From Perkinsus olseni (lineage: Eukaryota; Perkinsozoa; Perkinsida; Perkinsidae), in contig JABANP010000005.1 of assembly GCA_013115135.1 (NCBI GenBank), positions 310,001-374,000 of the forward strand: a DNA stretch of 64,000 nt, in the 5' to 3' direction. The translations under genes were made by a program, and so were the position numbers. Under the pieces are notes generated by a model that saw only the letters and a list, made by a program, of their open reading frames with translations, was not told the DNA's origin and did not search any database. How positions within the stretch are numbered: the first letter of the stretch is position 1; the number at the start of each line of letters is the position of its first letter. Of this stretch, positions 1-64,000 are shown in pieces.

Positions 1-1988
1 CGTCGGTGACAGCCTTCCGTATCACGAATCGTGAGAATGATGGGGTCTAGCTGGGAGCACGAACGAGACCCTCACTTGGTATGCCCCATTCTGAAACTAT
101 CGGGACGGGTTTATGAGGTCGACTAAACTCAGCTAAATGGCTGGCTCAGTGACTGGGGAGCTGAGTCGGTTGCCTCAGTAGTGGGCGTCGTTAGGTTAAC
201 TGAGTGATCGTTTCACTACACAGCCTTAGTGGACCGAAACTATGGTGTTCCACCAATGCTCGTTGACTTTCCCGTGATCCGCATATCATCAATTATTGAG
301 CTCGTCCGTTACCCTGGTTCGCTTGCGACGATAAGTACGCTCGATAACATCACCAAGCACGTCGATGAAGAAGTCGCCCGGCGACCCCTCATGATGCGCT
401 TACATAAAGGATGGGGTCGACGGAAAGTGGTGAATAAGATCACCACTTACCACAGCAATAGCGGTCCTTGTCATTCAGAGAAGTGCTCTTCGGAGGCGGT
501 CGAGTTCCCTCCCGAGTAGTTTTGCAGTGCCACTGCAGCTGTTACTCCACTGGAGTTGATAGCGAGCAGGATATCCGACGTCAAACATAACAGCCTGGTA
601 ACGAGGCCCTGGTTCGCACTACGCACTAACTAGGCTTCTATGAGTCCATCGATGTCAATTTTTACGGTGCTTTCATTCTTGTCTCGCCAGATCACGGTCG
701 CAGTTGGATTGAACAGTGCTATGTACGTTTCTGTTGGCGATTACCTCGCGAGCGTTAGCCACTTCAGCAGTATGCTTCAACGAATTTCTCCCCCGTTATT
801 CCCAATCATGGAGTTTGCGGGGGCCGTGCCTGGGGTGAGCCACTTACTTACCGTAAGTGGCTGTCTTATTGACGCAGTTGGCTGAGTAGGCTTCACCTCC
901 CGTTGCTAGGTCGAATACCTGCCTGGCCGAGTGCTCAGCCTCCGCGTCGCCGACGCGGTGTCGGTCCCGCTATAGAGCGAGACTCTCTCACAGAGTCCTT
1001 CACTTATCCTTCTCTGTGGCCTGCCGTAGAGGTTTCCGAAAATGGCGTCTGCATCACTCGGGCCAGACGCCGAAGATTAGGCTCGATTGCTATCGGAGCT
1101 CTACCATTGGGTCGCCAAAACAAAGCCATTTATATTATTTTTTTCTTTCACAGTCCAGAGAGTCGCTGGGTCGGCGTCCATGGGCTTAATGATCGAATTG
1201 ATAGAAACAACTCTGAAGGAACTTGAATCCAGACTTGGTCAAGTGAGTGTCTGCATTGCATGATCTCTAAGGCCGCGAAATGCTCGTGATCAGATATACC
1301 CGGTGTCACAAAGTGCAGTCACTCTTCCTGGCACTCACGTTGTAAGATTAGAAGGCGCGACGAGAAATAGCGCAGGAGATTGGATAAAAGCCGGCAGCCT
1401 GGTGTGTGTACGGCAGTTGGATTCGTCTATCAATGACTAGCATCACTTGACGGTGTTACTGGCCCAGTATCACTGGGGTTGGATTACCATATGACATATG
1501 GTAATCCAACCCCATATGTGGTGCGAGCCCATATCACATATGGCATATGTACACTTTCGTTGATGGTAACCCCGTGTACATAAAATGTTCGAGCTGCGCA
1601 TTTCAACGAGCCATATATCCTCAACCGCATGAAAAGCATGACAGAGAGCATTGTCGGGCATGTCGGAGTGCAGTCCGAGGGTGTGAAACTCTCGCTAGAT
1701 ATAGCGATGATGAAGGGGGATCCGACGGTCGGACGAGATCCGACCGAGCCCTCAGGGTCGGAATCCGATTACTATATGGAAGTATCCGCTCAGCGGATTC
1801 CGCTGAGGTCCTCAGCCTGCGGAGGAATCGTCTAGGATTCGAGGCAGCGACTTCGACCGTCGAAGTTCGACGTGTGATGGCCATGATTTCTCCAGGCTTT
1901 GCCTTGACCTGTCGAGCGTTGAGTTCTTACTATCACACGCGCCTTCTCCTGAGGGATGCTTTTCAGGTGTGTTTTTCATGTCATCCCG
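1..1988. other. No supported gene; palindrome-bearing region
   Basis: Only short overlapping ORFs with no recognisable protein features are visible. The stretch holds a perfect 19-bp-arm palindrome (listed separately) and smaller self-complementary patches near 1,705-1,810, such as repeated GATCCGAC/GTCGGA motifs. I see no tRNA or repeat array. A short upstream exon of the following methyltransferase cannot be excluded. Confidence 0.5.
1475..1513. repeat. Perfect palindrome, 19-bp arms, 1-nt loop
   Basis: The left arm 1475-1493 is the exact reverse complement of 1495-1513, leaving a single-base centre. It lies in sequence without a supported gene. It could form a cruciform or hairpin; I see no transposase or target duplication to class it as a transposon end. 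Confidence 0.9.
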
Positions 1989-2733
1989 ATGCCTTACATA
2001 AATTGCACGACGAGCCTTAGCACGAAGCACGAAGCCCTTACTGAGAGTCTTGAGAAAGAGCGGGTCGAACTAGTTGGTGGTCGTACCCTCAACTTTCGCC
2101 AAGTCGCCACGGATATGCACGGTCCCTACGCAAGGCTGTGGGAGTGCGGCGTGATGATGGCGAGATTTCTGTCATTTACCGAGGAGCTGACTGGCAAGCA
2201 CTTTTGCAGTAGAGCTCGGTTGTGGCTTCGCTGCACCGTCGATAGCCATGCAAGGCCGGGTGGCCAGGGTAGTTGCCACAGACCTGCCAGAGGCAGAGCA
2301 ATCGTGTCAAGCTGATGAGTGGCACGCGCTCGATTGGGCCTCACCGGACCTCAGCTGGCTACAGGACAACTCGATCGATGTCCTCGTCGCTAGCGATGCT
2401 GTCTACAACGTCGATGGCGCGAAACTGTTCTTCAGTGTGCTGAAAGCATTACAGCCGAAGTTGAAGGACGATGTCTGCATGTAGGTTCCTGTCGATCAGA
2501 GCTGGGGTGGATGACGTCCACTGGAGTTAGCTCGCTCTGGTTACTGACCGCTGCTCAGGTTCATGACGCACAAGCACAGACATGACGATGTCGACGAGCT
2601 CCTGGTAGACGGGCTCGAAACTGCAGGCTGGGATGGGGAAGAGCTGCCAATTGACGAATGGCCAGAGATGGAAGGCTACGTTCATCCAGCTATTGATTTG
2701 TGGAAGCTCACATTATTGCCTGCCGAACACTAA
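1989..2733 (+). CDS. Family-16 (METTL21-like) lysine methyltransferase, frame broken
   Basis: Probable SAM-dependent protein-lysine methyltransferase of the Methyltransf_16 family. Seen in order: the family entry motif LWECGVMMARFL near 2,140, the SAM-binding motif I ELGCGFAAPS from 2212, the acidic strand end VVATD, and VLVASDAVYN, the family's SD-x-VY motif, near 2,390. A GT-AG intron 2481-2558 joins a last exon 2559-2733 ending DLWKLTLLPAEH. The two halves of the first exon are in different frames. The shift falls at the four-T run 2202-2205, and three Ts would restore the expected spacing before motif I. No GT-AG intron fits there. The start is uncertain: ATG at 1989 is the first good in-frame one, with another at 1956. 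The substrate cannot be told from sequence. Confidence 0.72.
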
Positions 2734-3371
2734 GTTTCTCGCTCCGAATTGAAGGAAACACGAGCTTGAGTTGTTACTCTTCTCGCTTGATTCCCTTCCC
2801 TTCTCCACGTGCTTGACCTTTTCTAGCTCGGCTTTCTTCATCTAGAGATTGTATAGCCGACTAGCTCGTTAGGGAGCTGGTGGTAGAGGCTGTCTCTATC
2901 GACGATCGTGTGTGTTCCGGCTGTTTTTTGGAACAAGAGCCGTTATAGGACGTGATGAGGTCGTGAGTTCAGTCCTCAAAACTTTTGAGTCAAAAGGTAC
3001 ATTTCTTTCAAGCTAATTCGAGGATGATATTGTCCGTCCCCCGAGGGACACAGCTTTCGGTACGGCATCTATTGCCTCTCTACCGCCAGTTTGTAGAATT
3101 CGGTGCCCCTACTCAGTATAATTTGAGGCTTGTGGAGAGTATTTTTTCAGAAGTGTTAGTACGATGATGTCGGTGATGGCAAACGCTCGCCGGCCTAGCC
3201 TGCTCCGTGTCGCTGATTCTCTCAGAACAGAATTCTGCTCGATGAAGCTCGAAGACTAGATTATGTGCTTCCGATCATAAATCCTGGGCGAACTGTGCCG
3301 GTGATTATGATTCATAACACCGACACAGTTCTTCCAGGATTTATGAATAAGTTACTCAGAGTAACATATGA
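2734..3371. other. Intergenic, with imperfect inverted repeat
   Basis: No supported gene. Positions 3276-3345 form an imperfect inverted repeat with about 28-bp arms (CATAAATCCTGG at the left, CCAGGATTTATG at the right, about three mismatches) around a short centre. It may be a small foldback element or a hairpin in an untranslated region. Confidence 0.5.
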
Positions 3372-4294
3372 ATGACTCCCGCGTTGTTGCTCATGTTACG
3401 CATGACGGGTTCTGAGGAAATACGTTCTGCCATTTCCAATTGTCTAGGAAAATATTCTACCCTGGTTGATCTATTGAACGGATGCACGGCGCTATGTCAC
3501 AGTGATGCGCCAAGTTCATTTCGTGCATGTGCGCAGACCTATCCGATGGTAGTTTGGTGCTGATTGACTGCGATCGCGGATCCCTCCATCGTGTCCACTG
3601 GGATTCTCCAGATGCCTTCATCACTCTCACCACTGTTGAGGGGCATCGTATTAGATTGGTTTCCGAGGAGGATATAGCTGGTGGTGTTATCTCTGTTTGC
3701 TGCTGCGGCGATGGATTCGTTCACGGCCTGTGGGAGGCAGAGTTTGCGAATGATCGCGAGCAAATCATTCGGATTGCCTTCCGAAATGATGTGGGCATGA
3801 GCTCCGTGATAGACCATGGACACTCGTATGAGTCTGTCATAGCTGAATCGCACGAAAACACTACAGAGCTGTTCTGGAGGTATCAATTCGCGCGGATGGC
3901 GGATTGATATACGGTGGACAGCGACTGCTGGTTGCAGAACTATTAGGACGGGTCGCTTCGCTCACGGCTGGATCGATGTGGATATCTCAAAGCAGCATTT
4001 GTGGGTATGCTGTACTACGCGGTCACAGGTGCCGGCCCTGTGGCAGATCGATCTGGCAACGGAGAGAATAATTGGGGCATTCCCTCTACCCCTCGGCATG
4101 GGATGGAAAAAGCGGAGCGACTTCAGGGGTAGTATTTATGCTCAGGCGAATGGAGGTTCTGGATATTTGCGCGAAGTTACATGGAGGCGTCAGTACATGT
4201 ATTGTCTCCTGTCATCGACTCGGCCTCATCTGATGATCCTGATGAGGACCCTCGAGCGTTGACGGAGAAGGTTTGGGGTGACAGTCTTATTTGA
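3372..4294 (+). CDS. Unrecognised gene, possibly beta-propeller-like, incomplete model
   Basis: I do not recognise this gene. Three coding-looking stretches in different frames follow one another. The first is 3527-3907, with strand-like segments such as DGSLVLIDCDRG and GVISVCCCGDGFVHGLW. The second is about 3945-4175, with LWVCCTTRSQVPALWQIDL. The third is a tail to 4294, with the acidic run SSDDPDEDPRAL. The repeated 'G-x-L/V-hydrophobic-D' pattern resembles a beta-propeller surface protein, but that is a guess. Introns could not be placed unambiguously, so it may be a multi-exon gene or a decayed copy. The start at 3372 is nominal. Confidence 0.35.
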
Positions 4295-5475
4295 CTCGGA
4301 TTGCTGGTACTGAGTGACGGCTTTTTGCCGAGAGTGCGCCGAAGACAAGCGTTCATTTTCATTGTTTTCCAATAAACCCGTCCAGGATGAGGGCGCTTTG
4401 TATTACCCAATAGGTATAGAGGCAAGCATGAATCAGCAAGCATTTGGAAGCAGCTTCACGAAAAGATTTCTCGCTACTTGACAAACTGAGGATTTCGGTT
4501 GGTCCCTCTAGAAATAGTTGTTAGCGTTCCTAGCGATTAGGGTAAGACCGGCCGAGCTATATCTCTCGAGCTCCGCAGTCTCTTCAAGGAAGTTTCCCGA
4601 TAAACCCCTGTGAGGTTAGGCGCCACCTGCTGTGTTTTGATGCGCTAAGTTCAATTTTGGTTGTCGATGTGGTGGTCGGTAGTTCGTACAGCCCTTGCCA
4701 GTCGCGCTCATACTCCTGCTTTCTGGAAGGTAACACGGGCTCTCATTAACATCGCTAGGGCCGCTCAGTATGTTCATCTAATGTCACCGCCTCTCGCCCC
4801 ACCTTCGCCAGCTCGAGATTTGATAATTGACGCAGTGGCCCCTACTCGACGGAGTGATCTCATCACATACTTAATAACAGGCTGGGGTGAGGCTGATGGA
4901 TTTGTGCTCGCGTTGTTCATAATGGTAACGACGTAATGGAGCCTTGTGTGCTTCCCGCTATATTTGCGTGATGGCGGGCGCTTGCCAAGGTTCTGGACTT
5001 GTAAACCTCCTTTCAGTCCCCGGCCAGTACTTCCACACTGCGCCGATATCAAGCCGTCATCGGCCACCCCATGGAGGATACTCGGATACCCAACGTTATT
5101 GGCGTGAGCGGCCGTCTGAGCCTCCAGAGCGAAGTAGGTCACCACTAGCTCCTGCCGAATCTCATCCGGTTAGCTGTAGGAATGCGGCTCGCGGGCCAAT
5201 GACGAGCGTCGGCTTCTGATCATCCGGCTGTGCATCAGCGGTGCCTAGTCGCCTCGACAACTCAGAAGTTCTGGTCATTCCTGTTAAGTCTGCACGATGT
5301 TGAGCTGTCTAGGTCACGGAATTGCGTTCACGTCAATCAAGTCACAGTGGAGAATCTCCAGAACACATCTGCGCTGGAGAGGTGCCGAGCTCCTCGTTGA
5401 TTCTGGGAAACTCGAGGGCTCGGCGATTTCGATGCCTGTCTCTCAAGTGAATTGAGTCAAGTCCATACTTTCGAT
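4295..5475. other. Intergenic, no supported gene
   Basis: About 1.2 kb with only short overlapping ORFs on both strands (for example 4661-4936 and 4774-5145). None has recognisable motifs, and none joins into a consistent spliced model. Confidence 0.5.
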
Positions 5476-7586
5476 ATGTCTGGAGGAATCGTCAGTGCGT
5501 CCGAGCTCGATCGGATTCGGAAGTTAGCTATTGGTCAAACTGACAGTGACCAGGCGATCGCCGCGAAGCATGAAAAGGTACGCTCCGATTGAAGTTGGCT
5601 ATCATTTCATTCTTCCAATCGGTCTGCGGTGGGAAGGAGCCGTTTTCATTCGTAGGCTCTGGCTATGCACGAGAAGTCGAAAGTTCGAGCTGCGAATTGG
5701 TCCAACACTTTGGAAGGCAGCCGCAAGAAGAAAGAAGATGATCGTAGAGAACGCATTGAGAGAGAGGAGCGAGAGAGGTGGGCTCAGCCCAGTGGGTTGC
5801 TCACTGAAGTTCCGGCGTCTCCTCCCTAGTTCCCAGCAAGCACTCATATCAGCATCGACTGGGTTCCTCTCAGGCAGAAGATCGATGTCCAGGAAGCTCG
5901 TTTCCAGCTAGAAGAGAGGCGAAAAGCTATTGAACGGGCCAATAAGATACTCAAGGAGCAAACGGACCGTATCAAGAGCTTCCACAGTGCGATGATGTAC
6001 AGCGACGTTTTGGCTGAGCGCGAGGCACAGGTATGGAACATACCTTCCAAGTTGGAATGGCGACTCTGTCGCTGTAATGCAGCGGGTGCAGTCATGAGTC
6101 TCGGGGATCAGGTACGGCTCAAAGAAGAACTAGCGAAGCTCGAGCACTTGAGAGATCAACGTTTCGAGGATGTTGCCAAGTTCAATTACCAGAGGATGCT
6201 CGAGAGGGAGTTAAAAGAGAAGTCGGAATATGAGTCGAAGGCACAGGAAACTGCCAAGGTGAGGGTTTCGTCGACCCTCATGTGTGAAAGCTGGATCGGC
6301 GGTCACGACGTAGGTTCAACAAGCTCAGCTGGCCGAGTGGAAAGAAGCGCGGCTAGCCGAGATCCGTGACGAGATGATGGAGGGGGAGATATTGAGAAAA
6401 AAGGCCGCGGAGGATCTCCAAGCTGAGGTCAGCCTTCCTGTCTACACCGGTTGCCTATCAAAGTTCTATTTCTTTCTGCTACAGCGTCGAGCGGAAGAGG
6501 CGCGGCGCAATGTGGCGATCCAAGCTTTGGTTGAAACCCAGAAGGCAAACGCATATTTGAAAGAAATTAAAGCACATGAGGCCGAGAGAGTCTCGAAGGA
6601 AGAGCGCAAAATAGGTAGGATTGGGCGACGTACAACAATGAATCATTGACCGCCTCGCAGAGGAGTACGCAGCAGAGAAGGGGCGACAGTTCGAGCTGCG
6701 TAAGAAGCGCGAAGAGGAGATATTCAACAAGAAACAGGAAATGCGGATGAAGATGATCGAGGAACAAGTGGGCTAAGCCTACATTGGTCTAATTCTGAAC
6801 CGCTAAGATTAGTATCCACGAGTCTTGGGGTTCACACGCATTGGAGCTCTTGCAAAGGGATTTTCAGGCCGCACGGCTAGCGGCGAATCAGTCCAACGAG
6901 GAAAAGCGTATAGAGAGACAAGTCCTGGAGAAAGAGATGGCGGATGAGGCCGCAAGGGTGAAGAAAGAAGAGAAAATGCGGAAGTGGGACACCAGTCCAG
7001 CTTCACGTCGTCGATGCCGGTTTTGCAGATGGATGAACGACCTGGAGAAATCCCGCAACTCGCAGATGGAGAAGCGGAGGAAGGCTAAAGAGGCTGAGCA
7101 GGAGATGGGCAGGAGAATGGCGGCCTACTCTGAGGAGATGTTCAAGAAGCTAAGTAAGCTTCCCGACTGCTGAGCCGCTCAGCCTGAGCGCGAGTTGACA
7201 CAAGTCGCCGGCTCTAGATGAGGACGAGAGAGAGGACCAAGCATCCCGTAGGAGGGCTGCTCAGTATATAGCGATAGAGCAGAAACGTCAAGTAGCCGAG
7301 AAAAAGCGCCGCGCGAGAAAAGAATCGGAAATGTGAGGATATGAAGCTATGCGATTCACATTTCCTGCGTCCTCAGTGAAGCCACAGTTGTTGACCGGGC
7401 GAAGACGGTCACTCAGGCCGAGGCGCTCGCTTTCCACTCTTACGCACAGGAGCGCATTCAAGAGTACCACTCGCAATTCTCTCGGACTTCTTTGAAACTG
7501 AGACTATCAGGTATGCAGACGAAGGGAAGAATGTGATTCCCTTGATCAAGGAACTCAGAGATTACCGTAGACGCTCTTCGAAGTGA
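5476..7586 (+). CDS. CFAP210: CFAP210-like ciliary microtubule inner protein (12 exons)
   Basis: Coiled-coil protein of the trichohyalin/plectin-homology type, expected inside the doublet microtubules of cilia. Twelve exons fit one frame: 5476-5577, 5656-5777, 5874-6030, 6112-6258, 6314-6427, 6485-6614, 6661-6767, 6823-6983, 7029-7153, 7218-7332, 7377-7463 and 7511-7586. They total 1,443 nt, or 480 residues, against about 550 in animals. Landmarks seen are ALAMHEKSKVRAANWSNTL in exon 2, ERANKILKEQTDRIKSFHSA and DVLAEREAQ in exon 3, and AYLKEIKAHEAERVSKEE in exon 6. These match my memory of CFAP210/CCDC173 better than CFAP45 or MNS1. All introns are GT-AG, 44-96 nt. The protein is nearly all charged helix. 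Presence of the gene implies a flagellate stage. Confidence 0.85.
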
Positions 7587-9038
7587 CACTGACATACTGC
7601 TCACCATGACTGCATTGCCGTACTTGTCATATCGAGTTTGGTCGTGGTGTTCAGTGAAGAATGATCGCTGAACAGTGTTCAGAGCAACCTGCTGTGGGTG
7701 CGAACTTGTTCAGTTATTTGTACGATATACGGTGTAATCTGATGCGACCGATAATCGGTCACCGATCGCAATGCTTGTACGATAGTAAAAGCTCGGCCGA
7801 CCATCTGCTCCGTAGTAGCACAACTATCCGCGATGTATCAGTATAGTTTTAACGCAGGTGCCAGCTTCGACGCGGACCATGTTTTACGAATCGCGGCTCA
7901 AGCCGTGGGCAATGGCATTGCCGCATTACTCCTGCCGTAGAGGCAGGCAGGAGTACCCCTTGACGCGACTGTCGTCGTCGCAGATACTTGTGCTACAGTT
8001 TGCCACTCTCGAGCTAGAGTGATGTATGTCTGTCGTACCGCACCGCTATGACAGTGAGAAGCACGCCAGTCACAGGTCGAGATATTCGGGCGGATGCAGG
8101 TGACTCACCTGAGATGAGCCTCAGCTTGTCGGCTGAACGTACGGGCCGTACATTCAGCCGTACACCGTGTGAAACCGTGTGTGTAAGGCCCTTACAGTAA
8201 GGTACAGTACAGGTAAGTCGAGGGTTGCCCTTACAGTAAGGGCAACCCTCGACTTACCCGACTTTGCGGCCGCGGGTAACCGAGGACCAAAAGTTCAGTC
8301 TGGAATATATTTAATGGAATACGTTAAGTGGACTGGCCCAGTCCGAGTCACCCAGAGATAGCGGCACCTTGCACTGAGAGTGGGAGCACTGAGGAGCTAG
8401 TGTGGAGCTGGGCATACAGAGCATCTCTGTATTCGAACAACGCGGACCGCTTTGCTGGCATGAGCGCTTCAAGCGGTATATGTTGGTATGGCGGAGAGTC
8501 TCCGCCGGAGGCTGTTCCTGAGGCTGAGCAGGCGATGCCCTGCTCCTTGCGAGAACGCTCTGGCTAGCAGCTAGCCGCTAGCCGCTAGCTCGATGGTAGC
8601 TCAGCCTCAGCCAGAGCTGTCCAACAGCCAGACTGGCTGTCCGTCAGGTCGGTACTTTCAGGTTGAAGTTGATCAGGTATGCTGGCGAAGCGAGAACATC
8701 ATTTCCCTCGGGATTCCTGTTTCGGGAAGAGCACCAGAAACGCTCCGCACAGAGAATGCTCTCCCATGATCGCGTTGTCTTACTTTTCGTGCTGCGCTTG
8801 GTTGTTGTGTTTTCGGAGGGTTGGGGTGACTTGATTGATAATCGGTCTTCGGTTGTCAGTTAGACTCCTGCCCGTTTGTAAAGATCAGATATAAACGCAT
8901 CTGAACTTTTCGTGTTGCGTTCGGTTGTCGTGTTGACAGTGCTCTGCTGTAACCGAGCAGTCGTCCTGATTATTGAGGGTGGTACAGTGGCACTGTCACG
9001 GTACATTCTGTCATTTGTGTAGTTGGGGTACGACGGCA
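7587..9038. other. Degraded repeat region between genes
   Basis: No supported gene. Parts of 7,500-7,920 resemble parts of 8,670-9,190: a GCTTCGACGCGGACCAT-type block, an ATCTGCTC-GTAGTAGCA block, and a TTCGTG-TGCG-TTGGTTGT block that recurs near 8,790 and 8,910. The order is the same but there are many differences. This looks like an old local duplication of the 5' flank and first exon of the following methyltransferase gene. Confidence 0.45.
8212..8258. repeat. Perfect palindrome, 22-bp arms, 3-nt loop
   Basis: Positions 8212-8233 are the exact reverse complement of 8237-8258 around CAG. A smaller palindrome, GTAAGGCCCTTAC, lies just upstream near 8183-8195. The arm ends read GGTAAGT, a splice-donor-like word, but no exon abuts it. 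Confidence 0.9.
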
Positions 9039-10849
9039 ATGGTTGGGAATCTGTCGGCCATCTGCTCGGCAGTAGCAGCACTGTCCAAGACACGTCACGG
9101 CCTTGCTTGCCAGCGAGCGGGTGCGAGCTTCGATGCGGGTCATTTTTTGTACGAATCATGGCCCAAGGTCTGGCAATTTATCCAGAGGCCTTCAGCTAGC
9201 GACTTCTACTCCGATCCGCATGCGGTCTTAGACGATGCTGTCAGAGTCATCAATGCGTATGTTAAAAACGCACCTCAAGTGTAAGTGCATGCCGCTCGTT
9301 GAATACTCAGAGTGGTTTGCGGCGCGCAGAGCTTCGCATCCAATAGTCCAAATTTATTTGAGGCGAAACTGCCAAGTGTGACAGAGTCTACCACGTAGAC
9401 TCCAGACGTTTGAGTTAGGGTGTTGCTCCGTGGTGACACCCAAGTTGATGTTATGGAAAACGTGATCGAAAGTTTCAAAATGTTTCAACATAGGTTCGAG
9501 CGAATCGGAATGGGTTGTACGAACTACTTTCGATAGTGAGGCATTCATCCGGAAAAGTGAATCTGTCAATGAGAGACTATCAGGATATCAAGGAATTCCC
9601 CGAGTCATAGTATTTTTCTTCTTAAAGCCCTATTCCGACAAGTAGCATTATTCACGGCTTTGTAACCTTTACACAGCTGACACATTCCCTGCTACATGTT
9701 AGGTTCACGTCAAGTTCGATAGTAGAGGAGCTCAGGCTTGTAGGAGATGAGGCTAGTTGTATCTCCGCGAGCCTTCTGGCATACTATACGTGGCAGTACT
9801 GGGCGCCGGTGAATGTCGAAGAGACTCACACCGTCCGAGCAGGCCTACACTTGGTCAACCTCCTCTTGACGGATTGCAGTGAGACTCCAGGTTGGGCCGA
9901 CGCGTTCACGACTGGTCACGACATCTCGTTGTGGATAATCCACTACGCGCTGTATTCTCGAGTGCTACTGGAGTACATGGAGGGAGATCTCGCCAAACCA
10001 CGTGACCGCCAGCTTCCCATTGGCCAGGCGGACATCGCGTCCATCGTCAAAGCTGATTCGGTACTCCTCACCGCATCTCGTCTACAACGACGTCACCTTG
10101 AGGAACCGAGTGAAGAGCTCGTCGTTGATCTCGGTATGGACCGAGGCCAAGACACGCTGTATTTTCTATCCCTCAATTACACTGTCCATGCTGTGGATGC
10201 GAACCCTACCGCAATAAGGTCTCTTCACTTCAACAAGTGGTTCAAGCTCAAGGTTGCGCTAGGCAATATGGTACTGTATAATTTCGCCGTGGTTCGGAAC
10301 GTTACGAAGGCAACGACTGAAGTTTGTGAGCAGGAGTGGGAAATGAGTCACGTGCTGACCGATGGTGACTCTGGGCAGTGCAAGAAGGTCCAGAAGGTTA
10401 AGGCGGTGACGTGCGCTCAGTTGATACGCCGCGTTACTAGTTCTGGCCGTACGATACGGTTCATGAAGATAGACATTCAAGGACATGATATGGACTGCCT
10501 AGCAACCTTCCATCGTATTCCACTGTATCACAGGCCGCCTCTGCTCCAGGTAGAAGGCCCATTCGACACAGCTCAGAGTGTAATTGGTGCGATCGAGGCC
10601 CTCAAAAATCTTGGCTATGGTTCAAGAATGAAGGTGACCAATCAAATGTTATACTGCCCTCGGTTTGTCCCTTTCGGTTGTGCATCTGGACCCTCCCCTA
10701 CTGTGCAACAAGATGTTTTAACCGGGAGCTCCGCTTGGCGTGATGCCTCTGACCTCATTGCTGACGCTGAGAAGTATGCAGGTGCAAGCTCCGGTGGCAT
10801 CTGGCTTGATTTTGTATGCGAACGGTCACGAACCATGCCTGTTACGTAA
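9039..10849 (+). CDS. FkbM-family (Methyltransf_21) SAM-dependent methyltransferase
   Basis: Two exons, 9039-9280 and 9703-10849, join in frame to 462 residues across GTAAGT...TGTTAG. The C-terminal half carries a FkbM-type fold: motif I VVDLGMDRGQDTLYFLS, then VHAVDANP (the acidic ribose contact), and RFMKIDIQGHDMDCL, the family's 'KID-x-x-G' motif. FkbM members usually O-methylate sugars or small hydroxyl groups; the substrate here is unknown. The N-terminal 190 residues match nothing I know. The 422-nt intron is far longer than the 44-58 nt typical of neighbouring genes. ATG 9039 is the first good in-frame start. Sequence upstream repeats in degraded form at 7.5-7.9 kb. Confidence 0.78.
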
Positions 10850-11236
10850 TCTGGGGTGTCTTTTCGTTGTCGCTGTGCTGGGGTGGGATCTTGCTCCCTT
10901 ACAAATTCTCCAGCGCTCAAATTTTTCGTTTCTAGCGCTCGCCCAACCTTCCTCGCGCGCCCACGCTCAGACCCGTCTTACAGTTTTACCCGTAATGCCT
11001 AATACTGTGATATCTTCCTCGCACATAGCAGCTTTTTCGGCAGGAAGCAGCACTGTACTGGACGGAAACACATACAGAATAAAATAGAGTAAGCCAGACC
11101 CCCTAATTAGGATGTTTCGCGGCTGAGTTGTGGTTAAAAATCGCCCGGTGCACATGTCGTAGTTTCTGACGGCAGTGCATCCTTACTCTCGAATATGGTT
11201 TCCCGAGCATTTAATTCCGGCTGAGGTTCTATCCCC
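10850..11236. other. Intergenic, no supported gene
   Basis: Pyrimidine-rich stretch downstream of the FkbM-type gene, probably its 3' untranslated region plus the 5' flank of the next gene. No ORF here has recognisable features. Confidence 0.5.
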
Positions 11237-11720
11237 ATGTCAGACACTTTCTTACGAGATAGTGGGATCGTCGTCGGAATTGTCAGTCTGTAAGGTGTGT
11301 CGTCTCCAAGAGCCTTTTCACTATTTCGTCTGCTCAGCTACTTCACCGATTTGATCAAAGAAGGCATTATTCACGCGCCGAATTACGACGGAACGCCTGA
11401 AGCTGAAAGTAGTCGGGGAACCATGGTGGTTGGACCGGTGCTGCTCCCTCCGGTCTTTCCTGCCGTTTAATCAAGTTGTAAATTTCGTTCTCAGGATTCG
11501 GCCCCGTGACGTATCCATCCGCAGAGCCACCAGTAGCTGCACCAGCTCATCCTTACGCGTTCGGCAAAGGGTTCGGAATGGGGAAAGGTATCATCTTTGG
11601 CAAAGGGTTCGGTGGTAAGCTAGTAGCTAACCATCGCTGGCCTCAAGTTGTCCGACCTCAGGTTTTCCTTTCCGCCCAGGCGCGCTGCCTATGCCTCCGG
11701 TGCCGGGGAGCTACTCATAG
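11237..11720 (+). CDS. Small FGKG-repeat protein, unknown function
   Basis: I do not recognise this protein. Four exons, 11237-11289, 11338-11408, 11495-11614 and 11662-11720, give an in-frame 100-residue product. An alternative donor three bases later for exon 2 adds one residue. It starts MSDTFLRDSGIVVGIV and is acidic in the middle. Exon 3 encodes a glycine/lysine repeat (FGKGFGMGKG, then FGKGFGG), followed by a proline-rich tail (PFRPGALPMPPVPGSYS). Introns are 48, 86 and 47 nt with GT-AG ends. The composition suggests a disordered, possibly self-associating or membrane-adjacent protein. Confidence 0.6.
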
Positions 11721-11899
11721 TCTCCCATTTCTTCTCCATACGTGTAGTTATTGCGTTGTAAGTGTTGCTGGACTAGGCCGAAGAAGCACATATTCTCGAA
11801 TCGTTCTTCGGGTCTGAGAATCGCTGTAGGTCGGAAGAATGACGGAGAAAGCCTCTCCTCTTTCTAGCAGGGAACATTGAATGCGTCGGATAAAAGATG

Positions 11900-11971
11900 T
11901 TCCACGGCCGAGAATTGAACTCGGGTCTCCTGCGTGACAGGCAGGAATACTAACCACTATACTACCGCGGA
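11900..11971 (-). tRNA. tRNA-Asp (GTC)
   Basis: On the minus strand the sequence folds as a full cloverleaf: acceptor TCCGCGG paired with CCGTGGA (one G-U), D-arm box TAGTATAGTGGTTAG, anticodon loop CTGTCAC with anticodon GTC, and T-arm GAGTTCAATTCTC. The discriminator is A. It closely follows the eukaryotic tRNA-Asp pattern, including CCTGTCACG. A TTTT tract a few bases 3' is a plausible Pol III terminator. No intron. Confidence 0.95.
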
Positions 11972-12258
11972 CTTGCTCTGTTATCAATTTATTGATCGTG
12001 ACGCGGGTAAGATTTTGCACATTTTTGCTGCACTTCTCCCTATTTGGCGTCGCGTACGCGACGTATCTGGTTTCATTCGCCTCCGTCTGATACTAACAGA
12101 ATGCCGGAGCACTCCATCCTTGCGGATGCTATTCGTCTAGCATCTACCACTGGCAGGAACCAAACAGGAGGGAGACGATGGATGAAGCTCTGGAGTCAAG
12201 AGTGAGGTAATAAGACCATGAGTCGTACATTCACAGATATCGCCTAACGGGCAGCACT
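11972..12258. other. Intergenic between tRNA-Asp and hydroxylase gene
   Basis: Short spacer holding the 5' flank of the tRNA gene (minus strand) and the 3' flank of the hydroxylase. Nothing else is recognisable. Confidence 0.5.
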
Positions 12259-13161
12259 CTAGACTCGAGCGTCCTGGGCGTAGCCGAAAGTGTGATCCAT
12301 ATACTTGAAGAACTGATGAAAATTCACAGTTCCTTTGTGATGATGCAGCTGGTGCCTCAGCGATCCTCCGAATACCCAAGGCCACACCCTGTGACTGTGC
12401 CAGGGAGCATCGTATCCACTATGAGCTTCGATGAGAAGATAAGTTACAATGAGATTATGAATGTAGCGGGACAAAGGATGCTTCGTGGTCACCATGGGCA
12501 GCGGCGTGAAATGTTGGACGGCAATGTTAACCATCACCTGCACCGCTCCGTCGACAAAATGTTGTTTGAATGTATTCAAGGTCGTCAATTGTTTCTGAGA
12601 ATAATTATCATGATGTGGGCGATGTAAAGAGATCCACCAGGCCGGAAACAAATCCGGTCGGTGGAAGCTGTAGTGTATAGGGTAGAACAGAGCATCGTAT
12701 AAAAATACCCCAACAGCCACTTCAACGGCGAGACGTCCGAATGTCGGAGTCTCGTAAGCGGCAGGATTGATTCTAGGGTTCCTCAGAAGAAGATAGATGT
12801 AGATCGACAAAAGGTAACCAACTGCGTTGGATATATACCAGTACCACACTTCCTTATGGTAGACTGATGTTGCCGAGCTTCCATCAATCTTAGGGCAGCC
12901 AAACATCCACAGATTAGCACAGACTGTCGACCAAATAGCAAAACCCATCACCGACAGAAGTGCTTCGAACATGAGAAACTCGTGCAACCTGGCACGAAAA
13001 CAAGCCCGCCAGAGATCAGCCGCGTAGCCATCGAGGGCGTCACCGAGGCCGAAGATGTTCGCAGCATAGCCAGCAAAAATGATGATCACCCCGGAGCGAA
13101 TAACCGCTGAAGTCCTGCGAAACGAGGGTTTCATAGGATCGAATATTGCCGGGACGGACAT
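12259..13161 (-). CDS. Fatty acid hydroxylase / sterol desaturase family protein
   Basis: Single-exon membrane di-iron hydroxylase of 300 residues. The histidine clusters that bind the two irons are visible in family order: HYSFH near residue 165, HRPHH near 181, an H in the next helix, and HQLHHH near 270. Hydrophobic segments (SAVIRSGVIIIFAGYAANIF; SNAVGYLLSIYIYLLL) place it in a membrane, presumably the ER. The family hydroxylates or desaturates sterols and fatty acids; the substrate is not evident. It lacks introns, unlike most neighbours. ATG 13161 gives a normal-length product with no signal peptide. Confidence 0.88.
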   Translation of the reverse strand: MSVPAIFDPMKPSFRRTSAVIRSGVIIIFAGYAANIFGLGDALDGYAADLWRACFRARLHEFLMFEALLSVMGFAIWSTVCANLWMFGCPKIDGSSATSVYHKEVWYWYISNAVGYLLSIYIYLLLRNPRINPAAYETPTFGRLAVEVAVGVFLYDALFYPIHYSFHRPDLFPAWWISLHRPHHDNYSQKQLTTLNTFKQHFVDGAVQVMVNIAVQHFTPLPMVTTKHPLSRYIHNLIVTYLLIEAHSGYDAPWHSHRVWPWVFGGSLRHQLHHHKGTVNFHQFFKYMDHTFGYAQDARV

Positions 13162-13340
13162 GACAAGACGCTCGCTGCCACGTTACTGCGGTACGAAATC
13201 ACGACAATGTCGCTGACAAGAATTTCGGTAAAATGAACTCAACCGGGTGGGTGAGCGGAAACGCCTACACGGTCACACGGCTAGTTTCGGCTGAGGAAAT
13301 GATCGTCCCGTGATGCATGGAGAATGCAAAGTTCTGGGGA

Positions 13341-14493
13341 TTAGGTCGACACCTCCGCAGCTCGTCGATTCTGGGAGGCTTCGAATTGAAGGTCCACAAT
13401 CCACTTGGCAGTGAGGCTGCCGAGGACGCTGCCAGTTAAACCAGCTGCAGCCAGAAGGACTCTGGAGCAATAGAGGGGTCCCGATGAGACGAGGCGGTCG
13501 CTCATTAGATTATCACTTCCTTTCGTTGCCTTCTCGCGATTCCGTGTATCCTTTGGCACAGCCGATCAACAGTTTAGAGCCAATTGCACCACCAATGGCG
13601 GAAGCCACAGCACGTTTCCGCTGCAACTCGATGGATGCTGGTGATACTCCTAAGCAAAGACGAGAGCAACCTTCCAAGCTCTGGCGTTTGCAGATCTCAT
13701 CAGCTCCTTGTAAACGCAGTACGCAACCACGCCTATAAGAACCACTGGGATGCCAAGGGACTCTCCTGTGAGATCGACCCGCGAAGTTCACAGTGTAAGC
13801 TCTCACCTTCAGCATCGTCTAATTTGGTGAGTCGGTTACAAGTCGCCGCTGTGTGGATGCCGACGGAGGCCACCTCCGCCATAACCGGGCCCGAAAACGG
13901 AGGAAACCACAGCCTTGCTACCTCCTGACCAACAAGCGAACCCCCGTTAATAATCTCAGTACATATTTCGAAAGAACTGGCTTTTGACGCGGTCTTCGGA
14001 AGCTTGACCGTAGTGTTATGTCGAATAGACACCGTCCACAGACCAGTTCTCGGGAGTGGTTGAATGGCCCAAAGCGACGTTATCTCACCCGCCATCATCC
14101 CTACAGTAAGGCCCTCGGTGGCTGCATCGGTGACCGAGCGCTGTCTTGCCCACGCTGATATGCTGTAAAGAGCAGACGCGCAGATAGCCGACGCCAACCC
14201 CGAGGTCAAAACAAGGCCCCCTCGGGGAATTGGAAGGGTCTGATATCAACCGTATGGCCCAATTCGCGTGAAGAACTCCTTACCTTCGATACACCCGAGC
14301 TGTCCTCATGTGAGCTACCCGGGAAAGAAGTGGTGACGGTCGAGCTTCCCTTGACACTCTGCGAGCTTGAAGGGTTCGAGACCGACTCCGCACTTCGTGA
14401 GAGTATACAAAGAGGTGCTTGGCCCGCTAGCGGTCGTACCTGCACCATCACCACGCCATGACGACCCACTGAGAGGAGCGAACGCTCACTCAT
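13341..14493 (-). CDS. Multi-pass membrane protein with glycine-zipper helices, unknown
   Basis: I do not recognise the family. The exons on the minus strand are 14493-14284, 14239-13807, 13765-13671, 13620-13517 and 13461-13341, all GT-AG with introns of 41-55 nt. They total 963 nt (320 residues). An optional in-frame 81-nt intron inside the first exon would give 293. Predicted helices are VLTSGLASAICASALYSI, IPVVLIGVVAYCVY, AVASAIGGAIGSKLLIGCA and VLLAAAGLTGSVLGSLTA. The last two carry G/A-x3-G packing patterns reminiscent of Tim17/22/23-type helices, but I see no firm match. The first exon is serine-rich. More coding sequence may lie upstream to about 14,900. Confidence 0.55.
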
Positions 14494-16334
14494 ATCCGTT
14501 ATTGGTGTATCTTTGGTTGCCGCTGGTTGTGTGTCGATGTGGTAGCTCGGAATGTAAATATCTTCGCCCGGAAGGCTCTCTATGCTTCGAGAGTATCTGT
14601 GGCCATCTCTCTTTCTCGGCGTCGCACAGCCGACTCACAAAACGTCTAGGTTGGAAGCCAGTAACGACCCAGCTTGTGACGGTACCGGCACAGGATAGTA
14701 AATATCCTAAAAAGAAACAGACTATCATACCCGCACCACGGCGTTGGCCAGTAGTCGATTTAAACCTCGGAACCTCCCCGCTGGAGGTACTTGGTCCGCA
14801 AATGCTCTCACATCGATGTAAGATTTAGTGAGGCTTTTATAGTTCCTGAAATCACCCAGGAGGTAGTCCATGGTCGACCGGACGTATCCTCGCATCTGGC
14901 AGTGCATGTCGCCGCTCGAAAGAGCATTGCATTGAGTGCTACTTTGGAGATTCCGTCCTGACCATCGTTTTCGGATTCATCTTCCTTCTCTCGTCTTCGC
15001 CATCCTGTACGGCTTGAGGGATATCCGAAGTCGACGCCACTTGTCATTATAAATTAAACGTACTTGTCAAAAACCATTACGTTTTGCGTCGCAGATCATT
15101 TTCGAGGGCGCGCGCGAGTAACGTAGAAACTCCGAGGATTTGAAAAATCCTGGCCGCGCAAGTCTCTCTAAAGTGGTTTGTTACTCTTAGAATCAGCTTC
15201 TTTTCTTTGATACCGATGAAGACTTTCAAGAAGTTAGTGCAAGGACGGCACAAGTCGATGTCTTCCCGTGAGAAGAAGGCCCTCCGTGATAACACAGACG
15301 GCTGTGACCCCGGCGGATACCCTTGGCGGGATTTAGCCTTGTTGGCCGTCAACACTCGTACAGAGTCGGAGAGAGGGTAAAGCGGGTGCGAAACTGATCG
15401 GGTTTATACTGAAATGTGCTCCGACTACTACTTTAGGACTGCTGGGAATAATAACGTAACGTGGTACGAGCACTTCGATGTATTACGTTAACATTCCTCG
15501 TGCTCTTCCCAGTCGTATTCCATCCTCCTGATGAGCTCGCGACCTACATTTGCGTGTTTTTATCAGCCCATGCTGGTCCAAGGGGGATGAGTGACGTACT
15601 AGCGTACAGAGTGGCGTAGGTTTCGTAGAGGACTCTGAGCTACTGAGCGTGTCTGGGTCAACAGCGGCATCCGAGGTTAATACAGCGCGAATGGTGAAAA
15701 TAAGTTGATCGTGAATATTTCCCTTGGATAAATCTCCTTCACGAACGCAACTTTGACCGTTTCAGTACACCTCTTCTGCGACGCAATTTTTGAGATGCGG
15801 CACCCTTGCGAGGACTCTGGGTTGGCATTTCACACGAATGGAAGCGCGAGGAGTTTCCCGTACAAAATATAAGGAAGAGCGTCCGGCAGGGGGCAAAGGC
15901 AACAGGAAAGAAACCCTGAATTGCGTGTGGAGGCAGGAACGGGAAATCCGAAACCCGACCTGGCAATCAGATCCCAGAATTGTTACCCAGGGCAACCAAA
16001 AACCCGAACTATTACTCAGGGCAACCAGATTCCCGAAAATGTTTTCTTGGATTTCGTACCTTTCCCCTGCATTTTGGGAATTACTCCCGTTAGAGGGCCT
16101 CGTGGCCGCGCTGTTCATGCATGCGCTGTTCTGTTTAGTCCTGTCGACTCGACTGGGCCCAACCTTTCTAGCAGCAGCAGAAGTAGAGATGTTAACATCA
16201 CTACACGGATAGACTTCGGGGAGGCTGAGAGGCGGATACGGCAGTTGACGGAATCGCAAGATCCAGCAGTACGATAACGTCTTGGAGGGGCACTGTTCCG
16301 ACTCCTTTCATAGGTTCAAGCGCATCAAGCGTTT
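14494..16334. other. Poorly resolved region, possible small exons
   Basis: Minus-strand ORFs at 14486-14728, 14725-14907 and 14808-15047 look partly coding but do not join convincingly. One, near 14,850, reads MDYLLGDFRNYKSLTKSY; another holds a charged run, RRREKEDESENDGQDG. Sequence around 15,440-15,505 is an imperfect inverted repeat (TGGGAA...TTCCCA ends, ACGTAA-type centre). Positions 15,970-16,040 contain two related short units (ACCCAGGGCAACCA / ACTCAGGGCAACCA). No gene can be called firmly. Confidence 0.3.
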
Positions 16335-16707
16335 ATGCAGAAGTGCCCCGCCATACCCGAGGACATGAAAGATGACAGTTTAGTGAAAGCAGCCGGCAAT
16401 GTAATGAGGAGGGTCTTCGGACCAAGTGCGCATCGCTTTGAAGGTACCAACGGAAATAGCGGTAGAGATGATAAAGCAAGTTCCGTCGGTTAACAGAGTT
16501 CGTTATCGGCTAGTACCATCGAGAATAAAAGAAGATGACTTCTGGCAAAGATACTTCTACGCTATCCTCCTAATATACCGGGAGGAAACTTCTTGGGACG
16601 ATTGGACGGAGGTCGACTTGAATGGCGTCGGGGGAGATTTGAACCCGGGACCTCGGCGAGATGATGTTAATGAGAAAGAAAGACCCCCAATGGACCTGCT
16701 AGACTAG
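16335..16707 (+). CDS. BSD-domain protein (partial model)
   Basis: The BSD domain is a three-helix module found in TFIIH p62 and synapse-associated proteins. Its hallmark is visible: RYRLVPSRIKEDDFWQRYFY, with the invariant 'L-V-P-x-x-I...FW-x-x-YF' pattern. The upstream exon (from ATG 16335, MQKCPAIPEDMKDD) ends at about 16436 and joins across a possible 37-nt GT-AG intron. This gives the usual helix before the motif. The start may lie further 5'. The ORF runs to TAG at 16705-16707, but its last 35 codons overlap a reverse-oriented tRNA-like T-arm, so the true C-terminus may differ. Confidence 0.6.
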
Positions 16708-16722
16708 TGCTTCTTCTAATGG
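16630..16722 (-). repeat. tRNA-like (B-box) sequence, reverse orientation
   Basis: On the minus strand the sequence reads GTCTAGCAGG (D-arm-like), then GAGGTCCCGGGTTCAAATCT, a good Pol III B-box/T-loop, followed by CCCCC. The acceptor and T-arm stems do not pair properly, so this is not a functional tRNA. It may be a tRNA pseudogene or a SINE head. It overlaps the 3' end of the BSD ORF. Confidence 0.4.
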
Positions 16723-16886
16723 CTTGCGCTCCCCGTTGGGCACTTGAGTTCAAGGGTATAGTGTGGTACGTGGCGATATCTCAAGGAGGCTGACCTGCGA
16801 CACAGATTGAGGCCTATCCTTCCGATGGGCTGATAGATCTTGGCCCGCCCGACGTCGGTAGGATCCATTCGCGTTTCGTTGCTATT

Positions 16887-18175
16887 ATGGCTCTGAGGAA
16901 AACCTCCGCGAGGTTCCTAGCGGTAACCAAGACGATGGCGGGCCACTCCCGGTGGGCCAAGAAGGAGCTCGTAAAACTTGTGCCGGCTGCAGACAATGTC
17001 GACGGTAGCGGAGCGGTGCTCCTAGACGACCAGGTGAGTTGTGGCGCTGTGATCGAAGATACAGCCCAGCGGTGTCTTTACAGTTACTCTCCCGCTTCCA
17101 TACGCCGCATCAGCTAGCGTCTTTGCTCGCCAGCACTTTGCAACGGCCCGATCTTTCTGAGGACCCACGTACACTTCGCAAGCTTGAAGATAAGATACGT
17201 GTCCGATTACTCTCCTTCTCCCATCTGGAGCTGTCGGATTTGCTATCATGTTACGCTCGACATGGTAACGATGTTGGCGCTGATTTGGCGACGGAACTTT
17301 GGAGCATCATCTCCGACGAACTCGAGTATATGGACGCTCATCTCAGTGCTGGTATCATGACACGGGCTCTGCTCACTTGTGGACGCCACGTCAGTGTCGG
17401 TGACCATCAATGGGATGCACTATCGCTGAAGGTACCGCAGTTGGAACCTCGAGACTTGATCAATCTCGCCGCGGCAATTGGACGCCTTTATTGCCCTGAT
17501 GAGTTCATAAGAATCCTGCGAGACCGAGCCGCAGTTTTGGCAGCCGAAGGTCGCTTGGACCACTACCAGCAGGTCCAGTTGGCGCTGTCCACTGGTTCGC
17601 CCTTGCCGTCCGACTGTACAGTGGCCCCGTGGACGCAGCTGGTAGCGGCGGTCGCCTGGGGGCTACCACTACCTGGCGGAAGTTCGGAAACGGCTGGCGC
17701 GGCAAGTCTAAGGTCAACTCCGAAGCAGGCCCAAGATGCCCTCTGGGGTTACGTCGGGGTGTGTGAGACAACAGGCGAAGTTGGTGACTCTGACTTGGCT
17801 GCTGTGCTTCACCGTCGATCCGAAGCGGCTGAGTGGGCGGACCCCCTGGTGAAGTTTCAGACCGTGGTTGGTATCCGAGGTTTGTGGGGCGTGGACCTCG
17901 GGGGCCTAGCAGAGGCTCCGCCCGATCGTTCTTACCTCGGGGTCCCCGATCTGCCAACTGCGGACGGCTGGCATTCTCGTAGTATCCTCGCTGGGTACGG
18001 CGTGGACACATACAATGCTGACAAGGGTATCGCCGGCGATCTACTACGTCGCAGTGAACCCGAAGCACGAGCATTCGCTCGCATCAAGCGCGTTCAAGTG
18101 AAGCGTCTTACGAGAGTGACCCTGGAGTCTTTCAGGCTACCCGCTGAGCTGCTTCAGTGGCGCGCGGCTGCATGA
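16887..18175 (+). CDS. Alpha-helical repeat protein, probably mitochondrial; unknown
   Basis: Two exons, 16887-17033 and 17084-18175, are joined across a 50-nt GTGAGT...TTACAG intron, giving 412 residues. The N-terminus MALRKTSARFLAVTKTMAGH is basic and lacks acidic residues, as in a mitochondrial presequence. The body is made of leucine-rich helix pairs (FSHLELSDLLSCYARHG; LEPRDLINLAAAIGRLY), the kind seen in FASTK/RAP and OPR organellar RNA-binding proteins that are common in alveolates. No RAP domain was recognised at the C-terminus. The assignment to organellar RNA metabolism is inference only. Confidence 0.6.
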
Positions 18176-18473
18176 TCGAAGCGTTTCAGATTCTTAAGGC
18201 CGTTATCGTTCTCGTATCCTTGGGCGTGCGCGTTCTGATGCCCGCTTTCGCATATCCCCTTGGTGGATCGGTGTGGAACATATCTTGACTGCTGGCAGGC
18301 CCCTTTTGCTTGGGTTATATCCCCTTTCTTATGCCCAACTACGAGATACGGAACACCTTTATCCATCTAGAGAGACGGTCGAGCGCGCGGCGTAGCAAAT
18401 CCTGCGAGGCTCCGAAGAAAGGTAGGACAGCAGCCCATCGTTGGCAAGTTGCCCTCGACTAGTTTTGTGTGTG
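18176..18473. other. Intergenic, no supported gene
   Basis: Short spacer between two same-strand genes; nothing recognisable. Confidence 0.5.
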
Positions 18474-19043
18474 ATGGCTCATCGTCATGTTTTAGACTCT
18501 CCTCGTGGCGATGACTCTTGCAGCGAGAATGGTGGTGAGACTAGAGTTAGAAGAAGTCGAAGATTGTCGTCGTCGCCCCGCAGAGTGACGGCCCGGAGTG
18601 CCCCATCTGACAACACTTGCTTCGAAGGTGGTTATTCTGTCGTTATGACACTTGTGCGGTCGGTTGGCTCCTTGGGCCATGCGGACAAGCAGTGCCGGCC
18701 GTGCGCTTTCTACTACGGTAAAGGTTGTTCTCGAGGCACAGAGTGCATGTATTGCCACGACTGTCCTCCGCCCAAGAATAGTATACAATCTCAGCAGCGG
18801 CTTCTGGGTGTTGATAACGGCCTACTAGGGCCCAAACCTGCGTTGCCGCCAGATTTTGGCGCAGTTGCGGTACAAGATCCCTATTTCGGCCACTACGATC
18901 CTTATGCATTGCCATTCGACTTCGGTATGCAGGGTATGGGAGAGTTTCACGACGATAGGCACCTTTGGCTGTCTCCTCCCACTGATCTCCCCCTCCACGC
19001 TCCTCCGGTGTATCCCAACCCATTCACCTTCGCTAGACGATAA
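18474..19043 (+). CDS. CCCH zinc-finger protein
   Basis: Single-exon, 189-residue protein from ATG 18474. It contains one CCCH finger in the form common in alveolates: SLGHADKQCRPCAFYYGKGC followed by SRGTECMYCHDCPPP. The 'G-x-C-x-PC-x-F-x-x-GC...C-x-x-CH-x-C' spacing is clear. Such proteins bind RNA and often regulate mRNA stability or translation. The N-terminus is Arg/Ser-rich (RRSRRLSSSPRRVTA), and the C-terminus is rich in Pro, Phe and Asp with no domain seen. An in-frame TTG 33 nt upstream is not needed as a start. Confidence 0.8.
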   Translation: MAHRHVLDSPRGDDSCSENGGETRVRRSRRLSSSPRRVTARSAPSDNTCFEGGYSVVMTLVRSVGSLGHADKQCRPCAFYYGKGCSRGTECMYCHDCPPPKNSIQSQQRLLGVDNGLLGPKPALPPDFGAVAVQDPYFGHYDPYALPFDFGMQGMGEFHDDRHLWLSPPTDLPLHAPPVYPNPFTFARR

Positions 19044-19976
19044 TGTGTTTCCGGCGTCAGTGGTAATTCTACTGAATGGAATCAAGCTGTTATGAATGAT
19101 GAGCCATCCATGCGTAGTGGTGATGATGGTTGAGTTAACAGTTCTTTTTCTTCTTGTGTTCAGTACAAACACCAAGGAATCCAATGAAGTTTACCCGGTC
19201 TGCTTTTTCGGCTGAAACGGCGTGGATTAAAGTTGCTCTTTCTGCACGGTGAATTGCAGTGGCCAGCCCCTAATGTTAATCACCTCGGTCGTATCCTTTG
19301 GAATTGTTGATCATGCAGAGAGTTGACCTTAGGCAAGTTACGTGAGGGGTTGTCTTCGATCCGTCGTGGTGACAAGTCTACGTGCCTGGCCCGTGATGTA
19401 ATCGGGATTCACCGGTGTCACTGTTCAGTCAATGGCAGTGACCATTCGATTCCCGGGGGGAGTGGCGACCATTCTCGACTTGAAGAATGAAGTTCACGAA
19501 GCATTACGTCCGTGTCACAGGTGCACTACCTTCACGGCCACCGTCGTCTAGTCTTCATCATTTACTTCCTACACATTAGCTCTTTCGTTGACCGCTCGTG
19601 CCTGTATGTGAGTGTCTTCGGGTCAAAGCGACTATGGCTACACAAGTGCCCCCAAGCGATGGAGACCAAGCGAGTACATATGAGCCCATCGCTGCTGACG
19701 ATGTGGCATCCCACCGGATGTCACTAATGACGAATATGTCTTTTCGACAAGAATGTCACAGTCAACATCGATACTAGGCTGTAAAAAAGCTCCTCCCTCC
19801 GAGTGGAGATTTTCAGGCTATCCCGCTTGGGATTTTAAATCACCTTGGTCATCCGCCAACCCATCGACATAAGAACGGTGAAAGATAATGAGTGAGAGAG
19901 TAAGAAGTGAAATACCGCTGAGAGGTCGAAAAAATTCTGCTTGCTTAGACAATGCTTGAGAGTGACTAGCCCATAC
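19044..19976. other. Intergenic, no supported gene
   Basis: About 0.9 kb with scattered short ORFs only. It probably holds the 3' flanks of the converging genes on either side. Confidence 0.5.
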
Positions 19977-20825
19977 TCAAAATGCCGTGAGATAGATCTC
20001 TTCACCACGGAGGTCGAGGGCCGCTACTTCATCGAAAATAGATCCCACTTTCAAGAAGTCGTTGGGCTTGGTGGGTATCCAGCAAACCCTCCTCAACCTA
20101 CCCTTGAGCTGTTCTACCTCGTGAACACTGTCTTCAGTGACGTCAGATACTCCGCGGACAGGAGAACGTGAGATGCGGAACCTCGCAGTGAACGGGCGAG
20201 CATGACAGACCGTTTTGCATCTCACACTCATGTCGACACTGTTTATGTCCGATGGCTCAGAATTGCCGTGGATCTCATACCGAATGTCCAAGGACTCAGA
20301 AGTGTAGTAATAGACGTTTGGTGGTATAACACTGTTGTTGAGACTCACTCTCTCATGGGTCGCCGTACGCCCCTCAACGAGAGTGGTGAACGTATTTGAT
20401 GATGTGAACCTCAAGGTCTTGAAGTCGCCATCAACGGGTGGGAGACCCAACTGTCTCATCCTCTCGTACCAGTCTGCGAGACTCTCGGAAGCCCCACTGA
20501 AGTCAATGATGTAGTCTTCGCCTTGGCCACCACCCACTTTCTTGAGAGGATACACTCCGGTGCGGAAGGACGGGCTGGCTCCGAAATCCAGATGCACCGT
20601 CTTGTCCAGGTTTACCGTCAACTGGGAGGCCTGTAGTAATCTTCTGGGCTGACCAACCGGTTGAAAGGCATACACGAAAAGCCCAACCGGTTGAGCCTTC
20701 GTCCAAGTGAAAAGTAGTGTCAGGAGCAGGGACGTTAGGATAATAGCCAGGTGATGTGAGACAAAGAAAAGAATAATCTCATGAGTTTGGCCTGTTATCC
20801 GCCAGAGCAAAATCGATCGCGTCAC
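19977..20825 (-). CDS. Membrane-anchored protein, unknown function
   Basis: Uninterrupted 282-residue ORF. Residues about 18-44 form one strong hydrophobic helix (IILFFVSHHLAIILTSLLLT), which suggests a signal anchor or an uncleaved signal peptide. The rest is a soluble, beta-rich-looking ectodomain with two cysteines close together (VRCKTVCHARP) and one later (RRVCWIP). I do not recognise a family. Similar single-pass proteins are plentiful as lineage-specific families in Perkinsus, but I cannot confirm membership. An internal start after the helix is possible. Confidence 0.6.
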   Translation of the reverse strand: MTRSILLWRITGQTHEIILFFVSHHLAIILTSLLLTLLFTWTKAQPVGLFVYAFQPVGQPRRLLQASQLTVNLDKTVHLDFGASPSFRTGVYPLKKVGGGQGEDYIIDFSGASESLADWYERMRQLGLPPVDGDFKTLRFTSSNTFTTLVEGRTATHERVSLNNSVIPPNVYYYTSESLDIRYEIHGNSEPSDINSVDMSVRCKTVCHARPFTARFRISRSPVRGVSDVTEDSVHEVEQLKGRLRRVCWIPTKPNDFLKVGSIFDEVAALDLRGEEIYLTAF

Positions 20826-22407
20826 TTATGCGGTCCAACTCGCACGCATGAACTTGAGCGCCACATTTGCGCCCCAACCCCGACGACTGAACGATATTAT
20901 CACCTATCCCGAGTGAGCCAGCAAGAGTGACGTTAGTAGACAGACAGCATATGAGGCGCAACGGTTACACTTTGTCAATCAAGCCATCTACTGCCGTAAA
21001 AAGGCATTCATAGAAAGAACATCAGGGGGCAATGATGCAGACAATAGGGGTGACAGTGTCACCGTAACACCGTGCGGCAATGCTATGGGACATTTGGGGC
21101 CCGAGCTTTCAGTGACGCAGATCAGGGAGATGTGAACCCGTTTATCTGCAAGGCGTATGGCGGAAAGGCTTCGACCAGCTGCTGCTCACCAGCACGATAC
21201 CAGCAGACACCTTACCTCGATAATGACACCTTGGTTCCCCCATGGGATATGGAATGATGCATGCGTGCACCACGCGGCGTGCTGCCAGTGGTATACAGTA
21301 TCCGCTGGAGGCTCTCCGCTGATGGCTTCTCCGTGGCTTGCGAGAGACGCGCATGTTCTCTTGGCGAGTACAACGTGTGTTGGATGAGGGAGTTCGGATG
21401 CTGTAGTAAGCAGCTCAGACTCGGGAAAGACGACGGTGGACGGCTGTACTCGGCCCGAAGCTGTGGTTGCTCCTCCGTGCTTCTCCCCGACGCAGTCTCC
21501 CAGTGGCTATGGCGCAGTACCTCTACGAGTAAGGTGGCTATCAGTCACTTTCAGCACACCGTAGACGCTTACCATGTGGGCCACTGTGCCCTCAACTTGT
21601 AGTTTTTCTGAACGCACTCTCTTTTCCGTCTCAACTGGCTGTCTGTTGTTGTGCCGAAGGCGTGCACGCTGTTGTTTGTGAGATTGTCTTCTTCTGGGAC
21701 TTTGTGATCTACCATGCATCTGTGCCTACGTTATTGTGATTAACCTCTCCGAATAGGAGGCACTTGTATCTGGGTATTGTGTTATCTGGATTACACTATC
21801 GCTGTGGCGGCATGGCAGGTCATGGCGCAGCTCTCCTCCTGAAGGGCCACTCAACTGCTAGGCTACGTGGAATTTATGGACCAACTGAGGTCTATGCATG
21901 ACCCAACTTGGGCCAAATCGATAGGTTAGGAAAACTTTATTGTCGTGCTGTACTTCTGACCATCACTGGGGTGATTACCTGGGAGCCCCAAGCTGGGGCA
22001 ATCACAACTAGCTTCTCGAGTCAGTGCTCGTAGTTTGCACTCAGTCATCCGATTCGAGAAGAATATCGAGATAAGAACTCGCGAGCAGACACTGCGTATC
22101 TGAGAGTGGATGGCGCTCTTTGAGTATGTCTGTTGTCTGAGACAACTTGTCTCTAATGCAGATCCCTGTGGACATTTCCGGTGAATCTTGCATGAGCCGC
22201 CGTTCATTGCTGATAGACTACGACCGCGTGGGAGTACGACGCCTTCGGGGAAGAATCTCTTCAACTATTATCGTATGTTCCCTAGGACTGATCCAACGCA
22301 ACGATCATCGGCGTCTCTACAGGGCCGTATAACATAGAGAACGGAATGATAACAACATTACTGTGACAGTTTAGTGCAAGTTCCCTAGAGCAGCTTGGGA
22401 GAGATGG
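20826..22407. other. Intergenic, no supported gene
   Basis: About 1.6 kb. ORFs such as 21157-21387, 21261-21602 and 21926-22264 overlap in several frames and show no domain, signal peptide or consistent splicing. No repeat of note was seen. Confidence 0.45.
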
Positions 22408-22782
22408 TCACTTTACAGGATCGAGTGGTTGGTATGAAACGCCATCTCGATCCTCAACTTTCCGTTTTCTGTTACTCGTGTTGGGCGATCGCGACGGCCG
22501 AGCATCCTCGGGGATGTCCATGGCACCCACGCAACGTAACACGGCGAAGGTCCATTTGTCAAGACTCGGCCAAGTCGAGTCGTCGAGGCAGCACTCAGCC
22601 AGCCGCTGCAAACCGTTCTTCGGCGGCACGGGGAAAGTTGTCAGGTAACGAGACATCCACTTCCGTTGCTTCACAGCATCATCAGTATCAGAGGCCTTGG
22701 CACGGCGAGATGCGCTATCCTCAATAGCTTCTACGAGTAGCTCGCGTACACGTAACCAATACCTGCGACAAGTACGGGACAC
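22408..22782 (-). CDS. Possible PPP4R2-like phosphatase regulatory subunit (3' exon)
   Basis: The exon encodes WLRVRELLVEAIEDS, then PPKNGLQRLAECCLDD, then SLDKWTFAVLRCVGAM, and ends with a basic tail. The order and spacing resemble the central block of PPP4R2 (an amphipathic helix, 'PFTIQRLCELL', 'TDKFLRGVEKNVMVV'). PPP4R2 targets protein phosphatase 4. Similarity is judged by eye and moderate. The exon probably begins at an acceptor near 22,790, with 5' exons up to about 22,940 (GTAAGT donor), but these were not resolved. Confidence 0.4.
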   Translation of the reverse strand: MSRTCRRYWLRVRELLVEAIEDSASRRAKASDTDDAVKQRKWMSRYLTTFPVPPKNGLQRLAECCLDDSTWPSLDKWTFAVLRCVGAMDIPEDARPSRSPNTSNRKRKVEDRDGVSYQPLDPVK

Positions 22783-22877
22783 TGAGATCTCGTCCAGATC
22801 GTTTCAACCGCTATCAGCTGGCTTTGACGCCCATTGATTTGTTATAACAGCAGAATTGTCATCGTGAGACCAGCTGA

Positions 22878-23590
22878 GTGCGAGACAAGAGCACTTACGT
22901 CTCGGGGCATCTCACACCCGCAGCCAGCAGTTCCAAGCACCCATGTTTCCGCTCTCCAGCTGCTTCGCTTCCGTCCGCATTCACGTCGAAACACTCTGAA
23001 AAGGAACGACTCGAAATCATCCGACGGCGCCGAACCTCACGACTCACTTCGAAATTTCTCCCTGTCTTCTTCCGTGCATGCACTCTCTTCGGCCTTCCCC
23101 GACGGCTGTGGTGTCTTCAGTATGGGTGGAGATGTCTCAACTGTGGATGCACGCCGGACTCCGGCTGAAATAGGGACGTCACAGAATAACAGAATAATGA
23201 TAGCAGTAATTCAGCCCACCTCCGACGACATCCGGTTTTGTCCCGTCAGCTGGCGACACCTCTGAGGCATCCCTCGAAGACTCTTCTTCCGCAGGAGGCA
23301 TTGACGCTGGCATACTAACTGACAACACAACCCCAAAGAGTCTTCATCGGAGCCCACCGAAACCTCACCCTCGCAGGACGCAAATGGTTCCCTACTACTG
23401 CCTCCTGAGTCGACATTGTAGGAAGGCTGCGGAGGCTTCAGTGCTACACGATCGACTCAATGTTGTCGAAAAATCGATGGCGGCGACGTCAGAAGCGCTG
23501 GGAGATAAGTTCACACCAACCGTAACGTCTTTCCTAGCCCTCACCACCACCGGTGCAGCACTTTTGCTAATCCATGCAGAGACCGACTGA
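22878..23590 (+). CDS. Ser-rich protein with C-terminal membrane segment, unknown
   Basis: Two coding-looking segments. The first, from about 22,900 to 23,170, is rich in Ser/Arg (NFSLSSSVHALSSAFPDG). The second runs from an acceptor at about 23,216 to TGA 23590. It reads SLEDSSSAGGIDAGILTD, then a basic Pro-rich patch, and ends in a hydrophobic tail (SFLALTTTGAALLLIHAE) that could anchor it in a membrane. The intron donor between them was not fixed. It lies divergent to the PPP4R2-like exon. No family recognised. Confidence 0.35.
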
Positions 23591-23730
23591 TGAACTCAAT
23601 AAGCCATCTTAGATTGAGAAGCATCTTCATTCTATTGCATGCTGCAGGTAGTGGTGGAGAATGGTACGATAACAACTACTGACGTGACCGGAAGGCTGTG
23701 GCTGCATCATAATGAATGGGCACCTCATTC

Positions 23731-26673
23731 TCATACGCGTCGTATGTACGGGTCATTGGCAGCCTCGATGACATCAGGCCGCAGTTGACGATCGTAGATT
23801 AGTAGCCGTTGGATGAAACTCTGAAGCGAAAACGTCGAGAGGAAAAGAGATGCATCGGCCATCGACCTTGGCTTCCTTCGAGACTCGGCCACTCTGTGGG
23901 AACTCCACGCCATGAGCGTTTTTGATGGTGCCAGCCCTTATGAGATGGTCCTGGCTGATACCGTGACCTGAATGATGAAAGAGCGAGCGCCTCTGGCACA
24001 GACTGGACCCGGGTCGAGTGACTAAGTTCGGCAGGGACCCGAGAACCAGTCGAGTAGATGGCTCACCGAACGGCTTCCGTGCAAAAAGCAGCTCGTAGAA
24101 GATCACTCCGCAGCTCCATACGTCCACCTTGTTGCTGATTTTAGCGGCTGAGGTGTCGAAACATTCCGGAGGCAAATACCAGTACCTCGACGACCACAGA
24201 AGCTGTCATGTTGAAGAGACGCGGCGGCGGCTGGGGCTACGTCCCCGTTCCCAGGGAAGTAAGTTCCACCGTATCATGATTCTGGTGTTGATCGACCTGC
24301 TTCGACAGACCGAAGTCCGTTATCTTGATGTTCCCTTCATAGTACCTGCGATACCTGCTCACGGAGAGGAGGCCTAGCCGCTCCTTTACTGACATGAGAT
24401 TTCCAGGCTTCAAGTCGTAGTGAATTATCTTGTGACCAGCGCTGTTCATGTATCTGCTCACGAGCTGCATGGAGACTCCGATTGGATCCTAGGAGGTCAC
24501 CGTAGGCCGCTGAAGACCTGCACCATGATTCCCCTGGCCTCCTTCTCCGGTATCGGACCATGGGCCTTGAGGTAAGTGTCAAGATCGACACCCTCACAGA
24601 ACCTCAATGAGAAGCAGCAGACATTCTCGTCTAGCCGCGAGCAACAAGGCTTACTCGAGGACGGTGCCAAAGGAATGGCAATCAATAGGGAAGTAGTCGT
24701 AGAGCTGTATGATACGGCGATGCTTCAACCGCTTGTGGATGCCGTATCTTAGGTTGACGCGAGGTCTCGGCAAATTCCGTCGAAGATATCCACTCACTCT
24801 CGCCAAGTGTGCCTCACATAAGCTTCGCGCGCTATCTCGGTCATGTCCGGGCGGATCTGATGGATCTTCACAGCGACGTAACTGCGGATGGACAGCCCAA
24901 TCCGAAAGCCGGGCCTCCCATGATCGGAATAGTCTCAGCCAAGCCGTCGAGGAGGCGGTAGTGATCGGAGCCTCAGGACCTGTGCGTCTCCAAGTCGTAT
25001 GCTTTGAAGACCTCCGAGAAGCCCCCCTTGCCAATCATCGTCATCAACTGGTACCTAAGCCGTGATCCACGTGGGAAGCCTACAGCCGTATAACAGCAGT
25101 AGGGGTGCTAACCTCCCCGGCAGGAGCCCGTCCGTGCTCTTCCCCAGACAGGGGTAGTTGCCAAAGGCACTCTGCTCATGGGAGTTACACGTCCTCAGCT
25201 CCTTATTGAAGAGCGTTCGCTCGGCATGCAGTCTATTCTCACGCTCCGCAAGGTCTGCCTCCGTCTGCCAGAAGACAACAACATGGCCACTCGAGCATAC
25301 GACAGCTTCCCACCAACCACCTTCTTCAGCGTCATCTCCATCATCTGTATATTCTCCTTAGCCTCATGAATCTGGTACTCCGCCTCGTCTGTGGGCAGCA
25401 TCTAATTCTGCCAGTAACGGCCGCTACGGAGATCGTGGACAAATCTCACATCCGCCGGCCCCAGGATCTTAGTATTGGTGTCCTCGTCCTGGACGACAGC
25501 CGAGGATTCCGGCACAGCCGCGGCAGCGGCAGCAGCCCCTCAGCGTTCGCCCTAGCCCTGCGTATCCTCAAAAGCCTGGTGACACGGGTCATTGGGTGAT
25601 CGATGGGCCTCGGGTCCTACTTCCTATACTGGGCCTTCTCCTCGTCTAGCTGAGCCTTGAACGACTGCATTCTTTTATGTGCGTCCAGGATACTTCTCTC
25701 CTCCGAGCCACCCTTCCAGTGATGGCCCGTGGCGCTGAGCATAACGAGCACTCGTTGCGACGGGCTCCACGCCCGGGGGCGGCGGACCTCCTCGTAGAGG
25801 GCATCAGCTTGCCCAAACGCTCCGCCTGTTGCTGCAGCTGCTTCTTGTTCTCAAGGTGCATTCGCCTGAGGAAGAACAACAGACTGAAGACGGCCGGTGT
25901 AGCCACCACCTACTGAGACATCTGCTTGAGTATCTCCCGCATGTTCGCCGCGGCTCGCTTTAGGGTATCTTTGAACTCCTTGACTTCTTGTATGTGTCTT
26001 GAAAAGAGCGGTATCAAATCAGCTTAGCAACAGACGCCTCCGTTACAAGTATTCTCCCCTACCTCTCTCGCTCTCCCATAAGGCTTTCATTGAAGGATTG
26101 GCAGTCAAGCAGTTCCCTTCTCAACCTGCCAGGGCCCGACGATCCCCACCAATCACAACAGCCGAGGCCCACTTCTGAACATCCAGTGAGAGATCCTCCG
26201 AGCCCTTGGAGTCCGAAGCCTCCGCGCTGTCGCTGCATTCTGTCCACGGGAACTCGACCAACTCCATGGCAGGGGAGCTCGGGGCCGTCTAAAGCAGGAG
26301 CTACTCTGAAGGGATCGAGACCCGCGCATTACACCGCTAGTGCTGTTGGGCTTTAGACACAGGCGCCAAGTACTTCCTAATCGAGTGCGAGCCTGACAGG
26401 CCGCGCTGATGCTCCAAACACGAGTATCACTACTACCACTAGCCTTATTCCGTGGGCTCGTCCGACCACGCTTCGACGGCTGGTCTCTCTGAAGCGACTT
26501 AGCCTGTACAGAGATGACCCGAAAGAGCCTACCCGTACGGGAGTGAAGTTCTTCCGCTTGCGCCATGTATGCTCGCTCTTCACATTAGCCACAGTCCTCC
26601 GTCCCCGCACGCTATTCTCATCTGCTACCTCTTCCACAGCGGCGGCTATCTTCGAGGTTTCAGCAGCTTCCAT
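23731..26673 (-). CDS. TLK: Tousled-like serine/threonine kinase
   Basis: Many-exon kinase gene. Kinase exons read downward: 25054-24980 ([19 protein letters not shown], glycine loop), 24881-24798 (YVAVKIHQI, the VAIK lysine), 24747-24655, 24602-24501, 24453-24394 ([13 protein letters not shown], catalytic loop), 24345-24241 ([13 protein letters not shown]), 24185-24067 (YWYLPPECF and [17 protein letters not shown]), 23967-23867 and 23820-23731. Introns are 46-99 nt and phases agree throughout. The [24 protein letters not shown] and REYGIHKRL signatures are specific to Tousled-like kinases, which phosphorylate the histone chaperone Asf1. N-terminal coiled-coil exons (25264-25113, 25401-25321 and others to about 26,670) are less certain. 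ATG 26673 ([16 protein letters not shown]) is the likely start. Confidence 0.88.
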
Positions 26674-27420
26674 TGAGAAATGTAATATACCCACCTTGCA
26701 CAGGGGCCCTGGACCGATCGGAAAACCTCAATGATCGGTTCCAACTAAACTCCTCCCAGTCTCGCCCAGTGAGCTTGGGACTGACCGGACCCGAATGGCC
26801 ATTAGGCCCCATGCAGTCGGCAGACGAGTCGCTCAGTGAGTCCTACAAAGTTAGCTACCGCAGCCTAGGTGTAGCTTTCGCAACCCCCGCAGGGATCCTC
26901 CTGAATGGATCCCGCGATGGCCCGAGCGCCTGCGGACTAACACTCCGTCATTTGCTTTTGCGCGTGGGCCACAAGATGATGATGAAACTTTCCAACGTTA
27001 TTCACCGACCAATCGGCCAGTGCTGAGAGTACAACCTCTAACGCAGTCAGAGATGGGAGAAGAGCAGAGGGAGTGTAACATTTGGCAGATGACGACCGAC
27101 GCGAAGGGAAATCACAGCGGAATCCGAGCCCGAGTGGGCACAGTGTGCTACACCGCCGCAACATCGTTATCTTAACAGCACTTGGCCGGAGTTTCCTTGA
27201 CACTGCGGATCTTGGCGTGGGCGAAAAATACGCCTACCCCACGCTTTGTTACTCTTGGAGACGCTGCCGGCTAACAGGCTGAGAAGATAGTGCTGATAAA
27301 CACCACCGAAGATCCAGACAAAACTGAATGGACCAGTCCGTCGGGCTTAACGGAGAGAATTAATAGAAGAAGTATGACAAACTGCAACTCCGTACAGTAG
27401 AAGGCATTGGAAACACATTA
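26674..27420. other. Intergenic, no supported gene
   Basis: About 0.75 kb between the kinase start and the end of the small acidic protein gene. Short overlapping ORFs only. Confidence 0.5.
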
Positions 27421-27731
27421 CTAGTCAGCGCTGTGCATATCTTCATCATCACCCTTCTGAGCATCATCGCCAGCAGATGGCTCGGAGGAGTCCTGCTTCT
27501 TATACTTCCTCTCAAGAGCCGCGCAAAGGCACTCGAATGCTGAAGGGTTGTATATCGCAGTGTGAATTTGATGGGAGACTTACGATCCGGGTTGGTGTCC
27601 AGCACTGCGGCATCCAACTCGAGAGCTTGGAACAGGGCAAGGACGTTCTCCGAGTAACTGAGTATCGGTCGCAAGATCTCGCTCAGATAGGGCTGAGAAC
27701 TCACGGTAAAGCTAGTCTCAGATTTCGTCAT
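27421..27731 (-). CDS. Small acidic-tailed protein, unknown (88 aa)
   Basis: Two exons, 27731-27584 and 27539-27421, joined across a 44-nt GTAAGT...CTTCAG intron, give an in-frame 88-residue product. It begins MTKSETSFTVSSQPYLSEIL, has a leucine-rich helical middle (ENVLALFQALELDAAVLD), and ends in a charged tail (SAGDDAQKGDDEDMHSAD). The pattern is that of a small subunit of a complex, but I recognise no family. It is on the same strand as, and downstream of, Rpn13. Confidence 0.6.
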
Positions 27732-27953
27732 GGTATCTTATCTCGACCATGAGCTATTACGAGCTTATCATAAGAGGGCGCACAGCCGCTGCTCTATGCA
27801 GGGAACTGGTGAGAACCGTGGGTACTGTAGAGACGTAGGCTGACTACGAAATCCAGGGCATATCCTATAGCCACGCATCGCACTACGAAGATTCTCTGCG
27901 CAGCCGTGCGGCTTGTACGGGAGCGGAACCTCCTCTATCAACGAGCATGTATA

Positions 27954-29858
27954 CTACATCGCCTCGTCCATACGGGCCATGGCCTGCTGCAGCTGGGCGC
28001 TGGTGATGGTATCCTCGAGGTTGTGGCCTTTGGGAATCTGCTCCTGCAACTCCTTGCTACCTGGATAGAAATAGGGACTCCACGCCGGAAACGACATCAG
28101 TGATAACAATCGTAACCGCGCCGGGCTGCGAGGGCGTTTCGTTCGGAATCCCCAAGCCAGGTAAGATCGTGCGGAACTATCGCGTGATTGGGAATAATAA
28201 TGCCAGCTGAGAACTGGTTCCCATTCACTAGACTACTCCACTTTCTATCTGCTCTGTCTCGATCACTATGAGCCCGGTCTACCCTTGTCGCGTTCTGCTA
28301 CTACATTCCCTACAACGAGACAGTGTAGCTGACTACGGAAGAGATCAACCGAGAGAGTCTACTGAAGAAGCCATGACCGGTAAGGCCGAAGCAAAGAGTC
28401 AGTATTATCCTGACTCTCGTACAACCACTATAATGTACTCCCTGCGATACACACAGCCCACGGCCCTACTACCTTCCGGATCCTCGGCTAGTTTCATTAG
28501 TACCTCACGCGGCAATACGTTACGCAGGGGTGTAGGGTGAATCTGAAATAATAAATACAGTACGTTGCTCAGGAAATCTCATCCCTGCTACTACCCTAGG
28601 CCGTGCCCTCACTCCAGCTTCCTCCAGCTGGTGCGCCAGGATCCAGAAGGCTGCCGCCTGGGCAAATCTAACACGGAGCATGGCGGGCAGGACCAGACCG
28701 TAGATTGGCTTACTGTTCCTCTGTGGGCCTGAAGCCATCCGGCTCCGCCACGACTCTATCAATCACACCAGAGACACCTTGTTGAGCTGACGAGGAGGTG
28801 GACCTGGCAACTGCCATGACCCGACAGGCGGCAGGGAGCTACTACCTTGAAGGGAATGGAGCGCTTGTAGGCGGTGGTGGCGCGGCGTCTGAAAGTATCC
28901 CAGCTGCGAGGTCGAGAAGGTATCCTTTCGATAGCACCTTCCATGACGGTGTCCTGGTCCGGCTCACTCTGCGCTCTATCGAGGGCCTTATTGAATTTAA
29001 CCACCAGGCGTGCCTCGTCGGTATCGTCCTCAGCTTGCATCCAGTATCTACCAGCCACCTTAATGTAGGTAGCGTGCCCCCCGGCCGCATTACAGATGCC
29101 GCTGGTCTTTGACTCGGAGGACGTAGACACGACCCGTTGTACACTGCGGTACGGGTTCCAATCTGAATGGGAGAAGCCGCGCTATGGATCGTGATCGGCC
29201 CTCCTCGGTAATTTCACTAAATATGGTGGTTTGTGAGGTGGTAGGTTGCATGGAGAGCGTTATGGGATAGCAATAGTGCGTCACTGTGTAGGGCGCGTGC
29301 AGCCCGGAGAGCACCACAGAGCTGTCATCATCTCAAGCCTTCTGGTATTAAACTAACAAAGTCCCTCTAAGATCATAAAGTTTGTCGCGACTATTTAGCA
29401 GGTCAGAGTCTCGTTCGTTGACAGAATTGATCCGGCGAATCGCTCCGACAACTAAGAACAGCCATGCACGACCCATAGGATCAACGAAGAACTATCAACC
29501 TGGCAATGGGAGCAAAATTAAGGATACCACCCGAGCCTACTTATCGCCTTTGTCGGCCACGAAAGATTCCTCAGGTGCTGTTGAGTCAACGTCATTACCA
29601 TCAGACCTGAGAACGAGTATAACTCGCACTTCGAAGATTTTAGATACTACCGCAAAACAAACTCGACCCGCATACAGCCATCATCGCACTCAACCAAGCG
29701 GAGCATCCCGCGGCGGTCATCGGGGAGTCACCTACAGCAAAAATGAACAACAACAGAAGCAGCGACCGGCAGCTCACCGTTCGGCCATCTCTGTTCATCT
29801 TGCCGGCCAGAAGGTGCACTACTTCTCGCGTTACTTTGTAGGCCCTGGGAGCAGCCAT
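27954..29858 (-). CDS. RPN13: Proteasome ubiquitin receptor Rpn13/ADRM1, frame broken
   Basis: Rpn13 docks on the 26S proteasome and binds ubiquitin through its Pru domain. Ten exons: 29858-29778, 29731-29651, 29606-29541, 29162-29094, 29047-28938, 28903-28846, 28803-28714, 28667-28595, 28542-28473 and 28060-27954. The Pru domain shows LLAGKMNRDGRT, DDRRGMLRLVECDDG, EPVPQCTTGRVYVL and YWMQAEDDTDEAR. A Pro-rich linker (AAPPPPTSAPFPS) follows, then a C-terminal DEUBAD-like part (LPREVLMKLAEDPE, NLEDTITSAQLQQAM). The model is in frame (267 residues) only if one base is removed from the four-G run 29722-29725 (C run on the coding strand). Introns include one of 34 nt and two unusually long ones (378 and 412 nt). 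Confidence 0.82.
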
Positions 29859-30103
29859 CTTACCACACAACTGTGCTAATGGAGAAGTAGTGGGTGTACG
29901 ACTAGGGCGTTACCAAGCATCTCCGATGATCGTGATGGTCTATCTTCATTAAGGCCTGTTCTAAGCCCCCTTATTATGGTCCCTATGGGTTTGATCGAAA
30001 CAGCTACTACCACTTCCATCGGAGGCCTAGCCGACGGACCACTATGATTCTCAACAGCGAAGTCGGTGTACAGCAACTGAGCGCATCATGAACAGTACCA
30101 TGT

Positions 30104-30158
30104 ATTCTTCCATCATTCGTGCACTTGCTTGAACTTGCTCTCTTGCGAGACCTTCACT
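30104..30158. repeat. 55-bp direct repeat, 3' end of YR element
   Basis: Starts ATTCTTCCATCATTCGTGCA and ends CGAGACCTTCACT. It is identical to 36841-36895 and in the same orientation. On the element's strand this is the 3' copy, about 530 nt beyond the recombinase stop. Confidence 0.95.
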
Positions 30159-30690
30159 CAAGGCCCGTTCCCTTATTCGGAACCCCCCTGCCTCTCGGCG
30201 CGGACGGTTGGTCGGGAGTGTGGGAGAGGACCAAGCACTGTGAACCCGAGGCCCGAACCCTTTCAGGGTCTTACCTTGGGCCTCGAGCCCCAGTGTAAGC
30301 TTGGTCACACTAACCATGCCGCCAGGTACGATCCACGGTAACTCGGCATGCGTTAGTGTCCCCCAAACTCGACCACACGATCCGGCCTGTGAGCCGAGAA
30401 AGAGATGTCCCTATCACTTGGAGCCCAGCGCCGAACAAGCCAGTAATTATCATTGCCGGAGGGAGGAGACGTGACGTTGTTGTACTTACCAGGTTCACAC
30501 TGCGTAAGGCACGTTCCGACGCAAGTCCTATTGGAAAGGTAGTCTCGATGACACCAAGTTGAGGCGAGGCAGTGCTACGACGCCGGGAATAGGGCTTCAC
30601 CCAAACTCCGGCAATGTGAATATGCGACTCCCGAGACTGAAGAACTCGGAGCCGCACGAACCGAGAAACACGCATCACATTCGCACACCC

Positions 30691-31707
30691 TCAAGCAGCA
30701 TCAAGTATTTGTTCGGCGTGGGTACGACATTTTTTTCTCACCGATTCGTCAACATAACTCTCGAACGCCGATGATCTCCAATTGCCCCCCGCCTTGATCT
30801 GACTCGAGCTGACTCCACGGTCCGACAAAATTGAAGCCCCAGAACGACGCAAACTGTGCTTCGTCACATCTTTCAGCCTCCACTCGAACGCATGCTGCGG
30901 AAACTCTTTCATGAGGAAGTTCTTAAGTTCCTCCGAGTAGGTGTCGGTGCTGAGATCCGGGAACACTCGATGACTCGGGTCTGTCGCCCTACGAGACATC
31001 TTCACGACATGATGAGCCACGCAGTGCAACTTGGTGCACAAGCATCCCGAGGAACATAGTATTTCACGCTCCTCATGGACGGATGTCTTAGTATTGAAGA
31101 AGTCTAGCCTCACCAAAGTGCCTTGCGGGGTTTCTCCCCAGGTCACGTCGGTCGCCCGCAGCCCCGCAACTTGCTGGAAGCGAAGCATCGCTGTGCTTCC
31201 CAGCAAGGCTGCCGCTCTAATCTGATCCCCCAGTGAAGCGAACTGCAGCTGCATGTGAGACAACGCTTTGAGGCACGCCTCCGGTAGCACCACCGCTCTT
31301 TTAGTTGGTCGTTCGAGGGAGCTCAATACATTATCGGCGCTTCGGAGAGCCCTGTCTATAACTTGATTCTCTTCCAGGGAGAAGACTTGCCCGAGCCGGA
31401 TCTGTGCCGTAGATTTAATTGCGGAGGTGTATTTCCTCACCGTCGCCGCCTGGATTTCCCGAGAGTCAGTGAGAGCTCTTATGAAAGCGATAAGGTTAGT
31501 CAAAGTCACCCTATTACCCGCACAAATCGGGCCGAATCCGGCCTCAAAATAGCGAACCGGAGTTTGGTACTGGTTTAAAGTAGAGGGCTTCAAAGACTGT
31601 GACAAGAATGCAATATTCTCCTTATCCTTGTCGTCCGCCGATTTACTACCCTCCTTGTCGTAGAAGCCTCTCAGGTGAGGCCACATCTTGGACTTCTGTT
31701 GCGGCAT
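30691..31707 (-). CDS. Tyrosine recombinase of YR retrotransposon
   Basis: 338-residue recombinase, expected to insert the circular DNA copy without target duplication. Residues 1-130 form a SAM-like N-terminal domain (LNQYQTPVRYFEAGFGPICA). Catalytic residues are in family order: the first Arg in TAMLRFQQVAGLRATDV near 175, the HxxR box in TKHSLRRSGASIL near 290, a Trp in GGNWRSS in the position of the second His, and the nucleophile Tyr in AFESYVDES near 317. ATG 31707 begins MPQQKSKMWPHL. A gap of about 200 nt separates it from the upstream RT/RNase H ORF, so it probably needs its own initiation or a spliced message. Confidence 0.88.
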   Translation of the reverse strand: MPQQKSKMWPHLRGFYDKEGSKSADDKDKENIAFLSQSLKPSTLNQYQTPVRYFEAGFGPICAGNRVTLTNLIAFIRALTDSREIQAATVRKYTSAIKSTAQIRLGQVFSLEENQVIDRALRSADNVLSSLERPTKRAVVLPEACLKALSHMQLQFASLGDQIRAAALLGSTAMLRFQQVAGLRATDVTWGETPQGTLVRLDFFNTKTSVHEEREILCSSGCLCTKLHCVAHHVVKMSRRATDPSHRVFPDLSTDTYSEELKNFLMKEFPQHAFEWRLKDVTKHSLRRSGASILSDRGVSSSQIKAGGNWRSSAFESYVDESVRKKCRTHAEQILDAA

Positions 31708-31909
31708 TCCGAAAGGCAGAGAGAGGAAACGACAAGAGCCTGCCGGTCAGATCCCGACCGATCTCTCGGCCTGAGACATCTGTGTGTATTGACTCAACAC
31801 AGAGCAGTCCAGGAACAGAAAATTTCTGTCTTATATAATGAGAACTCATCTCATAATAAGTATTCGGAAACACTCACCTCCCTGCTAAGGCAGCCGCACA
31901 ATGGGACTC

Positions 31910-34123
31910 CTATTCCCAGGGCGACACCGGCACACGCATCCATCTGGTGGGGGCAACCTGCATAATCTCCGCTCTTGTATGGCGGCTAATGTAGTCTGCG
32001 AGGTCGTTGAAGGACCCTCGAATGTGTTGGGCCCGAACGCGCGAGGACCAGCGACTCACCCAGCTCAAGGGCGTACGCAAAGCCTCCGCTTTGGGGGCCC
32101 AGGTCTCCAGAGCCGAGGTGGCGGCCACGTTGTCGGAGAACAGTGAGGCCGAAATATGCGAGTCCTTGAGGCGTACCTCCAGCAACTTCTCAATTGCAAT
32201 CAGGCCCAAGACCGCTGCGCAAAGTTCCAAGTAGCATATCTCGGGCTCAGTTGAAGAGCAGCTCGGAGTAGCACACGGCCCTTCGCCCAGTTGCGCTTTC
32301 AGGATCTCCTCCCACAACGAGCAGTCATCCCGGGAGTTGATGTGGTACCAGTAATACTTGGTTCCATTCGTGACATAGCCTCCCAAGCCATACGTACACG
32401 CATCAGAGACCACGTACCAGGCATCCTCTTTAACTCCGAAGATAGGCACTGAGCATGGCTTCGCCATAGCTGCGAAGATGGACTCGAACGACTCCCGCGC
32501 CGCCGCGGATAAGCGAATCCTTCTCAAAGGAATGCCCCTCTTGGGATGATCAGCCACCGCCGTCAATGCATACAAAGACCCCAATTTGGGCTTCCAGTCC
32601 CTCACCAACTGACCACACCACGCTAACTTGCCCAACAGCTTCTTCAGCTCCTTGACCTCTACCGTATCGGATTGGAGAATGTCAGAGATCTGCTTCCTAT
32701 ACCTTTCTCGTTTCTCGGCCGGAATACTGACCCTCGCTGGGCTGAAGTCATTCTTCAGGTCCAATCCGAAGCCGAGCGTACGGATATCCCTTGAGAGATA
32801 GTAAACCTTCTTGAACTCGACTTCTAGGTCCACTGCTATGATCAGTAATAAGAGCATACACAGTTGCAAGATGCAGAATAGATACCACGTACCATCATCT
32901 AAGTAAAGAACTCCACGCGGCCGCTCCTCTTTCGCCCTATTCGCAAGCACTGCTAAGAGCCTCCTCTGGATTCGATGCATGGCTCCACTACAACGGGTGA
33001 ATTGCAGTGGTGACGATGAGAGTCCGAACGGAAGGGACCTCTCCCAGATGATGGGGGATTCAATCGTGCCATCGACAACACCAGGCGGACACACCAGTGC
33101 AAGCAAGCCCTGCTCCTCTTCCCTCAGGGACAGGGACCGGAATGCGCTCCGTATATCGTAACCACCCAGTTTTCTGGCTCCAAGTCGATCCGCATGCTCG
33201 ACAAGGGTCTTCAGACTCTGTAACGTTGGTAAGCACAGGGTCGTCGACATGACCACTGCTCTGTTGATTCCGCTCGTTCGGTAATTGCTTATCAAACGGC
33301 ATCTTTTCCTCGAAGAGTCCTTCCATATCGCGTTGAGTTTGCTCACTGCCTTCAGTCCTTTCGATCCTGCGTCCCTCGCTGACATAACCCGGAACCTTCC
33401 AGCCTCCACCTCTGTCTTGATCTGGTTTTCTGCAAGGGTGCTCAGACCACCGCCTTCCAACTTCGCCGGAGTCGGGAGACTGGACCCATCCGTTTGCCAA
33501 CGGATATATTCCGGTTCCCCCGGTTTGGGAGCCTTCCTCTGGAATGCGGGCCAGGTACTAACATTTTCCAACATGGGAATATTGAGTCCCACTCCACAGC
33601 CTCCCATCAGAGCAAAGCCGATACCGTTATCTTCGGCGATATTTTCATCAGCGGTAATCCTACACAAGGCCTCCAATAAGCGCCCTTTGACCTTCGACAC
33701 GGAGGAAGCTTGTTCAGCAAAAGTCGCAGCTCTCCCGAAGCCATGACGCTCAAGTATATGGCAGATTTCATCCGAGAGGGCGTTACCCGCTTCCACAATG
33801 CCTAGTTTGGTCCATCCCTCGGCCATGAGCGACTGCTGCTCCCTCGACGAGAGTTCGAAGGCCGACAGAAACTCTTTGACCGTAGGACGATCGCACCACT
33901 CTACGGCTGTGCTGTGTAGAGCATCTGCAACCTCGTCTACCACTGCCTCAAACCGGGCAGGGATGCGAACAGGCGAATCCCACTGGCACGTGATAGGTAG
34001 CCCAGAGCCATCTTGCATCGGCGATGCCAGACGCTCCTGGTCGAAGACCTTCTGAGCGAGTGCCTCCCAAGAATTACTGTCAGTTGGACCGGTGGTGGAT
34101 GCTCCGCTTGCTGGGGATGACAC
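31910..34123 (-). CDS. Reverse transcriptase-RNase H of YR retrotransposon
   Basis: 737-residue polyprotein. The first 230 residues match nothing known. RT fingers and palm follow: RLISNYRTSGINRAV near 295, LGGYDIRSAFRSLSL near 335 (first Asp), LPFGLSSSPLQFTR, and the active-site box GVLYLDDG near 400. RNase H follows with YVVSDACTYGLGGYV near 575, EICYLELCAA and SLFSDNVAA. Directly after YLDD lies a 57-nt in-frame stretch with GT...AG ends (GTACGT...CATAG). It could be a mini-intron, although the residues it encodes also fit the usual spacing. No stop interrupts the frame. Confidence 0.88.
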   Translation of the reverse strand: MSSPASGASTTGPTDSNSWEALAQKVFDQERLASPMQDGSGLPITCQWDSPVRIPARFEAVVDEVADALHSTAVEWCDRPTVKEFLSAFELSSREQQSLMAEGWTKLGIVEAGNALSDEICHILERHGFGRAATFAEQASSVSKVKGRLLEALCRITADENIAEDNGIGFALMGGCGVGLNIPMLENVSTWPAFQRKAPKPGEPEYIRWQTDGSSLPTPAKLEGGGLSTLAENQIKTEVEAGRFRVMSARDAGSKGLKAVSKLNAIWKDSSRKRCRLISNYRTSGINRAVVMSTTLCLPTLQSLKTLVEHADRLGARKLGGYDIRSAFRSLSLREEEQGLLALVCPPGVVDGTIESPIIWERSLPFGLSSSPLQFTRCSGAMHRIQRRLLAVLANRAKEERPRGVLYLDDGTWYLFCILQLCMLLLLIIAVDLEVEFKKVYYLSRDIRTLGFGLDLKNDFSPARVSIPAEKRERYRKQISDILQSDTVEVKELKKLLGKLAWCGQLVRDWKPKLGSLYALTAVADHPKRGIPLRRIRLSAAARESFESIFAAMAKPCSVPIFGVKEDAWYVVSDACTYGLGGYVTNGTKYYWYHINSRDDCSLWEEILKAQLGEGPCATPSCSSTEPEICYLELCAAVLGLIAIEKLLEVRLKDSHISASLFSDNVAATSALETWAPKAEALRTPLSWVSRWSSRVRAQHIRGSFNDLADYISRHTRAEIMQVAPTRWMRVPVSPWE

Positions 34124-34630
34124 CGACTCGCAACATTCGTCGCTCTCCCTGAGTGTAAGGGATGAAGTGAAAACACGCCGATCTTCGGTCTACCTAAGAT
34201 CTGAGCTACTGTCCATCCCTAGGGCGCGAGAGGAACGCCTCTCCTTGTAACGTCGTCTACGACGTTTGCGCGCCTCGCGCGAACGGCAGTCCTTGGTCAT
34301 TGACAAAGAAACGGAAACGACCGGCTGAAAACGGGATGGGTCCCACAACGAGCGGTAGGAGCCGACCAACCGACTCTGGTTGGGCCGGCACGTATGAACT
34401 CGGCATGAACCGAGTTCACCCCTGACGGATAGTTCCTCAACTTAACATCAGACCCGATCATCTTACGGAAACGACCTCACATTCTGGACTCGGCCCAGCG
34501 AAAACTACGTGGGGGATACTGATGTTAAAGAGAGATAGTCACTGCTGACACTGCAGTACAAAGGAGTGAGACAAACGAATTCTTGGCGGAAACACTCATC
34601 ATCCCACAAGGGTATCTCTCCTTGCGAAGA
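34124..34630. other. Non-coding gap inside the YR element
   Basis: About 500 nt between the gag-like and RT ORFs with no long open frame on the element's strand. It contains short self-complementary patches (GAACTCGGCATGAACCGAGTTC near 34,396; GTCGTCTACGAC near 34,250). These could be RNA structures for internal initiation or splicing. Confidence 0.5.
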
Positions 34631-35707
34631 TCACTCGGTCTTCCTCTTCTTACCATGGTCGGAAGCATCCTTCTTATGCTGCGCCGGAGGAAAGAAACAC
34701 TTTCGGATCTTCAGCAGCTCGCACTGGTTGCGAGAGTAGGGACAGAAACCAGTAGGAGAGGATTCCGAGCCCGAGGACCTCCTGGGGTCCGAACGCCCAT
34801 GACCTTTACCCTTCCCCTTTCCTTGCTGGCGATGGTCAGAGGTAGAATCTCCCGATCTACTGTTGACACTGCTACTGTAGGCTTGAACGAGTAGTTCACT
34901 GTTGGTACCCTTCAGCAGAGTCTTCGCCACAGCTTCACTGTAGCTGATGCCCTTCTTCTCCGCAAGTCGTCGAGCTTGTGAAGATAGACGTTGGCGGAAC
35001 CCTTCATCATAATTTATACAAGCGGTCACATTATGGGAGACCGCAATGCGGGAGAGGGTAAGAACATACTCCGCCAGTACATTTCCAACTTTTACCGAGG
35101 AGTTCACCTCTACCATCGTACACCACGGTACAAGACACAGCATGAGTTCAGCGAAAGACTTCGGTCTTTTCCCAGAGGAACTCGCGGGAGGAATGAAAAC
35201 GATCCTCCCCTCAGTGTCAATGGAGGGGACCTTGTCAGAAGATGCCGCCGCGGGCTCTCCATTCACGAGAGCAATCTTGAACTCCTTGCAGGCAGCAATG
35301 TCGTTCTGTGCTAGCTTGAGAATGGTGCTGTCCGGAAGCAGAGAGGCTGAAGGCATACCACCATACCTTGCAGAGAACCGGTTGGAGTAGTCGGTGAGGA
35401 ATGCCTCTGAAGCGCCCGAACCGTTCTTGGAGGACGCACCCGCAGTTGCCTCTCTGATGAGCGTCCTCACTTTCATTGCCCTCACAAGACGGGCCTGCTT
35501 GGCAGCATCGTCCTCCTCAGCTGCAGCCGGGAACAACGAATTGACCAGAGAGGTCATGAGGGGCTCGTCCGAAGCAAGACCGGCGAGATCCTTCTGGTTG
35601 ACGATGTCCATGGCGATTAGCTTGTCAACCAACATGTCCAGAAGGGCATCGGGGTAGTCTGACGGCAACATCTGCCTGACGGCGTCTCTGACGGCGTTGT
35701 TCTCCAT
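34631..35707 (-). CDS. Gag-like protein of YR retrotransposon
   Basis: 358-residue protein. The N-terminal part is helical and acidic (PDALLDMLVDKLIAMD; AAAEEDDAAKQARLVRAMK). The middle is hydrophobic and the tail is strongly basic (QQGKGKGKGHGRSDPRRSSG), followed by a Cys-containing end (GFCPYSRNQCELLKIRKC) and KKRKTE. Position, size and basic nucleic-acid-binding tail identify it as the gag-equivalent ORF; no retroviral CCHC knuckle is evident. ATG 35707 (MENNAVRDAVRQML) follows about 1.1 kb of untranslated leader. Confidence 0.75.
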   Translation of the reverse strand: MENNAVRDAVRQMLPSDYPDALLDMLVDKLIAMDIVNQKDLAGLASDEPLMTSLVNSLFPAAAEEDDAAKQARLVRAMKVRTLIREATAGASSKNGSGASEAFLTDYSNRFSARYGGMPSASLLPDSTILKLAQNDIAACKEFKIALVNGEPAAASSDKVPSIDTEGRIVFIPPASSSGKRPKSFAELMLCLVPWCTMVEVNSSVKVGNVLAEYVLTLSRIAVSHNVTACINYDEGFRQRLSSQARRLAEKKGISYSEAVAKTLLKGTNSELLVQAYSSSVNSRSGDSTSDHRQQGKGKGKGHGRSDPRRSSGSESSPTGFCPYSRNQCELLKIRKCFFPPAQHKKDASDHGKKRKTE

Positions 35708-36840
35708 TGAGTGGGGGGAAAACTCAACTGACCAACCAATAAAATGACACTCCGTATCTCAGTCTGGAACCGCTATCCAATCGGAAGTCCAGTGGACTGA
35801 GTCCACCATTATGACACCCCGGCTAAGCTAAGGGGGCTAAGCCCCTAGCTGTGCAGCCCGGCCTGAGTGCTGCAGCCGGATTGTGGCATTCTGTGTCACA
35901 GGCTGTGACTCACAGCTCGATGAGCCCACACGCTCGGAGTCGAGGCCCACGACTCATGGACGATCGCGAAGCAATCCACACACGGATGGACTGCCTGCCC
36001 CTCCGCGGGCCCCAAATAGCTCTAAGAGAGGCATCCAACAGCTCCCCCCTCGCCACGGTACTATCATGGGCCACGATTCGTAGCACTGGATCGCGCCCGT
36101 ACAAGACGAGTCGACTCCGTCCAGCTATCGTCCCAGACGATGATAACACACTCTGGGCCTTCAACCAGGAGACTCACTCAGCGGTGTGTCAGTCCAAGGC
36201 CGAACCAGACCTGCGATCACCGGATCGCCAACGCAGACCAATCCCAGGAGGGCTCACTCTCGGGTGTGCCCACCGGTCTGCAACCGCCCCATCGGTAATG
36301 GGGGGGGGCGCCCCTTTCTGTGCAGCGTCAAACGCCCGTTTACTTCTCGCAGGAAACCGCTCAAAGACGTATTCCCGGAGAAGTAGACCTCTCACGCAGA
36401 GGCTCCCGGCTTGGCTCCTGGCCTAACGGCACCGGTCTGTTCGGCTGAGCCGAATCGATTCCCAGTGTGAACTTTACACCTCCTGCCGGAGTCGCCGCAC
36501 AGAGACGGGTCCCCTGAGGTACTTCAGTTTCGGTGCCGTGGGAGCCGAGAAGCTGTGACCCAGCTTGCAGAGGTTATGGAGGATAACAAATCAAGGCTAA
36601 CAGGGAATAAGGAGAGAAGCGAGGGCTGGAAAAAAACCAAGCCGCAGGGCAAACTTTGCCCGGCAAAGGAACCGGTCAAAGTTTGACCGTCAAACAATGA
36701 AATGAGAAATTCCGACGCTCCTATAAGAGAAAAAAAAACAACAGTGCCAAGTCGGCAATCGCAGTGAGACTTGTCACGCTCTATGGCTATGGGAGCCCTA
36801 GTACGCCGGTACAATGCGGTTGCGGTAGCGGAACACTCCC
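35708..36840. other. 5' leader of YR element with palindromes
   Basis: About 1.1 kb between the 5' direct repeat and the gag-like start. Exact short palindromes GGGCAAACTTTGCCC (36647-36661) and GGTCAAAGTTTGACC (36674-36688) sit side by side. A hairpin AGCTAAGGGG/CCCCTAGCT lies near 35,830, and GTGGACTCAGTCCAC lies near 35,790. A G8 run is at about 36,300. Such structures are candidates for packaging, priming or recombination sites. Confidence 0.5.
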
Positions 36841-36895
36841 ATTCTTCCATCATTCGTGCACTTGCTTGAACTTGCTCTCTTGCGAGACCTTCACT
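36841..36895. repeat. 55-bp direct repeat, 5' end of YR element
   Basis: Identical to 30104-30158, same orientation, 6,737 bp apart. Flanking bases differ after the last CACT (CAAGG at the left copy, TACAAGG at the right), so the shared unit ends there. Confidence 0.95.
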
Positions 36896-37105
36896 TACAA
36901 GGGGATCAGATTACTCATCGTTAATCGAGCTAGTTTGTGATAGAACTCCTCTGTCTACGAATAGTCTCGTTGTAGCGAAGAACACATCTACGGAAAGTGC
37001 TTCTTTCAAGCCCCAATGCAGGCCCCTTAGGATACGCCTCGTCCGGCCTTCGACGGACACCTCTCTTGAACGTCATACAGGTCACCGTCAGTTTGTCTTC
37101 ATAAT

Positions 37106-38136
37106 ATGTCATCATCCACCCCACAGGGAGCAGCACCATCGTCCTCGAAGCGGCACACAGTGTCCTTCTGGTCAATGCTATGCCGAGGAGTTCTTCCCAG
37201 CGAGATTTTGGATTTGTTTTCGGGCCGGAGGTGCTTCGAGGAGGTCGTCGTTGATGCGTACATCAGCATGAGAGATGTAGCCCAGCCTGACTTGTGTGGC
37301 CCCTACCATCTCCTTGCCCTCTGCTTCAGTTCCTGAGCTCCGATACTTCCTTGACTGAGGTTATGGCCAAGTGGGCAATTTCGGTAAGAGCCATCTGGGT
37401 AGCACCAAAAAACTTCCGTCGCGTGTTTTCCCTGCGGGGGGTGTTCGACTTGCGCGTATCTTTTGTACTTGTAGTGGCCATGCTTCAACATAAGATTCCT
37501 CAGGTAATCTCGATTTCCATATACTGGTGTTACTCGATATTCTATTGGCTATCCTATTGGCTGAAATTCTGGGTATCTTTGCTAGTCATGCTCATACCAC
37601 AATTTTCACAGCTCCTGGACCTAATTCAAGACGTAGTCGAGACTTTTATACTCGAATGGATCATATCAGGAGGGCCGGCTGAAGGTAATAGGTCGTTCAC
37701 AAATCCCGTCCTAGGCCTCCGATTTTCCCTCGAATCCGGACCCCGGACTTGAGGTTGTTTTCGCTGTTAGATACCGAGTCCTACCGCCCAGGCGTTCTGC
37801 TTGTAACCATGGACCCGGGGAACTCTCCCCTAGCCCGTGCTTTGCGTGAGACATCTCTGAGGAAACGAGTACATCTACGGGGAATATCCACGGCATCGTC
37901 TCCTCGCCTGCAACAGTGCTGCGATGGTAATTGTGGAGGGTGGTCCGGTATCATTTTCGATGATCTCGATCGCGCTGGGTAAATCGGTTGGGAGAAGCCA
38001 CTTTTACTTTGGAATTTTCTATCCCATGGTAGCCTTCCCTGTGTCGTATCAAGAAGCCTTCCTCGGAAATTTTTCCTGCCAGTATCTCGGACTGTGTGTC
38101 CGTAAACGGAATAACGATTCAGAATTTCTCATGTAA
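37106..38136 (+). CDS. Unknown five-exon gene (225 aa)
   Basis: I do not recognise the family. Exons 37106-37276, 37330-37503, 37612-37684, 37771-37926 and 38033-38136 join in frame (678 nt), all GT-AG. The protein starts MSSSTPQGAAPSSSKRHTVS. It has helical segments (EEVVVDAYISMRD; LLDLIQDVVETFILEW) and a basic stretch (ALRETSLRKRVHLRG), and ends RKRNNDSEFLM. There is a mildly hydrophobic helix near residue 95 (VFDLRVSFVLVVAML). Frame continuity over five exons supports a real gene. Confidence 0.5.
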
Positions 38137-38361
38137 CCGTCGTGATGCGTACGAAGTGCGGTTCACTAGTGATACGTGATCAGCGCTCCTCTCCTGCGAG
38201 GTCTTCGCTTCTTCCGTCTCGTGTATGAGAGCGGCGTTTTCTACTGACACTCGCTTCATTGTTGGTGTAACAGGGTTACAACAACTGCACTGTGAGCTGA
38301 CTAGTAGAGAAGGGCTTTCGCATTATTAGAGTGAAGCCAAAGGGTGACTTGGAACTTTATC

Positions 38362-38859
38362 ATGCTTTCCTCAGATATTGACCTCATAATGGTAGATTGT
38401 ATGTACAACACGTCCGCCCATGAGGAGCCTGTAAAGCTGCCCCCGACCGCCGCCAAAGCCGCCCGATGCAAATTTGTCATGTCTAATATTCAGGAAGTCA
38501 TAACGTGAGTACTCGGAGCAAGGCTTCTCGCTGGTCACCCAGGGTTGCCGCTTTGCTCTGTAAGGCAATCGGAGCACTTCGTATGAGATGATTAGGGCCT
38601 CTTCAACCTGTGGGGGTCCTGGACGTTGAATTTTGGAACTGGTTGTCGAGATCTGTGTATGCTTACTGAAGCTTCCTTTCTCTCCCTCAGATTAACCTCA
38701 TCCTTCCCACCAGCTATGCTATTACCTCGAATAATGTTCGTTTGTGATGATGAGTCGGCCCTATACGTCTCCGCTGGCCTCACCCTCGTCAGGGCTACCC
38801 TCGGCCCTCGCGCGGAGCTGGAATGCTGCACTTACGGATCTCTCAAACAGAAGCTGTAA
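38362..38859 (+). CDS. Unknown two-exon gene (103 aa)
   Basis: Exons 38362-38504 and 38691-38859 give 312 nt in frame across a 186-nt intron (GTGAGT...CCTCAG). A shorter intron, 38505-38542, also has good ends but leads into stops. The product starts MLSSDIDLIMVDCMY, continues KLPPTAAKAARCKFVM, and ends with RIMFVCDDESALYVSAG and LECCTYGSLKQKL. No family recognised; the fold looks mixed alpha/beta and cytosolic. Confidence 0.45.
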
Positions 38860-39802
38860 CATTGCTATCATCGTACCCGGAGTTGTCTGCCTATTACTGC
38901 CTTCTACTAGACCCCTGCCTTACTCCTACAAGCGTGCTGTGAGGCGAGTTCGCTTGGAGAGGCGTACCAGTGGTAGTAGAACGCCCAGAGGCGAGCTGGA
39001 TTCCGAGGGGACATGGACCACTGAGAGCTTTTCTGGGTAATACGAGCTTCCCAGGCGTGGGCTGGCTCGACTCGAGTGACGTAGCAAGGGGTCTCTATTC
39101 TCTCATGCGTGTGCTCTAGACACGCTAGTCGGTCTCTATGCCTGCTGTGGGTAGCAATTCCCGTCGATCTGTCCTGCCTTCGTGCCACCATTTTTTACTT
39201 TCTCCGTACACCTCTGTCGTAGTCTTTTCATTACTCAGACGCGATACTCCGACATCTATGGCCGCCTCCCTTGCTACTGATACTGCTCTAACACTCACCG
39301 GAGATCGCCTCGATGACCACATGCAGGAGGAACTTCCGTCCCTGCAGATCCGCAGTAGAGACGATGGCTCCTTGGAGACAGGGAGGAAGGATACGGCCAG
39401 CTTGTCGAGCCCAAGCACATCTTCATCGTCACCAAATCGTGACGATTTAACCCAGCTATAATCGTCTGAACAGGGAAATTGATGGATCGGCAACGCAGCC
39501 GCGGATTCCTGTATGCGGAAATATGGGTGCGCAGGTTCAATTCTTGGCAGCGGCATCATTTACTGTCGATAGTGTCGGCATTCCTTTTTGAGTACCCCTT
39601 GTCATCACGGACAGCGTCGCTCCATAGGCGGACTACAGTGTGATTTAACATTACGTCTCGTCTATGAATTAGTGAAGAGATGGTATTGCGCTTTAATCGG
39701 GTGGGATCGCACCAAAGGGGAAGTTTCTTCCAGTAGCAGATTGCTGTCCATGGCATCCACGACGGAGTCTCTCTCTACTCGCCTCCGTCCGCCTCGGGTT
39801 CG
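38860..39802. other. Intergenic, possible unassigned exon
   Basis: Plus-strand ORF 39138-39461 contains a Ser/Asp-rich run (TASLSSPSTSSSSPNRDD). This resembles in composition the low-complexity N-termini of the downstream transporters, but it does not splice in frame to the first of them. Otherwise nothing is supported. Confidence 0.35.
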
Positions 39803-41089
39803 ATGAAAGCTGAGCACGACGAGAAGAAATGCACTAACCTTCACGCGATTGTGAATGTCATCCTGGCGGCTATTGGTAGGTTGCCGACGGAGCGAAGCGT
39901 TTCATGTTTGTATTTTTCAGGCTTAGGAGTGGTATCACTGCCGAGTATAATAGCAAGATGTGGCTGGGTGGGAGGGATACTCCTATTGCTGGCAGCGGCC
40001 TTAGTGACCGACTACCTCATCTGCAAGCTCCATACCGCCGTCAGCATACATCCCTCGGGAACCCCGATCCACACCTACGAGCAGCTCGGCAGGGTCTGCT
40101 TCGGGAGAGTGGGACAGATCCTCGTGGTTGCTGTCGTCCATCTCACAATGACGGGAGTGTGCTCAGCTATGCTGCTCCTGCTAGGGCAAAATACTGAGAA
40201 GATGCTGCCGCAGCTATCGGTTAAGGTATGGACGTGCATTTGGGCAGCTCTTTGCGCTCCCTTGTCCTGGCTGAGATCTTTCAAAGAGATCTCATACGTG
40301 TCGGCCGTGGGCCTCATCGGTATCCTAGGTGTCTTCGTCATCATCGCCGCCCGAGGCATCGACCATGGCGCCAATCGTGGTGACGAAGTACAGCACGATG
40401 TGGTTCGCCCCGATCTGCTCATGTGGACGGTTTCCTTCGGGAATGCTGTTCTGTCGTATCAGATAGCGAACGTTACCCCAACTCTTATACGAGACATGAG
40501 AACCCCTGCCTCTTTCCCAAAGGTTGTCTCTCTCGGTCTCCTTATCGTCTTTATGGTCTACGTCGGGCTGGGCGCCAGCGGCTACTACGGCTACGGCAGA
40601 AGTCTTATAGATGACCCGATTATTAACAGCATCGCCCCTGCTGGTTCAACACTTGACGCCTGGGGGTATGCTCTGGTCGTGGCCATTTTGGTTATGTGCT
40701 TTCCGCACTATCTGGTTATGCTGCTGCCCATAGTAGCCTCTATCGAGTACGCCTTCCACGTTGATGTTATGGATACTTCGCTGAGAAGCTTTACTAAGAG
40801 GATTGTCCTTCGTACTCTCTTTGTCGGCTTTACGTTGATCGTCGCTATCGCTGTCCCGAGTGTTGAGAAATTGGTGGACTTACTGGGTGTCTTCACGATG
40901 GTCATAATCGCTATGCTGCTGCCAGCGATCCTTTATTGCCGTATGAGAATACTTAACGAAGGTTCATTGAAAAAGATTTTTACAAACCACCCGCTAGAAA
41001 TGCTGGTATTGACTTTTCTGACACTCCTAGCTGTGGTCATTATGGTCGTCGGTGGTTATGCAGCGATAGACAGCTTCCAAAGCCCCTGA
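39803..41089 (+). CDS. AAAP-family amino acid transporter, copy 1
   Basis: Amino acid/auxin permease (Aa_trans; SLC36/38-like), proton- or sodium-coupled amino acid carrier with about 11 membrane helices. Exons 39803-39875 and 39921-41089 are separated by a 45-nt intron (GTAGGT...TTTCAG) that is itself open, and removal gives 413 residues. The conserved start of helix 1 reads AAIG then LGVVSLPSIIARCGWVGG. Other landmarks are HTYEQLGRVCFGRVG, PLSWLRSFKEISYVSAVGLI and GASGYYGYGRSLIDDPI. The cytosolic N-terminus is shorter than in the other copies. First of four head-to-tail paralogues. Confidence 0.9.
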   Translation: MKAEHDEKKCTNLHAIVNVILAAIGRLPTERSVSCLYFSGLGVVSLPSIIARCGWVGGILLLLAAALVTDYLICKLHTAVSIHPSGTPIHTYEQLGRVCFGRVGQILVVAVVHLTMTGVCSAMLLLLGQNTEKMLPQLSVKVWTCIWAALCAPLSWLRSFKEISYVSAVGLIGILGVFVIIAARGIDHGANRGDEVQHDVVRPDLLMWTVSFGNAVLSYQIANVTPTLIRDMRTPASFPKVVSLGLLIVFMVYVGLGASGYYGYGRSLIDDPIINSIAPAGSTLDAWGYALVVAILVMCFPHYLVMLLPIVASIEYAFHVDVMDTSLRSFTKRIVLRTLFVGFTLIVAIAVPSVEKLVDLLGVFTMVIIAMLLPAILYCRMRILNEGSLKKIFTNHPLEMLVLTFLTLLAVVIMVVGGYAAIDSFQSP

Positions 41090-41446
41090 TTATTTTTATG
41101 CCGTCCCCATGTAGCATTCAGGTTCGGACGGGTCCCCATCTTTCCTTCCATCTCTTGACGCTTTCCGCGCCTTTTTCGCTGATTTCTGGCTCACAGCAGC
41201 CAACTAGTCCGAGTGTTCTGCGGCTTATCGGACGGCTTCTCAGAAGGAGGGCGGCGCCGCGGTCCCCATGGCCATAGAATTTTTCATTACTTCAATACCA
41301 TCACCTTCACGGCCTTCAAAACGCTATTTTTCTCTTCTACAGAAGCTATCCGTATTGCGTTTGAGTCGGACGAGGAGACCATCTTGTTTAATGCGGCCTC
41401 TCCTTCTGCTCACCCGTGGTTGGTAGTTTCTCTTTACTCGGCCCTA
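41090..41446. other. Spacer between transporter copies 1 and 2
   Basis: 3' flank of copy 1 and 5' flank of copy 2. An open frame from 41213 runs into copy 2, but ATG 41447 is the more sensible start. Confidence 0.5.
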
Positions 41447-42879
41447 ATGAGCCAGGTAAATCGATCCGATTCGGAACCGTGTACATCCTCAGTGGGCGAG
41501 GATTCCATTGACCACAAGGTCAGCTGCGATCTAAGCGAAGACTCTGGTGCGGGGAAGTGCTCCAATCTCCGATCCATTTTGAATATCATCCTTACAGCCA
41601 TCGGTAATAGGAGGCAGTGGCGCAGCGGTTAGCGTCTCCGTCTGTCTCGTAGATGGTCGTAGGTTCGATTACGGGTTTTCTTACACCGCTGCTATTTCTC
41701 GTTGTATTGTATTATTCAGGTTTGGGCGTCATCACCCTCCCAACCGTTATGGCGAAGTGTGGCTGGATCGGAGGGGTTATTGTCCTCTTCTTCGGTGCCG
41801 CCTTGTCGGACTACATGGTCTGCAACCTCTACCGGGCCGTCACGAATCATCCCAAAGGAGATCCGATCAACACCTACGAGGAGCTCGGCAGAGTTTGCTT
41901 CGGCCGTGCTGGACAGATCATCACCGCCCTCATTGTGCACGTCACGATGATCGGTGTTTGCGCCACCCTCCTTCTCCTTCTGGGCCAGAATACCCAGAAG
42001 TTGGCACCACAGCTCTCGGTGACTGTCTGGTGCGTCATCTGGGCGGCTCTATGCACTCCCCTCTCCTGGATACGGTCTCTCAAGGACATGTCCTATGTGG
42101 CCCTCGTAGGCCTCCTCGGTATCATCGCCCTCTTCATTATCATCGCCGCTAACGGAGTCGAGCATGGAGTCACTACCGATGAGGAAGTCGAGTACGATCT
42201 TATCAGCAGCGACCCGCTTAACTGGGCCATCTCTTTCGGCAACGCGGTGCTGTCCTACCAGATCGCTAGTGCTACTCCCAACCTACTTCGCGAGATGAAG
42301 ACGCCGGCGGCCTTCCCTAAGGTGGCCTCTATCAGCTTCTTCATAGTGTTCTCGATCTACGTTGGTGTCGGTGCTTGCGGCTATTACGGATATGGTCGAA
42401 GCCTTATAGAAGTGCCTATCCTTGATAGCATCGCTCCGTCGAATCTGCCGCTCGATGCTTGGGGTTATGCCCTGGTCATCTCGATGCTTGCGCTGGCCTT
42501 CCCCCATTATCTGGTTCTCCTCATGCCGATCGCTGCTTCTCTCGAAGCCGCTGTGAAGGTAGACGTTAAGAGCTCGTCAAAGCGCGACTTCCTCAAGAGG
42601 GCTGTGGCACGGACTATACTGGTCGTCATAACCCTCGTCATTGCCATCACGGTGCCCAGCGTGAACAATCTCATAGACCTCATGGGTGTGTTTACAGTGA
42701 TCGCCATGGCTGCTATCCTCCCTGCTCTGTTCTATGTGAGGATGAAGGTTCTCAACCAAGGCTCCTTCATGGCTGTGATAAAGTCTAACTGGATTGAAAT
42801 GTCTATTATCCTCTTTCTTACCCTCCTTTGCCTGCTGCTCATGGGCGCAGGAGGTTACGTGGCTATCGTCAACTTCTAA
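41447..42879 (+). CDS. AAAP-family amino acid transporter, copy 2
   Basis: Exons 41447-41603 and 41720-42879 form a 438-residue, about 11-helix carrier. The N-terminal tail is Ser/Asp-rich (SEPCTSSVGEDSIDHK), then KCSNLRSILNIILTAIG at the exon end. Exon 2 opens GLGVITLPTVMAKCGWIGG, with NTYEELGRVCFGRAG and GACGYYGYGRSLIEVPI. The intron is 116 nt, against 45-66 in the other copies, because it carries a tRNA-like insert. A 98-bp stretch (41836-41933) is identical to copy 3. The protein ends GGYVAIVNF. Confidence 0.9.
41608..41690 (+). repeat. tRNA-like (A-box/B-box) insert within transporter intron
   Basis: Inside the 116-nt intron lies TGGCGCAGCGG, an exact match to the Pol III A-box consensus. 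About 45 nt later is GGTTCGATTAC, close to a B-box. An anticodon-arm-like hairpin CGTCT/AGATG with loop GTCTCGT lies between. The acceptor and T stems do not pair, so it is a tRNA pseudogene or SINE head rather than a functional tRNA. Removing about 70 nt would leave an intron of typical length. Confidence 0.6.
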
Positions 42880-43395
42880 GACAATCACCATAGCTGGTAT
42901 CTTGACGTGACTTTGTCTTTTCTACGCTGAGGTGTCCCGCGTAGACTAACCGACGTGATTCCTGTGTGGTATAATCAGAACCATCCCTTCGGCCGGTTCG
43001 CAGTTCTGCTCGTTCCTGTTTTATTATTTACTCCTTCACGTCCGTTCTGGCGGGGCCGATAGCCTCCGCAAGCTTCTAGTTTCAACGTATCCTCCCCCCT
43101 CAGCCATCACCGCCATCACCATTGTTTTCGCGGTTTGCCGGTTTAGGAGGGTTGCTGGTACCATACGATTTCTCCCTCACTTGTTATTCTGGCACTTCCG
43201 GTATCGCAGCGGGTTGATTCCGTGCGGGTTTCACTCCTCTGTTCCGGAAGGGCCGTTTCCCTTCACAAGTTGTTCCCCTTTCCCGTCATCAGTTTTGCGT
43301 CGATGAAGACAGGCTTGCCGCCTCTTCGGGATGGTCCCATGCCATGGTCTATTCCCACTTAGCCTTGTTTCTTCCTTTCTTTTCTTCGTGGCCGT
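42880..43395. other. Spacer between transporter copies 2 and 3
   Basis: Pyrimidine-rich intergenic DNA of about 0.5 kb; no gene seen. Confidence 0.5.
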
Positions 43396-44808
43396 ATGAG
43401 CCTCGCTGGTAATCAAGATCATCATAATCCAGGCTCAGTGGCCTCTTCTTTGAAGCTTTCAGAGGACTCCACCATCAGCGACTGGACAGAATCCAAGGCA
43501 GCAGCAGACAGCGCCGACGACGACAACTCTCACAAGTGTTCTAATGTTCGTTCTATCATCAACATCGTGCTGACAGCGATTGGTAGGAGAGGCCGTCGGT
43601 TGAGCTGCCCCTTGTGACGTATCCTCATGATTCTTCTTCCTTGCTCAGGTTTGGGCGTCATCACCCTCCCAACCGTCATGGCCACCTGTGGCTGGATCGG
43701 TGGCATTCTGGTTCTCTTCGTCGCCGCCGCCCTGTCGGACTACATGGTCTGCAACCTTTACAAAGCCGTCACGAATCATCCCAAAGGAGATCCGATCAAC
43801 ACCTACGAGGAGCTCGGCAGAGTTTGCTTCGGCCGTGCTGGACAGATCATCACCGCCCTCATCGTGCACGTCACGATGACCGGTGTTTGCGCCACCCTCC
43901 TCCTCCTTCTGGGTGAAAATACCCAGAAGTTAGCGCCGGAGCTGTCGGTGACTGTATGGTGTGTCATCTGGGCGGCCATCTGCCTTCCTTTGTCGTGGCT
44001 TAGATCTCTCAAGGAGATCTCTTATGTCGCTATGGTTGGTCTCATCGGCGTCATAGCGCTTTTCATCATCATCGCAGCGAAGGGTATCGAGAATGGCATC
44101 ACTACCGATGAGGAGATCCAGTATGATCTCTTCAACGGCGACGCCCTTACGTGGGCTGTCTCTTTCGGTAACGCCATCCTGTCCTATCAGATGGCTAGTG
44201 CTACTCCAACTCTCATTCGCGAGATGATCACACCATCGGCCTTCCCGAGGAGTGCCTCCGCAGGTCTCCTCATCGTCTTCATCATCTACGTTGGCGTCGG
44301 TGCTTGCGGCTATTACGGCTATGGACGGAATCTTATCGATGTTCCTATCATGAACAGCATCGCTCCGTCGGGTCAAGCTCTCGACGCTTGGGGTTACGTT
44401 GCAGTGATCGCCATGCTTCTACTGGCCTTCCCTCACTACTTGGTCATCCTCATGCCCATCGCCGCTTCGCTCGAGTACGCCGTCAACATTGATGTAGACA
44501 GCACGGCCAAGCGCGATCTCATCAAGAGGATCGTTGCTCGTACCTTCCTGGTTGCCATCACCCTCGTCATTGCCATTGTCGTTCCTAGCGTTGACAAGCT
44601 CATCAACCTAATGGGCGTGTTCACCATGATTGCCATGGCTGGAGTCCTCCCTGCTCTGTTCTATACTAGAATACGTGTATTCAACGAGGGCTCGCTGAAG
44701 GCTGTCTGGAAGGCCCATCGGCTGGAGATGTGCCTTCTGTGCGCCCTCACTCTCCTCTGTCTACTAGTGATGGGAGCTGGCGGCTACCAATCGATCGTGG
44801 ATTTCTAA
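43396..44808 (+). CDS. AAAP-family amino acid transporter, copy 3
   Basis: Exons 43396-43582 and 43649-44808 are split by a 66-nt intron at the same codon position and phase as the other copies, giving 448 residues. The N-tail (SEDSTISDWTESKAAADS) is low-complexity, then KCSNVRSIINIVLTAIG. Exon 2 is closest to copy 2 (GLGVITLPTVMATCGWIGG; NTYEELGRVCFGRAG) and the two share an identical 98-bp tract here at 43765-43862. About 11 helices; ends GGYQSIVDF with TAA. The likely role is amino acid uptake or vacuolar export. Confidence 0.9.
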
Positions 44809-45234
44809 TCTCCGATTGTTTTTGTCGCAGAATCGGCTCCCGTGATGTTAAGAAACGGGACGTTCTGCTCCTAGTTCCGTTTAAGTAACAAGCTAAATCG
44901 CCGTGCTGGCGATTTGACGAGTGAAGCATAGTACTTCTCTCGTCTTCGTTCCTGACTAATCAGGTTTACTGTTTATACTTAGGCTTCAGTGTCTCTTATC
45001 AAGTATCTCCGAGAGAATACCGTGACGATGCCGTGCGGGCACCATCTGTGTTTCTTTGAGCTTTGATATCTGGTATCGTTTCCACAGTGAAACTCTCCAT
45101 AACGCGGCCTTGCGTTCCGTCCCCAGGACGTCTCTTGTCTCGAGCCTGGGAAGGAGCGAGAAGTCCCACAGTGTGGTTGCGCTTGCAGTTGAGAAGAATT
45201 ACGGTGGGAACATTGATTCCCCCTCTCTTTGTGT
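44809..45234. other. Spacer between transporter copies 3 and 4
   Basis: About 0.4 kb, no gene seen. Confidence 0.5.
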
Positions 45235-46743
45235 ATGGCCGGTAAGTGTCTAGGGTACTTCAACAACAAGAATGCGTTGAGCGATTCGGAGACTTTCACC
45301 CAGGAGGTGACTGTCTCTGAGACCAGTGTCACTACTTCCTCCATCACTACTAGCGTTAACTCTGGCATCACCTCTAAGCCGACTTCTCCTTCTTCTGCTA
45401 CTGACCTAAAAACTACTCCCTCTTTACCTCAAGGGAAGTGCAGTAATATAAGATCTGTATTTAATCTCATTCTGACAGCAATTGGTAAGTCGAGTATCTT
45501 CGACACACTTGGGCGTCTCTTGACAGTCTTGTTTTCAGGCATCGGCGTTATCATGCTGCCTACCACATTTGCCAACTGCGGCTGGTTTGGTGGTCTACTT
45601 ATCTTGTTCGTGGTAGCTGTTATCTCAAATCATATGGTGGGGAAAATTTACGTTGCATACAGCAGCCACCCCAAAGGAGAAGCCATCAACACCTATGAGC
45701 AGCTTGGCTATGTCTGTTTCGGCAGCGCTGGTGCCATTGCTACAGCTGGAATAGTTCATATTACTATGACTGGTTGCTGTTCCACTCTATTGTTGCTATT
45801 GGGGGAAAACACTCAGAAGCTGATTCCGATGGCCGGGTTGTCGAGCAAGGTTTGGTGTTGTATTTGGGCTGCTATCTGCTGGCCTCTGACGTGGTTGAAG
45901 TCGCTCAATGAAGTGTCATACGTCTCCGCCTTCGGTATGGCGGCACTCATCGTCCTCTTCATCCTCATTGTTGTCAACGGCATCACAAACGGGATCACCA
46001 CTGATGAGGACAATTCCTACGACTGGTGGATATGGAATCCACTCGAGTTCGGCGTCTCCTTCGGCAACGCTATGCTCTCGTACCACGTCACAAACGTCTT
46101 GGCTACACTCATTCGTGACATGAAAACACCAAGTGCCCTACCGAAAGTCGCCACTGTCTCCTATCTGTGCATTTTTGTGATATATGGTGGAATTGCTGGT
46201 TGCGGCTACTTCGGCTACGGCAACACGTTGGTGGATGTCCCCATCATTGATCGCATTGCTCCTCCCACAGGTGGTCTGGATGGTTGGGGTTATACCTGCG
46301 TTATCTCACTCATATGCCTCTGCTTCCCACACTATATCGTACTGTTATTCCCTATTGCGGCTTCATTGGAGTATCAGTTACTACCGCTACCTCCGTTCAA
46401 GGTCGATGACCCGGAGAATGCAAAAGGGACGATACCAATTGCCAAGCGGATCGCTGTACGCACTGTCCTAGTGGCGATCACTCTTGTCATTGCTATCGTT
46501 GTACCAAGTGTTCAGAAGCTCATTGACTTACTCAGTGTATTCACCATGACTGCCATGGCCGGCATTCTACCTGGTATTTTCTACATCAGAATGCGTGTCC
46601 TCAACGAAGGATCGTTCATGACTGTGTGGAAGTCCAGTAGGATCGAGCTGTCTATTTTGTTCCTTATGATGGCTTTGAGTGGGCTGATGATAGGAGTGGG
46701 CGGATACGAGGCTATTGTTACATTCTACAGGGTGCCGACTTAA
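45235..46743 (+). CDS. AAAP-family amino acid transporter, copy 4 (stop codon altered by MITE)
   Basis: Exons 45235-45484 and 45539-46743, 54-nt intron (open, in phase), give 484 residues. It has the longest N-tail of the four, rich in Ser/Thr (SVTTSSITTSVNSGITS), then KCSNIRSVFNLILTAIG. Helix 1 is GIGVIMLPTTFANCGWFGG. It is the most diverged copy and has an extra loop (PLPPFKVDDPENAKG) before the last helices. Paralogues 2 and 3 stop directly after '...NF' or '...DF'. Here GGYEAIVTF continues YRVPT before TAA, and those five codons lie in the terminal repeat of an inserted MITE. Confidence 0.9.
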   Translation: MAGKCLGYFNNKNALSDSETFTQEVTVSETSVTTSSITTSVNSGITSKPTSPSSATDLKTTPSLPQGKCSNIRSVFNLILTAIGKSSIFDTLGRLLTVLFSGIGVIMLPTTFANCGWFGGLLILFVVAVISNHMVGKIYVAYSSHPKGEAINTYEQLGYVCFGSAGAIATAGIVHITMTGCCSTLLLLLGENTQKLIPMAGLSSKVWCCIWAAICWPLTWLKSLNEVSYVSAFGMAALIVLFILIVVNGITNGITTDEDNSYDWWIWNPLEFGVSFGNAMLSYHVTNVLATLIRDMKTPSALPKVATVSYLCIFVIYGGIAGCGYFGYGNTLVDVPIIDRIAPPTGGLDGWGYTCVISLICLCFPHYIVLLFPIAASLEYQLLPLPPFKVDDPENAKGTIPIAKRIAVRTVLVAITLVIAIVVPSVQKLIDLLSVFTMTAMAGILPGIFYIRMRVLNEGSFMTVWKSSRIELSILFLMMALSGLMIGVGGYEAIVTFYRVPT

Positions 46744-47247
46744 AAAGGGCCCACCCCTCTTGATTTTTCCGTGCGAACGAGTTGAGAGTTGCAACGCACA
46801 CCAATCGGAAGCTCTCGTCGAGCTCTACACAACTCCGTTCTCAGAGTCATCTCACTCGCAAGTTTCACTCTCGAAATATCGATCGAAACGACAAAAAATC
46901 GCGCAAATTCGTTGGCAGAATCACCGACGCTGTGAAGTGCCGATGTGGAGGGCCTCGTTGAAGAAGTCGATGGAGGGCATTTTGAACATCTCCTGTTGCT
47001 CGGCGGCGGCCCCTCCCATAGGCAATTCACGCCGTCAGCATGGCCTCGGTGATTCTGCCAACGATTTTCCGCGATTTTTTGGCGTTTGGTTCGACATTTC
47101 GAGGGTTAAACTTTCGAGTGAGATGACGCTGAGCACGGAGTTGTGTAGAGCTCGACAAGAGCTTTCGATTGGTGTGCGTTACAACTCTCAACTCGTTCGC
47201 ACGAAAAATTCATGAGGGGTTTGCCCTTTTTAAGTCGGCACCCTGTA
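46726..47247. mobile_element. Foldback MITE, TA-flanked, Tc1/mariner-like
   Basis: Positions 46728-47245 start CAGGGTGCCGACTTAAAAAG and end with the reverse complement. TA lies at both outer edges (46726-46727 and 47246-47247), as in TA-duplicating Tc1/mariner elements. The two arms stay complementary for about 200 bp with scattered mismatches, so most of the 518 bp is one long hairpin around a short centre near 46,940-47,040. No transposase ORF is present, so it is non-autonomous. The left end lies inside the last codons of the upstream transporter. Confidence 0.88.
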
Positions 47248-47248
47248 G

Positions 47249-47896
47249 TACAAGCCCCTGGGATTCTCTATCCTTTATCTAGTCATTGTCCTCAGTGTGT
47301 CAAATTACGAGTTCATTGTATTTGGTACACTTCTTGTCTAGCATAGATTCCTACTTATCGTTTCTGTTTCTTCTTCTCGACTTGCTGCATTTCCGCTGTC
47401 TTGGAGCAGCCCTCACAGGAGCTCCAACATTCACAGCGAAATGCGAGTGAAAGACGATGATACCAGTTGCGTCATTATCCTCATGTTGAGTTGTATCAGA
47501 GTTCACTATCACGGTTCACGGTGGTATTACCACCGAACACCGAGCTCTAAACGATACGGATAGACCTGCCCAGTGCGCCGTGGTAGGTGGTCACACGAGT
47601 ACGCCGTGTCCACCTGATGCAACTGCCGGACGTACGGTGCCGTCGAGCCAGGAGCCCATCATTAATGTGCGGTCACTCCAAACTCAACGAACTGGGAGTT
47701 TAGTTCGTTTCATCTTTATTGGCAGCTGCTAAATGTATCAATAAATTATACAAGAATAGTACAGGGTGAATGCTGCTCGCTGCTGATGTACACTACGACA
47801 GCAGTTAGAGCATCACCTTGATGCGACGACGCCTAGTGCCCTCTGGCAGCTCGGCGGACCTCGGGGATGGCATCGGTCTGGACTAAGATGAGAACT
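47249..47896. other. Intergenic, no supported gene
   Basis: About 0.65 kb between the MITE and the 3' end of the DENN gene. It contains short inverted motifs (GGTGGTATTACCACC near 47,520) but no gene. Confidence 0.5.
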
Positions 47897-50800
47897 CTAA
47901 GTCAAGTTGTTGAAGATGCCAGATCTCACCTGTCCCAAGTTGATAGTGATGTGCCTCGTCCGTCGAGGCCGCGGACCGGCAAGGCTCACGCCTGTTGCCA
48001 AGTGACCAGACTGCTTCCGCCGGTACTGACGAATCCTCTCGTAGGTCTTCCGTCGATCGTCCAGGCCATTGTCCGAAGCCTTCGTGCCTGTCACACCATC
48101 ATGGGCCCACATGACATTCAACTGCGCATTACCTGACTGATCGCTGTGACTTGGTCGGCTCTCACCGGGCGATGGCGGGACAAGCTGCTCCTGCGAGCTC
48201 GAGGATCTCGGCCCTTGGTGTGACTCTTTTACAGCAGGAGGATGTGGTAGACCGTGCGGCTCACCACTACGGACACGTCTATGCCTCGGAGGAGTACCGG
48301 TCTGTTGGAGTGTCGCTCCGTTCGCCATCTGCTCGGCCGCCGCGTCCTGCACGTAGGACTTCACCATCTCGAACATCGTCTCGGGCTGGCAGCCTTTGAC
48401 CGATATCACAACGCCCAAAAACAGTTCAATATTATACATGAGCTCAGTGTCACGATCAGAGCCCCTCTGATGGGCTATTGTGTACATCTCAGTCAGTGTT
48501 CTGAAGTTGCAGATCCGCCGATGATGAATCTCCTGGACGAGGGTATCATCTATCTGGACGCCAGCTCGAGCGAGATGGTTTGAAAGCATCGGATGGTCTC
48601 CAATACAGGTGGTGAAGGTGGGGGTCCACACGCCGTCACACGAGGAGCAGGTGACCTCAACACGGTCGTGGCCCCACCAGTATTTGGCGCACTGCCAGAA
48701 GTCACTGATGCGCATACCACAGTCAGGGCAGTTGCCGCCGATGTCGCACAGTCCGAGGACATGAGGGCCTCGAAGGGAGATCTCTTCGGTTGCTGAACCA
48801 CCGGCAGCCAGCCGGTCGAGGACCCGCCAGAGAACGTGGGACTTGGCACGACCAGCTCGCAGGTGGGTGACGGTCGCGCTGACCAGAACGCCACGAGCCC
48901 GCCGATGGGCCGCTGACACCAGGCCACAATTCGGTATCGCAGGGACGATCTTCGTTTCTGGCTCGACCTGATGATGATCCAGAAAACGGTGTGCGAAGTC
49001 TTAAAGACCGGCTGGGGGACTCTACCTGGAGGCTCTGAGTGGCCCTCATGAGCCACTCAGTCGGCCGCGACCTAGCATCGATCGGAGATTCCGGCACCGG
49101 CGGATCGGGCGTTGATATCAGAACTGGCGGGGCGACGTCGATGACCACGGGCTCGTATGCTCTCTTGACCAGCAGCAATATTTGGTTGGACGTCCGCAAG
49201 GCTGCCATCTTGCCCCCATCGGATGCCCTGAGGGAGGTCACGCGTGAACTCCCTCACAAACAAGCGCCCCTCCCTACTCTGTCGACCCCGCAGCAACATC
49301 GCCATCCGCCGCAGCCCAAACCTGAGCAATATGTGCGACGATAATTCAGAGACCGTACCCCTACCTGACAACCCTTGTCGAAGACCCAGGCTTTTGGGTG
49401 TGTCAACCACGCTAAGCAGGAAGAGGTCGAAGGTGTGCGTCCGGTGGCGATCCAAGAACAAATCCAGAAATGGCTCCACGAAGAGTTTCTGATTACCCCA
49501 CTCGTCCAGGTCAACTGTGTTCTCTGGGCGGCGACCTGAGGTTGAGACGAGTTTCGCTGAGATACATCTCCTCCGATAGAACAACGGCGTTTGTTGACCG
49601 GAAATTTCGCGGTCTGTCGAGTGTGCGGGATGGTCTTCACCTTGCGACTTGCAAGTTGCCAGGACCCGAGTACGACGACTGCTGTGTGCTACTTACCGAG
49701 AAAACCCGCAACATCGAAGGTTCGCTCCTCACCGTCATTCTCCCGGACGTATCTGTCAACCAGAGTCGGGGAAGGGAGCCCTCGATAGGCAGCCTTACTT
49801 CTTATAGTTGGCAAACTGTCTGGTCATTGCCTCGAGGCACGCGGCTTGAACCCGAAGCTTGAACTGAAACCTAATGCACCAACGACAAGTTACGATTTTC
49901 AAAGACAATATCCAGCCCCAGGCCCGCAGTGAAATTCGTGACGAGGCCAGACAGAAGAATGGCAATCTCATCGATGAGTCCTCCTCAAACTTCGAACTTT
50001 GTGATTAGGGATCGCTGAGCCGTGGAATACGGCCGTGGAATACGCTGAGCTACGGATGATGTAGGAATGCTCTCTTACTTGCTGTGATGCCGAGGGGTCC
50101 GCGTCTTGCGGCGGATGGGTCGGTAGTCGGAGCTGTTGGTACTAGACATGGTCTGAGATAGACAGTGGCGGACAGCTGGTGGTGGATGTTGGAGGGAAGA
50201 TACTCACCCCTTGCGACCATCGGACGGCGGGGACGGGAGCCGCCTGAGTGTCATATGGACGGAAATAGGAGGACCAAAACTCGTCCAACGCTGCCTCCAG
50301 GGAGTTCGCGCCTGACCGGCAAGGGAAGGGTCGATGCTACCGAAATACTGGGTTGAATCGGAGAGCTTGTCGACGAAGCATCGGGCAGTAACGAAGATGT
50401 CGTCCTACCGGAGTCCCCCTGGCTCAAGATGGACTGCTCATCACTCCCTAGTGAGAAGGTAGAGGCATTGAGATCCACCGATGCCCTATCGCCTCGGGAT
50501 CTAGCGGTGTACTGCTCCCTCAAGGCATCCAGGCCGAGCACACGGCAAGCGTCGGAGCACAAGGGAGGAAGCTGCCGCTTGAGGACCTGATACGGGGGGC
50601 TGAGTAAAAATACTGCGCACCTTCGTCCTTCGGCCTCGAGTCAAAATCATCCGGAATAAACTAGCATAGGTCTTTATACTATATTCATTGTTCTCTTTTG
50701 TCACTATGCGCACGTCGATACTTCTGATTCCTACGCCCAACGTGGAGAAGCACAACGCAGTGATGGTCTTACAGTGGCCATGGCGAGAGGGAGGACTGGC

Positions 50801-53102
50801 AATGGGGCATCGTCTCCTCGATCCGCCCGCTTCTGAGCGGGAATCACTTTATCGTCCTCTAGGAAACTGACCAGCAGACAGTTTATCAGGATCGACCCAA
50901 CCCTCCAATGGCTACACTATGTTAATGTCTGGAATCTTCTCCAGCCATGAGTAGCTCTCCCCAGGTGGGATGCAGGTACCGAAAAATAAAGGGTAGGGGC
51001 CTTGCACTAAGTCCTTGGCCGCCGACAGAGGGGCGTAAGGCAGGTACCTGTTAACCAGAAAGAATCTACCAGGGACACAGAGGGGGGCCTACACGTCGTT
51101 CCAGTCAAAGGGGTACAGCATGACGCGGATGCTCTCCAGTACTGTGGTGAGCAGAGTGCCGCTTCGCTTCCTGGACACGATGACCAAGCGTTGGTCGAGT
51201 AGGAGACGCTCCAAGATGAATATAATAGATTCTGACCGGATGAAGGGTGGAGGCCATTCAGAGCGCTGACGAGAGCTCACGCGTTGAAAGGTGGGCGAAG
51301 AGCGGTAGGAAGTCCACGTCTCGGGTAAAGCCAAGGCAGCCGCCTTGCAGGGTCAGCAGTGGGCCTGAGTGAAGGGGTGAAATGTTATTGAGTAGGTCGA
51401 AGCGAGGAGGACCTACCGACGTTGCCGAGCAACGAGGTTGACGTTATGGCTGACGGGAGGTAGGGATAGACCACTGGCAGCGAGTTGACCTGCAGGAGAT
51501 ACTGTGGGAATAACAGCTGCTGTATGAACGATATCCTCCTACGGCGTGATACACCGCCGACATGAACTCCCGCTGGAGCGCTAAAGCTGCTTCGGGCCTG
51601 AAGGAGAGCTCAGTGACTGAAGCCAAAACGACCTGACCGAAGCCATACTCGAACCGCCGGAGGGCCTCGGACCGTTCCAATGAGATGTTAAAGAGTCGTC
51701 CGAGTAGATTGCGATGGGCGGTAAGGCATGGTAGAGTAGAGAAGAAACCGATGGCTATTGGGGTGTACCTGCCCACAACGCTACGGTGCCGCTTCGCTGG
51801 TCTCAGCAGCCGTACAATTTGGTATCATAAGCATCCAGGTAGAGAGTCTTAGAGTCGAGAGGCTCATAGCCCAGCGTTGCAGTAACGTAGAACATGCTGT
51901 ATCCTAGGTCCACCAGTACCTACGGCAGGGCGGGCGCTGGCTTAATCGATCGCGATGAGGGCGATGTATGGTACGAAATTGCCAAATTCAAACGCGGCCT
52001 TCTCCTTGTCCAAATCGGTGAGTATTCGGCCACCCAAGGGATATAGCATCCTTGCGATGGCATCTTGAACTTGTTCCGCACTGCGAAGGACACCCATCAG
52101 ATTGATCACATGCGACACCCAAGGTACTTGAAGTAGTCCGCCACTTTGTCTCCTGTCCGGGTTGATTGGACTGGCGGGTAGCTTGCCCGGAGAGCCATCT
52201 TCCATCTATGACTTGTCAGTATATGTATAGCTGCAGCCTCGCTTTTGGTGCTATCTCCAGCCGAGGATCGACTCTGATTCAGGGAGGTATCTAAGGTTGA
52301 AGCTGGTCACACTCAGAAGAACATGCGCGGAAGATTCGCCCTACCCGGAGTCTCATTGTCTTTAGTCTCCCTAGTGCTCCGTGTAACAGCTCTCCGGAAT
52401 GTCGTACGGACGGCGGCCCTGAGGGAAGCATCGAGACAGGCTGCGTCAACACGGGACCTACACGAAGGAGTCGAGGGCGTTGCTGCCGCTTCCACCTTCA
52501 TCGTCTTCGCCGGTATCATCCTGACGACACAGGAGGATCTCTAGGTCGATCACTGCGTGACACGAGGACGGTTGAAGCGAGCATTTGGCACGTAGTAGGA
52601 TATCTATGGTCGCTGGCGATTGTAGAGCAATGAACAGCTCTCGCTGTACTGAGTTATCTCTATTTTCTCCACGTGTGACATTCAAGCTCATAGGGCTCCT
52701 CATTTCGGTACCAAATTTCCCTCACATCCCGAGCTTCAACGCTCGAAGAGTGGAAAACAAACAACGCTAATGGCTATGTCACTGATACGGTCGTTCGTTC
52801 CGCAAGTTCAAGATGTACGAGACTTTAGCGATCTTCGATACTTCAATCGCACTGCAAAGCACCATGTGACGGCCGTCGTAAGCCATCGGTAACGTCCATG
52901 GTGACACTGACAGGCACTCCAGTCGCCCACCTACCGGTAGGGGGGACCCCGAGAGTGGATGGAGGTGCCCTTCCGAAGTGTCGAGGCCCACTATGAACAC
53001 TCGTGACACGAACTCATGTGGCTTGCTTGGCTCCCTCTTGCGCTGCTGGGGCGACGTCGAAGGGACCTCCGCTTGGTTGTCGAGCAGGGACGCGGATGAC
53101 AT
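47897..53102 (-). CDS. DENN-domain protein with C-terminal zinc ribbon (DENND4-like)
   Basis: Rab guanine-nucleotide exchange factor type. The gene reads downward from ATG 53102 (MSSASLLDNQAEVPSTS). A uDENN segment follows (FVSRVFIVGLDTSEGHLHPL; later YTPIAIGFFSTLPCL and HRNLLGRLFNISL near 51,700). The cDENN core is at about 51,250-50,920: ERLLLDQRLVIVSRKRS, SIRVMLYPFDWNDV, then after an intron YLPYAPLSAAKDLVQGPYPL and FFGTCIPPGESYSWL. Next come FLEDDKVIPAQKR, a dDENN-like stretch near 49,500 (KLFVEPFLDLFLDRH), and near 48,700 a Cys pair set (GNCPDCGMR ... VTCSSCDGVW) placed like the zinc ribbon of DENND4 proteins. Only some exon borders are fixed. The 3' ORF 48919-47897 could conceivably be separate. 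Confidence 0.72.
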
Positions 53103-53411
53103 TACTTAAAGATCATTCGCAAGGACATGCAAGGCTGCCTCGGACGAGAAGGTGGGAGGGAGCGTGGGAACGCCACAACGTGCAAGGCGACAGAACTACT
53201 TCCACCTGTTGTGGGGACCGTTATAGACAGAATAGGTCGGATCAGTAAAAAGTCTGTAAGGGTGTTGTCGTCAATCGGTAGCTGGGAGAATTCAGCAGCT
53301 CAGTCAAGAAGTTGCGGGGAACTCCACACCCAGCGGGCGGAGGCCGCAGTACTGTCTCGATCCTGGCTTCGCGTCGTATCTGAATAGGAGCGAAAATGGA
53401 CTAGAGTGGAC

Positions 53412-55062
53412 CTAATCCCAGGAGTAGTACTGCTGGTGGTAGTCCTCGGCGTAGTAGAACTCCCCTGCTGGCTCAATCTCAGTGACTATGGTCTTGTCCT
53501 GCAGACCGGCGCTGGCCAGAGCTGCTTGGTATTCTTCCCTAAATAGAAGCGCCATCAGTAACAGCACTAGAGAGCCATGATTTCCGAGGCAAACTAAGCC
53601 ACCCATGGCAAAGCGCTTCAAACTGACACATACATAACGGCTCTTCAGGTTGGTCTACTCGGGCTCATAAAAGTTGCAGAACCCCTGGTTGGGCCCTGTA
53701 CAGTAGTTACCTGCTTTTCAGAGCCTCCTCCTTCTGATCATCATTATAGTAATATATACCACTCCTATACCTACACCCACGTCATCACAACCTTCTATCA
53801 CCGCCACCAACTCACTGTGAGCCGCGATCGTTTCCCTGTGCCATAGGGACAGTAGGGTCGTGGCCGCTCCAAAAACCTGCTCACATTCCCCTCGTCAGCG
53901 CGAGTCAGTCTTGCCTCTATCACCTTGAGTAGGTCCTTGTACGTTACAATCTTCGGATCATAGACGATTCTGGTGACCTCTACTTGATTGGTGTTGCCGC
54001 TACAGACCTCCTCATAGGTGGGGTTGGGCGTGGTACCCTGGGCGTATCCGACCTACCCATAGACCAAAAACGTGCACATCATTCTGTCAGATATCCCTCC
54101 AAGTGTTCTACATTACGCGATAGAGAGTTTCGCGTTTGTTAAATTAAGCGAGAAGCGGCAGGAGGGACGTAAAGAGTGTACTTCGTACTTTGAATTAATG
54201 GACGCGAAACACGCCATTTCGCGCACCATGCCTCAACACGCGTGCTCGCCCCCCGCGTGTGTACGCACAGAACGCGCAATGACAGCAGATGTTACTCATA
54301 TCACGGGGCCGCGCCAGGTTCGGTGGCGTCGCACAGATGAGCAGGAGGGTTTTCGAAACCCATGGGCATATCAGCGATCGACAATACGCCAGACTCGAAG
54401 CCACTAATACACTCCGCGGGCTCTATGCACCATTCAAGCGAAATTGAGCCATTGCGCGTTATATCATGCGCCATGCACACTACGGTAGCGTTTGCCACAA
54501 CGGAGTCTATCTCAGGCCTAGCCCATTGTGGAACTATCCGATTCAGGTGAATGAGCGCGGTCCGATTGGGTACTTCGCAACTCCCAGCAGGGATTCTCTG
54601 TAGAATGTAGGCAGCACGACGACCACTTCCCATGCAACGAAGACCGGCCAAAGGAAGACAGCCAGGATTTATTCAACCCCACCAAGACTGATGCTACTAC
54701 CTGCGTTGAGAAAACTCCATCCATTTTCACGAACAGGTTCTCGGAGCACCAAAAGCAGCCCATCCCGAACATAGCCTGCTCCATCCCAACAGGCCAAGGG
54801 CCGTACATAGGATTGCCCGTCACGAAGTTCACCGTCTCCTGAGAAAATATCTTTCCTGTGCGCTCCTTGCACCATCCACTCAAAATCACTCATCACGCTA
54901 GCCGTAGGGTCTATGGAGAGCCCACCGATATCGAAGACCCTGGCCGGGGGAGGCAAGCCCCATTACCTTAGACGGGGCCTTGGGTATGGGGTAGGTCCGC
55001 CCTCTCAGACAGTCGCCTTCTGGCAGCAGCTGTGCTGGCGACTTCCTTATAAAAAAGGACAT
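53412..55062 (-). CDS. msrA: Peptide methionine sulfoxide reductase A, frame broken
   Basis: Repairs oxidised methionine (S-epimer). Six exons: 55062-54967, 54838-54701, 54052-53924, 53876-53816, 53770-53711 and 53538-53412. Landmarks are the start [32 protein letters not shown], the catalytic box [10 protein letters not shown] (first Cys is the nucleophile), [47 protein letters not shown] and the C-terminal [15 protein letters not shown]. Exon 4 begins at a five-base T run on the coding strand (A run 53871-53875) where the family's V-F-W would need six, so the frame is one base short. The 648-nt intron between exons 2 and 3 is exceptional here. About 205 residues, cytosolic type without the usual C-terminal tail. 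Confidence 0.85.
54301..54651 (-). other. 117-codon ORF inside the long MsrA intron
   Basis: Same strand as MsrA, within intron 54053-54700. It encodes [33 protein letters not shown] and [16 protein letters not shown] with even composition that looks coding, but I recognise nothing. It could be a fragment of an inserted gene, an alternative exon or chance. Confidence 0.25.
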
Positions 55063-55529
55063 GATACTTGCTATGATGGTACGAATATTCTGCAAGACGT
55101 TTCGCTGCATAAAAGATCTATTCTCTCCCTCCTCAGCGACGAGGCAGGAACTGCACCGGAATGAGAAGCGGTGGCCAAACCCGCTAGGAGCCTGTACGGC
55201 CTCGGCCGCCCCGTGTAGCTCCGAAAGTGCACTCTGCGCAAGACATGAAGAGCCAGAAACGACCGTCCCCATCCTTTGTTGGAGCAGCTCATCAATTAGC
55301 AGTGTATAATAAAGGTATTTGAGGTCTCTCGGCGGTAGTCCTCCTAGAAGTGCTACGCTGTTGCTGTTTCTTCTCTCTAACACAAGCCTCGTATGTTTGG
55401 CGGTCGGGCAAGCCGACTGTCGAGTCGTCCAAGGGTTTCTGAGGCAGACTAGATCTTCAGCACATACTGAAACCCCTAGTGCATGCCGCAAACCATGTTA
55501 TACGCTCGAAAGACTTTCAAAGCCGCCAA

Positions 55530-57944
55530 AAATTACCGAAATGATACATCTGGCTCGTCGAAGACCTCACGTTGCTCAAGAACAAGCGCTACGAAAATGA
55601 CATCCCTCCGCAGTCAAAGGTTATCGCGGTAGTAGCCCATAACAGCATTACCTTATCCTTAGACAATTCTCTGAACCTGGCTGCAGCCCATCTCCTCTCG
55701 GCATCTTGGCAGGCATCTTTAATATTCCGACCACTCAAACCTGACATGCATAGCGGAAGGGGCCCCCCATGCTGGGAGGAAGATGCTCATCCTCCCCCGG
55801 AAACTCACCGGCAGACATTTTGGCCAACTGCTCGCAGTCTTTCTGGGGGAAGCTGCCGGGCATACAGACCGAATATGGCAGCCCTGCTGGCCTCGTCGGG
55901 CAGGGCAAACTCGACTGAGGTGTCGATACTAAGAAGGATGAAGGGATGACAAGTGGGGGGATCGAACCCGGGACTATCCCGTCCTACCGACTGACGAAGG
56001 CTTGATCTAGGTCCTGTTTCCGGTTCGTAGCAGCTATCAGCATGGCGTTGGCCTTTCCTGGAGTGCTAAAGCCATCAAGCTCTCTGAGGAACAGGCAAAC
56101 TCATCTATCCACAGCGAGAGTCAACAAACGATTCACGGCTCGGGAGAAGAAGTTTCCCAGGCTGCCAGTAAGCCTATCATATTTAGTACCCCCAGCCAAA
56201 ATAGGAACAACTTCTCACAAAGCCAATACTAGTCCCCAATGATAGCACCTTAGTAGCACAGACAATACACGCTTGCTAGCCTCATGCATCCCAGAAGGGT
56301 CATCCCTACTGGAGGCCAGAGTGTCAACTTCATCCACGAATACTATTACGCCTGATCCCTCCTCGCAACCTGAACGACAAGGGAGAGGGGCTATGACGAC
56401 AACACCTGTGAGTTGGCTTTCAATAGAAGCCAGCGGGTGCCAGTGCGTGCGGAGTGTAGCACCATGAGCCGCTGGAGGGGTAAGATACCGCCCGAGACTG
56501 CTTCCTCGACTCACCATCCTGCACTAAATCCCTTGCTAACTCAAAGACTTTAGAAAGATGCTTCTCGCTCTCTCCGTACCACTTCGAAAGGAGGGCTTCC
56601 AAAGGTACGTACACTAGGGGTATACCACAACCTGCTGCTATGCATCTGGCAACAAAGGCTACGGCACTGTAACGACAAACCGGTGAACGCGGAAAATAGC
56701 TTTTTTGATGGCACAGGCATCTATGTCCAACACGGCGCAAGATCATCGTCCGGAGAGTCGTTTAAATCCTGTCGAAAATTCCAACCTAGAATGAAAAGCG
56801 GCTCCATCCTTCAAAGAAGCGGGAGCCGTGAAGAATAGCAGAGGTTGTTTACTGTAGATAATTTCACATCATACCGAGACAGACTCAGCCCCATAGAGAG
56901 ACTAGAGATCGTGTCTTACCTCGCAGCCGACGTCTTTCCAGTTCCTGGAGGGCCTTCGAACAGGACCACCTTCGGCCTGTTGGCAGGAGCGGCTTTCTGA
57001 GAACAACAGACACAAACGTTGTAGCGCACGAAGGAATATCCTCTCCTACTCCTCGAGTTCCCTCTGCTATCTTCTTGAACAGGCCAGGATGCTTCAACTG
57101 CAGCAGTACCGTCTCTTCCACTCGAGCCTTGGTCTGAGGATAGCCCACCAGGCCCTCCCAAACGTCTTCACTCGGTGTACCTCCAACGATCACAGCAAAA
57201 TCAGGACCCAGAGCACTGCGCCACAGTCCGTAAGATGGTGCACGGCAGGCTAGGCTATTGATATCGATGGCGACTGATGACGGGTCCACTGCAGGGAAAT
57301 TGAGAAAATCGCAAAGTGTTATGAGAGCTGGGCGCAGAGCTGGGCGCAGAGCCTCATTCATAGCTGTGAGACGACGCACATTGACGACTAACTTTATGAC
57401 TAGTCCTGTGCGTACAGCACATCGCGCCGTAGTGATCTACTCTCCATAGGATGGAACAACTACGGTGCTGCTCTCACTCCCATCATCTTCAGCTGCTACT
57501 ACCAGTAGGCTTGATGGCATATTTCGAATCACTGGTAATCTCAAAATCCGCACGGATGCCCCTCAATTCACAAACTCCCGTATCGCCTCGTGAGCCGCCA
57601 CTACGTGCTACGATCGAATGGGGAACCGTACTACCTTCCTCAGGAGGCAGAATCACGTCCACGCCCATCTCCTCGAGCTCCCGCTTCGCCTTCTCTCTAG
57701 GGCTCTCATTTGGTGGCGCGCGACGCTGCTTCGACATCCCATCCTGCGCACCATCCTCATTCAGAGATACCCCATCGAATAGCTCAGCAAAGGCCCTCCC
57801 TGTCAAACAGCACCACACCGTCGGTCGACTCCCTCCAAGTACTGCTACCGCCCTACCAATATCCGAGTCCTGGTCTATCGTACCGCTGTACCGCCGAGAG
57901 CCTTGTCTGTAGAGAGCGTGCTCGGTGAGACCCCGGAGCAACAC
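55530..57944 (-). CDS. AAA+ ATPase (plant AT4G04180-like), frame broken
   Basis: Reads downward from about 57,944. The N-terminal part has EKAKRELEEMGVDVILPPEE, then SEDVWEGLVGYPQTKARVEE before the AAA core. Walker A is KVVLFEGPPGTGKTSAAR near 56,960. The next exon has CGIPLVYVPLEALLSKWYGE, Walker B is VIVFVDEVDTLASSRDD near 56,340, followed by MHEASKRVLSVLLR. The lid exon has VEFALPDEASRAAIFGLYAR, then QLAKMSAG and LSGRNIKDACQDAERRWAAA near 55,700. The order matches a eukaryotic AAA protein I know from Arabidopsis, often organellar. Between the lid halves the frame changes at the five-G run 55845-55849; four would keep it open. The C-terminus below 55,600 and the first exon start are uncertain. 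Confidence 0.78.
55950..56030 (-). repeat. tRNA-like (B-box) sequence in AAA-ATPase intron
   Basis: On the minus strand it reads CGTCAGTCGGTAGGAC (D-arm-like), then GTCCCGGGTTCGATCCCCCC, a perfect B-box with matching T-loop. Only about 20 nt separate them, so the anticodon arm is missing and no tRNA can fold. It lies in non-coding sequence between the Walker B and lid exons. Tail of a SINE or a truncated tRNA pseudogene. Confidence 0.5.
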
Positions 57945-58092
57945 CTGACATCATCCGCTTCAAACGGGCCGCTTGGGTAGCCATGAGCAGGTCCCGATGA
58001 GGAAGAGGTAAAAGAAAGAGGCCAGAAACGAATCCGATATCGATGAAAGTATGGCAAGAAATACCAAGTCATAAACTAACGGTTATCCTCCA
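57945..58092. other. Short spacer
   Basis: Between the AAA ATPase start and the next minus-strand gene; nothing seen. Confidence 0.4.
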
Positions 58093-58675
58093 TCACTCGG
58101 ATGCCGCCACAAGTGCACTCACATCAGCATCATTTCGACTGAGCTGGCCAGTCGGTCGACTGAGTTCCCATGTAGTCATCATTCTGCCCGAGTCCTCTTG
58201 ATAATTAGAGTACACGTCTAAAGTAGCTTGGGGCTTCTCAGGCTGTCCGAACACCACCTGGATGTTGGCTAGCTTCCGCGGAGACGGAGTGCAATAGCCG
58301 TCCATCTTGGTGACTCTGGCAAGAGAAAGCAATGGGTGGCTCAAGCTGCGGGTATTGTAAACTTGTATTTCCCGTCTCGCAGAGAAGAAGGCGAAAAAAT
58401 ATTTTCGGAAAAAGGCGTCCGCAAGAAGCCAAAAGGCACCAGCAATGAGGGAACCACCGGGCGCAAAAGGCGAGACGACTAAGCTCGAGTGGGCAGGCGA
58501 GGAATGAACGTGCAGGGTTAAGAACAGAAGGACAGTGGTAAAAGTGCCCGCTCGGTCTAGCACCCTTACCGGACATCTTCGTCTCCTGCGGTGATCGACA
58601 TGAGGACGTCCACCAGTGCATAGAACAGATCAGCGCCGTTATCAGAATAATATTGCCACCTAAAACAGCCCCCAT
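58093..58675 (-). CDS. Signal-anchor protein, unknown (partial model)
   Basis: Exon 1, 58675-58570, encodes MGAVLGGNIILITALICSMH, a signal peptide or anchor, and ends at a GTAAGG donor. A later exon near 58,310-58,240 reads TKMDGYCTPSPRKLANIQ, and another near 58,200-58,100 reads LDVYSNYQEDSGRMMTTW. A hydrophobic Phe-rich stretch between them (ADAFFRKYFFAFFSA) may be coding or intronic. The exon chain is incomplete and no family is recognised. Likely secretory or membrane. Confidence 0.4.
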
Positions 58676-60111
58676 CGTACAGCGTAACACAGGCTGTGTT
58701 ACACAGTACAAGGTTCTACCGCGCCCAGCTTACTTCAATACGTCAGCGTCTCCCCGTTGCAGAACGTCGTAGCTGCTCCCGGCCGAGTGTGGTCTATGCG
58801 GCACTACGCTTGAAATGTAGCGTTCGGCGTCTTCTACGCCCAGCTTGGCCTTCTTATCCGGTGGCTCTTCGCACAGGGCTGGCGAGGAGGTCGCGAGAGC
58901 CAGTATCGCTCCGGCTGCTGATGCTAGACATAGGGACTTCGGAGGCGACGAGGAGGAGGAGGTCTGAGAGCAGCAAGGTCGAAGATGAGGTTAAAAGATA
59001 CCCCCCATCCACCTTAGATCTCCGGGGGATCAAGCTGTGAACGGCTCTCCTGCGTGAGGTAGAGATGCTGGAAAGGCTCGACAGTCGACTAGACAGCGTT
59101 CGAGCGGACGATGCCCACATTGGTGAATACAAAAAACCTTAAACACATGACCATGTTTATGACAAGGGCGTATGCTCATGTTCAGATATAACTTTCATGA
59201 CGAGCCATGAACAACGCAGCCACCAGCAGCTGTAGACGATCCTGCCAGAAGAAAAGTGCTAGAAAGCCTAGTGCTCACTAGTGCTCTCCTAGAATGATAC
59301 AAAATACAACCAAAGATGCACGATAAGGCAGGCACCCATTCCACCTCCTACTCTAGCATAGTAACAGCTGGACGAGTGAAGCCCTTCAGCACTCCCAACC
59401 CAACAATTCTGGACCACATTAACGCATGATGGCACATGGCATGATCAAAATGCACCACGACTTCTCATGCATCGGCGGCACATATGAAACGAGGCCAGCA
59501 GGAGCTGTACAGACTTCTGATATGATAACAGAGGAGAATGATACTGGAGAGACGTGCAGCCTGAGAAGGTGACGCCCGAGGCACTTGCTAGCGTACACGG
59601 ACCACGCCAGACATGTTCCGCCGTTGACAAAGGACGGAATACTTGCCCTCGAGCCATGGTCGTGATTGTAGAAGCATGTCACACCGAGAGTCTGGCAGCT
59701 TGCAAGTCGCTTGATGAAGAGCAGCCCGCACCCTCGATAGACCGCAAACAGTCGAGCACACAACAAGAGAGAGGAGCAAGAAACCACACGCACACTAAAA
59801 CAGTACTTACAGATACAGTATGAAAAGACGCAAAAATACATGGCGATGGGAGATGTCGTGAATTCAAAGCACAGAACTTCTGACCCTCGGGACGTCCAGC
59901 TCGACGAAGGACGCTTCTTTCCGTACCTCTCTCCTCAATGATGCTACCTGAAGGGGCTGCCATGTATCGACTGGTGAAGGGAAACACGCGATAGAGACGA
60001 TACTGAGTCGAACACCGGAGAATCCTCTGAGCGCCCAAGCGACAGCGCTCGAGTTCAAACTCAACGATCATCTACCAAGGAGGGCGCTGGCCAGTACTGG
60101 GGACTGCCCTA
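58676..60111. other. No supported gene
   Basis: About 1.4 kb. The plus strand near 58,930-59,140 has a coding-like coiled segment (TALLREVEMLERLDSRLDSV) in the same frame as LDLRGIKL, but a TGA at about 59037 separates them. Minus-strand ORFs around 59,420-60,070 show Cys/Leu-rich runs without known motifs. Confidence 0.4.
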
Positions 60112-63100
60112 CTACGATCCCCCCCTCCCGATCACTACCTCCTCCGTCAACGCCCGTATAGCAGCGGACTGAGCCATGAGAAGGTCCATCACATCAGGCG
60201 GATCTTGGGACGCAGTAGTGTCTACCGAGGCACGGGTAGAGAACTCCACGTCTAACCTGAATCGGGCGACAATTTTGCGGCGCGCGACAATTTCCACCAT
60301 TCGCTACATGGAGCTTGCCCGTCTTGTCGTCATGTGTCCGAAGTGCTGAGCATCCCGGCGACTCCGGTACTGGATCGCTTCCACCATCAACGCCACGAAC
60401 GAGTTCACCAATATGAAATTAAAAAGAATTATTGATAGACCGAAGTACCTGACAGAGTACTATCGATCCTTGCTCGAATAGCAGACAGGCATAGAGGCCG
60501 GGAACCTCTGCGTCAGTTCAACTATCATAAACCATTACACCTATGATAAGTGAATAGTGTACTTCTGCTGCTTCGTGCGGTAAGATTGATACAAAGAGTG
60601 AGGGGTGCCCGATCTGTGTATGAAATGTCGCCGCTTCAACATGCAATGAGGAGCCCACCGACCGGTGGCGCACAGCAATGGTCAGAACCGCTGAGAATCT
60701 CATAAAACGTGTCAACATATTTTCGAACTCCGGCAGTCCTCAGGATGGGAATGAAACCCTCCCCTATTGTTACAGTCTGCTGAATGCAGATAGCACCCAC
60801 GAGCGTTCTCCATCAACATCCCCGAAGATCGGCTTAGCAAGGCCGGTCGACCAGGAATCCGCGCTGGAGAGCTGCAGAGTCGACCATATTGCATCCAGTA
60901 TTGTACCATAGTTTTCAGTGCCACTCGAGGGGACAGCACCAAATGCCAACCAACCGATACACGCACCGAGATAGAGGAAAGAGAAAAAGGGTACGAAGGC
61001 GAATATAAGGGTTGATCCGAGGCCTGAGATCGGAATAATTCACCCACTTTCAACACCAACGATTATATCTACTACCAAATATAGCCCCGAAGATAGCAGT
61101 GAAACCTGGTAGCTGCGTACTAAATGTGAACATGCGCAGGTTAAGGTAGACCCAGCAATAGCCGAGCGACTGTGATGCCTCAATCGACGCCCAGATGAAC
61201 ATCGATAAGCCCACAGTAATATGTAAACCTACAACATAGTGCTGATATGCTAACTACTCCCAAGTGACGAGCAGACCCCCAGATGGGATGGCTATCTTGC
61301 TTTATCGCTCTTAGTCTTTCTTACGTATTGACCATCGGGCCTTCCTCGTAGCTCTCTCACAGGCTATCAAGCCTATAGTGCATAGGAGGACATCCAGCCC
61401 GTTGAAGGCCAGCCACATAGTATCCACTACAACCCATGATGTAGGGCATGCACGGCACACCGGTACTGAATCCTCCGGGAAATGGTCAGTCTGAGCGGAC
61501 ACTAGAAATACATTCGTTTTCATAGCAGTGGGCGCTGCACCGGTAAGTACAGCTGGAATCGCAAGCTAAGCCTCAGAACAACTACTTTCTACTGCCATCT
61601 CAAGGCCTGCATTAAACGCCAACCACTCGAAAACTCCCGAGTGTCACTGGCTTGCGTTCTAGCTGTCAGCACTGATATTTGAACCGTAATTTCAATATTA
61701 CAATTGTCATATCAACTCGATAATTTCTACGCAGTTTCTACGAATGAGAATCGCTGAGCGCCGTCCTGAGCCCCTCCGCCCATTACTACATTCCTCACAC
61801 AAGCTGTGAAGCACTGCAGCTGGGACGCTACCATACCCAGCAATACCGATATTGAAAACCATACTCCAGCATAGACAAACCGAGGCAGGGTCCGTAGTAC
61901 CTACTACTGAGGAGATAAGAGCAACAGCAACGATCGTGAAGGAGGAGCCACAGCTTCGAGGAATACTCTATTTCCGTGGGCCCGAAGCAGAGATGGAGTC
62001 AGGATCTATCATAGTACAATCATTGAGAGGTAACGCGTTCACTTGGCTCAAGGACTAGGCCTTCTACTAGACCCCCCTTCCCTCCTTTCATATTACCATG
62101 GTGCCAGCCAGTGTCCGCAGTATCGAGTTACCCCACCTAGGGAGGCATTCAAACTGGATGCTCGCTAATTCACCAGATTGGGCGAGAGACCTTCGCCAAA
62201 TATTCATGGCGGGGAAGCGCGATTCGCGAGGAGACGAGTGCGGAGGGACATCAGTACCCATCCTACAGGGGAGGAAAAGGCTGTCATGAACATCAGACTT
62301 CCCACGGCCAAGGTCGTCGCAGCATGCTCAATGCCATGTCGCATCCCTTTGGAGGACACCCTCGGTTCCCGATGGCTCGGATGAAAACTATGGAGCACCC
62401 AGGCGTATCAAACTCGAAACCTTTTTTGAACTGTTACTCAGATATGAGATGAGTGAACCGCCTCCTTCCAGAAACGGGCTGCCTCGAGCAAGCCCAATAG
62501 GATGATTATTCAATAACATCATAGCTGAGATCAATAGGAGAGCAACAGAGGAACTTACTACTTAGTACAGGACCATACCACCATCATTGTACAGCCAAGG
62601 GCTTGCTTCAACGGGTACACCAGATTGCCTTAAAATGGTATAGAGTCCGCAGATAGCTCCTGCAACGGCCGTAGCAATGCGATGATGACTCAGACAGTAT
62701 TCCAAACAAGTCTACTATGTGTTGACTGTGAAGGGGCGACGCCCTGGCTTACGATGATGAGCCTTTACGAGCGTCGGAGACCGGCTGCTGTCCTGTATCC
62801 TGGCACGGCCAGCCGCCGGCCTCGACCTCTTAGTGTGGATGAGGTGTCAAATCAGAGATATTGAAATGATATCGAAGGAACCGAAGAAATCCTGTACAGT
62901 GCATCAACGAGTCAGCACTGTTGTTGGCAATATTTCGGAAAATACGATAAATAATGGTGCATTGAAGTTTTACTACATTTCTACGGGGAATATGATAATG
63001 AATAATACTCCCTAGGATGCTCAGTACGTACTACTAACACTCGTCAGAATGCCGGCTGCTGAATCGAGCTGCGCTTGGTTACATACGATTCCAGGCACAG

Positions 63101-63790
63101 CTGGACGCCAGCTCGAGTGAGAGTTCTCGGCCTCGGCTCGAGGGCGAGGTGTAGGGCATCGCCATGATTCGTGAGACATTTTGAGGCGCGCGAAAATGAC
63201 GACGACGCCGGTTGGTGAACTCGGAAGCCACAGGCACATCAGGAACGTAGTTGAAGGCTCTGTTGTGTTCCTGAGAACATCTGCTGTCACTGGTAGAGAA
63301 CGATGGCAACACCTTCAGCACGCTACATTCCAGTATTTTCTGTGGGAAACTGTTTCCACTGTATTATAGAAAGTTATAGTGTTTTTATATATTGCAGAGC
63401 TGAATAATACCCACTGCTTGGACTTCGACAGTATACGTCATAACGTAGATGCTAATAAGCGATGAGAAACTTGCAAACGTACCAACGCCGCTTCAACGGA
63501 CTAAGGCAGATCTAGTAGCTCGCCAGAGAGGCGCAATAGTATTCGATGAATAATCATTCCTATGACAACGAGAGAGGAAACTCCAATGAAAGGTGAAGAG
63601 ACAGGGAGCCCCTGTCTGACTCGTAGTAGTACCTTGAAGCTCTCCACGTACCGGACATGGGCTAGTTCGCCCTCTCCACCAGGCACTTCGTCAGCAAAAC
63701 AGATAGAGTGTGTTTTCGCCCTCATCCGCTTGGCATCATCATCCTCCTCCGAAAACGCTGACAAAGACGCAGATGCACTGGGCACTCAAC
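60112..63790 (-). CDS. Voltage-gated cation channel (Ion_trans), partial model
   Basis: Membrane channel of the Ion_trans superfamily. Confident minus-strand exons are about 61200-61074 (S4-S5 region, LNLRMFTFSTQLPGFTAIFG), 61023-about 60818 (S5 LIFAFVPFFSFLYLGACIG, pore GTILDAIWSTLQLSSADSW), 60448-60308 (S6 FGLSIILFNFILVNSFVALM) and 60256-60112 (C-terminal helix DLLMAQSAAIRALTEE). The last two join in phase over a 51-nt intron. The pore pattern 'F/Y-x-T-x-x-DA-x-W-x-x-x-Q...DSW' matches voltage-gated Ca/Na-type repeats. Upstream exons at 61523-61311 (WVVVDTMWLAFNGLDVLLCT) and about 63,785-63,630 (a cytosolic N-terminus, HVRYVESFK) are tentative. Selectivity and gating are unknown. Confidence 0.65.
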
Positions 63791-64000
63791 CGGGCGGCTG
63801 CTGCATCAGAGCGCTCACATGTGTCGCAAGTACTGCCGCTCTGTGTCCTGTCCGCTCTGCCCGACGGTTGCAGCGTTGGCGCCATTACCGAGAGCATCAT
63901 TATATAAGATTGTAAAATAGCTTCAAACGACCCCGGTCCCGTTCCAGTCTATGAACCAAAGTGCTTTTAAGGACAGATCAACCAACAGGCGCAAGACCGT
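63791..64000. other. Window edge, nothing supported
   Basis: Possible further 5' sequence of the channel gene; not resolvable. Confidence 0.3.

What the first reader, a model, noticed from the sequence alone, without database searches (positions are those of the whole stretch)
46726..47248. A MITE inserted into a stop codon and supplied a new one
The TA at 46726-46727 is read in frame as the first two bases of TAC in transporter copy 4. The same TA is repeated after the element, followed by G (47248). Removing the element and one TA gives ...ACA TTC TAG, so the ancestral stop was TAG directly after '...VTF', exactly where paralogues 2 and 3 stop ('...VNF', '...VDF'). The insertion split TAG, added five codons from the terminal inverted repeat (YRVPT) and ended translation at a TAA within that repeat. 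A coding-competent repeat end with an early stop can make insertion nearly harmless. The 3' UTR now starts with a 500-nt hairpin, which could affect mRNA stability or produce small RNAs.
Basis: partly seen in the sequence, partly recalled or inferred. Interest (0 to 1): 0.75.

Follow-up and report, generated by a model that had tools for sequence, protein, structure and literature searches.

The report
Mobile element landed in stop codon
In what appears to be the shellfish parasite Perkinsus olseni, a small hairpin-shaped mobile DNA element inserted exactly into the stop codon of an amino-acid transporter gene and supplied a replacement stop five amino acids later; it is a neat, well-supported but otherwise ordinary case of a jumping element touching a gene.

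Summary
Confirmed. A 518-bp near-palindromic element (46728-47245) lies between two TA copies at the end of the fourth of four tandem Aa_trans genes. The genome looks like Perkinsus olseni. The P. marinus orthologue (86% by BLASTP, 93% in the multiple alignment) ends ...VTF without extension, so the ancestral stop was split and the protein gained YRVPT before a TAA in the terminal repeat. The repeat end occurs 54 times genome-wide, reversed control 0; one solo end has a paralogous element-free site. The family resembles Tc1/mariner MITEs: TA target, transposase-like remnants in two copies, no intact partner found. Stop landing is not a family habit: of 55 scored ends at 42 places, only this one meets a supported coding frame at a stop, about what chance allows. 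The stop at codon 6 of the repeat (44 of 54 ends) makes such landings mild but needs no selection. Hairpin effects on mRNA or small RNAs are untested; Piwi and RNase III domains exist. Known kind, new member.

The parts
45229..46743 (+). ORF of transporter copy 4 (Pfam Aa_trans PF01490, 5.7e-47), ending ...IVTF-YRVPT-TAA; the mechanical ORF starts at a TTG two codons before the first ATG and reads through a presumed in-frame intron that the P. marinus orthologue lacks
46726..46727 (+). left TA target duplication, first two bases of the split stop codon, now read as the start of TAC (Tyr)
46728..47245 (.). 518-bp MITE-like element, near-palindrome with ends CAGGGTGCCGACTTAAAAAGGGC
46726..46743 (+). 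new C-terminal codons TAC AGG GTG CCG ACT (YRVPT) and new stop TAA
46725..46930 (.). left arm of inverted repeat (206 nt, 90% complementary to the right arm; the first three bases lie outside the element)
47043..47248 (.). right arm of inverted repeat (last three bases outside the element)
47246..47248 (+). right TA target duplication plus G: with the left flank, the remainder of the ancestral TAG stop
43627..44808 (+). transporter copy 3 (second exon region), ends ...SIVDF TAA, no element
41653..42879 (+). transporter copy 2 (second exon region), ends ...AIVNF TAA, no element
39803..41089 (+). transporter copy 1, ends ...IDSFQSP TGA, no element

Best explanation
A non-autonomous, TA-targeting DNA transposon (a MITE of Tc1/mariner type) transposed into the TA of the TAG stop codon of transporter copy 4 in the P. 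olseni lineage after its split from P. marinus. Target duplication left TA at the left edge, where it joins the first base of the repeat as TAC; translation then runs AGG GTG CCG ACT and stops at TAA, which lies in the repeat. Because both ends of the element carry the same sequence, either orientation would have given the same five residues. The product is a transporter of normal length plus YRVPT, and the mRNA, if it extends through, carries a hairpin of about 500 nt at the start of its 3' UTR. Shown: element, boundaries, duplication, multi-copy family, extension-free orthologue. Inferred: the transposase type, the order of events, mild effect on the protein, any effect on the mRNA.
For: Boundaries and TA duplication. 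54 ends genome-wide, control 0; 98 blastn pieces, a lower bound. Orthologue P0005 of P. marinus ends VTF; P0006 (P. olseni, copy-3 type), P0007 (P. chesapeaki) and P0008 (P. marinus) also end at this column. A paralogous element-free site: the C516 solo end sits after GCTA, and the duplicate C7 locus reads GCTAACTCAAAGGTTAG there. Transposase-like helix-turn-helix remnants inside the C968 copy (88 aa, HTH_32 E 4.5e-4, below the curated cut-off) and the C20 copy (34 aa at 74% with one stop).
Against: No autonomous partner found: none of the 24 DDE_3 loci carries a recognisable end within its fetched flanks (five 4-mismatch hits to a 16-mer in 4 loci look like chance) and the remnant gave no homologues. 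No DNA of an empty allele was available. Copy 1 shows that a short tail (QSP) can arise in this gene family without an element. No transcript evidence.
Confidence: 0.93

Rival explanations
1. Stop-codon targeting as a strategy: the family prefers stop codons, or its repeat keeps a phase-0 stop under selection so that landing in TAA/TAG is nearly harmless.
For: Codon 6 read from the TA is a stop in 44 of 54 ends. The base before TA is C in 25 of 53 ends against 25% background (one-sided binomial p 0.0005), which would favour stops preceded by C.
Against: Of 55 scored ends at 42 places only the focal one enters a supported coding frame at a stop. The runner-up C516 appears to lie in an intron and the 122-codon phase-0 frame at C968 is antisense to a tandem gene. 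The codon-6 stop is in the AT-rich TIR, which transposase binding could conserve by itself; about one in four random sequences would have a phase-0 stop by codon 6 (own estimate). The two ends of a copy are not independent in the binomial test.
Confidence: 0.04
2. The element is removed from the mRNA as (part of) an intron, so the protein does not end in YRVPT: a donor-like AGG|GTGCCG in the left repeat and an acceptor-like CTGTAG at the right TA+G could be joined.
For: The right junction reads CCCTGTAG, a possible 3' splice site; copy 4 itself seems to have a short intron.
Against: The donor is poor by eye, and the frame would then run on into sequence that the paralogues do not have. No transcript data either way.
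Confidence: 0.04
3. The 3' hairpin has been co-opted: dsRNA at the start of the 3' UTR lowers expression of copy 4 or yields small RNAs that silence other copies. (This adds to the insertion reading and does not exclude it.)
For: z -29 hairpin; Piwi domain matches on 3 contigs (5 matches, 3 over the cut-off) and 4 Ribonuclease_3 matches, one in a 919-aa open frame, so the enzymes may exist. Rice Ghd2 is translationally repressed by a stowaway-like MITE in its 3' UTR through OsDCL3a (PMC5338036, abstract seen).
Against: No RNA data. The focal arms differ at 21 of 206 sites, 19 of these not shared with sibling C112, whose arms agree at those sites, so the duplex is not being kept perfect.
Confidence: 0.15

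Closest known systems
Tc1/mariner-derived MITEs with TA duplication (e.g. Submariner of Pandoravirus salinus, PMC4495683, passages seen; Stowaway of plants, recalled)
   Same: Short, terminal inverted repeats, TA duplication, no coding capacity, some relatives with decayed transposase remnants.
   Different: Long palindrome (206-nt arms); no transposase with matching ends was found here, and the ends were not compared with the published ones.
Bacterial MITE-like repeats that extend a protein and supply its stop (RU-1 in ECA3499, RU-2 in ECA4072, PMC2759123; QMITE2 in Coxiella enhC, PMC5896051; passages seen)
   Different: Bacteria; the passages do not describe insertion between the bases of a stop codon at a TA.
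Rice Ghd2 stowaway-like MITE in the 3' UTR (PMC5338036, abstract seen)
   Same: A MITE in the 3' UTR of a protein-coding gene.
   Different: There the effect on translation was tested; here it is only possible.

Membership tests
MITE | short element with terminal inverted repeats and no transposase gene of its own | tested here: met
   518 bp, 206-nt arms; its one long open frame (162 codons) is broken in the same-length sibling
MITE | multiple copies with the same ends in one genome | tested here: met
   54 ends with up to 2 mismatches, control 0; 98 blastn pieces
MITE | mobilised by a partner transposase that recognises the same ends | tested here: inconclusive
   no full-length partner seen; 24 DDE_3 loci without recognisable ends
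Tc1/mariner (IS630-Tc1-mariner) | TA target duplication | tested here: met
   TA at both edges of the focal copy and of most two-ended copies read; one edge of C69 (TG) and of C377 (AA) has decayed; paralogous element-free site at a TA
Tc1/mariner (IS630-Tc1-mariner) | transposase with helix-turn-helix and DDE/D domains in related copies | tested here: inconclusive
   HTH_32-like remnant only, E 4.5e-4, 21.1 bits against a cut-off of 33.7; no DDE part was seen in a copy of the family
Tc1/mariner (IS630-Tc1-mariner) | characteristic terminal sequence | not tested
   the CAGGG start resembles published mariner-type ends from memory only

The most novel reading that the evidence does not exclude
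The TIR works as a soft-landing device: since two of the three stop codons begin with TA, a TA-targeting element whose both ends close the phase-0 frame within six codons can sit in stop codons in either orientation at the cost of five residues, and selection keeps the stop in the repeat and the C|TA|G-like target bias.
Probability: 0.05. Interest if true: 0.65.

Novelty: new member of a known kind. Interest (0 to 1): 0.33.

Why it matters
It is a clean, base-exact example of how TA-targeting transposons and stop codons interact, with an extension-free orthologue that fixes the direction of change. It gives a simple genome-wide test in Perkinsus and elsewhere: count insertions of TA-targeting elements at stop-codon TAs against TAs elsewhere in 3' ends. 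It also documents a hairpin MITE family in a genus on whose transposons two searches of the held library listed few papers (7 and 6).

Tried and rejected
A second stop-codon case. C968:139391-140046 has a 122-codon open phase-0 frame and a reconstructed TAG, but the flank encodes a tandem relative of the upstream gene on the other strand (tblastn 1e-43, 42% over 157 aa), so that frame is antisense. C516:26199 has 117 open codons up to TAG, but its element-free duplicate on C7 shows two conserved coding stretches (17 synonymous, 0 non-synonymous codon changes in 72 codons compared) separated by what looks like a short intron with a CTAAC motif at the insertion point; the intron is my reading, not annotated. 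The phase-0 frames of 64-68 codons at C20, C100 and C116 are not among the 15 best on codon usage. That score was trained on the four window transporters, so the focal value of 35.0 is circular; only the ranking of the others is informative.

The 162-codon frame through the element is not kept in sibling C112. Dating from arm mismatches (21 of 206) was given up: some right-arm states also occur in other copies, so exchange between copies is possible. A paralogous empty site for C141 gave only element-bearing duplicates. A fused gene model of copies 3 and 4 elsewhere: none found. Homologues of the transposase remnant: none. Rfam over 41000-48000: two weak matches far below gathering scores.

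Coverage: 55 ends at 42 places were scored; 48 of the 54 pattern hits are among them. Left out: C100:86400, C377 (two) and C416 (two) as duplicates of scored flanks, and C124:87665, a 21-bp match only. C454, C202 and C697 and the second end C100:86655 were left out as duplicates too, and weak left ends at C168, C346 and C479 (5-7 mismatches) were not scored. The blastn places C557, C236, C340:48048, C7:2194, C669, C426 and C326:35582-35908 were not fetched; C747 showed no end. In the base-before-TA count two further ends were dropped (53 of 55; C165 and C668:93735).

Full report
What is there. The 518-bp element at 46728-47245 is bounded by TA at 46726-46727 and 47246-47247. Its arms are 206 nt at 90% complementarity with 112 nt between, and the strand folds with z -29.1 against 100 shuffles. 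It is one of two inverted-repeat pairs found in the window at arm length 24 or more and distance up to 1500.

The gene. Four tandem ORFs at 39803-46743 match Pfam Aa_trans (E 5.7e-47 to 1.4e-53). Copy 4 reads ...GGYEAIVTF-YRVPT-TAA. Copies 2 and 3 end ...AIVNF TAA and ...SIVDF TAA; copy 1 ends ...DSFQSP TGA, so it has a short tail of its own without any element. A search of about 5.8 billion proteins gave 7 hits (only the 7995 candidates sharing most words were scored). P0005, from P. marinus, is the orthologue: 433/501 by BLASTP, with gaps where copy 4's mechanical ORF reads through a presumed intron and in the variable N-terminus, 93% in the multiple alignment. It ends exactly at VTF. P0006 (P. 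olseni), P0007 (P. chesapeaki) and P0008 (P. marinus) are 55-57% identical to copy 4 and end in VDF, VNF and VTF. Window copy 3 and P0006 share 386 of 392 aligned residues, so the window is most likely P. olseni; this rests on that protein, not on a name given by a tool for G000.

The event. An orthologue without the tail, and TA-G on the right side, put the ancestral stop TAG directly after VTF. Insertion at its TA gave TAC AGG GTG CCG ACT TAA. The C before and G after the TA make the inverted repeat look one base longer, but other copies differ there.

The family. The 523-base query gave 98 blastn pieces in G000 (a lower bound). The 20-base end gave 54 matches with up to 2 mismatches, 0 in the reversed control. 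The two-ended copies range from 70 bp (C334:150174-150243) to 656 bp (C968:139391-140046), TAs included. C112:227545-228066 has the same length as the focal copy and differs at 61 of 522 positions in reverse orientation. Read from the TA, codon 6 is a stop in 44 of 54 ends, and YRVPT* exactly in 28 of 54. The C968 copy encloses an 88-residue open stretch with weak similarity to HTH_32 (E 4.5e-4, below the curated cut-off), and the C20 copy 34 residues of it at 74% identity with one stop. DDE_3 has 24 matches in G000, but no end of this family within their fetched flanks beyond five 4-mismatch hits to a 16-mer in 4 loci. So the Tc1/mariner assignment rests on TA duplication and a remnant, not on a partner element.

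Mobility seen elsewhere. The C516 end sits after GCTA. A duplicate on C7 matches on both sides (230/265 before, 262/279 after) and reads GCTAACTCAAAGGTTAG where C516 has about 220 bases starting with the TIR. Coding changes between the two in the adjoining stretches are 17 synonymous and 0 non-synonymous (72 codons), and the gap looks like a short intron. This supports insertion at TA; the far end of that copy is not recognisable.

Is stop-codon landing special? I scored the three upstream frames at 55 ends, 42 distinct places. The focal end leads, though it was in the training set. The next, C516 (9.5), is the intron case; the third scores 8.0 over 45 codons in another phase. Of 13 two-ended copies whose site was rebuilt, six read TAG at the site on the genome strand shown, but only the focal one is in frame with a supported gene. 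The window has 2802 TA dinucleotides. With an assumed gene per 3-5 kb and two thirds of stops starting with TA, some 0.3-0.5% of TAs are stop TAs, so among about 42 insertions 0.1-0.2 are expected there without any tolerance bias; one is unremarkable, the more so if insertions inside genes are lost. That is an estimate, not a measured rate. The base before TA is C in 25 of 53 ends against 25% (p 0.0005; the ends are not fully independent), which would raise it somewhat.

RNA consequences. If the transcript runs on, the 3' UTR begins with the hairpin. Piwi (5 matches, 3 over the cut-off) and Ribonuclease_3 (4 matches) domains are encoded, so small-RNA handling is possible. Nothing here shows that it happens.

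Comparison. Bacterial repeats are known to extend proteins and supply stops (PMC2759123, PMC5896051; passages). A rice MITE in a 3' UTR represses translation (PMC5338036; abstract). A Brassica Stowaway paper was looked at for its stop-codon passage, which concerns gene boundaries only (PMC3626606). In the searches made, of which I saw five papers in part and the rest as listings, I met no eukaryotic TA-targeting element described as inserted within a stop codon; the library lacks most subscription papers and the searches were few, so this is weak.

Verdict. It is an ordinary transposon event at an elegant place.

Noticed in passing
L088 (G000:C516:26199) and L105 (G000:C7:55000-55900): Element end inserted at a CTAAC motif inside what looks like a short intron; a paralogous locus lacks it. 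Adjoining coding stretches differ only synonymously (17 of 72 codons).
   Followed up: yes
L083 (G000:C968:139680-139943) and L084 (G000:C20:57397-57498): Two larger copies of the family enclose a transposase-like helix-turn-helix remnant.
   Followed up: partly
window 41500-44808: P. olseni protein FOZ61_000894 (P0006) seems to combine the first exon of window copy 2 with the second exon of copy 3: a gene-model error, a splice skip or a real rearrangement in that isolate (by eye).
   Followed up: no
window 46727-47215: The element holds a 162-codon open frame in the phase where T is codon position 3 and A position 1; it is broken in the same-length sibling C112.
   Followed up: yes
window 41614-41680: tRNA-like stretch (A- and B-box-like motifs by eye) in the presumed intron of transporter copy 2; ARAGORN and Rfam do not call it.
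   Followed up: partly
window 3275-3346: Short inverted repeat, 29-nt arms, 90% complementary, 14 nt apart.
   Followed up: no
G000:C66:94232-102115 and C369:41040-41279: Four DDE_3 matches of equal score, three of them in one 8-kb stretch about 3.8 kb apart: another transposon family.
   Followed up: no
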